A DNA stretch of 64,000 nt. It comes from Streptomyces sp. NBC_00271 (GTDB lineage Bacteria; Actinomycetota; Actinomycetes; Streptomycetales; Streptomycetaceae). Position 1 is the first letter of the stretch. Each line of letters begins with the position of its first letter. Positions 1 to 64,000 of this stretch are shown one piece after another. The DNA lies in NCBI RefSeq assembly GCF_036178845.1, contig NZ_CP108070.1, positions 8,618,001 to 8,682,000 of the forward strand. The letters are read 5' to 3'. Under the pieces are notes generated by a model, which was given only the letters and a program-made list of their open reading frames with translations, searched no databases and had not been told where the DNA came from. A program made the translations under genes and the position numbers.

Positions 1-80
1 GCGAGGAGCTTCGCGTCCCGCGCCGGCCTGGGCGCCACCTCGGCCGCGGCCAGTACGTCCCGCGCCCGTGCCTCGTCCAT
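1..80 (-). CDS. N-terminal part of an unidentified protein, runs off the left edge
   Basis: Only the first 26 codons lie in the window, read leftwards from an ATG at 80. The peptide begins MDEARARDVLAAAEVAP. A good Shine-Dalgarno (GGAGG, about 9 nt before the ATG) supports a real start. Too little sequence is present to name a family; the opening resembles N-termini I remember from some aminoglycoside-phosphotransferase-like proteins, but that is weak. It is divergent from the sugar ABC operon. Confidence 0.5.
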   Translation of the reverse strand, partial: MDEARARDVLAAAEVAPRPARDAKLL

Positions 81-295
81 CCTTCGCCTCCGTGTCCTCG
101 CGCACAGCCCGTGCACGACCTTCGTGTACGACCTTCGGGTAAGGCGTCGCGTTCCCGCCATCCGTCGGCCAGTGTCGCATTCGCACAGGTCGGACCGCGT
201 GCGAGGTGTCTTGACGACCTCCGTCTTCGTCAGGACCATGACGGGGGCCGCCGGGACGGCCAGACCGCCACGAGTCGCGCAAAGGAGCCGATTCC
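81..295 (+). promoter_or_regulatory. Divergent spacer upstream of sugar ABC operon
   Basis: This 215-bp spacer separates the left-edge gene from the ABC operon. It holds a TTGACG hexamer at 211-216 with a poor -10 candidate (GACCAT, 234-239) 17 bp further on, which could drive the operon. Two imperfect direct repeats sharing ACGACCTTCG start at about 115 and 128, 13 bp apart. No sugar-regulator palindrome is obvious. Confidence 0.3.
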
Positions 296-1231
296 ATGAC
301 ATTGGCGAGCGCGATCAGGCGGCCGGCGACGCGCACCCCCGATACGGGCGGGAGGCGGCGCCCCGTCGACCACGGAGCCTGGTTCCTGGTGCTGCCCGCG
401 CTGATCCCGATCCTGGTGCTCAGCGTCGGACCGCTGCTCTACGGGATCGCGCTGGCGTTCACCGACGCGCAGTCGGGCCGGACCGCGCCCACCCAGTGGA
501 TCGGGGCGCTCAACTTCCAGGACCTGCTGCACGACACCCTGTTCTGGGACTCGTTCCGGATCGGACTGCTGTGGGCGGTCGGGGTGACCGTGCCGCAGTT
601 CCTCCTCGCACTGGGGCTCGCGCTTCTTCTCGACCAGGACCTCCGCCTGCGTCCGCTCGCCCGCGCCCTCGCGATCATTCCCTGGGCCATGCCCGAGGTC
701 GTCGTCGGCATCATGTGGCGGCTCGTCTACAACCCCGACGCGGGCATCCTCAACGAGACCCTGCGCGACCTCGGCCTCGGCGACGGCCACGACTGGCTGA
801 GCGGTCTCGGCACCGCCCTGCCCGCGGTGATCGTCGTCGGCGTCTGGGCGGGCATGCCGCAGACCACGGTCGCGCTGCTGGCAGGGCTGCAGAACACCCC
901 GCGCGAACTCCACGAGGCGGCCGCGATGGACGGCGCGGGCGCCTGGCGCCGCTTCCTGACCGTCACCTGGCCCGCCCTGAGACCGATCGCCCTCGCCATC
1001 ACGGCGCTGAACTTCATCTGGAACTTCAATTCCTTCGCCCTGGTTTATGTGCTGACCAACGGCGGACCCGGCGGCCGGACCCGGCTCCCCATGCTCTTCG
1101 CCTACGAAGAGGCCTTCCGCTACGGGCAGTTCGGCTACGCGGCGGCCATGGGCTGCGTGATGGTCGCGGTGATCTCGGTGCTGCTCGCGATCCGGCTGGC
1201 AGGCCGGCTGAAGGGAGACGAGGACGCGTGA
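296..1231 (+). CDS. Sugar ABC transporter permease, MalF type
   Basis: This 311-aa integral membrane protein is one of two permeases of a carbohydrate importer of the MalF/UgpA family. A hydrophobic segment at about residues 29-55 is followed by several more, and the cytoplasmic EAA loop that docks the ATPase is clear at about 207-226 (EAAAMDGAGAWRRF). The start is supported by AAAGGAG just upstream. Its stop overlaps the next start (GTGA), so the pair is translationally coupled. No ATPase gene is present; in Streptomyces such importers commonly borrow the shared ATPase MsiK (family knowledge). The substrate cannot be told from sequence. Confidence 0.93.
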   Translation: MTLASAIRRPATRTPDTGGRRRPVDHGAWFLVLPALIPILVLSVGPLLYGIALAFTDAQSGRTAPTQWIGALNFQDLLHDTLFWDSFRIGLLWAVGVTVPQFLLALGLALLLDQDLRLRPLARALAIIPWAMPEVVVGIMWRLVYNPDAGILNETLRDLGLGDGHDWLSGLGTALPAVIVVGVWAGMPQTTVALLAGLQNTPRELHEAAAMDGAGAWRRFLTVTWPALRPIALAITALNFIWNFNSFALVYVLTNGGPGGRTRLPMLFAYEEAFRYGQFGYAAAMGCVMVAVISVLLAIRLAGRLKGDEDA

Positions 1232-2061
1232 AGACCCGCAAAGGGGCCCGCGCCGGCCAGTACCTCGCCCTGCTCGCCTATCTCGTCTTCCTGGCCTTCC
1301 CCTTCCTCTGGCTGATCTCCACCGCGTTCAAACCGGCCCGCGAGCTGGCCAGTCTCCACCCCACCTGGATCCCCCGGAGCCCCACCCTCGCCAACTTCCG
1401 CCAGGCCTTCGACGAGCAGCCGCTGCTGCACGCCGCGCTCAACTCGCTGCTCGCGGCCCTCGGCGCGGCGGTCGTCGCCGTACTGATCGCGACCCCCATG
1501 GCCTACGTCATGGCGCGCCACCGCACCCCGATGGCGAAGGCCGCCACGGGGTGGGTCGTGGTCAGCCAGGCGTTCCCGTTCGTGCTCGTGATCATCCCGC
1601 TGTTCCTGGTCCTGAAGAACCTTCGGCTGATCGACTCCCTCCTCGGGCTGGTCATGGTGTACGTGGTGTGGGCGCTGCCGTTCGCGCTGTGGATGCTGGT
1701 GGGGTACGTACGGGCCGTGCCCGCCGAGCTGGAGGAGGCCGCGGCGGTCGACGGCGCGGGAAGGGCGCGGACGCTCCTTTCCGTCACCGCTCCGCTGCTC
1801 GCGCCCGGCATCGTGGCGACGGCGCTGTTCGCGTTCATCAGCGCGTGGAACGAGTTCTTCTTCGCGCTCGTGCTGCTCAAGACCCCCGAGAGACAGACCC
1901 TCCCGGTCGTCCTCACGCACTTCATCGGGGCGGAGGGGGTCGCGGACCTCGGCCCGCTCGCCGCGGCGGCGACCCTCGCGACCCTGCCGTCCCTGGTCGT
2001 CTTCGCGATCATCCAGAAGCGGATCACGGGCGGCATGCTCGCCGGGGCGGTGAAGAGCTGA
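1228..2061 (+). CDS. Sugar ABC transporter permease, MalG type
   Basis: The second permease of the importer has 277 aa and a GTG start that overlaps the preceding stop by 4 nt. It has a transmembrane segment at about residues 12-32 with the FPFLWLISTAFKP pattern typical of MalG-family proteins, further hydrophobic helices, and an EAA loop (EAAAVDGAGRARTL) in the C-terminal half. An open frame extends upstream of the GTG, but there it is antisense-like or overlaps the first permease and has no homologous character. The stop overlaps the ATG of the binding protein by one base (TGATG). Confidence 0.93.
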   Translation: MKTRKGARAGQYLALLAYLVFLAFPFLWLISTAFKPARELASLHPTWIPRSPTLANFRQAFDEQPLLHAALNSLLAALGAAVVAVLIATPMAYVMARHRTPMAKAATGWVVVSQAFPFVLVIIPLFLVLKNLRLIDSLLGLVMVYVVWALPFALWMLVGYVRAVPAELEEAAAVDGAGRARTLLSVTAPLLAPGIVATALFAFISAWNEFFFALVLLKTPERQTLPVVLTHFIGAEGVADLGPLAAAATLATLPSLVVFAIIQKRITGGMLAGAVKS

Positions 2062-3410
2062 TGCGCGGGGAGCCGGTGCGTGGGAAGCCGATGCGTGAAA
2101 GGCCGATGTGTCTGAAGCCGGTGCGCGCGAGCGGGTGCGTCGCGTTGGTCATGGGGCTGCTGCTCCTGCTGGGCACGGGCTGCTCCGGTGGCGGCGGCGG
2201 ATCGCAGGACGGCCGGATCACCCTGCGCTTCCAGTCCCTGGCCTGGCAGCAGGAGTCCGTCGCCGCGAACAAGGCGCTGGTGAAGGAGTGGAACGCCACC
2301 CATCCGGACGTCAAGGTCGAGTACGTCCAGGGAAGTTGGGACAGCGTCCACGACCAGCTGCTCACCTCCTTCGAGGGCGGCGAGGCGCCGGACATCATCC
2401 ACGACGCCTCGGACGACCTCGCGGACTTCGCCTACGGCGGCTATCTCGCCGATCTGCGCACGCTGCTCCCCGCGCGGCTCAAGTCCGACATCCCGCAGCA
2501 CAGTTGGGACGCCGTGACCTTCGGGGGCGGGGTCTACGGCGTGCCCTTCCTCCAGGAGCCACGCGTCCTGATCGCCAACGCCGGCTGGCTGAAGGCGTCC
2601 GGCGTCCGCATTCCGACGCCCGAACGGCCGTGGACCTGGGACGAGTTCCGGGCTATCGCGAAGCGGCTGAGCGGCAAGGGCAGGTACGGCGTCGCCTGGC
2701 CGCTCAGGGAACCCGTCTCGGCGACGCTCAACCTCTCCCTGTCCACCGGCGGACAGCTGTTCCACCGGGGCGCCGACGGCAAGGTGACCGTCCGCTTCGA
2801 CACGGCCGACGCGGTGGTGCCGCGGACCGTGCACGACGAGGTGAACACGGACCGGAGCGCCTCCAGCGCCACGCTCGGCATGGGCGGCTCCGACACATTG
2901 CCCGGCTTCTTCGGCGGGAAGTACGCGATGGTGCCGCTCGGGTTCTCCTACCGCCAGCAGATCGTGCAGCAGGCGCCGAAGGGCTTCGACTGGCAGGTGC
3001 TGCCCGCCCCGGCCGGCGCGGACGGGCTCACCCAGGGCGTCAGCCCGCAGACCCTGTCCATCGCCGCCGACAGCCCGCACAAGAAGGAGGCCGCCGCGTT
3101 CGTCGACTTCCTGCTCCGGCCGGAGAACATGGTCCGCCTCGCCCTCGGCGACTGGATGCTGCCCACGGGGACCGAGGCTCTCAAGGACCCTGCCCTGCAC
3201 ACCGCCAAGAACGGCTGGGCGACCGGCGCCGCCCTCGCCTCCCACCTCCGCCCGGCCCCCGCCCAGTCCGTGCGCGGCTATCCCGAGTGGAAGGACAAGG
3301 TGGCGACCCCCGCGTTCCAGGAGTACTACAGCGGGGCGATCGGGCTCGCCGAACTGAGGAAGCGGCTGGTGAGGGACGGAAACCTGGTGCTGGCCCGCTA
3401 TCAGAGGTGA
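2061..3410 (+). CDS. Sugar ABC transporter substrate-binding lipoprotein
   Basis: This family-1 extracellular solute-binding protein has 449 aa if read from 2061. A lipobox (LLLGTGC) follows a short hydrophobic stretch, so the mature protein should be lipid-anchored at its cysteine, followed by a Gly/Ser linker. The start is ambiguous: ATG codons at 2061, 2091 and 2106 are in frame. The last gives the most normal signal peptide (Cys at 26), whereas 2061 gives translational coupling with the permease. Order permease-permease-binding protein, without an ATPase, suggests a MsiK-dependent importer. The substrate is unknown. Confidence 0.9.
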   Translation: MRGEPVRGKPMRERPMCLKPVRASGCVALVMGLLLLLGTGCSGGGGGSQDGRITLRFQSLAWQQESVAANKALVKEWNATHPDVKVEYVQGSWDSVHDQLLTSFEGGEAPDIIHDASDDLADFAYGGYLADLRTLLPARLKSDIPQHSWDAVTFGGGVYGVPFLQEPRVLIANAGWLKASGVRIPTPERPWTWDEFRAIAKRLSGKGRYGVAWPLREPVSATLNLSLSTGGQLFHRGADGKVTVRFDTADAVVPRTVHDEVNTDRSASSATLGMGGSDTLPGFFGGKYAMVPLGFSYRQQIVQQAPKGFDWQVLPAPAGADGLTQGVSPQTLSIAADSPHKKEAAAFVDFLLRPENMVRLALGDWMLPTGTEALKDPALHTAKNGWATGAALASHLRPAPAQSVRGYPEWKDKVATPAFQEYYSGAIGLAELRKRLVRDGNLVLARYQR

Positions 3411-3420
3411 CAAAAACAGG

Positions 3421-3450
3421 TTGGACGAGACGTCTCGTCTTGTCTAGGGT
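3421..3450 (+). promoter_or_regulatory. Leaderless promoter with palindromic operator in its spacer
   Basis: A -35 box TTGGAC (3421-3426) and a -10 box TAGGGT (3445-3450) are separated by 18 bp. The -10 ends 6 nt before the ATG at 3457, so the transcript should begin at or next to the start codon. The spacer contains the perfect 16-bp palindrome GACGAGACGTCTCGTC at 3424-3439, overlapping the edge of the -35. This is a typical place for a TetR- or MarR-type repressor. No such regulator gene is adjacent. Confidence 0.65.
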
Positions 3451-3456
3451 CGTCGC

Positions 3457-4656
3457 ATGACCACTCGCTCCGCCCACATCGCCATGTTCTCCATCGCCGC
3501 CCACGGGCACGTGAACCCGTGCATCGAGGTGATCCGCGAGCTCGTGGCGCGCGGTCACCGCGTGACGTACGCGATTCCGCCCGCCTTCGTCGAGAAGGTC
3601 GCCGAGACGGGGGCCGAGCCGAGGCTGTGGCACTCGACCCTGCCCACGGACGACGACCCGCAGGCATGGGGGACCGAGCTGATCGACAACATCGAGCCCT
3701 TCCTGACGGACGCCCTGCAGGCCGAGCCGCAACTCGCGGCGGCCTACGAGGGTGATGAACCGGACCTCGTGCTGTACGACATCACCGCGTACCCGGCCCG
3801 GGTGCTCGCCCACCGCTGGGGCGTCCCGATCGTCCAGCTCTCCCCGAACCTCGTCGCCTGGGAGGGATACGACGAGGAGGTCGGCAAGCCGCTGTTCGAG
3901 CCGCTCAAGCGGACCCCGCGCGGTAAGGCGTTCTACGACACCTTCGCGCGCTGGATCGCGGAGAACGGCATGGACCTGAGCGTCGAGGACTTCATGGGCC
4001 GCCCCGACCGGTGCCTCGTCCTCATCCCCAAGGCCCTCCAGCCGAACGCCGACCGCGTCGACGAGAAGCGGTACACCTTCGTCGGCGCCTGCCAGGGCGA
4101 CCGCGCCGCGCAGGGGGACTGGCGGCGGCCCGCGGACGCCGAGAAGGTGCTGCTCGTGTCGCTGGGATCCACCTTCACCAAGCAGCCCGACTTCTACCGC
4201 ACGTGCGTCGAGGCCTTCGGCGGGCTGCCGGGCTGGCACGTCGTGCTGCAGATCGGCCGCTTCGTCGACCCCGCGGAGCTGGGGGAGGTGCCCGGCAACG
4301 TGGAGGTCCACCCGTGGGTGCCCCAGCTCGCGATCCTCCGCCAGGCCGACGCGTTCATCACGCACGCCGGTGCGGGCGGCAGCCAGGAGGGGCTGGCCAC
4401 CGGCACCCCGATGGTCGCCGTACCGCAGGCCGCCGACCAGTTCGGCAACGCCGACCTGCTCCAGGCGCTGGGCGTGGCCCGTCACCTGCCGATGACGGAG
4501 GTCACGGCCGAGACCCTGCGGGAGGCGGTCCTCGCCCTGGTCGAGGATCCCGAGGTGGCGCGCCGCCTGGCGGTGATCCGGGAGGAGATGGCGGGAGAGG
4601 GCGGCACCGGGCGGGCGGCCGACCTCATCGAGGCCGAGCTGTCGGCGGGCGCGTAG
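3457..4656 (+). CDS. mgt: Macrolide-type UDP-glycosyltransferase (OleD/Mgt family)
   Basis: This 399-aa GT1 enzyme is expected to transfer glucose from UDP-glucose to the desosamine 2'-OH of macrolides or to other acceptors, inactivating them in the cytoplasm. The N-terminus ([15 protein letters not shown]) closely resembles OleD and Mgt as I remember them; His16 corresponds to the catalytic base. The donor-binding C-terminal motif ([16 protein letters not shown], then ADQFGNA) is intact. The length is normal for the family. It is preceded by its own leaderless promoter, so it is probably not part of the ABC operon, and it is followed by a strong terminator. A self-resistance or detoxification role is inferred. 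Confidence 0.9.
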
Positions 4657-4677
4657 GCGCGAGGGGCGCATGGACAA

Positions 4678-4713
4678 AGGGCCTGTTGGTTCCCTGGGGA
4701 ACCAACAGGCCCT
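4678..4713. terminator. Long perfect hairpin between convergent genes
   Basis: Positions 4678-4694 pair perfectly with 4697-4713 (17 bp, GGGCCTGTTGGTTCCC and its complement) around a minimal loop. It lies 22 bp after the glycosyltransferase stop and 22 bp after the stop of the convergent MMPL gene, so it can serve both strands. There is no U-tract, as is usual in Streptomyces. Confidence 0.85.
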
Positions 4714-4734
4714 GATGCCTGAGCGGTTACGGTG

Positions 4735-6999
4735 TCACACCCCGGCCCGCTCGCCCTCCCGGGCCGGCGGGAGCACGGCCTCCGGCGACTCGTCGTGGGT
4801 GAAGTCCGGCAGCCGGTTCAGCCACTTCGGCAGATACCAGTTGCGCTCGCCGAGCAGCGCCATCACGGCCGGCAGCAGCACCCCGCGGATGATCGTCGCG
4901 TCGATGAGCACCGCGGCCGCCAGGCCCACACCCATCTGCTTCATGGACTGCATGGACAGCGTCCCGAAGATCGCGAAGACGGCGACCATGATGACGGCGG
5001 CGCTGGTGACGACACCGGCCGTCGTGACCACCCCGTGCCGGATCGCGTCCTTGGTGTCCCGACCCCGCAGCCGCGCCTCACGGATCCGCGAGACCACGAA
5101 CACGTGGTAGTCCATCGAGAGCCCGAAGAGGATCACGAAGAGGAACAGCGGCAGCCAGGTGATGATGGCGCCCACGCCCTCCGCGCCGACCAGCGAGGCG
5201 CCCCAGCCGTGCTGGAAGACGGCGACCAGGATGCCGTAGGCCGCCGCGACCGACAGGAGGTTGAGCACGATCGAGGTGATCGCGATCGTCAGCGAGCGGA
5301 ACGAGAGCAGCATCAGCAGGAAGGCGAAGACGACCACGAACGCGAAGACCGGGGCCACCGAGCCCAGCAACTGGTCGCTGAAGTCGTGCGATCCGGCGAC
5401 CTGACCGGTGATCGGCGCCTGGACGCCGTCGACCTTGCCGAGCGTGTCGGGCCGCACCTTGTCGCGCAGCAGCTGAAGGCTCTTCTCCGCCTTGTCCTGG
5501 TCGGATCCGCCCACGAGGGGCACGTACACGAAGGCGACGTTCTGTGCCGCGTGCACCTTGATGTCGACCGGGCCGCGCGAGGCACCCGAACTGATGGCCT
5601 GGGTACGGAAGTCGGCGAGCGCGGACTTCACGTCGGCGGCGTTGATGTCGTGCGCCTTGACGACCACCTCGGCCGGCTCGGAGCCGCCGGGGAAGGCGTC
5701 GTTGACCCGGTTGTACGTCCCCACGATCGGCAGCGAGTTGCCGAACTCCTTGTCCAGCGTCAGCTGTTGCGTCTTCATGCCGAGGGCGGGAGCGGCGATG
5801 GCCAGCAGCGTACCGGCCGCGACGACCAGCGAGACGGCGGGCTTGGCGAGGACGACCCGCAGCACCGCGCTCCAGAACCGGCTGCCCTCCTCGGCGGACC
5901 GGACGCGCTTGCCCCTGGCCCGCCGCTTGTCCGGGTGCAGGAACGGCAGACGGCCCTTCTCGACCCGCTCGCCGAGCAGCGAGAGCAGCGCGGGCAGCAC
6001 GGTGACCGAGCCGACCATGGCGACCGCCACGACCATCAGCGAGGCCAGCCCCATCGCCTCGAACTCGGCGAGCCCGGTGAAGAGCATGCCGGCCATCGCC
6101 ACGCACACCGTGACACCGGAGACGACGATGGCGCGGCCACTGGTGGCGGCGGCGATCCGCAGCGCGGCACCGGCGTCCCGGCCGGCCTCGCGCTCCTCGC
6201 GCTCACGGCGCAGATAGAACAGGCAGTAGTCGACGCCGACGGCCAGACCCACCAGGAGCATCACGGAGTTGGCGGTGTCGCTCATCGGCTGGAGGTGGCT
6301 GACGATGCCCATCAGGCCCATCGTCGCCATGATCGCGGTGACCGCGAGCGCCACCGGGAGCAGCGCCGCCACCAGGGCGCCGAAGGCGATCAGCAGAATA
6401 CCGAGGGCCACCGGCACCGCGGAGTACTCGGCCTTCTTGAAGTCGTCGCCGAACGCGTCGGAGAAGGTCTTCTGCATGCTGGCGCCGCCGATCTCCTCGA
6501 TCCGCAGCCCCGCATGGTCCTTCTGGACGCCCTTGACGGCGTTCAGCACCGGCTCGACGCGGTCGCCCGCAGTCTCCGCGTCGCCCCGTATGTCGAACTG
6601 CACGAGCGCGCTGCGCCCGTCCCTGGAGATCGTCTTCGTGTCGTACGGGGAGGTCACGTCCGTGACCTTGCCGGTGCCCTCGACGGCCTTGACGACGGCG
6701 ATGACGGCGGCGCGGAAGTCGGCGTCCGTCGCCTTGACGCTCGCGTCCTTCCCCTGGATCAGGACGCTCTCACCGGCCGGAGCCTTGATCCCCGAGTCCT
6801 CGATGATCTTCGCGGCGGTGTGTGTCTCGCCCTTGAGCTGATCGCTCTCCTTGACGTCGACGCGGCCCGCCGCCGAGCCGAGCCCCATCGCCAGGACGAC
6901 GAACAGCACCCAGATTCCCACGGCGGCCCATCGGTGCCGGGCGCTCCAGCCGCCTGCCCGCGCGGCGATGCCCCGCACCCGTATGTCTCCGTTCCCCAT
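4735..6999 (-). CDS. MMPL/RND-family membrane transporter
   Basis: This 754-aa exporter belongs to the MMPL branch of the RND superfamily. It has an N-terminal membrane helix, a large extracytoplasmic loop, a block of about five helices, a second loop and a final helix block, which is the two-repeat layout of the family. Recognisable motifs include DYCLFYLRR in the first helix block and DYHVFVVSRIRE in the second. The ATG at 6999 (MGNGDIRVRG) is preferred because AAGGGGG lies upstream; an in-frame GTG at 7044 would add 15 residues. The cargo is unknown: in actinobacteria members export lipids or antibiotics. No TetR gene is adjacent. Confidence 0.9.
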   Translation of the reverse strand: MGNGDIRVRGIAARAGGWSARHRWAAVGIWVLFVVLAMGLGSAAGRVDVKESDQLKGETHTAAKIIEDSGIKAPAGESVLIQGKDASVKATDADFRAAVIAVVKAVEGTGKVTDVTSPYDTKTISRDGRSALVQFDIRGDAETAGDRVEPVLNAVKGVQKDHAGLRIEEIGGASMQKTFSDAFGDDFKKAEYSAVPVALGILLIAFGALVAALLPVALAVTAIMATMGLMGIVSHLQPMSDTANSVMLLVGLAVGVDYCLFYLRREREEREAGRDAGAALRIAAATSGRAIVVSGVTVCVAMAGMLFTGLAEFEAMGLASLMVVAVAMVGSVTVLPALLSLLGERVEKGRLPFLHPDKRRARGKRVRSAEEGSRFWSAVLRVVLAKPAVSLVVAAGTLLAIAAPALGMKTQQLTLDKEFGNSLPIVGTYNRVNDAFPGGSEPAEVVVKAHDINAADVKSALADFRTQAISSGASRGPVDIKVHAAQNVAFVYVPLVGGSDQDKAEKSLQLLRDKVRPDTLGKVDGVQAPITGQVAGSHDFSDQLLGSVAPVFAFVVVFAFLLMLLSFRSLTIAITSIVLNLLSVAAAYGILVAVFQHGWGASLVGAEGVGAIITWLPLFLFVILFGLSMDYHVFVVSRIREARLRGRDTKDAIRHGVVTTAGVVTSAAVIMVAVFAIFGTLSMQSMKQMGVGLAAAVLIDATIIRGVLLPAVMALLGERNWYLPKWLNRLPDFTHDESPEAVLPPAREGERAGV

Positions 7000-7275
7000 G
7001 ACGGGCCAGCCCCCTTGTGCACGGTGACAGCCCCCTGCCGTCACCTCTGCTTATGAAGGTAGGGGCCGGATAAGAGCGTCTCCTCGTGCTGTCCGGTGAA
7101 CCCCGGGACCTCCGGCTCCTCCCCGCGGACCCCGTCGTCTCCGCACTGGGGAGGACAGGGGCCCCTTACACCTATCCGGGCCTCTCGGGGATCCGGATCA
7201 GGGTGCGGCCGCCGATCGGGACCGGGGTGCGGGTGTTGATCCACCTGGGCCCGACGGCCGTCCTATGGTGTGCGG

Positions 7276-7824
7276 ATGACGACGACGTACGCGGCACTGC
7301 TGCGCGGGATCAACGTGGGCGGCAACAAGAAGGTGCCGATGGCCGAGCTGCGCACACTGCTCGGGGAACTCGGCCACGGCGACGTACAGACGTATCTCCA
7401 GAGCGGCAACGCCGTCTTCTCCACCGACCGCGGGGACGAGGACTCCCTGGCGGCCGAGTTGGCCGAGGCCATAGAAAAGCACTTCGGCTTCGGCGTCGGC
7501 GTACTGGTCCGCGACCACGCCTATCTGAGGGCCGTACGGGAGGCCTGCCCGTTCCCGGCCGCCGAACTGGAGGCCAAGCAGCTGCACGTCACCTACTTCT
7601 CGGGCCCCGTCGACCCCGAGCGCTTCGCCTCGGTCGACCCGGCGGTGTTCCTGCCGGAGGAGTTCCGCCTCGGCGACCGGGCGCTCTATCTGTACGCACC
7701 CGACGGCCTGGGACGCTCCAAGCTCGCCGAGGCGCTGTCGAAGCCGCGGCTCCTCAAGGGCGTCACCGCCACCACCCGCAACTGGAACACGGTCGTCAAA
7801 CTCGAGGAGCTGACCGGTGCCTGA
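7276..7824 (+). CDS. DUF1697 family protein
   Basis: This 182-aa cytoplasmic protein carries the DUF1697 hallmarks AALLRGINVGGNKKVPM and TYLQSGNAVF near the N-terminus. The biochemical function is unknown. The ATG at 7276 is chosen because a -10-like TATGGT (7264-7269) ends 6 nt before it, the leaderless pattern seen repeatedly in this window; a GTG two codons upstream (7270) would lie too close to that box. The stop overlaps the next gene by 8 nt, so the two are probably co-translated. Confidence 0.8.
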   Translation: MTTTYAALLRGINVGGNKKVPMAELRTLLGELGHGDVQTYLQSGNAVFSTDRGDEDSLAAELAEAIEKHFGFGVGVLVRDHAYLRAVREACPFPAAELEAKQLHVTYFSGPVDPERFASVDPAVFLPEEFRLGDRALYLYAPDGLGRSKLAEALSKPRLLKGVTATTRNWNTVVKLEELTGA

Positions 7825-8194
7825 GCACAACCCCGCCGTGGAGGCCGCCATCATGGGCGAACTAAGGCTGCTCGACGCGGAGGTCCGCCGCTCGCCGGAG
7901 CGGCTCGGAGCACTCCTCCACCCCGACTTCTACGAGTTCGGCAGCTCCGGGCGGCTGTGGGACCGCGCCTCCGTCCTCGCCGAACTGACCGGCAACGCCG
8001 TGCCCGGGTCACGGCCCCTCACCGCCTCACACATGAAGGGCGTCCAGCTCGCACCGGACCTGGTCCACCTCACCTTCGACACGGAGGAGGACAACGGCCG
8101 CCGGGTGCACCGGAGTTCGCTGTGGCGGCGGACGGAGGACGGCTGGCGCCTGTACTTCCACCAGGGCACACCGTTCAGGTCCGACCCAGCGTGA
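7817..8194 (+). CDS. NTF2-like (DUF4440-type) protein
   Basis: This 125-aa protein matches the small SnoaL/NTF2-like fold: an N-terminal helix pair (VEAAIMGELRLLDAEVRRSPERLGALL), the HPDFYEFGSSGRLWDR strand region and a C-terminal WRRTEDGWRLYFHQGTPF. Such proteins bind small ligands or act as accessory enzymes; no role is assigned. The GTG start overlaps the DUF1697 gene by 8 nt. Its 3' end overlaps the convergent transglutaminase-like gene by 20 bp. Confidence 0.75.
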   Translation: MPEHNPAVEAAIMGELRLLDAEVRRSPERLGALLHPDFYEFGSSGRLWDRASVLAELTGNAVPGSRPLTASHMKGVQLAPDLVHLTFDTEEDNGRRVHRSSLWRRTEDGWRLYFHQGTPFRSDPA

Positions 8195-9041
8195 CCTTTC
8201 GTACGCCGCCATAGGTGGTGTACGAGACGATCTCGTCCGGGACCGTCAGCCTCGGGTCCCGGTACAGGCGTCGCAGCTCGTCCTCGCTGCCGGCCGCGGC
8301 GACGGAGTCGATCAGGGCGAGCTCGCCCGCGTCGAGCGCGGCGTCGTCGAGGATCTCCGGGCCCCAGGCGTCCCAGGGCAGCAGCTCGACGCCGTGAAGA
8401 GCGGCCAGGTCGCGCAGGACGTCGGCGCGGACGAACCACAGGCCGTGATACGACAGACCCTCGATCCCGTTGAGGTCGAACACGCCGAACCTCCCGGGGT
8501 CGGCTTCTCCCGCGCGGCACACCCGCCAGGCGTCCGTGGCCACCAGGAACTGGTCGCGGGGCACGTCCATCGGGTCGAAGTCGATGTCGTACCCGTGGTG
8601 GACCTGCGGGTCGGCCAGCCGCCAACTGCCGTCCGGCAGCCGGTACTCGGTGACCCAGTGGTCGGCGTAGTACGCGTCGAAGTACCGGGCGAAGCCACAA
8701 CGGAGCCGGGCCGCCGTCCCCGTGGCCCGCAGCAGGGAGCAGTGCAGCAGCGCGAAGTCCCGGCACGTGCCCACGAACCGCTCCGCGGGCGCCCGCCGTT
8801 CGGTGAGCGGCGCGTCCCCACGCTCCGCGAGGATCCGCAGCACCTCCGTCGCGTAACGCGACTCCGCGTCCTCGTGCACCCGTTCCTCGGGGATGGCGTA
8901 GCCGAAGCGCGGGCCCTCGCCCCGATGGATGATCAGATCTCGGACAACGCGGGCGAGTTCCCCCGGATCGCGGGGCAGTCCGCCGAGGTCTGGGGCGTCG
9001 CCCGGATCGCTGTAAGGCGTCTGCTTCAGGTATTGGTCCAT
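8175..9041 (-). CDS. Transglutaminase-like domain protein
   Basis: This 288-aa protein has a transglutaminase/protease-like core. The expected catalytic triad is visible: Cys93 (GTCRDFALLHCSLLRA), His128 (ADHWVTEY) and Asp144 (LADPQ). There is no signal peptide, so it is probably cytoplasmic. Bacterial members are proteases, amidases or cross-linkers; the substrate here is unknown. It sits alone on the minus strand, 34 bp downstream of the aldo/keto reductase gene. Confidence 0.75.
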   Translation of the reverse strand: MDQYLKQTPYSDPGDAPDLGGLPRDPGELARVVRDLIIHRGEGPRFGYAIPEERVHEDAESRYATEVLRILAERGDAPLTERRAPAERFVGTCRDFALLHCSLLRATGTAARLRCGFARYFDAYYADHWVTEYRLPDGSWRLADPQVHHGYDIDFDPMDVPRDQFLVATDAWRVCRAGEADPGRFGVFDLNGIEGLSYHGLWFVRADVLRDLAALHGVELLPWDAWGPEILDDAALDAGELALIDSVAAAGSEDELRRLYRDPRLTVPDEIVSYTTYGGVRKVTLGRT

Positions 9042-9075
9042 GCGCGGGATGCTCGTCCTTGCCCCAGGGGAAGGG

Positions 9076-9906
9076 TCAACCCAGCGCCGCCATGTCCTCG
9101 GCGGTGAGCCGCACCGCGCCCGCGTCGAGATTCTCCTCCAGATGCGCGAGGGATCCCGTGCCCGGGGTCGGGCACAGCACCGGGGAGCGGTGCAGCAGCC
9201 AGGCCAGGGCGATCTGCCCCGGTGTCGCCCCGTGCGCGGCGGCGATCCGGGCGCACTCCGAGGCGACGGTGAGGGAGCCGTTGCCCAGCGGGAACCAGGG
9301 CAGGAAGGCGATGCCGCGCGCCTCGCACCGCTCCAGCAGCGGCTCCGCGTCGCGGTCGAGCAGGTTGAAGCGGTTCTGGACCGAGGCGATGTCCGTCAAC
9401 TCCAGTGCCTCCTCCAGCTGTTCGGCGGTGACGGAGTCGAGCCCGATGTGCCGGATCTTGCCCTCCGCGCGCAACTCGTTGAGCACGCCCAGCTGTTCGG
9501 CCATCGGCACGGCCGGGTCGAGCCGGTGCAACTGGTACAGGCCGATCGACTCGAGCCGCAGCCGCCGCAGACTCGCCTCGCACATCGCCCGCAACCGCTC
9601 GGGCCGCCCGTCGACGTGCCAGGCACGGTCGCTGGTACGCACGACGCCGCCCTTGGTCGCGATCAACAGGCCCTCGGCGTACGGGTACAGGGCCTCGGCG
9701 ACCAGCTCCTCGGCGATCGAGGGACCGTAGTTGTCGGCGGTGTCGACGAGGGTGACCCCGCGCCCCACAGCCCGCCGCAGCACGGCCACCGCCTCCCGGG
9801 CGTCCCCGCGCGGCCCCCAGTAGCCGGGACCGGTCAACTGGGCGGTGCCGTAGCCGAGCCGCCGCACCGGCGGCCGACCGCCGAGGGCGAAGCTTTCCGA
9901 AACCAT
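9076..9906 (-). CDS. Aldo/keto reductase
   Basis: This 276-aa NADPH-dependent TIM-barrel oxidoreductase has the family motifs in order: LGYGTAQL, the catalytic Asp-Tyr region VDTADNYGPS, YQLHRLDP, and an NRFNLLDR segment before the cofactor-binding C-terminus. The start has a -10-like TACCCT (9914-9919, minus strand) 7 nt upstream, so the mRNA may be leaderless. It is divergent from the ketopantoate-reductase-like gene, with only 39 bp between start codons. Confidence 0.88.
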   Translation of the reverse strand: MVSESFALGGRPPVRRLGYGTAQLTGPGYWGPRGDAREAVAVLRRAVGRGVTLVDTADNYGPSIAEELVAEALYPYAEGLLIATKGGVVRTSDRAWHVDGRPERLRAMCEASLRRLRLESIGLYQLHRLDPAVPMAEQLGVLNELRAEGKIRHIGLDSVTAEQLEEALELTDIASVQNRFNLLDRDAEPLLERCEARGIAFLPWFPLGNGSLTVASECARIAAAHGATPGQIALAWLLHRSPVLCPTPGTGSLAHLEENLDAGAVRLTAEDMAALG

Positions 9907-9945
9907 TTAATGGAGGGTACACACGACTGTGCGAGGCTCGTCCCC

Positions 9946-10983
9946 ATGCGCTACATCATCATCGGAGCGGGAGCGGTCGGCGGGGCCATCGGCGGCCGGC
10001 TGGCCGAGGCGGGCCACGAGGTGGCACTGGTCGCGCGGGGAGCGCACTACGAGGCGCTGCGCACGCACGGGCTGCGGCTCATGACCTCGGAGGGGACACG
10101 TACGCACCGGCTGCCCACGGTCGACGGGCCCGCGGCGCTCGGAGAGCTGCGCCCCGACGACGTACTGGTCCTGGCGGTGAAGACGCAGGACAGCGAGGCG
10201 GCCCTGGAGGCGTGGGGCCCGTCCCCCGTGGCGGGCGGCGGCACGGCCGCCGAACGGCTGCCGCTGGTCTGCGCGCAGAACGGGGTGGAGAGCCCCCGGA
10301 TCGCGCTGCGCCGCTTCCGCCGGGTGTACGGCGTCTGCGTCTGGCTGCCCGCGACCCTCGTCGAGTCGGGCGCGGTGTCGGCGGCGGGCGCCCCGCTCAC
10401 CGGAATCCTGCACCTGGGCCGCCATCCGCACGGCACGGACGAGACGGCCCGCCGCATCGCCGCCGACCTGGAGAAGGCCCACTTCGAGGCACCGGTCGTG
10501 CCGGACGTGGCGCGCTGGCAGTACGCCAAGCTGCTCGGCAATCTCGCCAACGCGATCGAGGCGGTCAGCGGCGTCCTGACCAGCGAGGAGGGCTTGGCGC
10601 TCTTCGCACGGGTGCGCGCAGAGGGCGAGGCGGTGCTGGCCGCCGCCGACATCGCGTACACCGGCGAGGAGGAGCAGAAGAAGGCCCGCGACAACAAGAT
10701 CAGGTTCGAGCCCTTCGACGGCTCCGAACGCGGCGGCGGCTCCTCCTGGCAGTCCCTCGACCGCGGCACCGGCACCATCGAGGCCGACTACCTCAACGGC
10801 GAGATCGTCCTCCTCGGGCGGCTGCACGGGGTGCCGACCCCGCTCAACGAGCTGCTCCAGCGGCTCGCGAACACCTTCGCGCGCGAGCGCAGGGCGGCGG
10901 GGTCGCTGCCCGTCGCGGAGCTCGTACGCCTCGCCGACGAGGCTGTCGCGTTTGTTCAAGAGGAGCGCGCGCCGCGTCCCTAG
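9946..10983 (+). CDS. Ketopantoate reductase (PanE/ApbA) family protein
   Basis: This 345-aa NAD(P)H-dependent reductase opens with a Rossmann motif (MRYIIIGAGAVGGAIGGRLAEAG). The C-terminal PanE domain is recognisable: KLLGNLANAIEAVSG with the catalytic lysine, and SSWQSLDRGTGTIEADYLNGEI. It could make pantoate for coenzyme A, but Streptomyces carry several paralogues, so the substrate is uncertain. The ATG at 9946 begins the Rossmann strand directly; the longer open frame upstream is antisense to the neighbouring reductase. Its TAG stop also forms the start of the -10 box of the next gene. Confidence 0.85.
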   Translation: MRYIIIGAGAVGGAIGGRLAEAGHEVALVARGAHYEALRTHGLRLMTSEGTRTHRLPTVDGPAALGELRPDDVLVLAVKTQDSEAALEAWGPSPVAGGGTAAERLPLVCAQNGVESPRIALRRFRRVYGVCVWLPATLVESGAVSAAGAPLTGILHLGRHPHGTDETARRIAADLEKAHFEAPVVPDVARWQYAKLLGNLANAIEAVSGVLTSEEGLALFARVRAEGEAVLAAADIAYTGEEEQKKARDNKIRFEPFDGSERGGGSSWQSLDRGTGTIEADYLNGEIVLLGRLHGVPTPLNELLQRLANTFARERRAAGSLPVAELVRLADEAVAFVQEERAPRP

Positions 10984-10986
10984 CGT
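10981..10986 (+). promoter_or_regulatory. -10 box overlapping the upstream stop codon
   Basis: TAGCGT ends 7 nt before the ATG at 10994. Its first three bases are the TAG stop of the preceding gene. No convincing -35 is found at 16-19 bp. The spacing fits a leaderless transcript. Confidence 0.45.
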
Positions 10987-10993
10987 GGAGCGC

Positions 10994-11587
10994 ATGAGCA
11001 ATCCGTACAAGAACGTGCACCCGTACATGGTGGAGTGCGCCGCCGAGGCCGCCCGGGTGGCCGGCGGTGTCACGGCGGCGCAGCTGGCGGAGCCGGGTCC
11101 CACGCACTGCCCGGACTGGGACCTGCGCACCCTGGTGAACCACTGGGTCCTCTACACCTCGCACGGCCTGGAGCACCGTGCGCTGCGCAAGCAGCTCGCC
11201 GAGGAGCTGACCGGCCGCGACTTCACGGCGGATCCCGGCTGGGCGCGGGCGTACGCCGAGCAGCTCGACCGTGCCGTGGCCGCCTGGGACGACCCCGCGG
11301 TGTGGGAGGGCGAGGTCGACCTCGGGATGGCGAAGATGCCCGCCGCCGACATCGCCTCGATGATCGTCAAGGAGATGGCGGTACACGGCTGGGACGTCGC
11401 GACGGCCACCGGCCAGGAGCTGCGGATCTCGGACGGCGCGGCCCGGTTCGTTCTGGACGTCGTCGACACGCACGCCGACCTGTACCGCCAGTACGACGGC
11501 TTCGCCGACCCGGTGCCGGTTCCCGACGACGCGCCCCTGTTCGATCGGGCCCTGGCGCACAGTGGCCGGGATCCGCGGATGGCCTGA
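10994..11587 (+). CDS. TIGR03086-type / mycothiol-dependent maleylpyruvate isomerase-fold protein
   Basis: This 197-aa cytoplasmic protein has the four-helix DinB-like fold of the actinobacterial TIGR03086 group. The conserved THCPDWDLRTLVNHWVLYT stretch near residue 40 and the EMAVHGWDVATATGQ segment near residue 130 supply the putative metal-binding histidines. Members are linked to mycothiol-dependent reactions (family knowledge); the reaction here is not known. An upstream in-frame ATG at 10952 lies inside the previous gene and is rejected. Confidence 0.8.
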   Translation: MSNPYKNVHPYMVECAAEAARVAGGVTAAQLAEPGPTHCPDWDLRTLVNHWVLYTSHGLEHRALRKQLAEELTGRDFTADPGWARAYAEQLDRAVAAWDDPAVWEGEVDLGMAKMPAADIASMIVKEMAVHGWDVATATGQELRISDGAARFVLDVVDTHADLYRQYDGFADPVPVPDDAPLFDRALAHSGRDPRMA

Positions 11588-11680
11588 TGTCCTTCGGCTG
11601 AACAGTGGTCCGGGACATGAACGCTGCTCGGATGAATAGGTGTCCGACAGAAGGGAGTTACGCCGTTCCTGTCGCATTCA

Positions 11681-11710
11681 TTGACGGTGGCACATCATAG
11701 ATCCTACCTT
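11681..11710 (+). promoter_or_regulatory. Promoter of the beta-helix protein gene
   Basis: TTGACG (11681-11686) and TACCTT (11705-11710) are spaced by 18 bp, giving a housekeeping-type promoter with a leader of roughly 35 nt. The -10 and the bases after it (TACCTT, then CGGCGTT) resemble those at 49584 upstream of the GH43 gene. Confidence 0.6.
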
Positions 11711-11750
11711 TCTCGGCGTTGGGTACAGGCTGATCCCACGGGAGGGGAAC

Positions 11751-14357
11751 ATGCCCATGCGCCGAAGAGCCGCCCTAGTCACCCTGATCTCCACGGTCCT
11801 GGCCCTCGGAATTCCGGGCGCCGTGTCCTCCGCCCAGCCCGCGACCTCCGACCTCTACGTCTCCCCGAGCGGGAACGACCACGCGAACGGCACCGCCCGC
11901 CACCCCGTACGCACCCTGGAACGCGCCCGCGACCTCGTCCGCGAGCGCGTCACGGGGATGAAGGGCGACCTGACGGTCCACCTCGCCTCGGGTACCTACC
12001 GGCGGACCACACCCCTCACCCTCGACGCCCGGGACTCGGGCACCGGCGGCCACCAGGTGATCTGGCAGGGCACCGGGAACACCGTCGTCAGCGGTGGTCG
12101 ACAGGTCCAGGGCTGGCGCCCGGTCGCCGGGAGGCCGGGCCTGTGGTCCGCGCCCGCTCCCCAAGGCCTCACCGACACCCGGCAGTTGTACGTCGACGGG
12201 GTGCGCGCCCAGCGCGCCCGCGGGGCCGTGCCGGTGACCCTCACCCAGACCGCCACCGGATACACGGCGTCCTCCGACACACTCGCGCACTGGAAGCACC
12301 CCTCCGACGCCGAGTTCGTCTACACCAGCGGCGAGTCCCTGTGGAACGTCGAGCGCAACGGCCTGGGCCAGTGGACCGAGCCGCGCTGCCGCGTCGCCGC
12401 CACCGAGGGCACCACGATCACGATGGTCCAGCCGTGCTGGGACAACTCCAACAAGCGGGTCGAGTTCCCGGACATCCCCGGCCGCACGGTCAGCATGGTC
12501 GGGCCCGGCCACCTCACCAACGGCGGCAGGGCGACGTACATCGAGAACGCCTACGAACTCCTGGACCAGCCCGGCGAGTGGTACCTCGACCGCACCGCGC
12601 ACCGGGTCTACTACCTGCCCCGCAAGGGCGAGAACCTCGCGCGCGCCGACGTCGAGGCGGCACAGGCCGAGAAACTGATCGACGGACGGGGCACGGCCAC
12701 CGCGCCCGTCCACGATCTCGCCTTCCGAGGCCTGCAGTTCAGCTACGCCACCTGGCTCACCCCCTCGGGGCCCGAGGGCTTCTCCGAGATCCAGGCGGGC
12801 TACACCATCACCGGCGAGAAGGGCTGGGCGACCCAGGGCCTGTGTCAGTACGTCGAGGGCGGCACCTGCCCCTTCGCGTCCTGGACCAAGATGCCGGGCA
12901 ACGTCTCCTTCACCCACGGGCAGCGCATCGCGTTCAGCGACGACGTCTTCGCCCATCTCGGCGCCTCCGGCCTCGACCTGGGCACCGGCTCGAAGGACTC
13001 CACGGTCAGCGGCAGCGTCTTCACCGACATCTCCGGCAACGGACTGGAGATCGGCGGAGTGGACGGACAAACCCCGGCCTCCGGAGTGCGGGTGACGGAC
13101 AATCACCTCTACGGCCTGCCCCGCGAGTTCCACGGTGGCGTGGCGATCCTCAACGGCTGGACCCAGAGCACCACGATCGCCCACAACCAGATCGACCACG
13201 TCGGCTACAGCTCCGTCTCGCTCGGCTGGGGCGGCTGGCCCGACAAGATCGGCGACCCGGCGACCCCCAACCCCAGCCACGACAACACGGTCCGCGACAA
13301 CCTGATCTTCGACTACATGCAGATGCTCGACGACGGCGGCGGCATCTACACCCAGGGACTGACCGGCACCTCCCTGGCCGACGGCGAGAAGGTCACCGGC
13401 AACGTCATCCACGACCAGTGGGGCCTGGGCAAGAACGTCTACACCGACAACGGCTGCACCTACGAGACGGTCGAGGGCAACGTCCTCTACAACGCCTCCT
13501 ACGCCAACGTCGCCTCCCGTCACACCGACTACCGCGACACCCTCGGCAACAACGACCCGACCCTCGTCAAGGACAACTGGTGGGAGGAGGGAACCGCCGA
13601 CGGCGACAACAAGGGCCTGGTGACGACCGGCAACAAGATCATGGCGGCCCCGTCCGACGTACCGTCGCAGATCATCGGCAACGCGGGACTCGAACCCGCC
13701 CACCGTGGACTGCTGAACCGCCGCGTCGGCGCCGACTCCACCCCGGAGGCCCCCTCCCGTGTCGGTACGAGCACGGCGGGCGTCGACGCCCTGTACGTGA
13801 CCTTCAACCCGAGCTTCGTGGACGGCGGTTCACCGGTGACCGGCTACACGGCGCGGGCGTACGACGCGTCCGGGCGCCAGGTGGGCGAACAGGCCGTCGG
13901 CGCGGCCGAGTTCAAGCGCACGGCGGTCGTACGGATCGGTGGACTGCCCGCGTCGGCCGGCCCGCTCACGGTCACCGTCACCGCGAACAACGCCCACGGC
14001 ACCAGTGCCCCGTCGCTCGCCTCGCTCCCGCTGACCCCGACCGCCGTGACCGCGCTGCCGGGCGTACCGACCGGCCCCAAGCTGCGTACGGCGTCCACCG
14101 CGGCCACCGTGGCCTGGACCCCGCCGACGGCGACCGGCGACGCCAAGGTCGTCGGCTACCGCGTCACCGTCTCCGACGGCCGCGCCCCGATCGACGTCAC
14201 GGGCCGGGACGTGCTGGTCGGCCAGCCCTCCGCGAAGGGCATGTTCCGGGTGATCGGAGGCCTCAGGCCTGCCACCTCGTACACCGTCACGATCGCGACG
14301 GTGACGGCGGCGGGCACGGGACCGGCGGCCACTGTGACGGCCACCACCAAGGCGTGA
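11751..14357 (+). CDS. Secreted right-handed beta-helix protein with C-terminal FN3-like domains
   Basis: This 868-aa exported protein has a Sec signal peptide (MRRRAALVTLISTVLALGIPGAVSSAQP). It continues with the parallel beta-helix opening DLYVSPSGNDHANGTARHPVRTLERARD seen in large glycan-active proteins (GH141-like or polysaccharide-lyase-like). The helix body carries repeated I/V-N-x-I turns (HNQIDHVGYSS, DNLIFDYMQMLDDGGGIYTQG). From about residue 670 there are fibronectin-III-like modules. A sugar-polymer-cleaving role is inferred; no catalytic residue can be assigned. GGAGGGG lies just before the ATG. It stands alone in its operon. Confidence 0.8.
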   Translation: MPMRRRAALVTLISTVLALGIPGAVSSAQPATSDLYVSPSGNDHANGTARHPVRTLERARDLVRERVTGMKGDLTVHLASGTYRRTTPLTLDARDSGTGGHQVIWQGTGNTVVSGGRQVQGWRPVAGRPGLWSAPAPQGLTDTRQLYVDGVRAQRARGAVPVTLTQTATGYTASSDTLAHWKHPSDAEFVYTSGESLWNVERNGLGQWTEPRCRVAATEGTTITMVQPCWDNSNKRVEFPDIPGRTVSMVGPGHLTNGGRATYIENAYELLDQPGEWYLDRTAHRVYYLPRKGENLARADVEAAQAEKLIDGRGTATAPVHDLAFRGLQFSYATWLTPSGPEGFSEIQAGYTITGEKGWATQGLCQYVEGGTCPFASWTKMPGNVSFTHGQRIAFSDDVFAHLGASGLDLGTGSKDSTVSGSVFTDISGNGLEIGGVDGQTPASGVRVTDNHLYGLPREFHGGVAILNGWTQSTTIAHNQIDHVGYSSVSLGWGGWPDKIGDPATPNPSHDNTVRDNLIFDYMQMLDDGGGIYTQGLTGTSLADGEKVTGNVIHDQWGLGKNVYTDNGCTYETVEGNVLYNASYANVASRHTDYRDTLGNNDPTLVKDNWWEEGTADGDNKGLVTTGNKIMAAPSDVPSQIIGNAGLEPAHRGLLNRRVGADSTPEAPSRVGTSTAGVDALYVTFNPSFVDGGSPVTGYTARAYDASGRQVGEQAVGAAEFKRTAVVRIGGLPASAGPLTVTVTANNAHGTSAPSLASLPLTPTAVTALPGVPTGPKLRTASTAATVAWTPPTATGDAKVVGYRVTVSDGRAPIDVTGRDVLVGQPSAKGMFRVIGGLRPATSYTVTIATVTAAGTGPAATVTATTKA

Positions 14358-14361
14358 GAGT

Positions 14362-15102
14362 TCAGGCGCCGAGCGCCGCCAGCAGCGGGACGCGTGCCTC
14401 GTCGTACCGCTCCAGCAGGACCCGTGCCACCTCCGGCGCCGGGCCCAGTACGTCGGCCAGTACGTCCGCCTCGGCGGCCCCGCGGGCGATGCGGTCCGGG
14501 AGGAAGCCGGGGGCGAGGACGTAGGGGGCGACGGCGACACGTGCGCAACCGAGGGCGCGCAGTTCGCGCACCGCGTCCTCGGTGCGCGGAAGGGATGCGG
14601 AGGCGAACGCGGGCCGCACGGCGCACCAACCGGTGTGCCGCCACTCCCGCGCGATTTCTGCGATCACCGCGATCGCCTCCGGGTCGGTGGACCCCGCGGA
14701 GGCCAGCACGACCCCCGTCGAGGACTTGTCGGCGGGGGTCAGCCCCGCCTCGTACAGTCGGCGTTCGAGCGCCGCCGTCAGCAGGGGGGAGGGGCCGAGC
14801 ACCTCCGCCTGGCGGATGCGCAGCCGTGCCGGGGCCTCCCGCAGGACCGCCGGGATGTCCGCCTTCGCGTGGAAGGCGCGGGTGAGGAGAAGGGGGAGGG
14901 CCACTACATCGCGTACGCTCTCCGCCGCCAGGGACTCCAGCACCGCCGGCACCGAGGGGATGTTGAAGTCGAGGAAGCCGGTCTCCACGCGCAGGCCCGG
15001 ACGCCGGGCCCGCACACGCCGTACGAGGGCGTGCACCGTCGCGGCATGGCGCGGATCGCGGCTGCCGTGGGCGATGACCAGGAGGACCGGGCGACTCGTC
15101 AT
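14362..15102 (-). CDS. Sirohydrochlorin chelatase (CbiX/SirB family)
   Basis: This 246-aa class II chelatase inserts Fe2+ (or Co2+) into sirohydrochlorin; here the context indicates siroheme for the sulfite reductase at the other end of the operon. Two half-domains are visible. The first has LLVIAHGSRDPRH with metal-ligand His12 and LLLTRAFHAKADIP with His78. The second (residues about 125-246) is more degenerate (VVLASAGSTDPEA, YVLAPGFLPDRI). It is the last gene of the sulfur operon, 7 bp after the permease. Confidence 0.85.
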   Translation of the reverse strand: MTSRPVLLVIAHGSRDPRHAATVHALVRRVRARRPGLRVETGFLDFNIPSVPAVLESLAAESVRDVVALPLLLTRAFHAKADIPAVLREAPARLRIRQAEVLGPSPLLTAALERRLYEAGLTPADKSSTGVVLASAGSTDPEAIAVIAEIAREWRHTGWCAVRPAFASASLPRTEDAVRELRALGCARVAVAPYVLAPGFLPDRIARGAAEADVLADVLGPAPEVARVLLERYDEARVPLLAALGA

Positions 15103-15109
15103 GACGGGC

Positions 15110-16030
15110 TCAGCTCTTCACCAGGAGACCGCGGCTGCGCAGCACCCACCGCTCCAGCGGGCTGAAGATCAGCAGGTCGATGGCGATACCGACGAACAGG
15201 ATGAGGAAGATGGCGAGGAAGACCATCGACATGGAACTGGCGGTGCGGCCGTTCTCCAGCAGCTGACCGAGGCCGATGCCCAGGTCGGGGGAGGAGGCGA
15301 TGATCTCCGCCGCCATCAGGGAGCGCCAGGAGAACGCCCAGCCCTGCTTCAGACCGGCGAGATAGCCGGGCAGCGCGGCCGGCATCACGATGTGCCAGGT
15401 CCCGCGCAGGCCCGTCGCGCCCATCGTGCGGCCCGCCCGCAGGAACAGCGGCGGCACCTGGTCCACGCCCGACACCAGGCCGTTGGCGATGGACGGGACG
15501 GCACCGAGCAGGATCACCGCGAACATCATCGAGTTGTTCAGGCCCAGCCAGATGACGGCCGGCGGCACCCAGGCCACGGACGGCAGCGATTGGAGCCCGG
15601 AGAGGATCGGGCCGATCGCGGCGCGGACGAACTTCACCCGGGCCACCAGCAGACCCAGCGGCGTACCGATCACCAGGGCGAACAGGAACCCGACCAGACC
15701 GCGCGAGACACTCGTCCAGATGTAACCGAGCAGCGTGCCCTGCAGCCAGGCGTTCTTGACCTCGCCCCAGACGTCGGACGGGGAGGGCAGCTTGCTCGGG
15801 TCGGTGACGACCTTGAACGAGATCAGCGCCTGCCACACCACCAGCACCAGGGCGATGGCTACGAGCGGCGGCAGTATCTTCTCGACGAAGGTCTGGCGGA
15901 AGCCCGGCCGACCCGAATGCGCGGCCGTCTCCAGGGCGTCGAGGCCCGCTTCCAGGCCCGCCATGTCGCTGCCGGTGCTGTCCTTGACGTGCTGGTCGGC
16001 CGCGTCGGCCTTCGTCTCAGTGCTGGCCAT
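15110..16030 (-). CDS. ABC transporter permease, SsuC/TauC type
   Basis: This 306-aa permease belongs to an aliphatic sulfonate/taurine/nitrate-type importer. After a charged N-terminus, the first helix is at about residues 50-70 (ILPPLVAIALVLVVWQALI). The binding-protein-dependent transport motif (WRSLMAAEIIASSPDLGIGLGQLL) is in the C-terminal half. The ATG at 16030 overlaps the end of the ATPase gene by 14 bp. Its position inside the cysteine operon argues for a sulfur source rather than nitrate as substrate. Confidence 0.88.
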   Translation of the reverse strand: MASTETKADAADQHVKDSTGSDMAGLEAGLDALETAAHSGRPGFRQTFVEKILPPLVAIALVLVVWQALISFKVVTDPSKLPSPSDVWGEVKNAWLQGTLLGYIWTSVSRGLVGFLFALVIGTPLGLLVARVKFVRAAIGPILSGLQSLPSVAWVPPAVIWLGLNNSMMFAVILLGAVPSIANGLVSGVDQVPPLFLRAGRTMGATGLRGTWHIVMPAALPGYLAGLKQGWAFSWRSLMAAEIIASSPDLGIGLGQLLENGRTASSMSMVFLAIFLILFVGIAIDLLIFSPLERWVLRSRGLLVKS

Positions 16031-16805
16031 GGCGGCGGATCTCCCCACGCAGTTGTTCGGTGATCTCGACGGACAGCTCCGCCACGGCCGCGTCCTCGAT
16101 GCGACGCGGCTGCGGGATGTCGACCCGCCACTCGTGGGCCACCCGGCCCGGGCGCGAGGACAGCAGGACGACCCGCTCGGCCAGCCGCACCGCCTCACGC
16201 ACGTTGTGGGTGACGAAGAGGACGGACAGCCGCGTCTCGCGCCAGATCCTGGTCAGTTCGTCGTGCAGGACGTCCCGTGTGATGGCGTCCAGCGCAGCGA
16301 ACGGCTCGTCCATCAGCAGGATCTGGCTGTCCTGGGCGAGCGCGCGGGCCAGCGCGACGCGCTGGCGCATACCGCCGGACAGCTCGTGCACCCGCTTCCC
16401 GTACGCGCCCTTCAGCCGGACGAGTTCGAGCAACTCCTCCGCACGGTCGCGGCGTTCGGACTTCGCGACGCCGCGCAGCCGCAGCGCGAGCTCGATGTTC
16501 TTGCCCGCGGTCAGCCACGGGAAGAGGGCGTGCTCCTGGAACATCAGGGCCGGACGCCCGTTGGTCGTGATGCTGCCCGCGGTCGGGGCGTCGAGGCCCG
16601 CGACCAGGTTGAGCAGCGTCGACTTTCCACACCCCGAGGCCCCCAGGAGGGTGACGAACTCGCCCGGCGCGACATCGAGGGTGATGTCGTCGAGGACGAG
16701 CTGGGGCCCCGCGGGTCCGGCGAAGGACTTCGAGACATGCTCGATCCGGGCGGCGTGCTCCACCACTTCGGCGCCGTCGGCGGCCTTGGCGAGGGTCGTG
16801 GCCAT
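16017..16805 (-). CDS. ABC transporter ATP-binding protein, SsuB/TauB type
   Basis: This 262-aa ATPase energises the sulfonate-type importer. Walker A (GASGCGKST, about 55-63), the signature LSGGMRQRVALARAL, Walker B (LLMDEPFAALD) and the H-loop (FVTHNVREA) are all intact. The ATG at 16805 is preferred over an ATG at 16829 because AGGAGGT sits 8 nt before it. Confidence 0.92.
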   Translation of the reverse strand: MATTLAKAADGAEVVEHAARIEHVSKSFAGPAGPQLVLDDITLDVAPGEFVTLLGASGCGKSTLLNLVAGLDAPTAGSITTNGRPALMFQEHALFPWLTAGKNIELALRLRGVAKSERRDRAEELLELVRLKGAYGKRVHELSGGMRQRVALARALAQDSQILLMDEPFAALDAITRDVLHDELTRIWRETRLSVLFVTHNVREAVRLAERVVLLSSRPGRVAHEWRVDIPQPRRIEDAAVAELSVEITEQLRGEIRRHGQH

Positions 16806-16841
16806 GGTCGTCACCTCCTGGGAACTCATCGGTGTGGGTCC

Positions 16842-17957
16842 TTACTTGACGCCGAGGCCGGCGTCGGCGACCGTGCTCTCGCCCGCGGCCCCCAGGACCT
16901 TGTTCAGGAGCGTGAGGTCGTAGATCCCGCCCAGGTCCGGCTTCTCCAGCAGGCCCGCCTTCACCGCGTGCTCCGCCTCGGTGTTGAGGGTGGCGGCCAG
17001 CGGGTCATTGGTGATCTGGATGGACTTCCAGGCCGGGTCGAGCACCTTCGCCGGGAGCTCCTTGCCGGAGTCGACCTTCAGCTGGGCGTTGGCCGCCGCC
17101 TTCGCCTGGTCGGGGTTGGCGTTGATCCACTTGTTGGTGTCGACCGAGCCCTTCAGCACGGCCTCGACGACCTTCGGGTGCTCCTTGAGGAACTTCTGCG
17201 ACACGATGATGTTCGTGATCACGAACTTCTTGTCGGGCCACAGCGAGGCCTCGTCGAGCAGGACCTTGCCGCCCTCGGCGACCAGCTTGGACGCGGTCGG
17301 CTCCGGCACCCAGGCGCCGTCGATGGAGCCGGACTTGTAGGCGTCCGGGGTGATCTTGTTGTCCGTACGGACGACCGAGACGTCGCCCTTGCCGCTCTGC
17401 GCGTCGACCTTCCAGCCCTGGTCCGCGATCCAGTTGAGGAACGCCACGTCCTGCGTGTTGCCGAGCTGCGGGGTCGCGATCTTCTTGCCCTTGACGTCCT
17501 TCAGGGACTTGATCTTCTTCGGGTTCACCACGAGCTTCACGCCGCCGGACGCCGAACCGCCGATGATGCGCAGGCTCTTGCCCTGGGACTTGGTGAAGCC
17601 GTTGATCGCGGGCGAGGGGCCGATCCAACCGATGTCGATCGAGCCCGAGTTGAGCGCCTCGATCTCGGAGGGGCCCGCGTTGAAGATGGAGTACTCCGCC
17701 TTCGTGCCGCCCAGCGCCTTCTGGAAGAGGCCTTCCTGGCGGCCGACCAGAGCGGTCGCGTGCGTGAGGTTGCCGAAGTAGCCGATCTTCACGGTGTCGA
17801 CACCGTCGATCTTCGAGGATCCGGCGGCGACCTTCTCCTTCGAGGACGAGGAGTCCTTGGAGTCGGAGCCATAGCTGCACGCGGCGAGCGCGAGCAGGGG
17901 GAGTGCGACGGCGGCGGCTATGCCACGGCGTACGAGGTTGGAGCGGATGGCAGGCAC
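16842..17957 (-). CDS. ABC transporter substrate-binding lipoprotein, SsuA/TauA/NrtA type
   Basis: This 371-aa exported binding protein has a lipobox (LALAAC) after the signal helix, a Ser/Lys-rich linker, and the SsuA-type core (DTVKIGYFGNLTHATALVGRQ, SGSIDIGWIGPSPAINGF, DAYKSGSIDGAWVPEP). It should capture organosulfonates or a related anion outside the membrane for the two genes that follow. The start is GTG at 17957, preceded by GAGAGG. The spacer upstream (about 125 bp to the micro-ORF) could hold its own promoter, but none is clear. Confidence 0.88.
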   Translation of the reverse strand: MPAIRSNLVRRGIAAAVALPLLALAACSYGSDSKDSSSSKEKVAAGSSKIDGVDTVKIGYFGNLTHATALVGRQEGLFQKALGGTKAEYSIFNAGPSEIEALNSGSIDIGWIGPSPAINGFTKSQGKSLRIIGGSASGGVKLVVNPKKIKSLKDVKGKKIATPQLGNTQDVAFLNWIADQGWKVDAQSGKGDVSVVRTDNKITPDAYKSGSIDGAWVPEPTASKLVAEGGKVLLDEASLWPDKKFVITNIIVSQKFLKEHPKVVEAVLKGSVDTNKWINANPDQAKAAANAQLKVDSGKELPAKVLDPAWKSIQITNDPLAATLNTEAEHAVKAGLLEKPDLGGIYDLTLLNKVLGAAGESTVADAGLGVK

Positions 17958-18083
17958 GGGAGGGGTTCCTCTCGTTGGCCCGGCGGTCACGTTTTCAGGT
18001 CGTGGCCGGGAGGTCGGCAGGTCTTCGTCGTCGCAACCGGGACGTCGGGTGGGGGGACGGGGCGCGCAGGCAGTGCGCGTACG

Positions 18084-18188
18084 TCATTCCGCACATCGCG
18101 CCACTCCGCCCTGCCCGCTGCCGAGGGCGCCGCTGCCGACGCGGCCGCCCTCCTTGGCGAACGTGGAGTAGAAGTCGGTGGGTGTCAT
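18084..18188 (-). CDS. Possible 34-aa micro-ORF after cysN
   Basis: An ATG begins one base after the cysN stop (TGACATG) and opens a frame of 34 codons starting MTPTDFYSTFAKEGGRVGSG. The tight junction resembles the coupled starts elsewhere in this operon, which is the main support. The C-terminal half is Gly/Ala-rich and could equally be non-coding. No homology or function can be claimed. Confidence 0.25.
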   Translation of the reverse strand: MTPTDFYSTFAKEGGRVGSGALGSGQGGVARCAE

Positions 18189-18189
18189 G

Positions 18190-19545
18190 TCAGAAGTCCC
18201 ACCCGTCGTCGTCGCCCTCGTCCTTGACCGGCTGCGGCGCGGCGAACGACTCGCCGACCATGCCCGCGGTCAGCGTGGTGCCGTCCGCCGGGTCGATCAG
18301 GATGAACGCGCCGGTGCGCCGGGAGTCGGCGTACGAGTCGAGCGGAAGCGGTTCGGCGGCACGGATCTTGACGCGGCCTATGTCGTTGGCGACCAGCTGA
18401 CCCGGGTGCGGGTGCAGCGACAGGTCGTCGAGGGTCAGCCGGGACGGGATGTCCTTGACGATCGCCTTCACCGTGCGGGTGCCGTGCTTGAGCAGCACCC
18501 GGTGGCCGACGGTGAGCGGCTGGTCGGCCACGTGGCAGACGGTCGCCTCGACGTCCTGCGTGGTCGGGGGCGCGTCCTTGCTCGGCACGATCAGGTCGCC
18601 GCGCGAGACGTCGATGTCGTCCTCCAGCAGGAGGGTCACCGACTGCGGGGTCCACGCCACGTCGACGGGCTTGCCCAGCAGATCGATCCCGGCGACCTTC
18701 GTGGTGCGCCCGGAGGGCAGCACGGTCACGCTCTCGCCGACCCGGAAGCTGCCGGCGGCGATCTGACCGGCGTACCCCCGGTAGTCGGGGTGCTCGGCGG
18801 TCTGCGGGCGGATCACGTACTGCACGGGCAGACGGGCGTGGCAGTGCCCCAGGTCGTGGCTGACCGGGACCGTCTCCAGGTGCTCCAGGACCGTCGGGCC
18901 GCCGTACCAGTCCATGTTCGCGGAGGCGTCCACCACGTTGTCACCGGCGAGCGCCGAGATCGGGATCGCGGTGATCTCGGGAACGCCCAGCTCGGAGGCG
19001 TACGCCGTGAACTCCTCGGCGATCGCCGCGAAGACGGACTCCTTGTACTCGACGAGGTCCATCTTGTTGACGGCGAGGACCACGTGCGGGACACGCAGCA
19101 GTGCGGCGACGGCGGCGTGCCGGCGGGTCTGCTCGATGACGCCGTTGCGGGCGTCGACGAGGACGACGGCCAGGTCGGCGGTCGAGGCGCCGGTGACCAT
19201 GTTCCGGGTGTACTGCACATGCCCGGGGGTGTCGGCGAGGATGAACCGGCGGCGCGCCGTCGCGAAGTAGCGGTAGGCGACGTCGATGGTGATGCCCTGC
19301 TCGCGCTCGGCGCGCAGGCCGTCGGTGAGGAGGGCGAGGTCGGGGGTGTCCTGGCCGCGGCTCGCCGAGACGCGCTCGACGGCCTCCAGCTGGTCCGTCA
19401 GGACCGACTTGGAGTCGTGCAGCAGTCGTCCGACCAGCGTGGACTTGCCGTCGTCGACGGAACCGGCGGTCGCGAAGCGCAGGAGCGTGGTCGCCGACAA
19501 CTGCTCGACCGACAGCGGCTCGGTGGGTTCGGTGGTGCTGGTCAT
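18190..19545 (-). CDS. cysN: Sulfate adenylyltransferase subunit 1 (GTPase)
   Basis: CysN (451 aa) couples GTP hydrolysis to formation of adenosine 5'-phosphosulfate from ATP and sulfate, together with CysD. The EF-Tu-like GTPase motifs are intact: G1 GSVDDGKST (28-36), DTPGH, NKMD, followed by beta-barrel domains II and III. It is CysN only, not a CysNC fusion, and a separate cysC is present. The ATG at 19545 lies 2 nt after the cysD stop (TAGACATG). Confidence 0.97.
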   Translation of the reverse strand: MTSTTEPTEPLSVEQLSATTLLRFATAGSVDDGKSTLVGRLLHDSKSVLTDQLEAVERVSASRGQDTPDLALLTDGLRAEREQGITIDVAYRYFATARRRFILADTPGHVQYTRNMVTGASTADLAVVLVDARNGVIEQTRRHAAVAALLRVPHVVLAVNKMDLVEYKESVFAAIAEEFTAYASELGVPEITAIPISALAGDNVVDASANMDWYGGPTVLEHLETVPVSHDLGHCHARLPVQYVIRPQTAEHPDYRGYAGQIAAGSFRVGESVTVLPSGRTTKVAGIDLLGKPVDVAWTPQSVTLLLEDDIDVSRGDLIVPSKDAPPTTQDVEATVCHVADQPLTVGHRVLLKHGTRTVKAIVKDIPSRLTLDDLSLHPHPGQLVANDIGRVKIRAAEPLPLDSYADSRRTGAFILIDPADGTTLTAGMVGESFAAPQPVKDEGDDDGWDF

Positions 19546-19547
19546 GT

Positions 19548-20486
19548 CTAGAAGTACCCCTCGCGCTTGCGGTCTTCCATCGCGGCCTCGGACATCTTGT
19601 CGTCGGCGCGGGTGGCGCCCCGCTCGGTGAGCCGGGAGGCGGCGATCTCGGTGATCACGGCGTCCAGCGTGGTCGCGTCGGAGTCGACGGCGCCGGTGCA
19701 CGACATGTCGCCGACGGTCCGGTAGCGGACGAGCCGCTTCTCGACCGTCTCGCCGTCCTTCGGGCCGCCCCACTCACCGGCGGTCAGCCACATGTTCGAC
19801 CGCTGGAAGACCTCGCGCTCGTGCGCGAAGTAGATCTCGGGCAGTTCGATGCCTTCGCGGGCGATGTACTGCCAGACGTCCAGTTCGGTCCAGTTGGAGA
19901 GGGGGAAGACGCGGACGTGTTCACCGGGGGCGTGGCGGCCGTTGTAGAGCTGCCACAGTTCGGGGCGCTGGCGTCGGGGGTCCCACTGGGAGAACTCGTC
20001 GCGCAGTGAGAACACGCGTTCCTTGGCGCGGGCCTTCTCTTCGTCGCGGCGTCCGCCGCCGAAGACGGCGTCGAAGCGCTCGGACTGGATCTTCTCGGTG
20101 AGGGGCACGGTCTGCAGGGGGTTGCGGGTGCCGTCGGGGCGTTCGCGCAGGATTCCGCGGTCGATGTAGTCCTGTACGGAGGCGATGTGCAGCCGCAGTC
20201 CGTGCTTCTCGACGGTGCGGTCGCGGTATTCGAGGACTTCGGGGAAGTTGTGTCCGGTGTCGACGTGCAGCAGGGTGAAGGGGATCGCGGCGGGGGCGAA
20301 GGCCTTCAGGGCGAGGTGCAGCATGACGATGGAGTCCTTGCCGCCGGAGAAGAGGATCACCGGCCGTTCGAACTCGCCCGCGACCTCACGGAAGATGTGG
20401 ACGGCCTCCGACTCCAGGGCGTCCAGGTGCGAGAGCGCGTACGGGCTGCTGTCCGTCTCCTCGGAGACACTGGCGACGGTCGTCAT
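19548..20486 (-). CDS. cysD: Sulfate adenylyltransferase subunit 2
   Basis: CysD (312 aa) is the catalytic adenylyl-transferring subunit of ATP sulfurylase. The PP-loop FSGGKDS (46-52) binds ATP pyrophosphate, and the family motifs FGGGRRDEEKARAKERVFS and FPLSNWTELDVWQYI are complete. Its start overlaps the cysC stop as ATGA, so expression is coupled to cysC, and cysN follows 2 nt later. Confidence 0.97.
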   Translation of the reverse strand: MTTVASVSEETDSSPYALSHLDALESEAVHIFREVAGEFERPVILFSGGKDSIVMLHLALKAFAPAAIPFTLLHVDTGHNFPEVLEYRDRTVEKHGLRLHIASVQDYIDRGILRERPDGTRNPLQTVPLTEKIQSERFDAVFGGGRRDEEKARAKERVFSLRDEFSQWDPRRQRPELWQLYNGRHAPGEHVRVFPLSNWTELDVWQYIAREGIELPEIYFAHEREVFQRSNMWLTAGEWGGPKDGETVEKRLVRYRTVGDMSCTGAVDSDATTLDAVITEIAASRLTERGATRADDKMSEAAMEDRKREGYF

Positions 20487-21055
20487 GCGAGACCCCTTTC
20501 GGTGAGCAGCGCATGGAGCGCGGCCGCGGACTCCTGCACGGACTGGGTGTGCGACTCGATGCGCAGATCGGGCGACACGGGCTCCTCGTACGGGTCGTCG
20601 ACGCCGGTCAGCCCCGAGATCTCCCCCGCGGCCTGCTTGGCGTACAGCCCCTTCACATCGCGTACGGAGCAGACCTCGACCGGCGTCGCCACGTGCACCT
20701 CCAGGTACGGGGTGCCGCCGGTCTGGTGACGCCCCCGGACCGCCTCGCGGCTGTCGGCGTACGGCGCGATCACCGGGACGAGCGCCTTGACGCCGTTGCG
20801 GGAGAGCAGCTCGGCGAGGAATCCGATCCGCTGCACGTTCGTGTCGCGGTCCTCGCGCGAGAAACCGAGGCCCGACGAGAGGAACTCGCGGATCTCGTCG
20901 CCGTCGAGCACCTCGACACGGTGGCCCTCGTCGCGCAGCCGGCCGGCCAACTCGTACGCGATGGTGGTCTTGCCGGCGCTCGGCAGACCCGTGAGCCAGA
21001 TGGTGGCTCCGGTCGTCACTTGCTGCTCCTGGGAGATCTGGGTGGTCGTGGTCAT
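20483..21055 (-). CDS. cysC: Adenylylsulfate kinase
   Basis: CysC (190 aa) phosphorylates APS to PAPS. It has the P-loop GLPSAGKTT (23-31), then LDGDEIREFLSSGLGFSREDRDTNVQRIG and the KGLYAKQAAGEISGLTG lid typical of APS kinases. The ATGA overlap with cysH ties their translation. Because the adjacent CysH looks like an APS rather than PAPS reductase, CysC may supply PAPS for sulfation or for sulfate storage rather than for reduction (inference). Confidence 0.96.
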   Translation of the reverse strand: MTTTTQISQEQQVTTGATIWLTGLPSAGKTTIAYELAGRLRDEGHRVEVLDGDEIREFLSSGLGFSREDRDTNVQRIGFLAELLSRNGVKALVPVIAPYADSREAVRGRHQTGGTPYLEVHVATPVEVCSVRDVKGLYAKQAAGEISGLTGVDDPYEEPVSPDLRIESHTQSVQESAAALHALLTERGLA

Positions 21056-21798
21056 CCGTGCAGCCCGCACTCGGTCTTGGAACGTCCCGCCCAGCGGCCG
21101 GCGCGGGCGTCCTCGCCCTCCAGCACACGGCGGGTGCAGGGCGCGCAGCCGACGGAGGCGTAGCCGTCCATCAGCAGCGGGTTGGTGAGGACGCCGTGCT
21201 CGGCGACGTACGCGTCCACGTCGTCCTGCGTCCAGCGGGCGATCGGCGAGATCTTGACCTTCTGCCGCTTCTCGTCCCAGCCGACGACCGGGGTGTTCGC
21301 CCGGGTCGGGGACTCGTCGCGGCGCAGTCCGGTCGCCCAGGCGTCGTACCTGGTCAGGCCCTCTTCCAGGGGCTTGACCTTGCGCAGGGCGCAGCACAGG
21401 TCGGGGTCGCGGTCGTGCAGCTTGGGGCCGTACTCGGCGTCCTGCTCGGCGACGGTCTGACGCGGGGTGAGGGTGATGACGTTGACGTCCATCACGGCCT
21501 CGACCGCGTCCCGGGTGCCGATGGTCTCGGGGAAGTGGTAGCCGGTGTCGAGGAAGACCACGTCGACTTGGCTGTCGCCCGGCTGGGCGCGGGAGGCGAG
21601 GTGGGCGACGACCGCGTCCTCCATGGAGGAGGTCACGCAGAACGTCTTGCCGAAGGTCTCGACGGCCCACTGGAGGATCTCCAGGGCCGAGGCGTCCTCG
21701 AGGTCGCGCCCCGCCTGCTCGGCGAGGCGCTTCAGGTCCTCCGCAGTACGGCCTTCCCGGCCGTCCTGATCTTCCCGATCCTTCTGAATCGTCGTCAT
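21052..21798 (-). CDS. cysH: Assimilatory adenylylsulfate (APS) reductase
   Basis: CysH (248 aa) reduces APS (or PAPS) to sulfite with thioredoxin. The PP-loop-like core FCVTSSMEDAVV and FLDTGYHFPET is followed by the cysteine pattern of iron-sulfur APS reductases: CC at 135-136, CAPC at 218-221 for a [4Fe-4S] cluster, and the catalytic C-terminal Cys244 (ECGLHG). E. coli-type PAPS reductases lack the first four cysteines. The start overlaps the stop of the zinc-ribbon gene (ATGA). Confidence 0.95.
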   Translation of the reverse strand: MTTIQKDREDQDGREGRTAEDLKRLAEQAGRDLEDASALEILQWAVETFGKTFCVTSSMEDAVVAHLASRAQPGDSQVDVVFLDTGYHFPETIGTRDAVEAVMDVNVITLTPRQTVAEQDAEYGPKLHDRDPDLCCALRKVKPLEEGLTRYDAWATGLRRDESPTRANTPVVGWDEKRQKVKISPIARWTQDDVDAYVAEHGVLTNPLLMDGYASVGCAPCTRRVLEGEDARAGRWAGRSKTECGLHG

Positions 21799-21974
21799 TT
21801 CTCGTCCCCTCCACCTTCGTTGCGCTGAACCCCACGGGCGAGCAGCCCGAGGAACTTCAACTGGAAGGCCCGGTTGCACGCCGCGCATTCCCACGCGCCG
21901 TGACCCTGCTCGCTCGGACGGAGGTCTTCGTCGCCGCAGTAGGGGCAGTAGAAGGGAGCCGCTCGCTCGCTCAC
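21795..21974 (-). CDS. 59-aa zinc-ribbon protein of the sulfur operon
   Basis: This small protein, with a GTG start, lies between the sulfite reductase and cysH. Two Cys pairs, YCPYC near residue 10 and WECAAC near residue 30, predict a zinc ribbon; the tail is a short hydrophobic-basic helix (FQLKFLGLLARGVQ) and an acidic end. It overlaps the stop of the reductase as GTGA and the start of cysH as ATGA, so it is fully embedded in the translational relay. I recall a similar small ORF at this place in S. coelicolor. Its function is unknown; metal or Fe-S delivery is a guess. Confidence 0.85.
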   Translation of the reverse strand: MSERAAPFYCPYCGDEDLRPSEQGHGAWECAACNRAFQLKFLGLLARGVQRNEGGGDEK

Positions 21975-23665
21975 GACAGCGACTCCTCGCTCGCACGGGC
22001 GGCCCAGGTGGCGAAGCGCTCGTCGTCCTCGCGCTCCGCCTGGAAGCGCTTGAGGACCCGCTCGATGTAGTCGGGCAGTTCGTCCGAGGTGACCTTCAGG
22101 CCACGGACCTTGCGGCCGAAGCCGGCCTCCAGGCCGAGCGCGCCGCCCAGGTGCACCTGGAAGCCCTCGACCTGCTCGCCCTCGTCGTTCAGGACCAGCT
22201 GGCCCTTGAGACCGATGTCCGCGACCTGGATGCGGGCGCAGGCGTTCGGGCAGCCGTTGATGTTGATGGTGATGGGCTCTTCGAACTCGGGGATGCGGCG
22301 CTCGAGTTCGTCGATCAGGGAAGCACCGCGCGCCTTGGTCTCGACGATCGCGAGCTTGCAGTACTCGATGCCGGTGCAGGCCATGGTGCCGCGCCGGAAG
22401 GTGGAGGGCTTGACGGTCAGGTCGAGGGCTTCGAGGCCCTCCACCAGCGAGTCGACCTGGTCCTCCGTCACGTCGAGCACGACCATCTTCTGCTCGACGG
22501 TGGTGCGCAGCCGGCCCGAGCCGTGCGCCGCGGCCAGCTCGGCGATCTTCGTGAGGGTGGTGCCGTCCACGCGGCCGACGCGCGGCGCGAAGCCGACGTA
22601 GAAGCGGCCGTCCTGCTGGCGGTGCACACCGACGTGGTCGCGCCAGCGGGCGACCGGCTGGTCGGGGGCCGGACCGTCGACGAGCTTCCGCTCGAGGTAC
22701 TCGTCCTCCAGGATCTGGCGGAACTTCTCCACGCCCCAGTCGGCGACCAGGAACTTCAGACGGGCGCGGGTGCGCAGGCGCCGGTAGCCGTAGTCGCGGA
22801 AGATCGAGATGACGCCCTCGTAGACGTCCGGGACCTCGTCCAGCGGGACCCAGGCGCCGAGGCGCTGGCCGATCTTCGGGTTGGTGGAGAGGCCACCGCC
22901 GACCCAGAGGTCGAAGCCGGGGCCGTGCTCCGGGTGGTTCACGCCGACGAAGGCGACGTCGTTGATCTCGTGCGCCACGTCGAGCAGCGGCGAGCCGGAG
23001 ATCGCGGACTTGAACTTGCGGGGCAGGTTCGAGAAGTCCTTGTTGCCGATGATCCGGCGGTGGATCTCGTCGATGGCCGGGGTGCCGTCGATGATCTCGT
23101 CCTCGGCGATGCCGGCGACGGGCGAGCCGAGGATGACGCGGGGCGTGTCACCGCAGGCCTCGGTGGTGGACAGCCCGACGGCTTCGAGCCGGTTCCAGAT
23201 CTCGGGGACGTCCTCGATACGGATCCAGTGGTACTGCACGTTCTGGCGGTCGGTGAGGTCGGCGGTGCCGCGCGCGAACTCCTGCGAGATCTCGCCGATG
23301 ACGCGCAGCTGTTCGGTGGTCAGCCGGCCGCCGTCGATGCGGACGCGCAGCATGAAGTACTTGTCGTCCAGCTCCTCCGGCTCCAGGATCGCGGTCTTGC
23401 CGCCGTCGATCCCGGGCTTGCGCTGGGTGTACAGCCCCCACCAGCGCATACGTCCACGAAGGTCGTTGGGGTCGATCGAGTCGAAGCCGCGCTTCGAGTA
23501 GATCGTCTCAATGCGTGTCCGCACATTGAGACCGTCGTCGTCCTTCTTGAACTGTTCGTTTCCGTTGAGCGGGGTGAAGTGACCCACGGCCCACTGACCC
23601 TCGCCGCGGTGACGACTCACCTTGCGGCGGGGCGCGGCGGCGGGATTCTGCGGGGTGGCGGCCAT
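21971..23665 (-). CDS. sir: Ferredoxin-dependent sulfite (nitrite/sulfite) reductase
   Basis: This 564-aa siroheme/[4Fe-4S] enzyme reduces sulfite to sulfide in six electron steps. The cluster cysteines are Cys430 and Cys436 (ACTGIEYC) and Cys472 and Cys476 (NGCPNAC). Two ferrodoxin-like half-domains and two NIR_SIR domains alternate in the usual order. Placement in the cys operon makes sulfite the likely substrate. The ATG at 23665 is preferred; the frame is open upstream to an ATG at 23755, but that segment overlaps the regulatory leader. A GAAGGA ribosome site ends 10 nt before the start and can be masked by a hairpin (see the leader entry). Confidence 0.95.
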   Translation of the reverse strand: MAATPQNPAAAPRRKVSRHRGEGQWAVGHFTPLNGNEQFKKDDDGLNVRTRIETIYSKRGFDSIDPNDLRGRMRWWGLYTQRKPGIDGGKTAILEPEELDDKYFMLRVRIDGGRLTTEQLRVIGEISQEFARGTADLTDRQNVQYHWIRIEDVPEIWNRLEAVGLSTTEACGDTPRVILGSPVAGIAEDEIIDGTPAIDEIHRRIIGNKDFSNLPRKFKSAISGSPLLDVAHEINDVAFVGVNHPEHGPGFDLWVGGGLSTNPKIGQRLGAWVPLDEVPDVYEGVISIFRDYGYRRLRTRARLKFLVADWGVEKFRQILEDEYLERKLVDGPAPDQPVARWRDHVGVHRQQDGRFYVGFAPRVGRVDGTTLTKIAELAAAHGSGRLRTTVEQKMVVLDVTEDQVDSLVEGLEALDLTVKPSTFRRGTMACTGIEYCKLAIVETKARGASLIDELERRIPEFEEPITININGCPNACARIQVADIGLKGQLVLNDEGEQVEGFQVHLGGALGLEAGFGRKVRGLKVTSDELPDYIERVLKRFQAEREDDERFATWAARASEESLS

Positions 23666-23801
23666 GGTTGATACGTCCTTCGGGACTGCGGGACAGGAAG
23701 GAGAGCGGCTCTCAACTGCGCATATGGGCGCATACGGAAAGTACGCGCGCGTCATTGCGCAGAGGGACGCAAAAGGGAGAATGTCGGCTGGGCCGGGGCT
23801 G
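23666..23801 (-). promoter_or_regulatory. Attenuator-like leader of the sulfur operon
   Basis: This is the 136-nt stretch between the leader peptide stop and the sulfite reductase start. On the mRNA, UCCUUC (23702-23697) can pair with GAAGGA (23681-23676), the Shine-Dalgarno of the reductase, leaving a 15-nt loop. A competing hairpin GAGAGC/GCUCUC at 23713-23701 uses part of the same bases, so the two folds exclude each other. That is the arrangement expected for translational control by a stalled ribosome. The mechanism is inferred. Confidence 0.5.
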
Positions 23802-23885
23802 TCAGCTCGCCGGACAGATGGCGCTGGACATGCGGCCGAGGTCGACGTGCCGCCGACTCACCAAGGCAATTCCAGTTCCAGACAT
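23802..23885 (-). CDS. Cysteine leader peptide upstream of sulfite reductase
   Basis: A 27-codon ORF starts at ATG 23885 and stops with TGA at 23802. Its end reads SRRHVDLGRMSSAICPAS, which matches, as I remember it, the short peptides annotated in Streptomyces as 'putative leader peptide' ahead of sulfur genes. The single cysteine codon lies four codons before the stop, so a shortage of charged Cys-tRNA would stall ribosomes there. GTG (23861) is an alternative start giving 19 residues. The ribosome site of the ATG is weak. Confidence 0.75.
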   Translation of the reverse strand: MSGTGIALVSRRHVDLGRMSSAICPAS

Positions 23886-24057
23886 GACGGAAGCGTGTCA
23901 CGGGGATCTCGGGCCAGTCCACCGTCATCCATCATGTGGACACCCTTGTCCCGAAGGGTGAGACGAAGGTGTTGTCGGTCACACAGCTGGGCAGGAATGG
24001 ACGATCCTGCGGCCCGGTGACCGCCCGAGGGCGGGCCGAGGGTCGGCCCGCGGCAGG
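23886..24057 (-). promoter_or_regulatory. Promoter region of the sulfur operon
   Basis: This spacer runs from the acetyltransferase stop to the leader peptide. It contains a GC hairpin at 24031-24051 (9-bp stem, GCGGGCCGA and complement, loop of 3), likely the terminator of the acetyltransferase gene. A second small hairpin at 23941-23960 (CACCCTT/AAGGGTG) lies closer to the leader. No clear -35/-10 pair was found. A second open frame from ATG 23935 overlaps the leader peptide in another frame; it has no leader-peptide character. Confidence 0.35.
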
Positions 24058-24630
24058 TCAGACGGCTCGCGCGCCCGGCCAGGGTCCGGGCGTGGCGACC
24101 TCCGGCTCCTCCTCCACCTTGGTGTCGAAGAGCTTGAAGCCGCGGCGCAGGTAGTTGTCCATCGCGTGCTCCCCGTCCTTGCTGCATGTATGCAGCCAGA
24201 CACGCTTCGTCTCGGGCCGCCCCGGCCAGCGCTCCGCCAGGTCCCAGGCTCGCGCCACCCCGTACGAGAGCAGGTGCCCGCCGATCCGCCGGCCCCGGAA
24301 GGCGGGTATCAGTCCGAAGTACATGACCTCGACAACGCCGTCGTCCTGCGGGTCCAGCTCGACATAGCCCGCGGGCGTTCCCCGGTCGTAAGCGACCCAG
24401 GTCTCCACGCCGGGGCGGTCCAGGACCTCCTGCCACTGCGCGTACGTCCAGCTCAGGCGGTCGGTCCAGCGGATGTCTCCGCCCACGGAGGCGTACAGGA
24501 AGCGGTTGAACTCGGGCGAGGGGACTTCGGAGCGCACGATCCTGACGTCGCCGTCGGGTGTGATCGCGGGGAGCAGGTCGCTCGACGCGGTCTGCTCCAG
24601 GGACCAGGTGGTCACAGTGACGTTGCTCAT
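24058..24630 (-). CDS. GNAT-family N-acetyltransferase
   Basis: This 190-aa GCN5-related acetyltransferase has the acetyl-CoA-binding motif A, VEVMYFGLIPAFRGRRIGGHLLSYGVARAW, with the R/Q-x-x-G-x-G/A signature as RGRRIG. Motif B-like VWLHTCSKDGEHAMDNYLRRGF follows. The acceptor is unknown. It is a single gene ahead of the sulfur operon on the same strand, separated from it by a terminator-like hairpin. Confidence 0.85.
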   Translation of the reverse strand: MSNVTVTTWSLEQTASSDLLPAITPDGDVRIVRSEVPSPEFNRFLYASVGGDIRWTDRLSWTYAQWQEVLDRPGVETWVAYDRGTPAGYVELDPQDDGVVEVMYFGLIPAFRGRRIGGHLLSYGVARAWDLAERWPGRPETKRVWLHTCSKDGEHAMDNYLRRGFKLFDTKVEEEPEVATPGPWPGARAV

Positions 24631-25208
24631 GAAGGCCAGGGAACCACGGGGCTGCGCCCGGCTCCAAAGCGGGGGCTGCGTACCGGGACGCCTTGGTGTG
24701 TTCTTCGTCCGCGGCCCGGCGGGGGCCGATCGCGCAGTTCCCCGCGCCCCTAAGACGGGGCTGCGCCCCGATTCCCCCGCCCGTCCGGTTGGTTTGGCTG
24801 CGGGCCGGTGGGGGCCGCTCGCGCAGTTCCCCGCGCCCCTAAGACGGGGCTTCGCCCCGATCCCCCCGCCCGTCCGGTTCGTTTGGCTGCGGGCCGGTGG
24901 GGGCCGCTCGCGCAGTTCCCCGCGCCCCTAAGACGGGGCTTCGCCCCGATCCCCCCGCCCGTCCGGTTCGTTTGGCTGCGGGCTGGGGGGGGGCTGGGCG
25001 CGTGGTTCCCCGTGCGCCTGAAAGCCCTGGGGCGTTCGGCGTTCCAGGGCGAGGACGGGGGCCGCGCCCCACCCACCCCGGCCCGCATCTCCAGCCTGTC
25101 CGGCGTTTGAGGACGAGGCCGTTCAGGCCGATCGGGGGTTTGGGGGCGGAGCCCCCAAGTGGGGATGGGACGGGTAGGGGCGGCGGGGGCGAAGAACCCA
25201 CCCGGGCT
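24631..25208. repeat. Repeat-rich gene-free spacer with 89-bp tandem units
   Basis: About 580 bp with no credible gene. Three near-identical units of 89 bp repeat head to tail between about 24710 and 24985 (equivalent bases at 24736, 24825 and 24914), followed by a degenerate copy to about 25020. Each unit carries GCGCAGTTCCCCGCGCCCCT followed by a small hairpin (CGGGGC-TTC-GCCCCG). A second element follows at about 25093-25190, with TCCGGCGTTTGAGGACGAGG and the hairpin TTGGGGGC-GGA-GCCCCCAA (25140-25158). Both resemble dispersed intergenic repeats I know from many Streptomyces. The hairpins may also terminate transcription. Confidence 0.85.
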
Positions 25209-26588
25209 CTAGCCCAGGGACTTGTTCACCGCGGTCAACGGGACCGCGTACAGGACGCGCTCCGGTGTCGTGTCGGGGTCGGCGCCGGTGAGGGTCCACA
25301 GTTCGCCGGTCTCCTGCCAGTAGGACAGGGAGGCGGTGTGCTGGCCCCAACAGGCGTAGGACTGGTCACCGGTGCACTGGACCGCCTCGGCGGCATGACC
25401 GCTCTGCCGCCACAGCGTGCCGTGCCGGCCACCACTGGCGGGCGTGTGGCCGACGTACCAGTCGGCCTTGCGCGCCCCGGCCGGCGTATAGGAGAGGACA
25501 CCCGAGAGCCCGGCGGCCTTGGTCGTGTAGGCCTCGCGCGCATCGACCCGCCCCAGGGAGTCGCTGCCGAGCAACCCCGCCCGGCCGGCGACGGTGCTGT
25601 ACGAGTACCGCCAGATCCGGGTCCGCTCCGTGCCGTCGGCCGGCGCCGCCTCGGTGGCGACCAGGCTGTCCGGCGTCGAGGTGCGGTCCAGCGACAGGGA
25701 ACCGAAACAGGGGTTCGCCCGGGCCTCGCCCGAGCCGCACGTGCCGCCCGCCGGGCTGTACGAGCCGACGGCCGGCAGCACGTACCGGTAGCCGTGCGCG
25801 GAGTAGCCGCCCCGCACCTTGCCGATCGCCCCGCTGTCCACGCCCGCCTTCAGGAGGTGGTGCAGGTCGAAGACGAGCAGGGAGTCGTCCTGCCCCGCGC
25901 CGTTCTGCGCGGTGACGATCAGCTTGCCCTGGTACCAGACCATGCCGCCCAGCCGGGAACGGACCGCGCCGAAGTCCCTGCCGCCGTCGCGCGGCGCGAC
26001 CAGCAGCACCCAGCGGTACCTGAGCGCCGCCGGGTCGCTCGCGTCGATGAAGGCGACCCGGGCCAGACCCCGGTCGGTGGCGGAGGCACCCGCGGCCCGG
26101 TCGTCGTGGTTCCAGCCCGCCAGGATGACCCGCTGGTCGCCCCACCGGCCGTCCTGGGCGGCGTCACCGGAGGTGGTGACGGAGGCGGGAGCCCACGCTT
26201 GCGTCCGCGCGTCGTCCGAGGCCCAGCAGTACGCGCGGGTGGCGACCGGTTCGAGCGGCAGCGCGGCCCGCTCGGTCCCGGAGCAGTCGGCCTCGTCGCG
26301 CATCGTGTGGTCGGCGCTCGCCAGCACGCCGGAGACCCCGACGTTCCCACCCATGTTCCGGCTGAGCGTGCTGAGAGTGTCCCCGGCGACCAGGTTCTCG
26401 TGCAGTTGGAGCCTGCTGGTCTCGGCGGCCGACGTGAGCGGCGTCAGCGCGCCCGGGCTGTTGCTGCCCGTGGCCTGGGAGGTGCTGATCAGCGTGGCGG
26501 CCGCGGTGAGCGCGAGGGCGGTTCCGGCCAGGGTGGCGCGCAGCGCCTGTCCCCTTCGCCTACGACGGTGTCTGCCGCGGTGCTTCAT
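25209..26588 (-). CDS. Secreted protein of unknown function
   Basis: This 459-aa protein has a strongly basic n-region (MKHRGRHRRRRRGQ) and a hydrophobic signal core ending near residue 40. The mature part contains pairs of cysteines (DCSGTE, YCWASD, TCGSGEARANPCFG, VQCTGDQSYACWG). It has repeated short strands such as GGMVWYQGKLIVTAQNG and ASLSYWQETGELWTLTG, which suggest a beta-propeller. No enzyme motif is visible. GGGAGG 6 nt upstream supports the ATG at 26588. It is monocistronic, downstream of the GAF regulator. Confidence 0.7.
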   Translation of the reverse strand: MKHRGRHRRRRRGQALRATLAGTALALTAAATLISTSQATGSNSPGALTPLTSAAETSRLQLHENLVAGDTLSTLSRNMGGNVGVSGVLASADHTMRDEADCSGTERAALPLEPVATRAYCWASDDARTQAWAPASVTTSGDAAQDGRWGDQRVILAGWNHDDRAAGASATDRGLARVAFIDASDPAALRYRWVLLVAPRDGGRDFGAVRSRLGGMVWYQGKLIVTAQNGAGQDDSLLVFDLHHLLKAGVDSGAIGKVRGGYSAHGYRYVLPAVGSYSPAGGTCGSGEARANPCFGSLSLDRTSTPDSLVATEAAPADGTERTRIWRYSYSTVAGRAGLLGSDSLGRVDAREAYTTKAAGLSGVLSYTPAGARKADWYVGHTPASGGRHGTLWRQSGHAAEAVQCTGDQSYACWGQHTASLSYWQETGELWTLTGADPDTTPERVLYAVPLTAVNKSLG

Positions 26589-26669
26589 GCGTCCTCCCGA
26601 GGAAGGCCAACTGCCCCTCATGATCAGAACATTGACGGAGAGACGGGTGGGGTGGCCTGTGGAGGGATG

Positions 26670-28076
26670 CTACGTCAGAGAGCCATGTGCCTGGTCTAGG
26701 ACCCCGGAAGACGGTCCCGAAATACGCTCCTTGCCTCTCGCAGGGGGCATATTCGGCCGGTCGGGTGACGCGTCGGGCCCCGGTGCGGTACAAGGGGGCC
26801 CGGGTTTCCGCGCCCTGCGCACCGCCGGCGCCGTCGAGTGGGGGAGCAGGTCCTGGGGGTCCTCCGGGAGTACCAACTCGACCTCCGCGGCCTCGCAGAA
26901 ACGATACGGCCGGTGTTCCAGAAAAGCCCCGAGATACCGCCGTACGCGCGACATCTCGGCCCGCACCGTCACCGTACGACCGGGGTCGTCGAACAGGTCG
27001 TCGGCGAGCCCGGAGGCGCTGCGCCCGGCGGGTCGGACGGCCAGCAGGTACAGCAACTCGGCATGGCGGGGGCTCAGTTCGTGGCACCAGGAGCCCGCCT
27101 CGGACGAGACGGTCACCGAGGAGCGCCGCGGGTGCGCCAGGTCCAGGACGATCCGCGCGGCCCGCCGGGGCCCCGGCTCGTCGGCGGCCCGCAGCAGCCA
27201 ACCGCCGGGCAGCGGCTCCACCACGCACAGCCCGAGCGTCGGCAGCCAACTCCGCCCGGGAGCGAGCGCCTTGGGCAGCGCGAGCCGTCCGGTGTACGGC
27301 ATCCCGGTGACCGCGGCCGTCCAGCCGTCCTGGTCCACGGCGAGGGCGCGCCCGCCGAGCCGGGCGAGCACCGGCGCCGCCACCGCGCGCAGCCCCTCCA
27401 GTGAGGTCAGGTGCAGCTCGCGCAGGCGCGCCTCGGCGAGTTTGGCCACCGAGCCGACCAGGGCGAGCGTCGCCGGGTGCAGGGTGTCCAGCGGCCCGCT
27501 CACGTCCACGACGCCGATCAGACTGCCGTCGCGCGGGTCGGTGATCGGGGCGCCGGTGCAGGTCCACGAGTGGTGGGTGCGCACGAAGTGCTCGGCGGAG
27601 AAAACCTGGACGGGGCGCCGGGCGACCAGCGGGGTGCCCACACCGTTCGTACCGACCACGCCCTCGCGCCAGTCCGCCCCGAGTTCGAAGCCGAACCCGT
27701 CGGCCTTGCGCAGCACGGACGCGCTGCCCTCCCGCCACAGCACCCGGCCCTCCGCGTCCGCGACCACCATGATGTGGTGCGCGACGTCCGCGACCGTGAG
27801 CAGGCCCTCGCGCAGCACCGGCAGGACATGCCGCATCTGCGAGGTCTGGCGCCGCCGCTCGACCTCGTCACGGACCAGCAGCCCGGCCCGGAAGTCGTGG
27901 TCGGGGTCGACGCCGCTGCGCAGCATGCGCTCCCAGGACTGCTCGATCACCGGGCGTGGCGCGAGGCGGGCGGGCTGTCCGGAGAGCGTGGCGTCGCGCA
28001 CCTCGCGCAGGACACGGGCCGCCTGGGCGGCGTCCAGGGCGGCGAGCCGCGTCACGTCGATCGGCGAGTGCGCCAC
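26670..28076 (-). CDS. GAF-domain transcriptional regulator (AcoR-like sensor without AAA domain)
   Basis: This 468-aa regulator has an N-terminal SWERMLRSGVDPD segment and a GAF domain (about residues 70-230) with VVGTNGVGTPLVARRPVQVFSAEHF and WTCTGAPITDPRDGSLIGVVDVSG, the sensor type found in AcoR and related activators. The C-terminus (HELSPRHAELLYLLAVRPAG... VTVRAEMSRVRRYLG) looks like a winged-helix DNA-binding domain instead of the AAA+/Fis modules. GGGGAGGA sits 5 nt before the GTG at 28076. It has a palindromic site upstream at 28265 and may regulate itself or the acyl-CoA dehydrogenase upstream. Confidence 0.8.
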   Translation of the reverse strand: MAHSPIDVTRLAALDAAQAARVLREVRDATLSGQPARLAPRPVIEQSWERMLRSGVDPDHDFRAGLLVRDEVERRRQTSQMRHVLPVLREGLLTVADVAHHIMVVADAEGRVLWREGSASVLRKADGFGFELGADWREGVVGTNGVGTPLVARRPVQVFSAEHFVRTHHSWTCTGAPITDPRDGSLIGVVDVSGPLDTLHPATLALVGSVAKLAEARLRELHLTSLEGLRAVAAPVLARLGGRALAVDQDGWTAAVTGMPYTGRLALPKALAPGRSWLPTLGLCVVEPLPGGWLLRAADEPGPRRAARIVLDLAHPRRSSVTVSSEAGSWCHELSPRHAELLYLLAVRPAGRSASGLADDLFDDPGRTVTVRAEMSRVRRYLGAFLEHRPYRFCEAAEVELVLPEDPQDLLPHSTAPAVRRARKPGPPCTAPGPDASPDRPNMPPARGKERISGPSSGVLDQAHGSLT

Positions 28077-28456
28077 GGAATCCTCCCCATCCTCCCCGGA
28101 CGGACGGGCCGACGGACCGACGAACCGACGGGTTCGGGGCACCTGTGGCCCACCACTGCCCGGCCCTTTTCGGCCACGGTCACCCGGGCCCGTACTGACT
28201 GCTGTTCTCATAGTGCCGCTCGGCGCCGACGGAGGGACACAGTCCGGCCATAGAGGCCGGAAAAGTTGCAACCCCCTGCAACCCTGGCGAACAGCCGTAC
28301 GGGGTCGGAAACTTGAGCAACGCCGCCCGTGCGGCGTTCGCGCTCCTCACAACGGGGCCAGAGAGCGGGGGTGGTGCCGTGTCGGCGCAGCACCACCCCC
28401 GCGCCCGGTGCGGAGACCGGCTCAGGAGCAGCTCAGGAAGCTGCTCGGCAAACTGG
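28077..28456. promoter_or_regulatory. Regulatory spacer with inverted repeat and terminators
   Basis: 380 bp without a gene. An inverted repeat GTTGCA-N6-TGCAAC at 28265-28282 is a candidate operator for the GAF regulator, about 190 bp upstream of its start. A hairpin AACGCCGC-N4-GCGGCGTT lies at 28319-28338. A perfect 13-bp stem (28365-28377 with 28390-28402) lies 55 bp after the acyl-CoA dehydrogenase stop and is its probable terminator. Confidence 0.55.
28365..28402 (-). terminator. Terminator-like hairpin after acyl-CoA dehydrogenase gene
   Basis: A 13-bp perfect stem, GCGGGGGTGGTGC and its complement, closes a 12-nt loop. It lies 55 bp beyond the stop codon at 28457 on the minus strand. 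Confidence 0.7.
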
Positions 28457-30091
28457 TCAGGAAACCGGTCGGGCCCGTTCCACCACCGTGGCCAGATCGA
28501 GAGTGTGCGGCAGGGTGCCGAAGGCCGAGCCCCAGTCGCCGCCCAGCCGTGAGGCGCAGAACGCGTCGGCGACCTCCGGGGGCGCGTACTGGACGAGCAG
28601 CGACCCCTGCAGCACCAGCGCGACCCGCTCCGCGAGCCTGCGCCCGCGACCCTCGATACCGTCCAGGTCGGCGAGTTCGCCCAGCAGGTTCTTGATCGCG
28701 CCGTCGAGCCGGTGGTCGGCGCCGCGGGCCCGGCCCACCTCCTGCAGGAACGCGTTCAGCGCCTGCGGCTCCCGCTGGATCGCGCGCAGCAGGTCGAGGG
28801 CCTGCACATTGCCCGCTCCCTCCCAGATGGAGTTGAGCGGCGACTCGCGCAGCAGCCTCGGCATGCCGGACTCCTCGACGTACCCGTTGCCGCCCAGGCA
28901 CTCCAGTGCCTCCACCGCCACCGGGGTGCAGCGCTTGGTCACCCAGTACTTGGCGGCCGGCACCGCGAGCCGCAGGAAGGCCCGCTCGTCCTCGCCCCCG
29001 TCGTCGTACGCCGCCGCCAGACGCATCGCCAGCGTCGTCGCCGCCTCCGACTCCAGCGCCAGGTCCGCCAGCACGTTGCGCATCAGCGGCTTGTCGATCA
29101 GCTTGCCGCCGAAGGCCTCCCGGTAGGTGCAGTGGTGCACGGCCTGCGCCACGGCCTGCCGCATGACGGCGGCGGCGCCGAGCACACAGTCCAGCCGGGT
29201 CACCGCGACCATCTCGATGATGGTGCGCACCCCGCGCCCCTCGTCCCCGACCCGGCGCGCCCAGGTCCCGTCGAACTCGACCTCGCTCGACGCGTTCGAC
29301 TTGTTGCCGAGCTTGTCCTTGAGCCGCTGGATGCGGAACACGTTGCGGGTCCCGTCCTCCAGCACCCTCGGCACCAGAAAACAGGTGAGGCCCCCCGGCG
29401 CCTGCGCCAGCACCAGGAACCCGTCCGACATCGGTGCCGAACAGAACCACTTGTGCCCGGTCAGCTCGTAGGTCCCGTCCTCGGCGAGCGGCCGCGCCTC
29501 GGTCCTGTTCGCCCGTACGTCACTGCCGCCCTGCTTCTCCGTCATGCCCATCCCGAAGAGCACACCGGCCTTCTGGGAGGCGGGCCGCAGCCCCTGGTCG
29601 TAGACGGTGGACGTGAGCAGTGGTTCCCAGAGGGCGGCGAGCGCCGGGTCGGTGCGCAGGGCGGGCACCGCCGCGTGGGTCATCGACAGCGGGCAGCCGT
29701 GGCCTGCCTCGGCCTGCGACCACACGACGAAGCCGGCCGCGCGCCTGAGGTGACCGCCCGGACGGCTCCAGGCCGCCGTCAGCCCCGCCGAGACCCCCTT
29801 GCCGAGCAGTCGGTGCCAGGCGGGATGGAAATCGACCTCGTCGACGCGGTTGCCGTAGCGGTCGTGGGTGCGCAGCTTCGGCGGGTTCTCGTTGGCCAGC
29901 ACCCCCCACTCCTGCACCTGCGCGGAGCCCGTCGTGCGCCCGAGCAGCGACAGCTCCTCGCGTGCCTCGTCGAGAAGTCCTGGATCCAGGTGCCGCTCGA
30001 CCGCCTCCACGAGGGCCCGGTCGGCGGCAAAGACGTCATATCCGACCAGGGGCGGAGCCTGGTTGGTCACGGTGTGGGTGCTGGCTGCCAT
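28457..30091 (-). CDS. AidB-like acyl-CoA dehydrogenase
   Basis: This 544-aa flavoprotein resembles AidB/isovaleryl-CoA dehydrogenase-type proteins. The N-terminal extension PLVGYDVFAADRALVEAVERH and the FAD-binding stretch GMGMTEKQGGSDVRANRTEA, GHKWFCSAPMSDGFLVLAQA, then LECLGGNGYVEESGMPRLLRESPLNSIWEG are characteristic. AidB protects DNA or metabolises an alkylating agent (family knowledge); the natural substrate is unclear. The ATG at 30091 is 6 nt from a minus-strand -10 TACCGT (30098-30103), which overlaps the -10 of the divergent gene. Confidence 0.88.
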   Translation of the reverse strand: MAASTHTVTNQAPPLVGYDVFAADRALVEAVERHLDPGLLDEAREELSLLGRTTGSAQVQEWGVLANENPPKLRTHDRYGNRVDEVDFHPAWHRLLGKGVSAGLTAAWSRPGGHLRRAAGFVVWSQAEAGHGCPLSMTHAAVPALRTDPALAALWEPLLTSTVYDQGLRPASQKAGVLFGMGMTEKQGGSDVRANRTEARPLAEDGTYELTGHKWFCSAPMSDGFLVLAQAPGGLTCFLVPRVLEDGTRNVFRIQRLKDKLGNKSNASSEVEFDGTWARRVGDEGRGVRTIIEMVAVTRLDCVLGAAAVMRQAVAQAVHHCTYREAFGGKLIDKPLMRNVLADLALESEAATTLAMRLAAAYDDGGEDERAFLRLAVPAAKYWVTKRCTPVAVEALECLGGNGYVEESGMPRLLRESPLNSIWEGAGNVQALDLLRAIQREPQALNAFLQEVGRARGADHRLDGAIKNLLGELADLDGIEGRGRRLAERVALVLQGSLLVQYAPPEVADAFCASRLGGDWGSAFGTLPHTLDLATVVERARPVS

Positions 30092-30096
30092 ACGGA

Positions 30097-30103
30097 TACG
30101 GTA
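30097..30103. promoter_or_regulatory. Overlapping divergent -10 boxes
   Basis: TACGGT on the plus strand (30097-30102) and TACCGT on the minus strand (30098-30103) share five base pairs. Each ends 6 nt before a start codon (GTG 30109 and ATG 30091). The start codons are separated by only 17 bp, so both mRNAs should be leaderless and the two promoters cannot be occupied together. No good -35 is apparent for either. Confidence 0.5.
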
Positions 30104-30108
30104 AGGAC

Positions 30109-31269
30109 GTGCACCAGGCAAAAGAAACACCTGAACGGTCTCCCGTGGGCCGCTTTCACCGCGCTCGCGCGCTGTACAGGAACGTGTCGAAGCGCAGGAC
30201 CGCCTGGCTGCTGCTCAAGGACACCGTCAACTCCTGCATGGAGTACCGGATCCTGGGGCTGGCGGCCGAGGCCGCCTTCTTCACACTCCTGTCCGTGCCG
30301 CCCCTGCTGCTGAGCATGATCGGACTGCTCGGCTACGTGGACGACTGGACCGGCGCGCACTCGATCGCCAGCCTGGAGTCCAACATTCTGGAGGCTTCCC
30401 GCACCGTCCTCACCGACAAGGGCGTCCACCAGATCGCCGAACCGATCCTCCACGACGTGATGAAGGGCGGCCGGCCCGACATCATCTCCCTCGGCTTCCT
30501 CTTCGCCCTGTGGTCGGGCTCGCGCGCGGTGAACGTCTTCGTCGACACCATCACCGTGATGTATGGCCTCGACGGCACCCGGGGGATCGTGGCGACGCGC
30601 GTGATGTCGTTCCTGCTGTTCATCGTGGCGCTGCTGATCGGCTCGATCGCGCTGCCGCTGATGGTCGCGGGCCCGGACGCGGTGGTGCAGATCGTGCCGT
30701 GGTCGGCGACGCTCGTACAGGTCCTGTACTGGCCTGTCGTCATCGTGCTCTCGGTCGTCTTCCTGACCACGCTGTACCACGTGTCGGTGCCCGTCCGCTC
30801 ACCCTGGGTGGAGGACGTGCCCGGCGCGCTGGTCGCCCTCGCCATGTGGGTCTTCGGGAGCTTCCTGCTCCGTATCTACCTGACGAGCACGGTCGAGGGC
30901 CCGACGATCTACGGCTCACTCGCCGCCCCCGTGGCCGTCCTGCTGTGGATCGGTGTGTCCGCGTTCGCCGTTCTCGTCGGCGCCGCCGTCAACGCGGCCA
31001 TCGACCGGGTCTGGCCGGCCGCCGCCACGGCCGCGGCCCGCGCCGCGAACGAGCGCCTGCGTCAGGAGCAGGCCGCCGAGTACGTCGCCCGCGCCGCCGC
31101 CCACCGCGCCGCCGACCCCGATCCCGACGACCCGGACATGCCCTCCGAGTTCCCGGAACGCTGGTCCCGCTTCCTCCCCCCGGAGGACGTGACCTCCCGC
31201 CTCCGCACCCACGTCAAGAGCTCCCACCACCCCCGCAAGAGCAACGACGACGACTGCGCGGGGGAGTAG
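30109..31269 (+). CDS. YihY/BrkB-family membrane protein
   Basis: This 386-aa inner membrane protein of the YihY (formerly BrkB/RNase BN) family has six predicted helices, starting with LGLAAEAAFFTLLSVPPLLLSMIGLLGY. It has the family motif PGALVALAMWVFGSFLLRIYL and ends in a hydrophilic, acidic tail of about 80 residues. The older RNase BN label is a misassignment; the function is unknown, with transport suspected. The GTG at 30109 is chosen for its leaderless spacing; the TTA/GTG codons further upstream lie inside the divergent gene. Confidence 0.85.
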   Translation: MHQAKETPERSPVGRFHRARALYRNVSKRRTAWLLLKDTVNSCMEYRILGLAAEAAFFTLLSVPPLLLSMIGLLGYVDDWTGAHSIASLESNILEASRTVLTDKGVHQIAEPILHDVMKGGRPDIISLGFLFALWSGSRAVNVFVDTITVMYGLDGTRGIVATRVMSFLLFIVALLIGSIALPLMVAGPDAVVQIVPWSATLVQVLYWPVVIVLSVVFLTTLYHVSVPVRSPWVEDVPGALVALAMWVFGSFLLRIYLTSTVEGPTIYGSLAAPVAVLLWIGVSAFAVLVGAAVNAAIDRVWPAAATAAARAANERLRQEQAAEYVARAAAHRAADPDPDDPDMPSEFPERWSRFLPPEDVTSRLRTHVKSSHHPRKSNDDDCAGE

Positions 31270-31382
31270 GACGCGCCCCTCGGGGGCGCGGGGAACTGGG
31301 TGCTCAACCCCCACCACCCGCACCCGAAGAACGCACCCCGGGGGTCTGGGGGCGGAGCCCCCAGGTTGGGGAGGGGACGGAC
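31270..31382. repeat. Dispersed repeat element with terminator hairpin
   Basis: The spacer between two convergent genes starts with GCGCCCCTCGGGGGCGCGGGG, then carries CTGGGGGC-GGA-GCCCCCAG (31346-31364), an 8-bp stem. The sequence is kin to the elements at 24710-25190 and serves as a bidirectional terminator candidate. Confidence 0.65.
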
Positions 31383-32195
31383 CTACCCCTTCCACGCACC
31401 CCCCACCGCCGCCTCCCGAGCGAACGCAGTGAAATCGCGCGGCTCCCGCCCCAGAACCTCCCGCACACCCTCCGACAGGTAGGAGTTGCGCCCGTCGAGC
31501 AGGCTCTCGAAGAGCTCGACGAGGAACTCGACCTCCTGTGCCGGCACCCCGAACCCGGCCAGCTGATCGCCGTACTGGCGCGCCGTCACCGGGAGATACG
31601 TCAGCTCACCCCCCGTCGCCGCCGCGATCTCCCCCACCGCCTCCCGAAAACTCAGCAGCCGGGGCCCGGAGACGGCGAGCTCCTGCCCGACATACCGGTC
31701 GCCCCCCGTGAGCACGGCCACCACGACGTCCGCGATGTCCCGCACATCGATGAACGGCTCCCGCACCTCACCGGCGGGAAACACCAGTTCCCCGCGGAGC
31801 AGCCCCTCCACCAACGGCCCCTCGCTGAAGTTCTGCGCGAACCACGCGGCCCGTACGACCGTCCAGTCCGCGCCCGACGCCCGCAGCGCCTCCTCGGCCG
31901 GCCGCGCCCGCTCCTCACCCCGCGAGGACAGCAGCACCAGCCGCCGCACCCCCAGCCCGACCGCCTCCCGTGCCAGACCCCCGACCAGCTCGGCCGCGTC
32001 GGGCGAGCCGACGTCCGTGGGGTGGACGAGATACGCCGCGTCGGCACCCCGCAGGGTGTCCGCCCACGTCGACCGGTCCGTCCAGTCGAACCCCGCCGCA
32101 CGGGACGCCGCCCGCACCTTCAGCCCCGCCGCCCGCGCGGCCTCGGCCACCCGCCGCCCGGTACGCCCTGTGGCGCCCGTCACCAGCACCGTCAT
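31383..32195 (-). CDS. NmrA-type NAD(P)-binding protein
   Basis: This 270-aa atypical short-chain dehydrogenase has the Rossmann motif MTVLVTGATGRTGRRVAEAA and the NmrA/QOR2-like sequence LVLLSSRGEE, VRAAWFAQNFSEGPLVEGL, FIDVRDIADVVVAVL. Members are redox sensors or quinone reductases; no catalytic Tyr-x-x-x-Lys is present. ATG 32195 starts directly at the Rossmann strand; ATG 32234 would add 13 residues. It is divergent from an AraC regulator (142 bp), which may control it. Confidence 0.82.
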   Translation of the reverse strand: MTVLVTGATGRTGRRVAEAARAAGLKVRAASRAAGFDWTDRSTWADTLRGADAAYLVHPTDVGSPDAAELVGGLAREAVGLGVRRLVLLSSRGEERARPAEEALRASGADWTVVRAAWFAQNFSEGPLVEGLLRGELVFPAGEVREPFIDVRDIADVVVAVLTGGDRYVGQELAVSGPRLLSFREAVGEIAAATGGELTYLPVTARQYGDQLAGFGVPAQEVEFLVELFESLLDGRNSYLSEGVREVLGREPRDFTAFAREAAVGGAWKG

Positions 32196-32294
32196 GTCCC
32201 GTACGTGCTCTTCGCCTGCTCTGTTCTGCGTCATACCGACAGTGAATCGCCGCTCACGCAGGGCTCCCATCGCCGAGGAACTCATTCTCATAAG

Positions 32295-32331
32295 CGGACG
32301 TCTACGTCCCTTCCCCTCGGACGTCTACGCT
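32295..32331 (+). promoter_or_regulatory. AraC gene promoter with direct repeats
   Basis: The 12-mer CGGACGTCTACG occurs twice, at 32295-32306 and 32318-32329, 23 bp apart (about two helical turns). The second copy overlaps the -10 box TACGCT (32326-32331), which ends 6 nt before the ATG at 32338. Direct repeats at this spacing are typical AraC-family sites, so autorepression is likely. Confidence 0.6.
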
Positions 32332-32337
32332 GACGCC

Positions 32338-33273
32338 ATGGACGCACTCGCCGGTCTGCTGGAGGGCCCCCGGGCACGCGGCGCCTTCATGATCCGTGCG
32401 TGCTTCGACCCGCCCTGGTGCGTGCGCGTCGAGGACCGCGCCCCCCTCACGATCATGCTCGTGGTGCGCGGCGAGGCCTGGGTCGTGCCGGACGCGGGGG
32501 AGCGCGTGTTCCTGCGGGCCGGTGACCTCGCGATCGCCCGCGGCCCCGACCCGTACACCTGCGCGGACGACCCGGGGACCCCGCCGCAGGCGGTGATCCT
32601 GCCGGGCGGCGAGTGCACCTACCCCGACGGGCGGTCCCTGAAGGGCCAGTGGGACCTGGACGTCCGCACCTGGGGCGACCGGCTCGACGGCTCCACGGTG
32701 CTGCTGATCGGGACGTACATGATGCGGGGCGAGATCAACGGCAGGCTGCTCGACGCCCTGCCGCCGCTGCTCTCCCTGACCCAGGACGTGTGGGACTGCC
32801 CGCTCACCGCGATCCTCACCGAGGAGATCGTCCGTGACGAGCCCGGCCAGGAGGTGGTCCTGGACCGGCTCCTCGACCTCCTCATGATCGCCGCGCTGCG
32901 CGCCTGGTTCTCCCGTCCGGAGGCCGCCGCCCCCGCCTGGTACCGGGCGCTCGCGGACCCCGTCGTCGGCCGGGTGCTGCGGCTCGTCCAGGACGACCCG
33001 GCACACCCCTGGACGGTGGCGACGCTCGCCGCGAAGGCCGGGGTGTCCCGGGCCGCGTTGGCCCGCCGCTTCAGCGAACTCGTGGGCGAGCCCCCGATGA
33101 CGTACCTCACCGGCTGGCGCCTCGCCCTGGCCGCCGACCGGCTGCGCGAAACGGACGACACCCTTGAGGCGATCGCCCGCCACGTCGGCTACGGCAGCGC
33201 GTTCGCCCTGTCCAGCGCCTTCAAGCGGGTGTACGGGGTGAGCCCGCAGGAGCACCGGACGCGGGCGGCGTAG
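32338..33273 (+). CDS. AraC-family transcriptional regulator (cupin sensor)
   Basis: This 311-aa regulator has an N-terminal cupin-like sensor (cupin_6 type: [37 protein letters not shown]) followed by two helix-turn-helix motifs at the C-terminus ([21 protein letters not shown] and [29 protein letters not shown]). It probably controls the divergent NAD-binding protein gene and itself. Its TAG stop (33271) is reused as the start of the next gene's -10. Confidence 0.9.
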
Positions 33274-33276
33274 CCT
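33271..33276 (+). promoter_or_regulatory. -10 box overlapping the AraC stop codon
   Basis: TAGCCT begins with the stop codon of the preceding gene and ends 7 nt before the ATG at 33284, giving a leaderless start. A -35 could not be recognised. Confidence 0.4.
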
Positions 33277-33283
33277 GACGTGC

Positions 33284-33970
33284 ATGTACATGGAGCGGCC
33301 TGCCCGGTTGCCGGGCGCCGTCGTGTGGTCCCGTGGAACGTCCGGTTCCACGGTGGGGGCCGTGCTTCCCGACGGCTGTATGGACCTGCTCTGGCACGAG
33401 GGGCGACTGCTCGTCGCCGGGCCCGACACCCGGGCGTACGTTCCCGAGGGCGCGGCCGGGCACTGGGCGGGCGTCCGTTTCTACCCCGGCACGGGGCCGA
33501 CGTTCCTCGGCGTACCCGCCCATGAACTGCGCGCCCTGCGCGTCGACTTGGCGGACCTGTGGCCGGCCTCGGAGGTCCGGCGCCGCACCGCGCGGGTCGC
33601 CGCGGCCGCCGACCCGGTGGCCGCGCTGGAGCAGGTGGCACTGGACCGGGCGGCTGTCACCGAACCCCCCGACCCGCTGCTGCGGGAGGTCGTGGCGGAC
33701 CTGGACGCGGGCCGGTCGATCGCGGCGACGGCCGACCGACTCGGCCTGAGCGCACGGCAGTTGCACCGCCGCTCACTGACCGCCTTCGGCTACGGACCCA
33801 AGACCCTCGCCCGCGTCCTGCGCCTGCAACGGGCGCTCGCGCTCGCCCGCGCCGGGGTCCCCTTCGCGGAGACGGCGGCCCGCTCCGGCTTCGCCGACCA
33901 GGCCCATCTGGCCCGGGACGTGAGGGAGTTGGCGGGCATGCCGCTGGGGGAACTACTCGGGCGCGGGTAG
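33284..33970 (+). CDS. AraC-family HTH regulator (DUF6597-like N-domain)
   Basis: This 228-aa protein has an N-terminal domain of the type preceding AraC domains in methylphosphotriester/AraC regulators ([41 protein letters not shown]). The C-terminal HTH pair ([41 protein letters not shown] and [25 protein letters not shown]) is clear. It overlaps the convergent VOC gene by 18 bp at the 3' end and may regulate it. Confidence 0.85.
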
Positions 33971-34357
33971 CGGCGCGAACAGGTCGACGCCATTGCCGTC
34001 CGGGTCGTGCACGACCGCGTACCGCATCCCCCAGAAGGCGTCCCACGGCTTGAGCTCGCCGTGGTATCCGGCGCCGGCCAGGTCCTCGTAGACCGAGTCG
34101 ACCTCCGCCGGGCCGTCGCAGCCGAAGGCGAGCGACATCCGGCCGCCCCCGTCGGCCGGCGGCCGCCACCCCGCGTGGAACGAACGGACCGTCTCCTCGG
34201 TGTCGATCGCCAGCCGGGACCCGCCGGGCAGTTCGGCCTCGACGTGCGGCTGGTCCTCGGAGCCCTCGGGGAAGACGAGCCCGAGGCGGCGGTAGAAGGC
34301 GAGCGTGGCGGCCATGTCGGAGGCGACCAGGCCGATCACGGCGAATCGTGGAGTCAT
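33953..34357 (-). CDS. VOC-superfamily (glyoxalase-like) protein
   Basis: This 134-aa protein forms one pair of beta-alpha-beta-beta-beta modules ([28 protein letters not shown]... [19 protein letters not shown]). Members are metal-dependent lyases or dioxygenases or bind antibiotics; no specific function is assigned. The start is probably leaderless: a minus-strand TACGGT (34364-34369) ends 6 nt before the ATG. Confidence 0.85.
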
Positions 34358-34409
34358 GGGGACACCGTAGGCAGGGCGCGGGAAGCGGGTCTTGAACGAA
34401 TCGGACAGA

Positions 34410-34431
34410 GTCCCTCCGCAGGCGGAGGGAC
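34410..34431. terminator. Perfect inverted repeat between VOC and DUF3592 genes
   Basis: GTCCCTCCGC-AG-GCGGAGGGAC is a 10-bp stem with a 2-nt centre. It lies upstream of both divergent genes, so it is either an operator or a transcription barrier rather than an ordinary terminator. Confidence 0.5.
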
Positions 34432-34515
34432 GGGAACCGAACTCACGAAGGAGCGCGTCTCCTGTGGCCGGGACAGATCAAGTACGGGTTACCGGTGTGG
34501 AGGGAAGGCGAAGGC

Positions 34516-34917
34516 ATGGCAGGCACACTCGGGGCCGTCATGTGCGGGGGAGCCGGCGTCTTCCTCCTCGGCTGCGCGCTCTCGGAAGGCGTCCAGATGC
34601 GCCGGTTGCGCCGGCACGGGCGCCACACCCACGGCGTCGTGGTCGACAACGTCCGTGTGAGCAGTGAGGACGGGCCGGAATGGGTGCCGGTCATCGAGTT
34701 CCTGGACCACCGTGGCCACCGTGTGGAGTTCAAGCCCCGGATGCGCGGATCCGGAATGGGGCTCGCCACCGGGCTGACCGTGCCCGTGATCTATCCGCCG
34801 CACAACCCGCAGCGGGCCAGGGTGCGGATGTGGCGGCACATGACGGGACCGGTGGTCGTCATGGCGTGCGCGGCAGCGGTCTTCCTCGCGGTGGGCGTCT
34901 TCATCGTCGTGCACTGA
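34516..34917 (+). CDS. DUF3592-type small membrane protein
   Basis: This 133-aa protein has one helix at the N-terminus (GTLGAVMCGGAGVFLLGCAL) and one at the C-terminus (TGPVVVMACAAAVFLAVGVFIVV), with a beta-rich soluble stretch between (VVVDNVRVSSEDGPEWVPVIEFLDHRG). This is the DUF3592 layout. ATG 34516 is preferred; a GTG at 34495 would add seven residues. Function unknown. Confidence 0.75.
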   Translation: MAGTLGAVMCGGAGVFLLGCALSEGVQMRRLRRHGRHTHGVVVDNVRVSSEDGPEWVPVIEFLDHRGHRVEFKPRMRGSGMGLATGLTVPVIYPPHNPQRARVRMWRHMTGPVVVMACAAAVFLAVGVFIVVH

Positions 34918-34972
34918 CGCGTATGTGTACTGAGGCACACCTGTGGAACGCCTGTGCGGCAGGATGGGCGTC

Positions 34973-35542
34973 ATGATCCGATCTGTGCGCGTGCTGTTGC
35001 TCCCGGTGGTGATGCTGTTTCCCGTACTGCTCACGGGGTGCGGGACGGAGAAGACGGGGGCCGGGACCGGGGTGGACGCGTCGGCGTCGGTCGCCGTGCC
35101 GAGCCGGGTCGAACTCGACGCACGTGTGGGCGCGTTGGGGGTCGCACCGGAACTCGTGTACGTCACGAAGGCGCCCGGTTTCACCCTCGCCCAGCAGTCG
35201 GTCGGCGTGTACGGCGACGACGGCTTCTCCGGCGTGTACTGGGCGAAGGAGACCAACGCCCAGATCCAACTGTCCGTGGAGCGGGGCACGATGACGGCGC
35301 GGTCCTGCCCGAAGCAGCCGGTCGGCGGCATGGCGGGAGAGCGGACGGTGTGTGAGCGGGACGGCGACGCGTGGTACCGCGCCGGTGGGGGCCGCCACGA
35401 GTACGCGCTCGTCGAGAAGGGCCATGTGCTGAAAGTGAGCGGTGACGCGACGAAGGTGACGCGGGCCGTCCTGCGCTCCGCCCTCCACTCCGCCCACCGC
35501 CCGAGCGACGCCGAACTCGCCGCCGTCCTGCCACCGGCTTGA
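34973..35542 (+). CDS. Putative lipoprotein
   Basis: This 189-aa exported protein has a lipobox LLTGC at about residue 20 after the helix VRVLLLPVVMLFPVLL. The mature domain has two cysteines (ARSCPKQP, TVCERDG) and no recognised family. ATG 34973 is preceded at 7 nt by a -10-like CAGGAT, so a leaderless start is plausible; ATG 34964 is an alternative. It stands 55 bp after the DUF3592 gene. Confidence 0.7.
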   Translation: MIRSVRVLLLPVVMLFPVLLTGCGTEKTGAGTGVDASASVAVPSRVELDARVGALGVAPELVYVTKAPGFTLAQQSVGVYGDDGFSGVYWAKETNAQIQLSVERGTMTARSCPKQPVGGMAGERTVCERDGDAWYRAGGGRHEYALVEKGHVLKVSGDATKVTRAVLRSALHSAHRPSDAELAAVLPPA

Positions 35543-35697
35543 ACAGACACGGCCCCGTGGAGCGGGGTGACGTGCCGTCGACGGGGGGACGGGGTGCGCG
35601 GTTCCCCGCGCTCCCGAAGGCCTTGCGCCCGTCCGGCGCCCGAGGAACAGCCCCCACCCCGCAGCCGAAGACGATCCCCAGACATAGGCTCGCGCCC
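35543..35697 (+). promoter_or_regulatory. Spacer with repeat remnant and leaderless promoter of thuA-like gene
   Basis: Around 35585-35640 is a degenerate copy of the dispersed element (GTGCGCGGTTCCCCGCGC, then CGTCCGGCG). Further on, the -10 box TAGGCT (35685-35690) ends 7 nt before the ATG at 35698. Confidence 0.5.
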
Positions 35698-36351
35698 ATG
35701 ACCACCCGCGTTCTCGTCTACACCCGCACCACCGACTACCGGCACGACTCCATCCCGGCCGCCGTCGCCGCCGTACGCTCCCTGGGCGCGACTCACGGCT
35801 TCGACGTCGACGCCACCGAGGACCCGGCCGCGTTCGAGACGCCCCTCGACCCGTACGCGGCGGTCGTCTTCCTCTCCACCAGCGGGGACGTGCTGACCCC
35901 GCCCGGACGGACCCGGCTCGCGGCGTACGTCGAGGGCGGCGGCGGGTTCGTCGGAGTGCACGCCGCCGCCTGCACCGAGTACGACTGGCCGTACTACGGC
36001 GAACTCCTCGGCGCGCGCTTCGACCGGCACCCGGAGTACCAGCCGGGCAAGGCCGTCGTCGAGGACCGCGGACATCCCGCGACCGAACACCTCCCGGCCG
36101 TCTGGGAGTTCACCGACGAGTGGTACGACTTCCGCGCCAACCCGCGCGGTGCGGTCCGCGTCCTCGCCTCCGCCGACGAATCCTCGTACGAGGGCGGCGG
36201 CATGGGCCGGGACCATCCCCTCGTGTGGTGCCGGGAACAGGGCGCGGGCCGGGTCTTCTACACCGCGCTCGGGCACGCCTCGGAGGCGTACGAGGACCCC
36301 GACTTCCGTGCGCATCTGCTCGGCGGCATCACCTGGGCGACCACCCTCTGA
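35698..36351 (+). CDS. ThuA-domain protein
   Basis: This 217-aa protein has the glutamine-amidotransferase-like ThuA fold: VLVYTRTTDYRHDSI at the N-terminus, VVFLSTSGDVLTPPGR, GGGGFVGVHAAACTEYDWPYYGELLGARFDRHPEYQPG, and HPLVWCREQGAGRVFYTALGH. ThuA proteins act in sugar metabolism, notably trehalose derivatives. The convergent LacI regulator (23-bp overlap) supports a sugar-related role. Confidence 0.88.
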   Translation: MTTRVLVYTRTTDYRHDSIPAAVAAVRSLGATHGFDVDATEDPAAFETPLDPYAAVVFLSTSGDVLTPPGRTRLAAYVEGGGGFVGVHAAACTEYDWPYYGELLGARFDRHPEYQPGKAVVEDRGHPATEHLPAVWEFTDEWYDFRANPRGAVRVLASADESSYEGGGMGRDHPLVWCREQGAGRVFYTALGHASEAYEDPDFRAHLLGGITWATTL

Positions 36352-37405
36352 GCGATTCGGCCGCTCTCCGACCGCTCGGTACCGGCCCCGTACTCGCCCG
36401 TTCCACCAGACGCGTCGACAACTCCGTACGTGTGCCTTCGGGTTGCTCGCCCGCCATCATCCGCACGAGCAGGCGCAGTGCCGTCGCGGCCATCTCGGAG
36501 AGCGGCTGGCGCACGGTGGTGAGGGCCGGGGTGGCCCAGCGTGACTCGGGAAGGTCGTCGAAGCCGACCACACTGAAGTCGTCCGGGACGCTCAACTCCC
36601 GTTCGGACAAGGCCTGGTAGGCGCCGAGGGCCATCCGGTCGGAGCAGACGAAGACGGCGGTGGGCGGCTCGGGGAGGTCGAGGAGTTCCCGCATGCGGCG
36701 GTGGGCGCCGGTCTCGCTGAAGCCGCCGTAACGGACGTACTCGGGGCGGTGTCCGATTCCGGCCGAGGCGAGGGCCGAGCGGTAGCCGGCGACCCGGGCG
36801 CCGCCCCACATCCTGCGGCGGAAGCCGCCGATGACGCCGATGCGTTCGTGGCCGAGGGAGAGGAGGTGTTCCGTCGCCAGCACCCCGCCCTGCCAGTTGG
36901 CCGCGCCCACCGACACCACACCGGGCGGCGGTTCGAGCACCGGGTCGATCATCACGAACGGGACGCGGTGCTGCTCCAGCCAGGCGTACTGGGACGAGGT
37001 GAGCTCGGCCAGGTGGAACAGCACGCCCGCCGAGCCCCGCGTGGTGAGCTTGTCCAGCCAGTCGCGCTCCGGGCGCCCGCCCCCGGTCCGGGGCAGGCCG
37101 GCCGAGACGACCACCTCCAGGCCCGCGTCGTGCGCCGCACCCTCCACCCCGTGCAGCACCGCGCCCGACCAGGAGCTCTCCAGCGAGTGCACCACGAGGT
37201 CGACCAGCCCCGGCGGCTTTGCCGCCTCGAAGCGGGGTCTGCGGACGTAGCCGAGCCGGTCGAGCGCTTCGGTCACCCGGCGGCGGGTCTCCGGTGCCAC
37301 GTCCTCCCGGCCGTTGACCACCTTCGACGCCGTCGGCACCGACACCCCCGCCGCACGGGCGACGACCGCCAGCGTCGGCCCGGCCACGCTTCCCGTACGC
37401 ACCAT
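36329..37405 (-). CDS. LacI-family transcriptional regulator
   Basis: This 358-aa repressor has an N-terminal HTH (TLAVVARAAGVSVPTASKVVNGREDVAPETRRRVTEALDRLGY) and a periplasmic-binding-protein-like effector domain. The hinge and SVVGFDDLPESRWATPALTTVRQP motif are typical of the sugar-responsive subgroup. A 13-bp palindrome TCGAAAGTTTCGA lies 35 bp upstream of its ATG and is a plausible autoregulatory operator. Its sugar operon is not adjacent in this window. Confidence 0.92.
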   Translation of the reverse strand: MVRTGSVAGPTLAVVARAAGVSVPTASKVVNGREDVAPETRRRVTEALDRLGYVRRPRFEAAKPPGLVDLVVHSLESSWSGAVLHGVEGAAHDAGLEVVVSAGLPRTGGGRPERDWLDKLTTRGSAGVLFHLAELTSSQYAWLEQHRVPFVMIDPVLEPPPGVVSVGAANWQGGVLATEHLLSLGHERIGVIGGFRRRMWGGARVAGYRSALASAGIGHRPEYVRYGGFSETGAHRRMRELLDLPEPPTAVFVCSDRMALGAYQALSERELSVPDDFSVVGFDDLPESRWATPALTTVRQPLSEMAATALRLLVRMMAGEQPEGTRTELSTRLVERASTGPVPSGRRAAESLRGWSPR

Positions 37406-37439
37406 GAGAGCCCGCCTCCCCGGCCCGCCCGAGGGCCCG

Positions 37440-37452
37440 TCGAAAGTTTCGA
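37440..37452. promoter_or_regulatory. LacI-type operator candidate
   Basis: TCGAAA-G-TTTCGA is an odd-centred palindrome with the CGAAA/TTTCG half-sites common among Streptomyces LacI regulators. It is 35 bp upstream of the lacI-type gene. A degenerate relative (GAAACTCTCGAA) lies near 37574. Confidence 0.5.
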
Positions 37453-37690
37453 ACAGCACTGCTCGCACGACCGGCACCGCGATCGCGTAGCAACCGCTTT
37501 CTACACTAAGCCCGCCTCAATACGGCGTGAAGGGGAAAGGATTGACGGAAGTCCACGGGACTCCTCGCGGGCTGAAACTCTCGAAATACCGAACGTGCGC
37601 CGGGTCGTGCCGACCGTGCGACCGGGCACGGTCAGGCGATCGGGACGGCGTCTCCCAGTGCCGCGGTGAAGTAGGACATGCCCTCCGACG
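37453..37690. other. Gene-free flank of the tnpB fragment
   Basis: No gene is seen here. The segment from about 37530 holds GC-rich short inverted stretches (GACCGTGCGACCGGGCACGGTC around 37607-37628) and may include the mutated end of a former IS200/IS605-type element. No intact terminal hairpin or target site was identified. Confidence 0.3.
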
Positions 37691-37890
37691 AAGGGCTACG
37701 CGGTCGCTGTGGAGGACTTCCGCCCGAAGTTCCTCGCCGGGACGTCGATGGGCCGCAAGGCTGCCGACGCCGCGATCGGCGCCATAGAGCGGGCCCTGAC
37801 CGAGATGGGCCGCAAGCACGCGCGGGACGTGCGCCTGGTGCACCCCGCGCACACCACCATGGACTGCGGACGCTCAGCCTTCCACGAAGC
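37691..37890 (+). pseudogene. Fragment of IS200/IS605-family tnpB
   Basis: The frame GYAVAVEDFRPKFLAGTSMGRKAADAAIG, then LTEMGRKHARDVRLVHPAHTTMDCG, matches the C-terminal part of TnpB/OrfB proteins. It includes the RuvC-II glutamate (VED), the bridging helix and the first cysteine of the zinc finger. After the first Cys the frame turns into unrelated sequence (RSAFHEAMDD), so the second CxxC and the RuvC-III aspartate are lost. Upstream it is cut by an in-frame stop at 37667. It is a dead remnant, nuclease-inactive. Confidence 0.75.
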
Positions 37891-37959
37891 CATGGACGAC
37901 ACGGGGAAAGTCCTGAAATCTCCCGACCGCCCGCCCCGCCGCCGGCACCCGACGTGGCG

Positions 37960-39297
37960 TCAGGCGGCCTCGCGCAGAGCCTCCTTGGGCTCCCCGGGGT
38001 TCCGGTCGGCCGTCGTCCGGCGGCGTGCCGTCAGCAGTGTCGTGCCCAACAGCAGGCCCAGCGCGGGCAGGACGGGGAATCGGCCGTCGGGGGCGAAGCC
38101 CCGGGTGGCGAAGCGGGTCAGGGCGGTGACGCTCGCCGCCAGACCGAGCCCGGGCAGCCAGTAGCGGGAGGAGCCGGAGGAGCGGGAGAAGTCGGGGTCC
38201 GGGCGCGTCCGTTCGTAGAGGAGGCTCAGCCCGCGCTCCAGGGGACGCAGCGCCCGCACGACACCGGCCAGGACGACGCCGAGCACGAGGAGCCACGGCA
38301 ACCGGAGTCCCCACCAGGCCGCGGACCCGAGGGTGGGTTCGGGCGCGAGGCCGGTCAGATAGAACGCGGCGGCGACGATCAGCACCGGCAGCATGTGCCA
38401 CAGATACAGCGTCATGCTGGCGCCGCCCACGGGGCGCACCGCCCGCCACACCCGCTCGCGGTTCAGCAGCCGTCGTACCGCGGGCGCGGCCAGTAGGCAC
38501 AGGCCGACCTGGGCCACCGCCCATGCCAGCATCGCCGCCGACGGCGGATCGGTGTTGCTGGGGGTCTGCCCGGTCACCAGGATCAGACTGACCGGGAACG
38601 GCCCGAGGGTGATCAGCGCGGCGAAGGCCAGTGCGCCGCCCGCCGCCAGCGCGGCCGGGAGCGGCCGGCGCTCCGTCAGCAGGCCGTCCCGCCAGCAGAA
38701 ACCCAGTTGGTAGGCCACGCCCCAGACGAGCACGTAATCGAGCAGTCCGACGTACGGCATGTGCACCGCCACCACCAGGGTGTCGGCCACGAGGGCGACC
38801 GCGCCCATCGCCACCGGGACGAGGAGCCCCCAGCGCCGGTGCGCCGCGTGCAGCGGCGGGGTCAGGGCGCTGAGGAGCAGATACACCGGAAGGAACCAGA
38901 ACTGCATCGCCATCGCCCAGCCCACCAGTTCAACGGTGTTCGGGTCCACGCCGACCGCCGAGCAGATCCCTACGGCGGACAGCACAAGTCCGCTGTACAC
39001 GGCGGCCGGAAGCAGCAGCCGCAGCGCCCGCCCTCCGACCCATCCGGCGGCCGTACCGCCCGCCGCCCGGGCCCGCGCCCAACTGCCGCCCGCCGCATGG
39101 CCCCCGGCGAGGAAGAACAGCGGCATGATCTGGAACCCCAGCGTCAGCCACTGGGTCCAGGGCACGGTCGCCAGCAGCTCCGGCGTGCGGATCTCCCCGC
39201 CGGGCTCCCGGACGAGGGCGGTGATCAGCCAGTGGCCGAGTACCACCAGGCCGATCGCCCACGCGCGCAGGAAGTCGACGTAGCGGTCTCTGCTCAT
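37960..39297 (-). CDS. Acyltransferase-3 family membrane protein
   Basis: This 445-aa protein has about ten helices of the acyltransferase_3 (OatA/NodX-like) family. The catalytic-type motif R/HxxxLR at the N-terminus reads RYVDFLRAWAIGLVVLGHWLI, with a conserved histidine in VVLGHW, and FFLAGGHAAGGSWARAR follows. It likely transfers an acyl group to an exported polymer or metabolite, with the active site in the membrane. The start lacks a ribosome site; a CAACAT box 7 nt upstream suggests a leaderless mRNA. Confidence 0.8.
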   Translation of the reverse strand: MSRDRYVDFLRAWAIGLVVLGHWLITALVREPGGEIRTPELLATVPWTQWLTLGFQIMPLFFLAGGHAAGGSWARARAAGGTAAGWVGGRALRLLLPAAVYSGLVLSAVGICSAVGVDPNTVELVGWAMAMQFWFLPVYLLLSALTPPLHAAHRRWGLLVPVAMGAVALVADTLVVAVHMPYVGLLDYVLVWGVAYQLGFCWRDGLLTERRPLPAALAAGGALAFAALITLGPFPVSLILVTGQTPSNTDPPSAAMLAWAVAQVGLCLLAAPAVRRLLNRERVWRAVRPVGGASMTLYLWHMLPVLIVAAAFYLTGLAPEPTLGSAAWWGLRLPWLLVLGVVLAGVVRALRPLERGLSLLYERTRPDPDFSRSSGSSRYWLPGLGLAASVTALTRFATRGFAPDGRFPVLPALGLLLGTTLLTARRRTTADRNPGEPKEALREAA

Positions 39298-39601
39298 GGG
39301 CTGTCATGTTGCCGCAGTGCCGCCACCGGCCACCGCGGGGAGCCCGGGCCGCAACCAATTCGTGCCCGGTACGACATCCCCCGCAGGCAGGAGCCCGACA
39401 GGTCCGGGCCGTGGTCGGCTCCTGCCCCCAACGACTGGCGGGCGGTGGCGCGACCCGCTCCGGACGCGGCCTCACCCGAACGCGCGTACGTGTCAGCAGG
39501 GCATCGGCAGCCGAGCGTGGTGAGGTGATGCGGGCGTGGGGAACCGGGCCGGGCGCGTCGGCTCGCCGCCCGTCTGTTCCTTGTCGAGATGGGAAGCGTT
39601 G

Positions 39602-40627
39602 ATGCACGGCGTACTCAGATCCGTTGCCGTGGCGGCCGGTACCGCCTGTGCGCTGATGGGTCCATCGATGGCCCCGGCCGACTCCGGGGCCGTGGCGGTG
39701 GTCCCGCCGCATCCCGCGCGGGCGGCCGAGGACGTACGTGGCGGGGGAGGCGGCACCCTCATCACCCGCCTGCGCACACCCCCCACCGGCACGTCGATCG
39801 CCTCACCCGCACGCGACACCCTCTTCGCCTGCAAAGGGGGGACCCTCACTCGGCCCGACCGCCCGTGGATCGACGCGCACGGTGTGATCGACGTACTCAA
39901 GCGCCCGTTCGTGTCGGGGACCATGCACTGGAAGAAGTACCTGAAGGTGACGACGACCGCGACCGGGAGGCGCTTCAAGGGCAACGGGCTCCCGGACCAG
40001 CCCACCGGGCGCTTCACCGTCCAGAAGGGCACCCCCGCCTACAAGTACTACGCGGAGATTCCCGCGCACGGGTACCCCAACGCCGCCGCGATCCCCATCA
40101 AGCCGTGGAACCTCGACGTCACCGTTCCGCGCGATCCGTCTGTCCGGGCGCGGCCCACGTGCATCGACCAGCTGACGACCGGGATGGCTCTGGCGGGCGG
40201 CACCTTCCACCTGGAGGTGGCCACCGACGCGGAGGACCGACCGGTCGACCCCAACGCGGCCCTGCCGCTGGACCGCTGCTGGGGCCATCCGTACGAAACG
40301 CAGTACCACTACCACGGCCCCTCGCAGACCTGCTTCGGCAACAAGTCCTCGAGGGGGTCCGCGGACACCCGTTCCCCTTCCCGGCACTCACCGCTCGTGG
40401 GATACGCCATCGACGGCTTCGGGATTTTCGGGCCGCGCGGCGAGGACGGAAAGATCGTCAAGAACAGGGATCTGGACGTCTGCCACGGTCACACACACGC
40501 GATCATGTGGGACGGCAAGAGGGTCGTCATGTACCACTACCACCTCAACGGAGAGTATCCGTACTCCATCGGATGTTTCCGGGCGAAGCCGGTGACCGTG
40601 CCCGGGTCCGGACGCGGCGGACACTAG
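39602..40627 (+). CDS. Secreted YHYH-domain protein
   Basis: This 341-aa protein has a signal peptide ending near ADSG (residue about 30). Two signature motifs are present: QYHYHGPSQTCFGN and MYHYHLNGEYPYSIGCFR, the latter in the YHYH domain proper, together with HSPLVGYAIDGFGIFGPRGEDG and CHGHTH. The histidine-rich pattern suggests metal binding. The role of the family is not known to me. GGGAAG upstream supports ATG 39602; a longer frame from 39536 is unlikely. Confidence 0.8.
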   Translation: MHGVLRSVAVAAGTACALMGPSMAPADSGAVAVVPPHPARAAEDVRGGGGGTLITRLRTPPTGTSIASPARDTLFACKGGTLTRPDRPWIDAHGVIDVLKRPFVSGTMHWKKYLKVTTTATGRRFKGNGLPDQPTGRFTVQKGTPAYKYYAEIPAHGYPNAAAIPIKPWNLDVTVPRDPSVRARPTCIDQLTTGMALAGGTFHLEVATDAEDRPVDPNAALPLDRCWGHPYETQYHYHGPSQTCFGNKSSRGSADTRSPSRHSPLVGYAIDGFGIFGPRGEDGKIVKNRDLDVCHGHTHAIMWDGKRVVMYHYHLNGEYPYSIGCFRAKPVTVPGSGRGGH

Positions 40628-40690
40628 GGTGCGTTCGGAATGCTCTGCTGTGGAAGGACACGACGCGCCGGGTGAGGAGCTGGTGGGCGG

Positions 40691-42328
40691 ATGGCGGTGG
40701 ACGCGGTGGACTCGGTTTCACGGACGCACGACCCGGTGGTCTCCACTCCCTACGGAGCGGTGCGCGGCCGGTACGAGGACGGGGTCGCCGTCTTCCGCGG
40801 CATTCCCTACGCGGCCCCGCCGTTCGGCGCCCGCCGGTTCCGGCCACCCGTCCCGCCCGAGCCCTGGGAGGGTGTGCGTGACGCGGGGGAGTTCGGGCCG
40901 ACGCCGCCCAAGCCCCCGTACTCCGAGGCGTACGCACGGCTGCTCGCCGACCCCGTGGTGCCCGGCGACGACTGTCTCAACCTGAACGTCTGGACACCGG
41001 AGCCCGGCCCCGGGGCCCGGCTGCCCGTCATGGTGTGGATCCACGGCGGCGCCCTGACCCGCGGCTCGTCGGCCGTGCCCGTCTACGACGGCCACGCCTT
41101 CGCACGCGACGGCGTCGTCCTCGTCTCGATCAACTACCGGCTGGGCGTGGAGGGTTACGGACTCTTCCCGGACGCGCCGCCCAACGCCGGTCTGCGTGAC
41201 CAGCTCGCCGCGCTGGAGTGGGTGCGGGAGTCGATCGCGCGGTTCGGCGGCGACCCGGACCGGGTGACCGTGTTCGGTGAGTCGGCCGGGGCCATCAGTA
41301 TCGGGGCGCTGCTGGCCGGCCCGCGCGCCCAGGGCCTGTTCCGGCGGGCCGTCCTGCAGAGCGGACCGCCGGAGGCGAGCGAGCGCGACAAGGTACGGCG
41401 CATGGTGCGCAGGATGGCCACCCGGCTGAAGGTCCCGGCGACGGCGCGGGCGTTCGCCGCAGTGGACCGCGCCCTGCTGCTGCGCACCCAGGCCGACGTG
41501 GCCAGGCTCAGCAGCCCGGTCCTCGGCGGGCCCGCCTTCGGGATCGTCGTCGACGGCGACCTCGTCCCGCGCGACCCGATGGAGGCACTCCTCGAAGGCG
41601 GCGCAGGCGGCGCGCCCGACGTCGAACTGCTGCTGGGCTGGACCAGCGAGGAGTACCGGCTGTGGCTGGCCCCGGGAGGTCTGCTGGAGCGTGTCGACCG
41701 GCTCGGTCCCGTCGCCCTGGCCGGTGCCATGGCCCGCTGCCGCTGCGGCCATGAGGTGCCCCGCGGCTATCGCGCGATCCATCCGCGGACGGGCACCGCG
41801 GACCTCGTCGGGCAGATGGTCACCGACCATCTGCTGCGGGTGCCGCTGCACCGGCTCGCCGACGCCCGTCCGCCGCGGACACCCGCGTACGTCTACGAGT
41901 TCGCCTGGCCCTCCAACGTGCCGGGCCTCGGCGCCTGCCACGCCCTGGAGCTCGGCTTCGTCTTCGACACCGTGCAGGTGCCCCAGGCGGCGCAGCTCGC
42001 GGGCCCGGGCGCCCCGCAGGAACTCGCCGACGCGATGCACACTGCGTGGGTGCGGTTCGCGGTCGAGGGCGACCCGGGCTGGCAGGCCTGGGACGCCTCG
42101 CACCCGGTCCGGATCTTCGGCGCGGGCGCACCGCACACCGTACTCGGACCGCGCGACCGTGAACTGGCGCTGTGGGACGCCGAGTCGGGGCGGCCCGGTG
42201 CCCCGCTCAGCTCCCCGGAGTCCACCCCCTCGCCGCGCCCGCGCCGACCCCGCCGGGTCATGGCCGTCAGGCCGAGCTCGTGGCCACCTCTTCCGCCGAG
42301 AGCCGGGGGCGGGCGAGCGCGGCCCTGA
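40691..42328 (+). CDS. Type-B carboxylesterase
   Basis: This 545-aa alpha/beta hydrolase belongs to the carboxylesterase/lipase type-B family. The nucleophile elbow GESAG contains Ser198, the oxyanion-hole sequence is WIHGG (116-120), and the N-terminal VFRGIPYAAPPFGARRFRPP and EDCLNLNVW-like DDCLNLNVW motifs are present. No signal peptide is seen. The last 62 bp overlap the convergent amidase gene. Confidence 0.9.
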   Translation: MAVDAVDSVSRTHDPVVSTPYGAVRGRYEDGVAVFRGIPYAAPPFGARRFRPPVPPEPWEGVRDAGEFGPTPPKPPYSEAYARLLADPVVPGDDCLNLNVWTPEPGPGARLPVMVWIHGGALTRGSSAVPVYDGHAFARDGVVLVSINYRLGVEGYGLFPDAPPNAGLRDQLAALEWVRESIARFGGDPDRVTVFGESAGAISIGALLAGPRAQGLFRRAVLQSGPPEASERDKVRRMVRRMATRLKVPATARAFAAVDRALLLRTQADVARLSSPVLGGPAFGIVVDGDLVPRDPMEALLEGGAGGAPDVELLLGWTSEEYRLWLAPGGLLERVDRLGPVALAGAMARCRCGHEVPRGYRAIHPRTGTADLVGQMVTDHLLRVPLHRLADARPPRTPAYVYEFAWPSNVPGLGACHALELGFVFDTVQVPQAAQLAGPGAPQELADAMHTAWVRFAVEGDPGWQAWDASHPVRIFGAGAPHTVLGPRDRELALWDAESGRPGAPLSSPESTPSPRPRRPRRVMAVRPSSWPPLPPRAGGGRARP

Positions 42329-43826
42329 GGCGTGCGGCGGCCGGGACCGGGTCGGCGGGTCGGCGCGTGTGCCAGTCGGTGACCGCCTGATACGCGGCGG
42401 CGACCTCCAGCAGCCGGTCCTCCTCGTAGGGCTGCCCGCCGAGGATCGCCCCCACCGGCACCCCGCCCGCGTCGAAGCCGATGGGGAAGGCGATCTCGGG
42501 CAGCCCGAGGATGTCGAAGGGGACGGGCCCGGTCTGCAGGAGCACGTCGCAGCGGTTCATGAGCCCGTCCAGGACCTCCCGCAGCAGATGGTTCTTGGCA
42601 CGCTGGGCCGTGATCCACTCGTCGCCCGAGAGCATCAGCCCCTGGAGCCAACTCAGCAGCGAGACACCGAACTTGGCTGGGTCCTCGCGCAGCCAGTGCC
42701 GGAACGGCTCGGTGCGCTCGGCGAGCCGGGCCGCGTTGAAGGTGCCGGTCAGCAGGTTCCAGTCGGCGGGATAGGCGATGTCGACGAGGGTGACGCCGGG
42801 AATCGCGTCCAGCTGGTTCAGGAGGGCGGTGCGCAGCTCCTTCTGCGCGGCCAGGAAGTCCGAGGGCACCCCGATCCGGGTGGCCCGGCGCATCCGAACC
42901 GCCCCGCCGCGCGAGAGAACGGGCGTGGCGGCCCGTACGAGATCGGGCACGGCCGGAAGTCCCAGCGTGCGCGGGTCCTTCGGGTCGGGACCGGCCATGA
43001 CCTGGAGCATGAGCGCCGCGTCCATGGCGTCGCGGGCGAGCGGGCCCGAGTGGTCGCGGGTGAAGGACAGCGGGATGACGCCGTGGATCGACACCCGGCC
43101 CATGGTCGGCTTCAGACCGGTCAGGTTCTGCTGGTTGGAGGGCAGCACGATGGAGCCGCCGGTCTGGGTGCCGATCGAGGACGCCGCCATGCGCCCGGCG
43201 ACCGAACAGGCCGGTCCGGTCGAGGAGCCGCCCGGGTCGACGCCCGGGTCCCCGGGCGTCCAGGCGTTGACCGTGGTCACCGTCCCGTTCGGCTTCGTCG
43301 CCCGGGTGGTGGCGAGCGGCCCCATCTGCCCCTTGCCGAGCACGATCCCGCCGGCCGCCTTCAGCCGGGCCACGGCCGTCGCGTCCTCGTCCGGCACGAA
43401 GTCCTCGAAGAGGGAGGAGTTGCACCGCGTTGGCACGCCCCGGGTGAAGTAGTTGTCCTTGATGCAGAGCGGGATCCCGCGCAGTACGCCTCGGGCGCCC
43501 TGCCCCCGGTCCGCCTTGCGCGCCGCCGCGAGCGCCGCGTCCGCGGTCACCTCCGCGTACGCCTGATACGTCCCGTCGTACCGCTCGATCCGGTCGAGGT
43601 ACGCCTCGGTGAGGGTCGTCGAGCTCAGCTTCCCGCGCCGCATGAGCACGACGGACTCGGTGAGCGTGGCCTCGGTGGGGTCGTCGAGGGCCGCCTCGCG
43701 TACGTGGATGTCGGGGACACGGGGCGTCGTGGAGGCCTGCGCCGAGGTGGCCGTCCGCAGGGCGACCCCGCTCGCCACGGCCGTCGAACTCGCCAGGAAC
43801 ACCCGGCGGTTGAGGGATCTGCTCAT
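42267..43826 (-). CDS. Tat-exported amidase (amidase-signature family)
   Basis: This 519-aa hydrolase has the Ser-cisSer-Lys triad: Lys123 (CIKDNYF), Ser202 (GGSSTGPACS) and Ser225 (TQTGGSIVLPS). The N-terminus MSRSLNRRVFLASSTAVASG is a twin-arginine signal, so the enzyme is predicted to fold in the cytoplasm and be exported. It is coupled by ATGA overlap to an AtzG-like small gene, the partner usually found with AtzE-type amidases. Those partners are cytoplasmic, which makes the combination unusual. Substrate unknown. Confidence 0.88.
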   Translation of the reverse strand: MSRSLNRRVFLASSTAVASGVALRTATSAQASTTPRVPDIHVREAALDDPTEATLTESVVLMRRGKLSSTTLTEAYLDRIERYDGTYQAYAEVTADAALAAARKADRGQGARGVLRGIPLCIKDNYFTRGVPTRCNSSLFEDFVPDEDATAVARLKAAGGIVLGKGQMGPLATTRATKPNGTVTTVNAWTPGDPGVDPGGSSTGPACSVAGRMAASSIGTQTGGSIVLPSNQQNLTGLKPTMGRVSIHGVIPLSFTRDHSGPLARDAMDAALMLQVMAGPDPKDPRTLGLPAVPDLVRAATPVLSRGGAVRMRRATRIGVPSDFLAAQKELRTALLNQLDAIPGVTLVDIAYPADWNLLTGTFNAARLAERTEPFRHWLREDPAKFGVSLLSWLQGLMLSGDEWITAQRAKNHLLREVLDGLMNRCDVLLQTGPVPFDILGLPEIAFPIGFDAGGVPVGAILGGQPYEEDRLLEVAAAYQAVTDWHTRRPADPVPAAARLRAALARPRLSAEEVATSSA

Positions 43827-44119
43827 CGGGCGTCCGCCTTCCCCGTCCAGGCCTCCGTGATGGAGGGGTAGATGAGGGGCGGCGAGGCCTGCTGCGCGTA
43901 CGCGGGGCCCTCGGCGGGCGGTGCCCAGCCGGATATCGCGCCGGGGGTGGAGGCCACGAACGACCGCAGGTTGGCCAGTACCTGGTCCCGTGTGGGCACC
44001 CCCGTCGCCGCGTCGAACACCTCGGGCAGCAGGGAGAGGTCGAACCCCGCGAGCGCGAGGCGGGTCCGTACGTAGGCGTCCAGTTGCTCGGTGGTGGGCT
44101 CGCTCAAGAGGGCCTCCAT
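43823..44119 (-). CDS. AtzG-like small protein
   Basis: This 98-aa protein starts with the helical pattern PTTEQLDAYVRTRLALAGFDLSLLPEVFDA, resembling the AtzG/DUF4089 fold that packs against AtzE amidases in the way GatC packs on GatA. The C-terminal third is Pro/Ala-rich. Its stop overlaps the start of the amidase gene. It has no signal peptide, so it would either act before export or travel with the folded amidase through Tat. Confidence 0.65.
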   Translation of the reverse strand: MEALLSEPTTEQLDAYVRTRLALAGFDLSLLPEVFDAATGVPTRDQVLANLRSFVASTPGAISGWAPPAEGPAYAQQASPPLIYPSITEAWTGKADAR

Positions 44120-44240
44120 GATCGGCTGACGAGTACGGGGACTCCATCACCCGTCCGTGAAGCCCTCGTTGAGCGCGTGCTTCACGGGAGTTACTGCACG
44201 GGCTTCAGCACCCGCTCACCGCACGGGCGCCAGCACCCGC

Positions 44241-45191
44241 TCACCGCGCCGGCGTCAGCGCCCGGGTGATCCCCGCGATCGCTCCCGGTCCCACCCGGCA
44301 GCACCCCCCGATCAGCCGTGCCCCGCCCCGACGCCAGCCGGTCACCTGCTCGGCCGTGAAGGTCGACAGCCCCTTCCAGGCCCGCGCCTCGGCGTCCCAC
44401 ACCTCGCCGCTGTTCGGGTACACCACCACCGGCTTCCCGGTCACCCGCGCCGCCGTCTCCACCGCGCCGTCCACGTCCTCGGGGGCGCAGCAGTTCACGC
44501 CGACCGCGATGATCTCGTCCGCGTCGGCGGCCGGGGCGAAGGCCTCCTCCAGGGGCTGCCCGGCCCGCGTACGGTCCCCGGCGACGGTGTACGACAGCCA
44601 CGCCGGTACGCCGAGCCCGCGTACCGCCCGCAGCAGCGCCTCGGCCTCGTCGGCGTCGGGCACGGTCTCCAGGGCCAGTACGTCGGGCGCGGCGGCGGCC
44701 AGCACCTCCAGGCGCGGGCGGTGGAACCGCTCCAGTTCGGCGACGCTCAGCCCGTACCGCCCCCGGTACTCCGAACCGTCCGCCAGCATCGCCCCGTACG
44801 GGCCGACCGATGCGGCCACCCACAGCGGCCGGGTCGCACCCTTCGCGTGCGCGCGACGGGCCGCCTCCCGCGCCAGCTCCACGCTGAGGCCGAGGAGTTC
44901 GGCCGCCCGCCCGTGCGGGATGCCGCGCTTCGCGAAGCCCTCGAAGGTGGCCTGGTAGCTGGAGGTGATCGCCACGTCCGCGCCCGCCTCGAAGTACGCG
45001 AGGTGCGCCTCGGCGATCGCCTCGGGCCGCTCGGCGAGCAGCCGCGCCGACCACAGCTCGTCGCTGAGGTCGTGCCCGGCCGACTCCAGCTGGTTGGACA
45101 TGCCGCCGTCCAGGACGACCGTTCCGGAGGCGAGGGCGTCGGCGAGGGAGGGGGAGGGGGAGGAAGTGCTGCGGGGGGTGTCGCTGGTCAT
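44241..45191 (-). CDS. mmuM: Homocysteine S-methyltransferase
   Basis: This 316-aa enzyme transfers a methyl group from S-methylmethionine (or SAM) to homocysteine, giving methionine. The zinc-binding cysteines are in GVNCCAPED and GGCCRVGPGAI, and the N-terminal VLDGGMSNQLESAGHDL is typical. The mRNA may be leaderless: minus-strand TAGCGT (45198-45203) ends 6 nt before the ATG. It is near, but not part of, the sulfur genes at 14-24 kb. Confidence 0.93.
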   Translation of the reverse strand: MTSDTPRSTSSPSPSLADALASGTVVLDGGMSNQLESAGHDLSDELWSARLLAERPEAIAEAHLAYFEAGADVAITSSYQATFEGFAKRGIPHGRAAELLGLSVELAREAARRAHAKGATRPLWVAASVGPYGAMLADGSEYRGRYGLSVAELERFHRPRLEVLAAAAPDVLALETVPDADEAEALLRAVRGLGVPAWLSYTVAGDRTRAGQPLEEAFAPAADADEIIAVGVNCCAPEDVDGAVETAARVTGKPVVVYPNSGEVWDAEARAWKGLSTFTAEQVTGWRRGGARLIGGCCRVGPGAIAGITRALTPAR

Positions 45192-45240
45192 GTCACGACG
45201 CTAGTCGATGGGGACGGCCACGACCCGTTATGTCCATCTG

Positions 45241-45546
45241 ATGAGGGGGATCCTCGGGGCCCCGGCGGACCGGGCCGTCTTCGAACCCCTCGTCCACAAC
45301 CTCAAGAACGTCGTCACCGGCGGCGTGTGGCGTGTCACGGTCGGTGATCGCTCCGCCGTCCTGAAGGTGCTCACACATGTGCACGGGCTGCGCGAGGGCG
45401 GCTGGCGCGGCGACGAACGCCTCGTACGTCTGGGCATGTGCGCCTCGGCGGTGAAGTACGACTGGCTCGCGCCCCTTCCCACCGGCACCGGCCGGCCGTT
45501 GACGAAGGGCGCGGGGTCGGTGTCGGACCCTGCCCCTACAGTCCCG
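45241..45546 (+). pseudogene. Internally deleted phosphotransferase-like gene
   Basis: From ATG 45241 the frame reads LVHNLKNVVTGGVWRVTVGDRSAVLKVLT, like the N-terminus of an aminoglycoside-phosphotransferase-type kinase. Within 20 codons it turns to GDERLVRLGMCASAVKYDWLAPLP, which resembles the C-terminal helices of the same proteins. The whole catalytic middle (HxD, DxD) is missing. The frame then runs on, without a stop, into the leucine-rich-repeat gene. I read it as a decayed gene; the identification of both ends is from memory. Confidence 0.45.
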
Positions 45547-45549
45547 TTC

Positions 45550-47349
45550 ATGACTTCGGACCACGGCAACGGCACCGCACCCCAACTCGACTCCCTGCGC
45601 GCCCTCTTGGAGAGGGCCAAACCGGCCCAGGCCCGCAAGGCCGTCCGGGAACTCGTCACGCTCGCCGACGACGAGGAGGCGCTCGACCTGGCCGTCCGCT
45701 TCGCCCGGATCGCTGACTACTCCTCGGAGCTGCTGTTACGGCTGTGGCCGACGGCCGCCGACCCCGACGGCTTCTGCGAGGCCCTGCTCGCCCCGGCCTT
45801 CCGCCGCGAGGGCCGCACCGAGCTACGGCTGCGGCGCACGGCCTCGCTCCGAGGACTACGGCACCTCACCATGCTCCGCGGTCTCCACCTCGACCGCCTC
45901 AAGGAGATCACGGACCTCACCGAGGTCGGCGCGCTCGGCGAGCTGAGGGATCTCGATCTCAACGGGTGCGCGGGCATCGAGGACCTCACTCCCCTCGGCG
46001 GCCTCGCCGAGCTGACCCGGCTCAATCTGCACCGCTGCCGGGCCGTCGCGGACACGACCCCGCTGCTGACCCTGGGCAGGCTGCGCGAGCTGGATCTGAG
46101 CATGACCAAGGTGCGTGCCACACCCAGCTTCGGAGCGGCCTTCCCCGCCCTGGAGACCCTGACGCTGCGCGGCTGCCGGGCCTTCAAGGACGCCGGTCAG
46201 CTGTCCGGGCTGCGCCGGCTCACCCATCTCGACCTCGGCTGGACCGGCATCCGCGACCTGACCGGCCTGCGCGACGTGCCCGCCGTCACCCACCTCGACC
46301 TGCGCAGCTGCGGCCAACTCCGCGACCTGCGGGGCATCGACGCGCTGTCCGACCTGACCGAGCTGACCCTCGACGAATGTCCCCGCCTGAAGAGCGTCGA
46401 CGGATTCGGGGTGCATCCTCGTTTGACCAAGGTCGGCATCCATGGGTGCCCCGAACTGGCCGACCTGAGCGGACTGTCGACACTGACGAACCTCACCCGC
46501 CTGTACGTCCGGGGGAGCGAACGGCTCACTTCCCTGCGGGACATCGCGTCACTGCGCCTCCTGAAATCGGTCGGCGTCCTCGACTGCCCGTCCGTGCGGG
46601 ACTTCTCCGCGCTCGGCGCCCTTCCGTTGCTCGAAGGGCTCTCCATGGTCGGGCTGGACCAGCTCCGCGATCTGTCCCCACTCGGCCTCGTGGGCCACGA
46701 CCGACTCGCTGATCTGTCGGTCACCGGTTGCCGCAACCTGCGCACCTTCGGAGACCTCTCCGGCCTGACGGCGCTGAGCAGCCTCTGGATCCACGACCTT
46801 CCGTCCCTGACCGACCTCGACGGTCTCGGCGGCCTGCCCGCGCTGAGCAAGCTGACCGTCCTGAACTGCCCCCTGCTCACGGACGCCGACGGCCTGGCCG
46901 GCTCCCCGCTGCGCGAGGCGGTCTTCTCCCGCGACCCCGTCCTGGGCTCGCTTCGCGCCTTGGAGGAGTGCCCCGACCTGCGGAGCCTGAGTCTGATCAG
47001 CTGCCCCCTGGCGCAGGACATACCCGCCGGGGGAATCGAGACGCTCCGCCTGTCCGGCCTGGAATGGAAGGACGTGTCCCGCCTGGCCGGCCACACGAGC
47101 CTGCGCGAACTCGACGTCCGGGGCCTGTCCGAGCTGAGGGACCTCGGCGCGCTGACGGAACTGTCCGAACTCACGGAGATCAACCTGGGCCACTGCCGCG
47201 ACCTGGAGGACTGCCGCCCCCTGCTCGACCTGCCGTCCCTGAAACACGTCACCATGCCCTACCGCATGTGGTACCGCGAGTACCAAGGAGATCCCGATCC
47301 CGTCATGACGGAACTCGCGGAACGCGGGGTGACCGTAGTCCACCCCTGA
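45550..47349 (+). CDS. Leucine-rich-repeat protein
   Basis: This 599-aa protein has a helical N-domain of about 95 residues, then some 18-20 LRRs of about 23 residues with the consensus L-x-x-LtxLdLxxCxxLxDLtpL (for example LRDLDLNGCAGIEDLTPLGGL and LTHLDLGWTGIRDLTGLR). They stop at PYRMWYREYQGDPDP. No signal peptide or membrane helix: it should be a cytoplasmic protein-binding scaffold. The start at 45550 has a -10 box TACAGT ending 7 nt before. The longer open frame upstream belongs to the phosphotransferase remnant. No partner is apparent. Confidence 0.8.
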   Translation: MTSDHGNGTAPQLDSLRALLERAKPAQARKAVRELVTLADDEEALDLAVRFARIADYSSELLLRLWPTAADPDGFCEALLAPAFRREGRTELRLRRTASLRGLRHLTMLRGLHLDRLKEITDLTEVGALGELRDLDLNGCAGIEDLTPLGGLAELTRLNLHRCRAVADTTPLLTLGRLRELDLSMTKVRATPSFGAAFPALETLTLRGCRAFKDAGQLSGLRRLTHLDLGWTGIRDLTGLRDVPAVTHLDLRSCGQLRDLRGIDALSDLTELTLDECPRLKSVDGFGVHPRLTKVGIHGCPELADLSGLSTLTNLTRLYVRGSERLTSLRDIASLRLLKSVGVLDCPSVRDFSALGALPLLEGLSMVGLDQLRDLSPLGLVGHDRLADLSVTGCRNLRTFGDLSGLTALSSLWIHDLPSLTDLDGLGGLPALSKLTVLNCPLLTDADGLAGSPLREAVFSRDPVLGSLRALEECPDLRSLSLISCPLAQDIPAGGIETLRLSGLEWKDVSRLAGHTSLRELDVRGLSELRDLGALTELSELTEINLGHCRDLEDCRPLLDLPSLKHVTMPYRMWYREYQGDPDPVMTELAERGVTVVHP

Positions 47350-47369
47350 CTCACCGGGAGGCAGCGTAC

Positions 47370-49490
47370 TCACCGTGAGGCAGCGTGCCGCCGTCCACCG
47401 CGTCGCCGTGACCGCCCCCGCCGGACCACCGGCACGGCGAGCGCGGCCAGCAGCGGTGCGAGCAGCAGCGGCCACCACGAGTTCGCGTTCTCGCTCTCGC
47501 CGACGGCGGTGGAGTTCTTCACGGACGCAGCGCCGGACGCGGAGGGGGACGGAGCCGCGGTCCGGTGCTGCGGTACGGCCTTCAGGGTGACGTCGTTGCC
47601 GTCGCCCCCGCGATAGCTGATCCGGTACGTGGTGTCGGCGAGCTCGACCGAGGCGCCCTCGCGCAGGCCGGAGAAGGCGCCGGTCGTCCTCGCGCGGCCG
47701 GTGTGGTCGAGCACCCTGATCTCGCGGGCGGGGCCGGTCCCGGCGGCCGACAGATCGAGGTCCCCGGCCAGCCGGACCGCGCCCGTCACCTTCAGGGGCT
47801 TGTCGCGCAGGACCAGCGTGCCCTTCGCGCCCTGCGTGTAGTCGCCGGTCACCGTGAGGGCGCCCGCGACCTCGCCGTCGTTGACGACCGCGCCCCGTAC
47901 CGTGCCCTTGCCGCTGAGGGACGTGGACACCCGAAGTCCCGTCGTCCGCACGTCCAGCCGCGCACCGGCCGAGGTGAGCCGAATCGCCTTGCTGTGCGCG
48001 AGCGTGGCGCCGGAGGCGAGGGCGAGCGTGCCCTTGGTGACCGTCGTCGGGCCCGTGTACGACACCTCGCCGCCCGTCAGGGTCGTCGTCGCGGCGCCCG
48101 ACTGGGTGAGCCCGCCGGCACCGTCAATTCGGGACAGCGACAAGGGAGTTGTGGCGTTTCGGACGATCAGCGTGCCGTCGTCGACGATCCGTCTGCGCTC
48201 GGTGCCGGTCATCAGCGAGCCGTCACCGCCCCGCGCGCCCGAGCCCAGCCGCAGCACCGCGCCCTTCTCGATGGTCGTCGAACCGTCGTAGTGCTGCTCC
48301 GCCGCGAAGGTGACGTCGTTGCCGGACGTCCCCTTGATCACCACGTCCCCGGCGCCGGGCGCGGCCAGTGTGTCGTGGTACCGGCCGCCGCCGATGGGCG
48401 CGCCCAGGGTGACGGGACCGTCGTAGGCGAAGGTCAGCCGGGACCGGACGCCGCTCGCCATGTGCAGGTTGATGTAGACGGTGTCCTTCGTCCCCGGCAT
48501 GAAGATCTTGTGGGTGGTCCCGTCGCCCCACTGGACGTCCGCACCCTCGACGTTGGTGCCACGCTTGTTCAACTGATGAGCGACAGGGCGCCAGTTGAGG
48601 CCCGGGTCGCTCAACGACGGGTCGGAGTCGCCGCCCTGGTCGCTGTAGCCGTACTGGCCGGTGAGCACGACCTTGCTGCCGGGCCGCGAGTGGACGTTGA
48701 CGTCGCTGCCGTACGCGCGCTGGTAGAAGTTCTGCCGCAGGGTGATCGTCTGGTACAGCGGGGTGTCGATGATCCAGGAGCCCTGGTTGAGGATGGCGCG
48801 GGCGTTCGGGAGCGCCACCGGGTACTCGGGGCGGCCCACCGCCATGCCGGTGCCGTTGTCGATCACTCCGGAGAAGGGGTGGGTGCCCGCGAGGTCGAGG
48901 GTGCCCCACATGTTGCGCGGCTGGGTGACCAGGCCGGAGCCGCTGATGGTGCCGATGTTGAAGGTGCGGGTGAGGGAGAGGCGCAGGGTGCCGTCGACGC
49001 GGACGTTGAGCTGGTTCAGCTGGTAGCCGGGCGTGTTGTAGGGGAAGTGGCCGATCAGACCGGTGCCGCCGCCGGTGCCGTACTGGAGGGTGGCGCCCCG
49101 CTCGACGGTGACGGCGGGCGGGTCCGGGTTGCTCACGGTGGTATACGGGTGGTTGCCGCCCTGGGTGGTCACCTTCTGCCGCTGCCGGGCCGCCGGGAGC
49201 GTGAAGTCGCTGTCCTTGGTGAGGATCAGCGTGCCGCCGCCGCGCACGGTGAGGGTGCCCCGGCCGCGGAACACCCCGGCGTACGTCGTCGTGCCGGACG
49301 GCACGGTGACCACCGTGTCGCCGGTGAGCGTGACGTCCCGGTCCGCGAGGACGTCGGCGGTGGCGTCACGGCCGGCGGCTGGAGCGTCCCGGAGGCGACC
49401 GGAGCCGAAAGAGGGAGGCGCGGTGACCAGAAGGGCGACGGTCGTGAGGGCGCCTACGGCGGCTGCTGTCTTGTGGGTATGGCTGCGCAC
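47370..49490 (-). CDS. Exported beta-strand-repeat protein with C-terminal membrane anchor
   Basis: This 706-aa protein has a signal-like N-terminus (VRSHTHKTAAAVGALTTVALLVTAPP) and a long beta-helical body. It includes repeats of the autotransporter-associated strand type (IDGAGGLTQSGAATTTLTGG, YTGPTTVTKGTLALASGATL). It ends in a transmembrane helix (WWPLLLAPLLAALAVPVV) followed by an Arg/Gly tail, so it is held at the membrane; no LPxTG is present. GTG 49490 is chosen; ATG 49541 is an alternative. It is divergent from the GH43 gene, and a role in polysaccharide binding is inferred. Confidence 0.75.
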   Translation of the reverse strand: MRSHTHKTAAAVGALTTVALLVTAPPSFGSGRLRDAPAAGRDATADVLADRDVTLTGDTVVTVPSGTTTYAGVFRGRGTLTVRGGGTLILTKDSDFTLPAARQRQKVTTQGGNHPYTTVSNPDPPAVTVERGATLQYGTGGGTGLIGHFPYNTPGYQLNQLNVRVDGTLRLSLTRTFNIGTISGSGLVTQPRNMWGTLDLAGTHPFSGVIDNGTGMAVGRPEYPVALPNARAILNQGSWIIDTPLYQTITLRQNFYQRAYGSDVNVHSRPGSKVVLTGQYGYSDQGGDSDPSLSDPGLNWRPVAHQLNKRGTNVEGADVQWGDGTTHKIFMPGTKDTVYINLHMASGVRSRLTFAYDGPVTLGAPIGGGRYHDTLAAPGAGDVVIKGTSGNDVTFAAEQHYDGSTTIEKGAVLRLGSGARGGDGSLMTGTERRRIVDDGTLIVRNATTPLSLSRIDGAGGLTQSGAATTTLTGGEVSYTGPTTVTKGTLALASGATLAHSKAIRLTSAGARLDVRTTGLRVSTSLSGKGTVRGAVVNDGEVAGALTVTGDYTQGAKGTLVLRDKPLKVTGAVRLAGDLDLSAAGTGPAREIRVLDHTGRARTTGAFSGLREGASVELADTTYRISYRGGDGNDVTLKAVPQHRTAAPSPSASGAASVKNSTAVGESENANSWWPLLLAPLLAALAVPVVRRGRSRRRGGRRHAASR

Positions 49491-49560
49491 GTCATCGGAG
49501 ACGTACGCGGACGGCGGCGATAACAGAAATCTCGCGTGCATCTTTGTCACGCGCGACCCG

Positions 49561-49589
49561 TTGACCTTCCCGTAACACACCCTTACCTT
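49561..49589 (+). promoter_or_regulatory. Promoter of the GH43 gene
   Basis: TTGACC (49561-49566) and TACCTT (49584-49589) are 17 bp apart. The following bases TTTCGGCGTT resemble the region just after the beta-helix gene's -10 at 11705. A leader of about 55 nt precedes the ATG at 49650. Confidence 0.6.
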
Positions 49590-49649
49590 TTCGGCGTTCG
49601 TAATGACAGATGCCGTACGAAATCTCGAATCCCCTCCGAGAGGCGTCAG

Positions 49650-51059
49650 ATGAGACGTGTGTACGCAATCCTTGTCGCCCTGTGCTGCGCGGTCGCCGCG
49701 GCACTGGCGACCGCCGGACCGGCCCAGGCGGCGGCCCAGACCATCACCAACGGCACGCAGTTCACCGACACTTCGGGCAACGTCGTGCACGCGCACGGCG
49801 GCGGGGTGATCAAGGTCGGCAGCTACTACTACTGGTTCGGCGAGGACCGCAACGCCGACAACACCTTCAAGTACGTGGACGCCTACCGCTCCACCGACCT
49901 GAAGAACTGGGAGTTCCGCAATCACGTACTGACCCAGTCCAGTGCCTCCGAGCTGGGCACCGCCTACATCGAGCGGCCGAAGGTCATCTACAACGCGTCC
50001 ACCGGCAAGTTCGTGATGTGGATGCACAAGGAGAACGGCGTCGACTACAGCCAGGCGCGCGCCGCCGTCGCCGTCTCGGACACGGTCGACGGGAACTACA
50101 CCTACCAGGGCAGCTTCCAGCCGCTCGGCCAGTACATGTCCCGTGACATCACGACCTTCGTCGACTCGGACGGCACCGGCTACATGGTGTCGGCGGCCCG
50201 CGAGAACTACGACCTGCAGATCTACAAGCTCACCGCCGACTACACGGGCATCGACAGCCTGGTCGCCAACCCGTGGGTGGGCGGCCACCGCGAGGCACCG
50301 GCGCTGTTCAAGCGGGGCGGCGTCTACTTCATGCTGACCTCGGCGGCCACGGGCTGGAACGCCAACCAGCAGCAGTACGCCACCGCGACCAGTCTCGCCG
50401 GCCCCTGGACCGCGATGACCAACGTCGGCGACTCGACGACGTACAACTCGCAGACCGCGTACGTCCTTCCGGTCCAGGGGACTTCGGGCACCTTGTACCT
50501 GTACATGGGTGACCGGTGGGGCAACTCCTTCGGCGGCACCGTCAACGACTCGCGTTACGTCTGGCTGCCGTTGACCTTCCCGACCTCCACCTCGATGTCC
50601 ATGTCCTGGTACCCGGAGGTCTCGGTCGACACCACCGCCGGCACGATCACCGGGACGAGCGCCACCTACAACACCCTCGTCGGCCGGTCCAGCGCCAAGT
50701 GCGCGGACGTTCCCAGCCAGTCGCTGTGGCAGGGCGTCGCGATCAGCCAGTACACCTGCAACAGCGGCACCAACCAGAAGTGGTGGTTCAAGGACCTGGG
50801 CACCGGCTACTACGAACTCATGGGCCGGGGCAGCTCCCTGTGCCTCCAGGAGAACTCCGCCAGCGTCACCCAGGAGAACTGCACCGGCGCCACCGCCCAG
50901 CAGTGGAGCCTGACCACGTCCGGCAACTATGTGCTCGTCAAGGCCCGGGCGAGCGGCGAGTGCCTGGACGTGTCCGGCGCGTCCACCGCCAACTCCGCCG
51001 CCATCATCACGTACACCTGCAACGGAGGGACCAACCAGCAGTGGACGCGCGGAACATGA
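49650..51059 (+). CDS. Secreted GH43-type glycosidase with CBM13 domain
   Basis: This 469-aa enzyme has a signal peptide (cut near residue 28), a GH43-like five-bladed propeller (about 30-340; HAHGGGVIKVGSYYYWFGEDR, YIERPKVIYNASTGKFVMWMH) and a ricin-type CBM13 with three QxW motifs at 376, 417 and 463. The catalytic-domain opening is that of exo-beta-1,3-galactanases (subfamily 24), which trim galactan side chains. GAGAGG supports the start. It is divergent from the repeat-protein gene and convergent with the PL4 gene. Confidence 0.85.
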   Translation: MRRVYAILVALCCAVAAALATAGPAQAAAQTITNGTQFTDTSGNVVHAHGGGVIKVGSYYYWFGEDRNADNTFKYVDAYRSTDLKNWEFRNHVLTQSSASELGTAYIERPKVIYNASTGKFVMWMHKENGVDYSQARAAVAVSDTVDGNYTYQGSFQPLGQYMSRDITTFVDSDGTGYMVSAARENYDLQIYKLTADYTGIDSLVANPWVGGHREAPALFKRGGVYFMLTSAATGWNANQQQYATATSLAGPWTAMTNVGDSTTYNSQTAYVLPVQGTSGTLYLYMGDRWGNSFGGTVNDSRYVWLPLTFPTSTSMSMSWYPEVSVDTTAGTITGTSATYNTLVGRSSAKCADVPSQSLWQGVAISQYTCNSGTNQKWWFKDLGTGYYELMGRGSSLCLQENSASVTQENCTGATAQQWSLTTSGNYVLVKARASGECLDVSGASTANSAAIITYTCNGGTNQQWTRGT

Positions 51060-51061
51060 CG

Positions 51062-52732
51062 TCAGGTCAGTAGATCGACGGCGTCGACGGAGGTACCCGC
51101 GCTGAGGAAGGACGTCGACCCCGAGCCGCTCGCCACGTAGATCTTCAGCGTGTTGTACGCACTGGTGTCCGTCAGCCAGGCGGACGCGGGAACGCTGTAG
51201 GTGAACGTGTAGTTGTTGCCCCGGTAGGAGCCCACGGTCAGCGACCGGGTGCTCGGCTGGGTGGGCGGTGAGGGGACGGCCGAGGTCCAGGTGTCGTTGA
51301 CCACGATCTGCGGGCGGCCGTTGGCGTAGGCCGTGGTCACGCCGATGCGCAGGGTGTGCGCGGCGGCGGCCTGGGCGGCGGTCAGCCTGAAGTACACGAT
51401 GATGCCGCTGTTGACGTCCTTCCACAGATAGCAGGGGAACGCCGAGGTCTCGGTGCCGCTGCCGACGACCACGTTGCCGGTCCAGGACGCGGCCCGGACG
51501 TCAGACGGATGCGCGTACGTCATCAGGTCCGCGTTCTTGAACCCGCTCGGCGTGCCGTCCCAGGTGCCGATCCGCCAGATCGCGCTCGCGTTGGACGGGT
51601 CGTTGGAGGAGGGGATCGCGATGCTGTTCAGCGTCGTGGTCCCGCCCGCCGTGACCGTCACCGACGACGTGTACACGGCGAGTTCGCCCTTGAAGACCGT
51701 GAGGGTGTACGACCCCGGCAGCACGCCCGCGATCGAGAAGTAGCCGTCCGAGGCCCGTGCCGAACCCCAGTACTGCGCGGCCGAGTTGGCGAGCCCGACC
51801 GTGTACGCGTACGCCGTGTCGCGACCCGAGATGCCCACGCCCGCGACCCGGCCCCGGCCGCTCGCGGCCGTGTACCCCGAGATGCCGAGCGAGTCCGCCC
51901 AGGAGGTGGTGAGGTTCCCGGCGTGCAGCGAGGAGGAGGGCGCGCCGCCGTCCGTGAAGGCGATGACGTACGGACCCTGGAGGCCGAAGCGCTCCGACTC
52001 CGTCTGGTTCTCGCCGTAGTACAGGATCTCGTACAGTCCGCCGCCGTCCGCGCTCTGGTGCCGCAGCAGGGAGCGGTAGAACGGGCCGCCGGAGGCCTTC
52101 TCGTGGTTGCTGCGCACGATCCACAGGCCGACGCTTCCGGTGGTCCAGCCGATGTAGTTGTAGTCGATGACCCGGAGCTTCGAGTAGTGCTTGGAGCGGG
52201 TCTGGCCGTCGGACTTCGCGAAGACGTCCGCGGACTCGATGGTGGTGGGCGCGTAGGTGTAGGAGTCCGGCTCGTCGTTGAGGAACAGGCCCGCCTTGAC
52301 GCGCACGATGTAACGGGTGGCGCTGACCGAGGTGTCGGCCTTGTTGGTCCACAGATAGACGTTGTTCTCGCCGCTGCGGGCCGCGTAGTAGTGCTTGAGC
52401 GTGCCGTACGCGACGGAGACGAGGATCGTCGAACCGGACTGCGCGATGGTCACGGTGGAGGTGCCGAGGCCGGACTCGACGTGCGAGTTCTTGCCGCCGT
52501 AGCCCTGGTACTCGGTGCCGCGGTAGACGAGCGAGGTCAGGTCGCCGTTGGTCTTGCTGACCTTGAAGACCAGGTTGGCGCCGGTGTCGACGACGTAGTT
52601 CGAGCCGTCGTCCGTGTAGCCGAAGCTCGCGGCGGCGGCCGTCGGGGTGAGGGCCGTCGCGCTCACGGCCGCCGCGGTCGTACCGAGGACGAAGGTGCGG
52701 CGTCCGAGGGATCTGTCGGTGGATCCGGACAT
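51062..52732 (-). CDS. Tat-exported rhamnogalacturonan lyase (PL4)
   Basis: This 556-aa lyase cleaves rhamnogalacturonan I backbone by beta-elimination. It has a twin-arginine signal (LGRRTFVLGTTAAAVSA), the N-terminal beta-sandwich catalytic domain (about 40-330), an FN3-like domain (GRVAGVGISGRDTAYAYTV) and a C-terminal CBM-like domain (AIWRIGTWDGTPSGFKNADLMTYAHPSD), the PL4 order. GAAGGAGG lies 8 nt before the ATG. It is divergent from the CE12 gene across a spacer with palindromes. Confidence 0.88.
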   Translation of the reverse strand: MSGSTDRSLGRRTFVLGTTAAAVSATALTPTAAAASFGYTDDGSNYVVDTGANLVFKVSKTNGDLTSLVYRGTEYQGYGGKNSHVESGLGTSTVTIAQSGSTILVSVAYGTLKHYYAARSGENNVYLWTNKADTSVSATRYIVRVKAGLFLNDEPDSYTYAPTTIESADVFAKSDGQTRSKHYSKLRVIDYNYIGWTTGSVGLWIVRSNHEKASGGPFYRSLLRHQSADGGGLYEILYYGENQTESERFGLQGPYVIAFTDGGAPSSSLHAGNLTTSWADSLGISGYTAASGRGRVAGVGISGRDTAYAYTVGLANSAAQYWGSARASDGYFSIAGVLPGSYTLTVFKGELAVYTSSVTVTAGGTTTLNSIAIPSSNDPSNASAIWRIGTWDGTPSGFKNADLMTYAHPSDVRAASWTGNVVVGSGTETSAFPCYLWKDVNSGIIVYFRLTAAQAAAAHTLRIGVTTAYANGRPQIVVNDTWTSAVPSPPTQPSTRSLTVGSYRGNNYTFTYSVPASAWLTDTSAYNTLKIYVASGSGSTSFLSAGTSVDAVDLLT

Positions 52733-52797
52733 GGGGGTGCCTCCTTCGGAGGTGGGGGTGTGCGGGTGTCCGGAAGACTGACAGTTGAATCGATTTC

Positions 52798-52865
52798 GCG
52801 AAAGGGCTTTCGCTCCCTGGGGGTTGGCAATCATGTGAAAACGCGCCGAGTACTAGAAAGCGCTT
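52798..52865. promoter_or_regulatory. Two palindromic operators between PL4 and CE12 genes
   Basis: A perfect 16-bp inverted repeat GCGAAAG-GG-CTTTCGC lies at 52798-52813. A second palindrome with the LacI-family core AAGCGCTT lies at 52858-52865, about 56 bp away. Both are inside the 189-bp divergent spacer, so one regulator could control both genes. Confidence 0.6.
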
Positions 52866-52921
52866 GCGGAGAGCGGTACGGTCCTGCCGCCAGGTCTTGT
52901 CGTCCTGTTGGAGGAGCCGCA

Positions 52922-53968
52922 ATGAGACGTTTCAACGCTGCCGGGGTGGCCGCGGTGGCCGCAGCTACCGTGCTGACGGCCACGCCCGCCCAAGCGCATG
53001 GAGGACCCCGCGCCCTCGGCCTGGAGAACTGCACCGCGACCGCCTGCCACTTCGACGTCGCGCCCGGCACGTACGACGTGCGCGTACGGCTCGGCGGGGA
53101 GAGCGCGGCGAGCACGAGCGTCAGCGGTGAGACGCGCCGCGCGCTGCTGCCCGAGACCGCCACGGCGGCCGGGAAGCCCGTGACCCGCAGCTTCACGGTC
53201 AACGTCCGCACCCCCGAGGGCGAGCCGACCGGCCCCGACGGCACCCTCGGCCTGGACCTGGCCTTCGGCGGCTCCGCGCCCGCCCTCGCCGACATCGAAG
53301 TCACCCCGGCCCGCCCCCACACCCGCCAGATCTTCCTGGTCGGCGACTCCACCGTCTGCGACCAGCCCGGCGACCCCTACACCGGCTGGGGCCAGCAGCT
53401 GCCCCAGTACCTCCGCAAGGGCGTCTCGGTCGCCAACTACGCGGACTCCGGGGAGAGCACGGTCACCTACCTCGAGAACCCCGCGCTCTTCCCCACCGTC
53501 CAGCCGCTCATCCGGCGCCACGACCTGGTCCTCATCCAGCTCGCGCACAACGACAAGACGACCGACGAGCCGACGTACCGCGCGAACCTGGAGACCCTGG
53601 TCGCCGGGGTCCGCGCGCGGGGCGGCGACCCGGTCCTGGTCACCCCCATCGTCCGCCGCTGGTTCAACGCGGACGGCACCCTGAACAACGACACCGCGCT
53701 GCTGGTCAACGGCCTCGGTGTGAACCACCCGGCCGTCATCCGCTCGGTCGCCGCCGCCGAGCACGTGCCCCTCATCGACCTGACGGCCAAGACCAAGGCC
53801 CTCGTCGAGTCGCTGGGCGTCGAGGGCTCCAAGGCGATCTACCTCTACAACGAGAAGCGGGACAACACCCACACCTCCGTGCACGGCGCCACGGTCTACG
53901 CGGGCCTCGTCCGCGACGAACTCCTCGCCCAGCATCTGGTGCCCGAGCGCCAGGTGAGGGTGGGATGA
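52922..53968 (+). CDS. Secreted rhamnogalacturonan acetylesterase (CE12)
   Basis: This 348-aa SGNH esterase removes acetyl groups from rhamnogalacturonan. The signal peptide ends near residue 25. An N-terminal beta-rich domain (about 30-130) precedes the catalytic domain with Ser143 (VGDST), the oxyanion Gly in ADSGEST, Asn in LAHNDK, and Asp314/His317 (DNTH). GGAGGAG supports the ATG. It probably helps the adjacent lyase reach the backbone. The next gene follows after 78 bp on the same strand. Confidence 0.88.
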   Translation: MRRFNAAGVAAVAAATVLTATPAQAHGGPRALGLENCTATACHFDVAPGTYDVRVRLGGESAASTSVSGETRRALLPETATAAGKPVTRSFTVNVRTPEGEPTGPDGTLGLDLAFGGSAPALADIEVTPARPHTRQIFLVGDSTVCDQPGDPYTGWGQQLPQYLRKGVSVANYADSGESTVTYLENPALFPTVQPLIRRHDLVLIQLAHNDKTTDEPTYRANLETLVAGVRARGGDPVLVTPIVRRWFNADGTLNNDTALLVNGLGVNHPAVIRSVAAAEHVPLIDLTAKTKALVESLGVEGSKAIYLYNEKRDNTHTSVHGATVYAGLVRDELLAQHLVPERQVRVG

Positions 53969-54046
53969 ACTCCTGGGGCGTCCCGTCCGGAACCGGGGCG
54001 CCCCAGGTACCACCCGACCGAGCCGCCGAACCACGGAGCGCCACTG

Positions 54047-55762
54047 ATGCCCGACGAGGACCGCACCCTCAGCCCGTACACCGGCTACACCCGCGCCCAC
54101 TGGGAGGCGGCGGCCGACTCCCTGCTCGCCGCGGTCGCCCCGTACGCCACCGAGAACGGCGCCCTCTACCACCTCCCCGGTGCGCACACGAGCTGGTCGG
54201 GCCGACTCTCCGACGGCCTGGAGGGCTACGCCCGCACCCTGCTCCTGGCCGCCTTCCGCCGCGACGAGAAGGCCCTGGAGCGATACGCCGACGGACTCGC
54301 CGCCGGCACGGCCGGCATCTGGCCGCGCGTCGAGGACCGCAGCCAGCCCCTCGTCGAGGCCGCGTCGATCGCCCTCGCGCTGCGGCTCACCCGGCCACTG
54401 CTGTGGGACCGCCTGGACGACGGTGTGCGGCAGCGGGCCGCGGCCTGGCTCGGCGACGCGCTGACGGCCGAACCCTGGGCCTGCAACTGGGAGTTGTTCC
54501 CGGTGACGGTCGGCGGCTTCCTGGCGGAGGTCGGCCACGAGCCCGAGGCGTCGCGGGCCGCGATCGACCGGGGCCTGGAGCGGATCGAGGAGTGGTACGT
54601 CGGCGACGGCTGGTACACCGACGGCCCCGGCCGTGCCTTCGACTACTACAACGGCTGGGCGATGCACCTGTACCCGGTGCTGCACGCCCATCTCGCGGAC
54701 GACACCCGGCTCCTCGACCTGTACGGCGGCCGGCTCTCCCGCCATCTCGCCGACTACGCCCGGCTGTTCGGAGGCGACGGCGCCCCGATGCGCCAGGGCC
54801 GCTCCCTCACCTACCGCTTCGCGACGACCGCCCCGCTGTGGCTCGGCGCCCTCACCGGCCGTACGCCGCTGTCGCCGGGCGAGACCCGACGCCTGGCGTC
54901 CGGCGCCCTGCGTCACTTCCTCGACCGGGGCGCGGTCGACGACCGGGGCCTGCTCACCCTCGGCTGGCACGGCCCCGACGAGACGGTCCTGCAGGGCTAC
55001 TCGGGCCCGGCCTCCCCGTACTGGGCGAGCAAGGCCTTCGTCGGCCTGCTCCTCCCGGCGGACCACGAGGTGTGGACGGCGAGGGAGGAGCCCGGACCGA
55101 CCGACCGCGCCGACGCCGTCACCCCCGTCGGACCGCCCAACTGGCTGCTCCAGGCCACGACTTCGGACGGCCTGGTCCGCCTCCACAACCACGGCAGCGA
55201 GGACGTCCGCTACGACCCCTACTACACGCGGCTCGCGTACTCGACCGCGACCGCGCCCTCGACGTCGTACGACAACAGCGTGATCGTCGGTGACGATCCG
55301 AGCCGGACGGACATCGAGCCGCTGGGCGCCGGGGACTGCTGGGTGGCCTCCCGGCACACGGCGGGTGGGGGAGCGCGGGTCGTGAACCTGGTCGTCGCGC
55401 GGGGAGCGGTGGAGGTGCGGGCCCACCTGGTGGCGGGAGCGGACCCGGGGACGCCGGTACGCGTCACGGGATGGCCGGAGGACGACGGCGTGCACGCCGA
55501 ACTCCTCTCCGCGCACAACCTGTTGGACTCCGTCGGTGTCACGGGACCCGGCGCCACCCTCTTCGTCGCCCTCGCCCGGCTCACCGGCGAGCCGGACCCC
55601 CTGCCCCTCACGGAGTCGGTGTCCGTGAAGGTGGAGGGGGAGGAGGGGCAGGGGGAGTACGACGTCCGCGTGAGCTGGCCCTCGGGCCCCTCGACGTGCT
55701 TCCGGTTCAGGGCTTCAGACGGGCGACCTTCAGCGTCGTCGTGGTCGGTGAAGCCCCGGTGA
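54047..55762 (+). CDS. DUF2264 family protein, possible glycoside hydrolase
   Basis: This 571-aa protein opens with SPYTGYTRAHWEAAADSLLAAV and has the DUF2264 (alpha/alpha)6-type region to about residue 370 (YTDGPGRAFDYYNGWAMHLYP, YSGPASPYWASKAFVGL), then a beta-sandwich tail. I recall related proteins classified as GH154 beta-glucuronidases; the assignment here is inference. No signal peptide, so it would act on imported oligosaccharides. It follows the CE12 gene and overlaps the convergent secreted-protein gene by 56 bp. Confidence 0.78.
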   Translation: MPDEDRTLSPYTGYTRAHWEAAADSLLAAVAPYATENGALYHLPGAHTSWSGRLSDGLEGYARTLLLAAFRRDEKALERYADGLAAGTAGIWPRVEDRSQPLVEAASIALALRLTRPLLWDRLDDGVRQRAAAWLGDALTAEPWACNWELFPVTVGGFLAEVGHEPEASRAAIDRGLERIEEWYVGDGWYTDGPGRAFDYYNGWAMHLYPVLHAHLADDTRLLDLYGGRLSRHLADYARLFGGDGAPMRQGRSLTYRFATTAPLWLGALTGRTPLSPGETRRLASGALRHFLDRGAVDDRGLLTLGWHGPDETVLQGYSGPASPYWASKAFVGLLLPADHEVWTAREEPGPTDRADAVTPVGPPNWLLQATTSDGLVRLHNHGSEDVRYDPYYTRLAYSTATAPSTSYDNSVIVGDDPSRTDIEPLGAGDCWVASRHTAGGGARVVNLVVARGAVEVRAHLVAGADPGTPVRVTGWPEDDGVHAELLSAHNLLDSVGVTGPGATLFVALARLTGEPDPLPLTESVSVKVEGEEGQGEYDVRVSWPSGPSTCFRFRASDGRPSASSWSVKPR

Positions 55763-57107
55763 GGGCGCTCGCGTAGGACGGGGTGACGGGGGCGTACGCC
55801 CAGGTCAGGGTGCCGTCCTTGAGGGTCGCGATATCACCGGAGATACGCGCCTGGACGACCTTGTCCGGCGTCTTGAGGGCGCCGTTCCAGTCGATCAGGC
55901 GCAGGTGGGTGCCGGTGAAGGTGCCCGTGCAGGTGCCCGCCGAGCACTTGGCGTTCTTCAGGGACTCCCAGGAGACGAGGAGCCGGTCCTTGCCGTAGGG
56001 GGCTATGTGGACGTTGACGTTCTCGGTGCCTGCGGCGCTGGTGAGGCGGACCGGCTTGCCCGCCGGGGTGTTGCGGTTCTTGAGGAAGGCGACGGCCACC
56101 TGGTGGGTCGACGTCTTCGGCTTCACCGTCCAGCCGCGCCCGCTCGCGTCGTCCGGGTTCTTGGCCGCGGAGGCGGCGCCCCGGGAGGCGAAGGCGGTGG
56201 CGTACCGGCCCGTCGAGGACTTCACCAGGTCGCCGGTACGGCCCGCGAACGTGCCGCCGCAGTAGCCCGCCCAGCACTGCTCGCGCTGCACGGCGGGTGC
56301 GTTGTCGGGGGCGCCGATGCCCGTCGAGACGAACAGGCCCGAGCGCCAGTCGTCGAAGCACAGGGAGGTGAACGCGCCCGTCGTCTCCGCGTGCAGCGCG
56401 ATGCCCTCGTTGTGGCTGCACCCCCAGCTCCAGCCGCCCGTCAGTTTCGCGCCCTTGGCGCTGACGTAGCTCAGCTTGTCGCCGAAGTGGCCGTCCGCGA
56501 AGCCGCCCGCGCCGTGCACGACGAAGTACGTGCCGTACTTGGTGCCGTTCCAGGTGAGCTGGCCGTCCAGCAGCGGAGCCGTGTCGTGCGAGGCGGTCCC
56601 CGTGAGCTTCGTACGGAAGGCCTGCGTGCCGTTCCTGTAGCGGATGAGGGCCGCCGCCGTCTCCTTCCACTTGTTGGTGTCGGAGACGCGGGTCAGCAGC
56701 GCGAAGCCGTCGTTGTGCGCGACCAGGCCGCCGACCTCCTTGGTGCCCTTGACGACCGTGTCCGCGCCGGAGCGCTTCCCGGCCGCCGTCAGCGGGGTGA
56801 CGTGGACGCCGTCGGACGCGGGCCAGGCCACGCGGAGAGTGCCGTTCGGGGCGACGGCGGTCGCGGTGCGCGTCCACTCGCGGGCGTTGTTGTACCCCGC
56901 GGACAGGTACGGGAACTTGGCGGCCAGGTTCACCGTGGTGTTCGAGACGGCCGCGAGCTGCGGGGCGGCGGCCGTCGTGGTCGTCGTCGGCGTGGCGGTC
57001 GCGTACCAGGCACCGGCCAGGACACCGACGGCCCCGAGTCCGGCCGCCAGGGGCTTACGGGCCACGTGGCGGCGGCGGTGCGATGGGGTGGGTCTTGCGT
57101 TGGTCAT
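55707..57107 (-). CDS. Secreted protein of unknown function, propeller-like
   Basis: This 466-aa protein has a basic n-region and signal core (RRRHVARKPLAAGLGAVGVLAGAWYA), a Thr/Ala-rich linker and a body of short repeated strands (LTWNGTKYGTYFVVHGAGG, GIALHAETTGAFTSLCFDDWR, REQCWAGYCGGTFAGRTG, ECSAGTCTGTF-like CSAGTCTG) with paired cysteines. A six- or seven-bladed propeller is likely. No enzyme motif was found. ATG 57107 is the first Met before the signal. Confidence 0.7.
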   Translation of the reverse strand: MTNARPTPSHRRRHVARKPLAAGLGAVGVLAGAWYATATPTTTTTAAAPQLAAVSNTTVNLAAKFPYLSAGYNNAREWTRTATAVAPNGTLRVAWPASDGVHVTPLTAAGKRSGADTVVKGTKEVGGLVAHNDGFALLTRVSDTNKWKETAAALIRYRNGTQAFRTKLTGTASHDTAPLLDGQLTWNGTKYGTYFVVHGAGGFADGHFGDKLSYVSAKGAKLTGGWSWGCSHNEGIALHAETTGAFTSLCFDDWRSGLFVSTGIGAPDNAPAVQREQCWAGYCGGTFAGRTGDLVKSSTGRYATAFASRGAASAAKNPDDASGRGWTVKPKTSTHQVAVAFLKNRNTPAGKPVRLTSAAGTENVNVHIAPYGKDRLLVSWESLKNAKCSAGTCTGTFTGTHLRLIDWNGALKTPDKVVQARISGDIATLKDGTLTWAYAPVTPSYASALTGASPTTTTLKVARLKP

Positions 57108-57200
57108 GCCGGGTGGTCGCCACCGCGGGGCGAAAGGCTGCCGCGCTTCTCGGGACGCGACACCGGACACGGTTCGGCGGGCGCCGAAGGATCGCGCGTC

Positions 57201-57206
57201 TAGCGT
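57201..57206 (+). promoter_or_regulatory. Leaderless -10 box
   Basis: TAGCGT ends 7 nt before the ATG at 57214. The gene has no ribosome binding site. Confidence 0.45.
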
Positions 57207-57213
57207 TCGCGGT

Positions 57214-57672
57214 ATGGACAACTCCTCACCCCGGAAACCGGCCGAAGGCGTCGTCGCCATGGTCGACCACGTCCTCGATCTGGCGGCGACCTGGACAGCC
57301 TGGGACGGCAGGCCCACACACGTCGACGACCGTGTCTACACCCCGCACAAGGCGATCCGCCGTGTCGCCGACCATCTCCTCGACCACTTGGCCGAGCTGG
57401 AGGCCCGGCTCGTGGGCGAGAAGCCACTGCCCGACCACTGGCACGCGTCGGCGAGCACGACGCAGGCGGACCTCGCGCCCTTCACCCACGAGGACCTGGA
57501 CGAGGCGCGCAGCCGGCTCACCCGCCTCGCCCGTATCTGGGCGAACCGGCTCGACACGCTGACCGAGGAACAACTCGACGACTCCCCGGGAGAGGGGTGG
57601 AGCTTCCGTCAACTGGCCGAACACCTCGAGGGATCGACGTACTACGCCGACGCTGTCGGCAAGCTGACGTGA
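57214..57672 (+). CDS. DinB-like protein
   Basis: This 152-aa cytoplasmic protein has four predicted helices with histidines placed as in the DinB/mycothiol-transferase fold (IRRVADHLLDHLAELE and FRQLAEHLEGSTYYADAV). Such proteins bind a metal and may conjugate thiols. The reaction is unknown. The next gene starts 31 bp later. Confidence 0.65.
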   Translation: MDNSSPRKPAEGVVAMVDHVLDLAATWTAWDGRPTHVDDRVYTPHKAIRRVADHLLDHLAELEARLVGEKPLPDHWHASASTTQADLAPFTHEDLDEARSRLTRLARIWANRLDTLTEEQLDDSPGEGWSFRQLAEHLEGSTYYADAVGKLT

Positions 57673-57703
57673 TCGCCCGCCGCTCCCGCACCGGAAGGTC
57701 GAC

Positions 57704-58468
57704 ATGACTCCCTTCGCCGCGCTCCACCACGCCGACGCGCCCCTCCTGCTGCCCAACGCCTGGGACCACGCCTCGGCCGCGCTCCTTGCCGCTCAGGGCT
57801 TCGCGGCGATCGGTACGACGAGTCTCGGTGTCGCCGCGGCGGCCGGACTGCCGGACGGGGTCGCGGCGACCCGGGACCTGACCGTGCGGCTCGCCCGGCA
57901 GCTCGGGGGCGCCCCCTACCTGCTGTCCGTCGATGCCGAGGACGGATACAGCCAAGGCCCGGCCGAAGTCGCCGAGTTGGCGCGCGAACTGGCCGCCGCC
58001 GGAGCCGTCGGCATCAACCTGGAGGACGGCCTCGGTCCCGCCGACCTGCACGCGGCGAAGATCGCGGCGGTCAAGGCGGCCGTACCGGACCTCTTCGTCA
58101 ACGCCCGCACCGACACCCACTGGCTCGGCGACGGTGTGGACGAGCGGGAGACCGTCCGCCGTCTCGACGCCTACCAACAGGCGGGCGCCGACGGCGTGTT
58201 CGTCCCCGGACTGACCGACCCGGCCCGCGTCACCGCCCTGCTCAAGACCCTCGACGTACCGCTGAACATCCTCTACTCACCCGCGGGCCCGCCCGTCTCC
58301 CACCTCGCCGACCTCGGCGTACGCAGGATCAGCCTGGGCTCGTACCTCTACCGGCGGGCTCTGGGCGCGGCGCTGGACGCGATGGCGGACATCCGCTCAG
58401 GCCGGCCACCGCGGGGCACCGCGCCGACGTACGACGAGGTGCAGGCACTCAGCGCGCAGGCCCGGTAG
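57704..58468 (+). CDS. Isocitrate lyase/PEP mutase family protein
   Basis: This 254-aa enzyme of the ICL/PEPM superfamily has PNAWDHASAALLAAQGFAAIGTTS, SVDAEDGYSQGP, INLEDGLGP and NARTDTHWLG, matching the metal-binding loops of small members that cleave or rearrange 2-oxo acids. The lyase-specific KKCGH-type loop is absent, so it is not isocitrate lyase itself. The substrate is undetermined. Confidence 0.88.
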   Translation: MTPFAALHHADAPLLLPNAWDHASAALLAAQGFAAIGTTSLGVAAAAGLPDGVAATRDLTVRLARQLGGAPYLLSVDAEDGYSQGPAEVAELARELAAAGAVGINLEDGLGPADLHAAKIAAVKAAVPDLFVNARTDTHWLGDGVDERETVRRLDAYQQAGADGVFVPGLTDPARVTALLKTLDVPLNILYSPAGPPVSHLADLGVRRISLGSYLYRRALGAALDAMADIRSGRPPRGTAPTYDEVQALSAQAR

Positions 58469-58490
58469 GCGCGGCTGTGCGGGCCGCGCC
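58468..58490. terminator. Terminator hairpin between convergent genes
   Basis: GGCGCGGC (58468-58475) pairs with GCCGCGCC (58483-58490) around a 7-nt loop, directly after the ICL/PEPM gene and before the end of the convergent GlxA-type gene. Confidence 0.6.
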
Positions 58491-58533
58491 GGGGCACGCT
58501 CCGGCCGCGACCGGGTGAGGCGGGTCCGGGTCC

Positions 58534-59523
58534 TCAGGCCGCCACGATGCGGCGACTGCCCGCGGTGCTTCGGAAGCGGGCGCGGTACACGGTGGGAGAG
58601 ACACCGAAGGTGTGCTGAAAGACTCGGCGCAGGGACTCCGAGGAGCCGAATCCGGCCTGCTGCGCCACTTCCTCCACCGTGCCGCTGCCCCCTTCGAGGA
58701 GAGCTTGAGCGGCTTCGACCCTGCTGGATTCGACATATTGGCCGGGAGACATGCCGATCTCGGTACGGAAGAGCCGCCCCAGGTGTCGGGCGCTCACCCC
58801 GCTCACAGCGGCCAAGGAGTCGAGGGTGTGCTCGGCCGAAGGGTCCGCACTGACGTGATCCAGTACGCGTCTCACCGCCGAGTGCCGAGGCTGACATGAG
58901 AGCAGTCGGGTGCTGAACTGGGCCTGTCCGCCGGGCCTGGCCATGAAGACGACCAGTTGCCTGGCCACGCTGCGCGCCACCTCGGCCCCCCAGTCCTCTT
59001 CGACCAGGGACAGCGCGAGGTCGATGCCCGCCGTGACGCCGGCCGATGTGACGACGTGGCCGTCCCGGACGAAGAGAGGATCGCTCTCCACCCGTATCCC
59101 TGGGAAGGCGGCCGCCAGGTCCGGGGCGAGCTCCCAGTGCGTGGCGGCGCGCCGACCGTCCAGGACACCGGTCGCGGCGAGAACGAACGCCCCCGCGCAC
59201 ACGGAGGTCACGCGCTCGGCCCGATCGGTCAGGTGCCTGACCGACTCCACCAGGTCCGTGTCGCCGACGGCCGCCCGCCAGTCCCTCCTCCCCGGGACCA
59301 GCAGGGTGCCGATCCGGCGGGGCAGCGAGGAAACCGAGCCGTTGACGCCGAGCACCAGTCCCGATGAGGTGACGACGCCGGCACCGGTGGGTGAGACGAC
59401 GCGGACGTCGTAGTGCGCACCGTAGCGATTGGCGGTCGTGAAGACCTCGACCGGGCCGGAGACATCCAGGAGCTGGACGGCGTCGAAGGCGATGACGGCG
59501 ACCGTGTGACTGTGGCGGGACAC
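58534..59523 (-). CDS. GlxA-type transcriptional regulator (DJ-1/PfpI plus AraC HTH)
   Basis: This 329-aa regulator has an N-terminal DJ-1/PfpI domain (VAVIAFDAVQLLDVSGPVEVF; TSVCAGAFVLAATGVLDGRRAATHW with the elbow Cys) and a C-terminal AraC DNA-binding domain (TLDSLAAVSGVSARHLGRLFRTEIGMSP; TVEEVAQQAGFGSSESLRRVFQHTFGVSP). The layout is complete. Its start lies 8 bp beyond the stop of the HD-domain gene, so the two form an operon and it probably regulates that gene. Confidence 0.92.
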   Translation of the reverse strand: MSRHSHTVAVIAFDAVQLLDVSGPVEVFTTANRYGAHYDVRVVSPTGAGVVTSSGLVLGVNGSVSSLPRRIGTLLVPGRRDWRAAVGDTDLVESVRHLTDRAERVTSVCAGAFVLAATGVLDGRRAATHWELAPDLAAAFPGIRVESDPLFVRDGHVVTSAGVTAGIDLALSLVEEDWGAEVARSVARQLVVFMARPGGQAQFSTRLLSCQPRHSAVRRVLDHVSADPSAEHTLDSLAAVSGVSARHLGRLFRTEIGMSPGQYVESSRVEAAQALLEGGSGTVEEVAQQAGFGSSESLRRVFQHTFGVSPTVYRARFRSTAGSRRIVAA

Positions 59524-59531
59524 CGGCGGGA

Positions 59532-60179
59532 CTACTCCTTCCAGGGTGAGTCGAGGATCGTACGGACGAAGTCACCGCGCTGGAAGTCCGGGTCGAAGTG
59601 CTCCAGAACGTCGGCCTTCACGTTGCCGAACGTCGTCTCCGGCTTGCGGCGGATACCGTCGTGGAACGCCTGCAGGATCCCGTGCTTGAAGTCGGGGCGG
59701 GGGTGCAGGGCCACGATCTCGGCCCGGTCCGCCTCCGGGATTGCGTCGTATCCGATGCCCAGTACGTCGTACTCCACCCCGGCGGTGACCAGGGCCACCT
59801 CCGGCTCCATGAACTCCGGTATCCCGGGAGTGGTGTGCAGGGCGATCGCCGTCCACACGCGGCGGACACTGTCCTCCGGAATCCCGTGCGCCTGCAGGAA
59901 CCGCCTCGCTTCGTCGGCGCCGTCCACTTCGAAGCGGCGGCCGCTGTCACGGAAGGTCTCACCCAGGCCCACGTCGTGGAACATGGCGGCGATGTAGAGG
60001 AGCTCCGGGTCGAAACTCAGGCCGCGGTTGCGCCCCTGCAGGCTGCCGAAGAAGTACACCCGGCGCGAGTGGTGGTAGATGAGCTCACTCGTGGTGTCAC
60101 GGATCAGCTCCGTCGCCTCTCGGGCCGGCTTCGTCGCAGGCACGTCCACGTTCGCCGCCCCAGCACGATCGATTCCCAT
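59532..60179 (-). CDS. HD-domain protein, cyanamide-hydratase-like
   Basis: This 215-aa metal-dependent hydrolase has the HD pattern LIYHHSRRVYFFGSLQG, AAMFHDVGLGETF and IALHTTPGIPEF, in the arrangement of fungal and bacterial cyanamide hydratase-like proteins. The substrate in bacteria is generally unknown. AGGAAAGG upstream supports the ATG at 60179. It is followed by the regulator gene. Confidence 0.8.
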   Translation of the reverse strand: MGIDRAGAANVDVPATKPAREATELIRDTTSELIYHHSRRVYFFGSLQGRNRGLSFDPELLYIAAMFHDVGLGETFRDSGRRFEVDGADEARRFLQAHGIPEDSVRRVWTAIALHTTPGIPEFMEPEVALVTAGVEYDVLGIGYDAIPEADRAEIVALHPRPDFKHGILQAFHDGIRRKPETTFGNVKADVLEHFDPDFQRGDFVRTILDSPWKE

Positions 60180-60689
60180 CTTGTCCACCTTTCCTGGGTG
60201 TATGTCGCCGTCCGGTCGGCGCTGCCATCTCCAGGTTGGCACCGGTGGTCTCCGCCTTGCCATGGCGATCACGACGTCCAACCCACAGATACCGACATGG
60301 GCCCCTGATCACGGTTCCCCGATCGAAGTACCACGGTGAACCGGCACGCACAGGGCGGTCGACAGGGAGGCCTTCGCATCGGAGTCGCCACCGCTGCCGC
60401 CGTCCCGGCATTCGTCACGCATACGCGGTCGCGCGGCTTCTCAACACATGGGCGGAGAAGGTGAGTTGGTCCCCCGGTGTCGCCGGGGGACCGCCCGAGT
60501 CGTGGGCCCGCGTGGTGGGGCTTAGTGTGGATGTTGTACGAGGAGGCGTTGTCATGCCCCTCACCCGAGCGGCGAAAGAGGCCGCGGGCTGGTGACGGCC
60601 AAGGGCGGGGAGGGTGCCGTCACGTTCCTCGCGTCGCGTCGCATGCGATGTCGGGGAACTGCCGACCGCCCCTGACGAAAGGGAATCCC
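60180..60689. other. Gene-poor spacer with hairpin and micro-ORF
   Basis: About 510 bp. A perfect 10-bp hairpin GGTCCCCCGG/CCGGGGGACC lies at 60468-60492 (5-nt loop). A 13-codon ORF beginning MPLTRAAKEAAGW at 60554-60595 has an excellent GAGGAGG 7 nt upstream. It may be a truncated small gene or a regulatory ORF; nothing more can be supported. Confidence 0.4.
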
Positions 60690-61196
60690 GTGCGAACCAA
60701 GAGCAATCGAATACGTCGTGTCTGCGTTGCCGCGTGTGCGGCCCCTCTGCTGGTGCTCACCGGGGCGGCCGCCGCAGGCGCCGCGGCGACGGTCACCGTC
60801 CCCGCCGCCGTGCCGCGCGCCCTGCAGACCTCGCCCGGCGAGGTCCTGCAACTGGTCAACGCCGAACGCGAAAAGGCCAACTGCCCCGCACTCCACGAGA
60901 ACGCGCAGCTGACCCACGCCGCCAAGGTCTTCGCGGACGACGCCGCCAAGAACAACATCACCACGCACACAGGCTCCGACGGCTCCTCGCCGCAACAGCG
61001 CATCAAGGACGCCGGCTACAACGCGGGGCCTTCAGCGGAGAACATGTCCTGGGGTGACACCAGCGCCAAGCAGGTCGTCGACGGCTGGATGGGCAGCGGG
61101 GGCCACAAGGGCAACATCGTCAACTGCTCGTTCAAGGACACCGGCGTTGCCGTCAGCGGAAAGTACACAGTGCAGCTCTTCGCGGCGCCAGGTTGA
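60690..61196 (+). CDS. Secreted CAP-domain (SCP-like) protein
   Basis: This 168-aa protein has a signal peptide (VCVAACAAPLLVLTGAAAAGAAA) and a CAP domain from about residue 50 (EVLQLVNAEREKANCPALHENAQLTHAAKVFADD; ENMSWGDTSAKQVVDGWMGSGGHKGNIVNCSFKDTGVAV). The HxxN-type motif is GGHKGNIVN. Bacterial members are extracellular proteins of unclear activity. The GTG start has AAAGGGA 7 nt upstream. Confidence 0.9.
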   Translation: MRTKSNRIRRVCVAACAAPLLVLTGAAAAGAAATVTVPAAVPRALQTSPGEVLQLVNAEREKANCPALHENAQLTHAAKVFADDAAKNNITTHTGSDGSSPQQRIKDAGYNAGPSAENMSWGDTSAKQVVDGWMGSGGHKGNIVNCSFKDTGVAVSGKYTVQLFAAPG

Positions 61197-61217
61197 TCCC
61201 TCCCTCTGCCGGGCGAC

Positions 61218-62066
61218 TCAGAGCGCCTCGGCCAGCCGGTCCGCGAAGGCGACCGGGTGCTGGAGGACGCCGAGGTGACCCCCGGGGAACTCGACGAAGT
61301 CGCTGCCGCTGAGATCGGCGAGCAACGAGGCCGTGCGATAGGGGAGTTGACCCCGTGAATCGCTTCCGGCACCGAGCGTGAGCCGGGAGGACAGACCCTT
61401 CAGGGCGTCCAGATCCAGGGCATGGGAGGTGAAAGGGCGTAGGACGCGGCCGAGGAAGATGTCCATGGGCGTGTTCTGCGTCTCTCGGGAGTCCGGCATG
61501 TTCTGCTCGCTCCGCGCGCTCTCGCCGCCGTCGGCGGCAGTAGACGCGGGGCGTGGACCGGGCTCCCAACTCCGGCCCTCCAGACCGGCGTTGAGCCTGG
61601 CCGTCGCTGCCGCCACCCCCTCCGTACGGTGGATCTCGTACACCTCTGTGATCATCGTGTGCTGCCGGGCCGCGTCCGGCAGCACTCCGATGCTCGGCGG
61701 CTCGTGCGCGACCACGCGCCGCAGCCGCTCCGGGTACCGGGCCAGCAGGTCGAGGGCGACGATCCCACCGGAGCTGCTCCCGAAGACGCAGGCGGACTCG
61801 CCGTCCGGGAGGAGGGAGTCGAGCAGCTGGTGGGCGCGGTCGCTCCACGCCTCCACCCGCTGGTCCCCGACCGGCCCGTCGAGCGGGCCGCGGGACAGCC
61901 CGAGCGGGTCGTACGTCACCACGGTGAACCGCTCGGAAAGGCGTGCGACGGCGCCGTCCAGCCCCATGGGGTGACCGGCCCCGCCGGGAATGACCAGCAG
62001 CAGGGGCCCGCTGCCCCGCACGTCGTAGTGCCCGTCGTAGCGCTGGTCGTAGTGCCTGTCACGCAT
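61218..62066 (-). CDS. Alpha/beta hydrolase
   Basis: This 282-aa hydrolase has the nucleophile elbow GSSSGG (FGSSSGGIVALDLLARYP), an HG-like oxyanion region (IPGGAGHPMGLDGAVARL) and a C-terminal catalytic His (FPGGHLGVLQHP). It resembles actinobacterial hydrolases of unknown substrate. It overlaps the end of the TetR gene by 8 bp, so the two are co-transcribed. Confidence 0.85.
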   Translation of the reverse strand: MRDRHYDQRYDGHYDVRGSGPLLLVIPGGAGHPMGLDGAVARLSERFTVVTYDPLGLSRGPLDGPVGDQRVEAWSDRAHQLLDSLLPDGESACVFGSSSGGIVALDLLARYPERLRRVVAHEPPSIGVLPDAARQHTMITEVYEIHRTEGVAAATARLNAGLEGRSWEPGPRPASTAADGGESARSEQNMPDSRETQNTPMDIFLGRVLRPFTSHALDLDALKGLSSRLTLGAGSDSRGQLPYRTASLLADLSGSDFVEFPGGHLGVLQHPVAFADRLAEAL

Positions 62067-62652
62067 GATCCTCTTCCTTCCGCTCGCTCCGTGGCCAGTG
62101 CTCCAGGGCCGTGTGCAGGCCGTCGAGGGCCCGCTCCCACGAGGTCTGCACGTCCCTGGCGGCGTGAAAGCCGCCGATCGCCTCCAGAGCGCAGAAACCA
62201 TGGAAGGTGCTGCGCAACAGCCGTACGGCGTCGGTGAGGTCCGGCTCGGACAGGCCGTACGCGTGGAGCATGCCGTAGGTGATCTCGGCGGTACGCCGGA
62301 ACGCGTCGGACGCGGCCCCGACGGCGGGGTCGACCGGGGTGTGCGTGGCGGCGTAGCGGCCGGGGTGAGCGAGCGCGTACGTCCGGTAGGCGCCCGCGAA
62401 GGCGACGAGGGCGTCCTTGCCGGCCCGCCCCGCGACCGCCGTGGCGATCCCGTCGATCATCTCGCCCGCGGCCAGCAGCGCGACCCGCGTCCGCAGATCC
62501 TGCAGGTTCTTGACGTGCGAGTACAGGCTCGCGTCCTTCACCCCGAATCGGCGCGCCAGCGCGGACAGGGTGACGTTCTCGAACCCGACCTCGTCGGCGA
62601 GATCGGCCGCGGCCTCGACGACACGGTCGGCCGTGAGCCCGGCACGGGCCAT
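62059..62652 (-). CDS. TetR-family repressor
   Basis: This 197-aa regulator has the N-terminal HTH (RVVEAAADLADEVGFENVTLSALARRFGVKDASLYSHVKNLQDLRTRVALL) and a TetR_C_33-like ligand domain. GAGGTGG precedes the ATG at 62652. The palindrome CCTAGGA-G-TCCTAGG (62701-62715), 49 bp upstream, is its likely operator and is shared with the divergent gene. Confidence 0.92.
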   Translation of the reverse strand: MARAGLTADRVVEAAADLADEVGFENVTLSALARRFGVKDASLYSHVKNLQDLRTRVALLAAGEMIDGIATAVAGRAGKDALVAFAGAYRTYALAHPGRYAATHTPVDPAVGAASDAFRRTAEITYGMLHAYGLSEPDLTDAVRLLRSTFHGFCALEAIGGFHAARDVQTSWERALDGLHTALEHWPRSERKEEDHA

Positions 62653-62700
62653 GGGGACCACCTCTGGAGCACTGGCTTGGCTGGGTTGCCTTGCTGATTA

Positions 62701-62729
62701 CCTAGGAGTCCTAGGCAGGGACCTAATAT
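62701..62729. promoter_or_regulatory. TetR operator and divergent promoter
   Basis: The 15-bp palindrome CCTAGGAGTCCTAGG is followed by the strong -10 TAATAT (62724-62729, plus strand) for the PLP enzyme gene. The operator lies where the -35 would be, so bound repressor would block it. Confidence 0.65.
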
Positions 62730-62798
62730 ACACAGGCACGTGGGGAGTGAGAGGCTGTAGCGGACTGGGGGACGTGGTGATGCGGGGAGGACGTAGTG

Positions 62799-63893
62799 AT
62801 GCTTGAGCAACTGCCCGAAGGGCTCGTCACGCCCGCGCTGGTCGTGGACGCCGACGTACTGGACCGGAACATCGCCCGCATGGCCGAGGCCGCCAGGACC
62901 GGCGGCTTCGCTCTCCGGCCGCACGCCAAGAGCCACAAGTGCGCGGAGATCGCGGGGCGGCAGCTCCGGGCGGGTGCGCGCGGACTGTCGGTGGCGACCC
63001 TGAGCGAGGCGGAGGCGTTCGCGGCGGCGGGCGTGGACGACCTGTTCATCGCCTATCCGCTCTGGCCGGACGAGAGCAGGGCGCGGCGCCTGCGCCGACT
63101 GGCCGACGTGGTCGCGCTGCGGGTCGGCGTCGACTCGGTGGCGGCGGCGCGGCGGCTGGGGGACGCGGTGCGGGGGAGTGACCGCGCGGTGGAGGTCCTG
63201 GTCGAGGTGGACTGCGGGACGGCACGGACCGGGGTGCCGGCCGCGGACGCGGGCCGGGTGGCCCGCGCCGCGTCGGACGCCGGGCTGAGCGTGCTCGGCG
63301 CGTTCACCTTCCCCGGACACGGGTACGGCCATGACCCCGAGGCCCGGGAGCGGGCAGCCCGCGACGAGGAGCGGGCCCTGTCCGAGGCGGCGGAGGCTCT
63401 GCGCGAACTGGGCCTGGAACCTCGGGTGTTGAGCGGTGGCTCGACTCCGACGGCGGGTCGCTGGCGCCCCGGCCCGGTCGACGAACTCCGTCCCGGTGTC
63501 TACGTCTTCAACGACGCCCAGCAACTGGCCATGGGCTGCTGCGGCGTCGACGACCTGGCCCTCGCGGCCGCCTCGACGGTCATCAGTGTCCCCGCCCCGG
63601 ACCGTTTCGTCCTCGACGCGGGCAGCAAGGTCCTCGGTGCGGACCGCTCCGCGTGGGTGACCGGCCACGGCTATCTCCCGCGGTACCCCGCGGCCACGAT
63701 CACCGCCCTCTGGGAGCACCACGCGGTGGTCCACCTCCCGGAAGGCGTACCCGCCCCCCGCCTCGGCGCGGTACTCGCCGTCGTTCCCAACCACGTCTGC
63801 CAGCCGGTGAACCTCGCGGACGAGCTGGTGATCGCCCGACAGGGCGTGGAACTGGACCGCTGGCGGGTGGCGGCACGCGGCGCCAACACCTGA
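62799..63893 (+). CDS. Type III PLP enzyme, D-threonine aldolase / D-serine dehydratase family
   Basis: This 364-aa enzyme has the alanine-racemase-like barrel with PLP lysine at residue 44 (RPHAKSHK), RGLSVATLSEAEAFAAAG, LVEVDCGTARTGV, and a C-terminal metal site His332/Cys334 (NHVCQP) that defines the DSD1-like group. It should act on beta-hydroxy D-amino acids. GGGGAGGA 7 nt upstream supports ATG 62799 (a GTG at 62796 is also possible). It is divergent from the TetR gene and probably controlled by it. Confidence 0.88.
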   Translation: MLEQLPEGLVTPALVVDADVLDRNIARMAEAARTGGFALRPHAKSHKCAEIAGRQLRAGARGLSVATLSEAEAFAAAGVDDLFIAYPLWPDESRARRLRRLADVVALRVGVDSVAAARRLGDAVRGSDRAVEVLVEVDCGTARTGVPAADAGRVARAASDAGLSVLGAFTFPGHGYGHDPEARERAARDEERALSEAAEALRELGLEPRVLSGGSTPTAGRWRPGPVDELRPGVYVFNDAQQLAMGCCGVDDLALAAASTVISVPAPDRFVLDAGSKVLGADRSAWVTGHGYLPRYPAATITALWEHHAVVHLPEGVPAPRLGAVLAVVPNHVCQPVNLADELVIARQGVELDRWRVAARGANT

Positions 63894-63939
63894 TCGCCGT
63901 GATCGCCATGATTGCCAAATAAATTCTGCAAAAATACTT

Positions 63940-63967
63940 TTGGAAAGTGTCCGGTGCGCTCTAGGCT
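63940..63967 (+). promoter_or_regulatory. Leaderless promoter at right edge
   Basis: TTGGAA (63940-63945) and TAGGCT (63962-63967) are 16 bp apart; the -10 ends 6 nt before the ATG at 63974. The A+T-rich stretch just before (about 63917-63945) stands out in this genome. Confidence 0.6.
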
Positions 63968-63973
63968 CCCGGC

Positions 63974-64000
63974 ATGGTCAGCGACGAGCACAAACGCGTA
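63974..64000 (+). CDS. N-terminus of a gene cut by the right edge
   Basis: Nine codons, MVSDEHKRV, follow the leaderless promoter. I recall similar starts in ArsR-type HTH regulators of Streptomyces, but the fragment is too short to name. Confidence 0.4.

Follow-up and report, generated by a model that had tools for sequence, protein, structure and literature searches.

The single cysteine codon of a short ORF that precedes the sulfite reductase gene (sir) of Streptomyces sp. NBC_00271 follows a rule that holds almost without exception in a whole family of leader peptides: it is UGU, it is followed by a pyrimidine, and a constant number of codons separates it from a conserved nascent-chain motif. 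This near-absolute UGU-pyrimidine rule is the unexpected part of our results. We read UGU here as a deliberately weak sensor codon set behind the motif, and consider it probable that the upstream ORF, on a leaderless transcript, senses cysteine via the ribosome and controls the sir-cysHCDN-ssu genes. The window, i.e. the whole stretch of 64,000 nucleotides that was analysed, contains the following parts of the leader:

23802-23885, minus strand: leader ORF of 27 codons (ATG...TGA), encoding MSGTGIALVSRRHVDLGRMSSAICPAS
23832-23855, minus strand: peptide motif R-R-H-V-D-L-G-R, codons 11-18, which would be placed in the exit tunnel
23841-23843, minus strand: conserved Asp codon GAC
23814-23816, minus strand: putative sensor Cys codon UGU (TGT), ninth codon after the conserved Asp
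23813, minus strand: pyrimidine (C) directly 3' of the UGU codon

The leader ORF is real, and belongs to a leader-peptide family that already carries a label. The preliminary description had reported a 27-codon ORF with a single Cys codon ahead of the reductase gene, and this was confirmed, including the 136 nt between the leader stop and the ATG of sir, whose A is position 23665. That the ORF encodes a leader peptide is strongly supported by a match to the NCBIfam model NF042934, "putative leader peptide" (32.9 bits versus a curated cut-off of 27), and by the presence of the leader within 600 nt upstream of sir in 80 out of 80 fetched loci, far more than chance would give; these loci, all titled Streptomyces, had been found by a scan for the Sir protein, independently of the leader. 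The window ORF did not reach the cut-off of 45 of NF042936 (Ms4527A Cys-rich leader; 28.2 bits), and no Rfam cis-regulator was found at gathering score, the sole match at E up to 1 having 17.2 bits versus 40. Downstream of the leader lie the following genes:

21971-23665, minus strand: sir, nitrite/sulfite reductase family, with NIR_SIR and NIR_SIR_ferr domains
21052-21747, minus strand: cysH, phosphoadenylyl-sulfate reductase (NF002537, 266 bits versus a cut-off of 154)
20483-21028, minus strand: cysC, adenylyl-sulfate kinase (TIGR00455, 190 bits versus a cut-off of 138.7)
19563-20510, minus strand: cysD, sulfate adenylyltransferase small subunit (TIGR02039, 445 bits versus a cut-off of 396.6)
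18190-19515, minus strand: cysN, sulfate adenylyltransferase large subunit (TIGR02034, 548 bits versus a cut-off of 336.1)
14362-17960, minus strand: SsuA-family binding protein, ABC ATPase, permease and sirohydrochlorin-chelatase-like gene

NCBIfam models related to sir were matched below their cut-offs only; the SsuA-family binding protein scored over its cut-off, and the best named models for the ATPase, the permease and the chelatase-like gene scored below theirs. Because of gene order and strand, the operon that starts with sir probably extends through these last genes, to position 14362.

Together with the window, the fetched loci provided 81 sir leaders, in all of which the leader ATG is kept. 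The order and class samples added 42 sir loci, some of them repeats from the earlier sets; a leader was recognised by pattern in 31, with TGT in 30 and Ser in one; some of the 11 others are pattern misses or contig edges, and one of them (L322) does have a family match. In the sir leader L277 Ser replaces Cys, the peptide being otherwise near-identical to that of the sir leader L275. Leaders just upstream of sir were seen in further genera as well (e.g. G174, G113, G143, G096, G106, G137, G122 and G062). The NF042934-type family was detected in 60 out of 60 sampled genomes of the order, presumably Streptomycetales, with 2 to 14 matches each, and in 110 out of 148 genomes (59 out of 81 genera) of the class, presumably Actinomycetes; 14 control genomes had no match at E 0.001. 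The genome of the window has 11 matches at E up to 1e-3, of which 8 exceed the cut-off. Four more are weaker (E 0.007 to 0.11) and appear genuine when inspected, which amounts to about 15 leaders in total. One of these, L006, has lost the Cys and ends SSAY, and the gene downstream of it is glutathione-transferase-like by eye.

The proposed link of the leader family to sulfur genes is strongly supported by the content of the downstream genes. Pfam models were applied to 20 out of 26 representative downstream genes (L139, L174, L193, L195 and L197 were left out, and L004 is sir), one of which rendered no match. In this genome and its relatives these genes include a ThiS-like protein, cysteine dioxygenase (CDO), rhodanese and a Cys/Met PLP enzyme, as well as a sulfatase, flavin and FMN reductases, luciferase-like monooxygenases and ABC components. 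Others, of the 2OG oxygenase, ROK, SDF, SCO4226-like and sugar-type binding protein families, have no obvious role in sulfur metabolism.

The Cys codon is TGT in 81 out of 81 sir leaders, the window included. For the order, 124 loci were examined and 9, including L006 of the window's genome, were dropped for having no leader by pattern; in the 115 leaders retained (113 distinct) Cys lies nine codons after Asp without exception, and is encoded by TGT in 114. The sole UGC leader, L182, precedes a response-regulator-like gene by eye. The other Cys codons of these leaders are TGC in 109 cases and TGT in 4 (Fisher, 4.5e-59), a comparison dominated by few clusters, with 77 out of 110 TGC codons in clusters 0, 1 and 3; Cys usage in 45 predicted genes of the window is TGC 138, TGT 26. 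For the class, 57 loci, 4 of which were dropped, provided 53 leaders; two have no Cys at Asp+9, and in the other 51 (49 distinct, with L214 equal to L258 and L247 equal to L248; a few Streptomyces members are included) that Cys is TGT throughout, even in leaders with Cys runs. Their other Cys codons are TGC 52 and TGT 17 upstream of the putative sensor, and TGC 12 and TGT 7 downstream. Five more order leaders (L105, L111, L182, L194 and L209) were left out before clustering on account of uncertain gene starts; in the remaining 110, the Cys position shows TGT alone, while the remaining conserved residues (R, H, V, D, L, R, A, S) are written with several synonymous codons whose third base is G/C in 70 to 100% of cases. 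Because motif models served to collect the non-sir leader sets, conservation of the motif is partly ascertained in them, and codon choice is not; at several loci, gene starts were set by rule or by hand.

The base that follows UGU is a pyrimidine in 101 out of 110 order leaders and in 50 out of 51 class leaders. A pyrimidine follows 94 out of 204 Cys codons of the window ORFs (p=3.5e-17 for the excess in the leaders) and 19 out of 29 of their TGT codons (p=0.0009), this last proportion indicating that the effect is partly general. It also follows 68 out of 112 other Cys codons of the leaders (p=4e-8). The pyrimidine after UGU is supplied by CGN, CCN, CTN and CAN codons alike, and the preference therefore looks more like a nucleotide rule than an amino-acid rule. 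A pattern scan of the genome, not necessarily exhaustive, found two tRNA-Cys genes, both with anticodon GCA, and UGU would therefore be read by wobble. G-U wobble and a 3' pyrimidine context both make for weak decoding, and in our reading UGU-pyrimidine would be the weakest way in which a cysteine can be written. The tRNA-Cys genes are found at L330:1471-1544 and L331:1470-1543, the second being the sole tRNA in its 3-kb locus.

Sequence signatures upstream of the ATG suggest that the leader is itself transcribed without a leader:

23892-23897, minus strand: probable -10 box CACGCT, 6 nt 5' of the ATG, at -12
23916-23921, minus strand: possible -35 box TGGACT, 18 nt from the -10 box, mostly conserved in relatives

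Out of 163 leaders, 130 offer an in-frame ATG at 8-29 codons ahead of Asp. In these, with each gene cluster given its weight, the pattern NANNNT starts at -14, -13 and -12 of the nearest such ATG in 10, 39 and 24% of cases, respectively, versus 0-8% at each offset from -45 to -15; it also reaches 18% at -4 and -1, offsets that overlap the start codon region. A sigma-70 consensus scan rendered no site. An inverted repeat, GTCCAC-N13-GTGGAC (23941-23917, minus strand), overlaps the possible -35 box; its GTCC...TGGAC is mostly kept in relatives, and it is a possible repressor operator.

The mechanism that we favour would run as follows. The transcript would start at the leader ATG and ribosomes would load on it directly. 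By the time a ribosome reached UGU, the residues R-R-x-V-D-L-x-R would already have been made, 6-13 residues earlier in the chain, and would lie in the exit tunnel. If Cys-tRNA were scarce, UGU would be decoded slowly (G-U wobble for the GCA tRNA-Cys, weak 3' context) and the nascent chain may prolong the pause; the paused ribosome would bring about higher expression of sir-cysHCDN-ssu. With ample cysteine the ribosome would finish and leave, and expression of the operon would drop. The pause might be read out by polarity or early termination in the C-rich spacer, or by some other fold, the hairpin over the Shine-Dalgarno (SD) sequence seen in the window being unsupported. Several observations speak against this explanation: next to polycysteine leaders, a sensor made of one Cys codon is thin; for some of the genes downstream (2OG oxygenase, ROK, SDF, sugar-type binding protein) a sulfur connection is not obvious; it would be odd for cysteine dioxygenase to be induced when cysteine is short; the Cys is absent from leader L006 and replaced by Ser in L277; and no conserved RNA structure that links the pause to expression of sir was found.

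It could also be the case that the RRxVDLxR chain itself stops the ribosome with Cys-tRNA in the P site, and that a free ligand, and not tRNA charging, is what is sensed. In arrest peptides of the TnaC/ErmC type a conserved nascent chain precedes a fixed stop site. The leaders share the conserved chain before a fixed site, and conservation of the motif makes arrest a candidate here: its 9-codon distance to Cys is fixed in 115 out of 115 leaders, with mixed synonymous codons, and it is conserved far beyond the needs of a charging sensor. Against this, the non-sir sets were gathered by motif models, which accounts for part of that conservation, and what follows Cys is not one constant residue (R, P, L, Q, C, stop and others), yet its codon begins almost always with a pyrimidine; a codon-context effect therefore fits better than an A-site amino acid, and we hold arrest sensing to be unlikely.

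A Rho-type or polarity attenuation, in which the naked C-rich spacer invites termination and a paused ribosome keeps coupling or shields the site, is given a similarly low probability. It concerns this region:

23682-23801, minus strand: C-rich, G-poor spacer between the leader and the SD sequence, by base composition

The 81 sir spacers average 0.44 C and 0.25 G and those of 23 gene clusters 0.46 and 0.27, with C exceeding G in 22 out of the 23, unlike the average of 32 control upstream regions (0.35 C, 0.34 G; Mann-Whitney p=1.5e-7), an imperfect comparison in that the control regions include promoters. No intrinsic terminator was found in 23500-24100, which is in keeping with such a mechanism, and Seliverstov et al. 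(2005) proposed Rho for mycobacterial cys leaders, calling the prediction weak in the accessible part of that paper (PMC1262725). On the other hand, a ribosome at UGU would cover little of the spacer, which mostly measures 40-200 nt. The spacer composition leaves room for a termination or polarity read-out, and is a hint only, because a C skew is also seen in the SD region (0.23) and over the first 150 nt of the genes (0.17). Within the spacer, AGAGCCGC (23712-23705, minus strand) is well conserved among the sir relatives, as is the extended SD block CGAAGGACGTA (23682-23672, minus strand).

The preliminary description had drawn a different read-out, in which UCCUUC sequesters the SD sequence of sir, a second hairpin competes for the same bases, and a ribosome stalled at the Cys codon switches the fold. 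The elements are as follows:

23676-23681, minus strand: SD sequence GAAGGA of sir, within the conserved CGAAGGACGTA
23697-23702, minus strand: anti-SD UCCUUC, in a stretch absent from most relatives
23713-23701, minus strand: competing hairpin GAGAGCCGCUCUC

Both structures exist in the window as claimed. Folding prediction for the window shows the SD base-paired, and when a stall is modelled in the window alone, accessibility of the SD goes up from 0.14 to 0.25. The SD side folds moderately better than its shuffled versions, 5 out of 200 of which do as well (z=-2.16), and the whole leader region not clearly so (z=-1.62, 17 out of 200). What failed is conservation. In most aligned relatives there is a gap at the positions of both UCCUUC and GAGAGCCGCUCUC; the hairpin is present in 3 of the 76 sir leaders that could be scored, the other five of the 81 having no recognised GAAGGA-like SD; and 5 of the 76 contain a complement of the SD hexamer, with 3.07 expected by shuffling, four of these five being the window and its three closest relatives. 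Conservation of the stem was not observed in the aligned Streptomyces sir leaders, and a conserved SD hairpin in the sir spacer can be discarded.

Nor did the choice between folds by a stalled ribosome hold up. In runs with an assumed ribosome footprint and thermodynamic folding only, mean SD accessibility in the 81 sir leaders was 0.423 free and 0.417 stalled (up by more than 0.1 in 4 leaders, down in 6), and the mean change over 24 gene clusters was +0.02 ± 0.02. The outliers were the CDO cluster (+0.13, 18 leaders) and the single leaders L195 (+0.42) and L161 (-0.26); cluster 9 (2 leaders) rose by 0.11 on the stall, but as much or more with the ribosome upstream. Freeing of the SD by a stall is therefore rejected as a general mechanism, there being no mean effect at sir or over the 24 clusters. 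The hairpins start about 100 nt downstream of the Cys codon, beyond the footprint of the stalled ribosome. A general pairing between the UGU region and the SD was suggestive in 14 paralogs (permutation p=0.13) and vanished in the average of 110 leaders over 24 clusters, which showed no excess of cognate complementarity; folding and complementarity tests of the sir leaders and the 24 clusters found no conserved RNA structure that would turn a pause into expression of sir. Reportedly, attenuators of M. smegmatis have an RBS-sequestering structure; folding models and conservation disclosed no conserved counterpart of it at sir. Translation attenuation is, in the available parts of the literature, cited for mycobacterial cysteine genes, and SD masking does find some favour in the CDO cluster, where CCGUCCUG, just after UGU, is an exact 8-nt complement of the SD CAGGACGG in 11 out of 18 leaders and RNAalifold recovers the pairing; RNAalifold showed no compensatory change in it, and its covariation term is slightly unfavourable. 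For sir we regard SD masking as improbable. Among all the leaders, the clearest SD-masking attenuator is that of the CDO cluster (L002, L124 and 16 further loci).

Since near-invariance at the nucleotide level is restricted to this codon and one more base, UGU(Y) might be an RNA element (for pairing, or as a protein or nuclease site) or a programmed frameshift site, a reading that we find very unlikely: the UGU triplet is in codon register with the peptide, changing its last U to C shifts the folding energy by 0.17 ± 0.27 kcal/mol over 22 clusters, and, seen from UGU, each of the three frames is occupied by the gene in some leaders (43, 34 and 33 out of 110). A structural role of that U was discarded on the barely changed folding energy, and a programmed frameshift into the gene, the +1 frame being often open, on the occurrence of the gene in every frame. 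That the ORF is spurious, i.e. conserved promoter or operator DNA open by chance, is scarcely credible: the upstream dyad and promoter are conserved too, and the sir leaders are conserved at the nucleotide level, but amino acids are kept with codon turnover across 24 gene clusters, in one reading frame with its ATG and a curated family match, and ribosome occupancy is described for the mycobacterial cysA2 counterpart in the accessible text of PMC4633059.

Sensing of Cys-tRNA by the leader, as initially proposed, remains plausible by analogy with mycobacteria, whereas the hairpin switch drawn for it is not conserved; the element reads as the Streptomyces counterpart of the mycobacterial cysteine attenuator, and we read it as a one-cysteine variant of the polycysteine attenuators. 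According to the parts of PMC4633059 that were available, small ORFs with cysteine codons are conserved in mycobacteria ahead of cysA2, Rv0485 and nirA/Msmeg_4527, where the mRNAs are leaderless, and the cysA2 counterpart shows ribosome occupancy. Cysteine-responsive attenuation in M. smegmatis is mentioned, in the portions available, by papers citing Canestrari et al. 2020 (PMC13236596, PMC9094748, PMC9031893). The polycysteine ORFs of M. smegmatis resemble the window leader, whose sequence signature suggests leaderless transcription, in being leaderless, in having cysteine genes downstream and in the ribosome sensing proposed for them, as far as those sources go, and differ from it in having contiguous Cys codons instead of a single UGU. 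The small ORF of the NF042936 model (Ms4527A/nirA) shares with the window leader its position before a sulfite/nitrite reductase gene, a leaderless transcript (probable for the window leader) and an RRHxD motif, but its leaders have several Cys; five matches over the cut-off (L237-L241) also carry UGU at Asp+9. NF042934 shares motif and length with the window ORF, and its label (cis_reg_atten) comes with an annotation listing that is silent on mechanism, codon and target. The cys-operon leaders of the Actinobacteria Mycobacterium, P. acnes and B. longum lack conserved terminators in the part of Seliverstov et al. (2005; PMC1262725) that was available, as does the window leader, but have Cys runs near the stop and, in that part, come from organisms other than Streptomyces. 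The Rhodobacterales uORFC-8-2 before cysS (PMC8632094, accessible part) is likewise a Cys-codon uORF before a cysteine gene; it differs in two tandem Cys codons, dominance of UGC and a U-run read as an intrinsic terminator. Eight leader peptides of S. lividans, including a metL leader with three Cys, are presented in the accessible part of PMC8079986, none of them named there as cysteine-dependent, and the portion available of PMC4833913 does not mention cys genes. Among the matches listed by a literature search, neither the UGU rule nor these leaders of Streptomyces were the subject of any paper, which is weak evidence of absence given the thin coverage of subscription papers and preprints.

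More tentatively, the rule may extend across the Actinomycetes: RRxVDLxR would prime the ribosome, a single UGU-pyrimidine nine residues further on would sense, and selection would hold that codon at many loci, so that up to about 15 leaders respond jointly without a shared transcription factor. If this is true, selection for UGU over its synonym UGC would be near-absolute at one position throughout a leader family, and nature would have set up a clean test of the part that wobble and 3' context play in making a ribosome sensor more or less sensitive. It would also imply that antibiotic-producing bacteria have a large cysteine regulon recognisable from sequence, and would open a route to assign sulfur roles to unknown downstream genes. 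In some genera the leader is divergent from sir, or there are leaders both ways (e.g. G079:C251, G172:C217 and G094:C101), which suggests a shared control region for divergent sulfur operons.

Within the sir leaders, the codons at 23864-23856 (minus strand) are also kept: TTG and AGT, which are uncommon in GC-rich genes, occur in 81 out of 81 and GTG in 80 out of 81. GTG-AGT is also kept in L275 and L277, and TTG is CTC in both.
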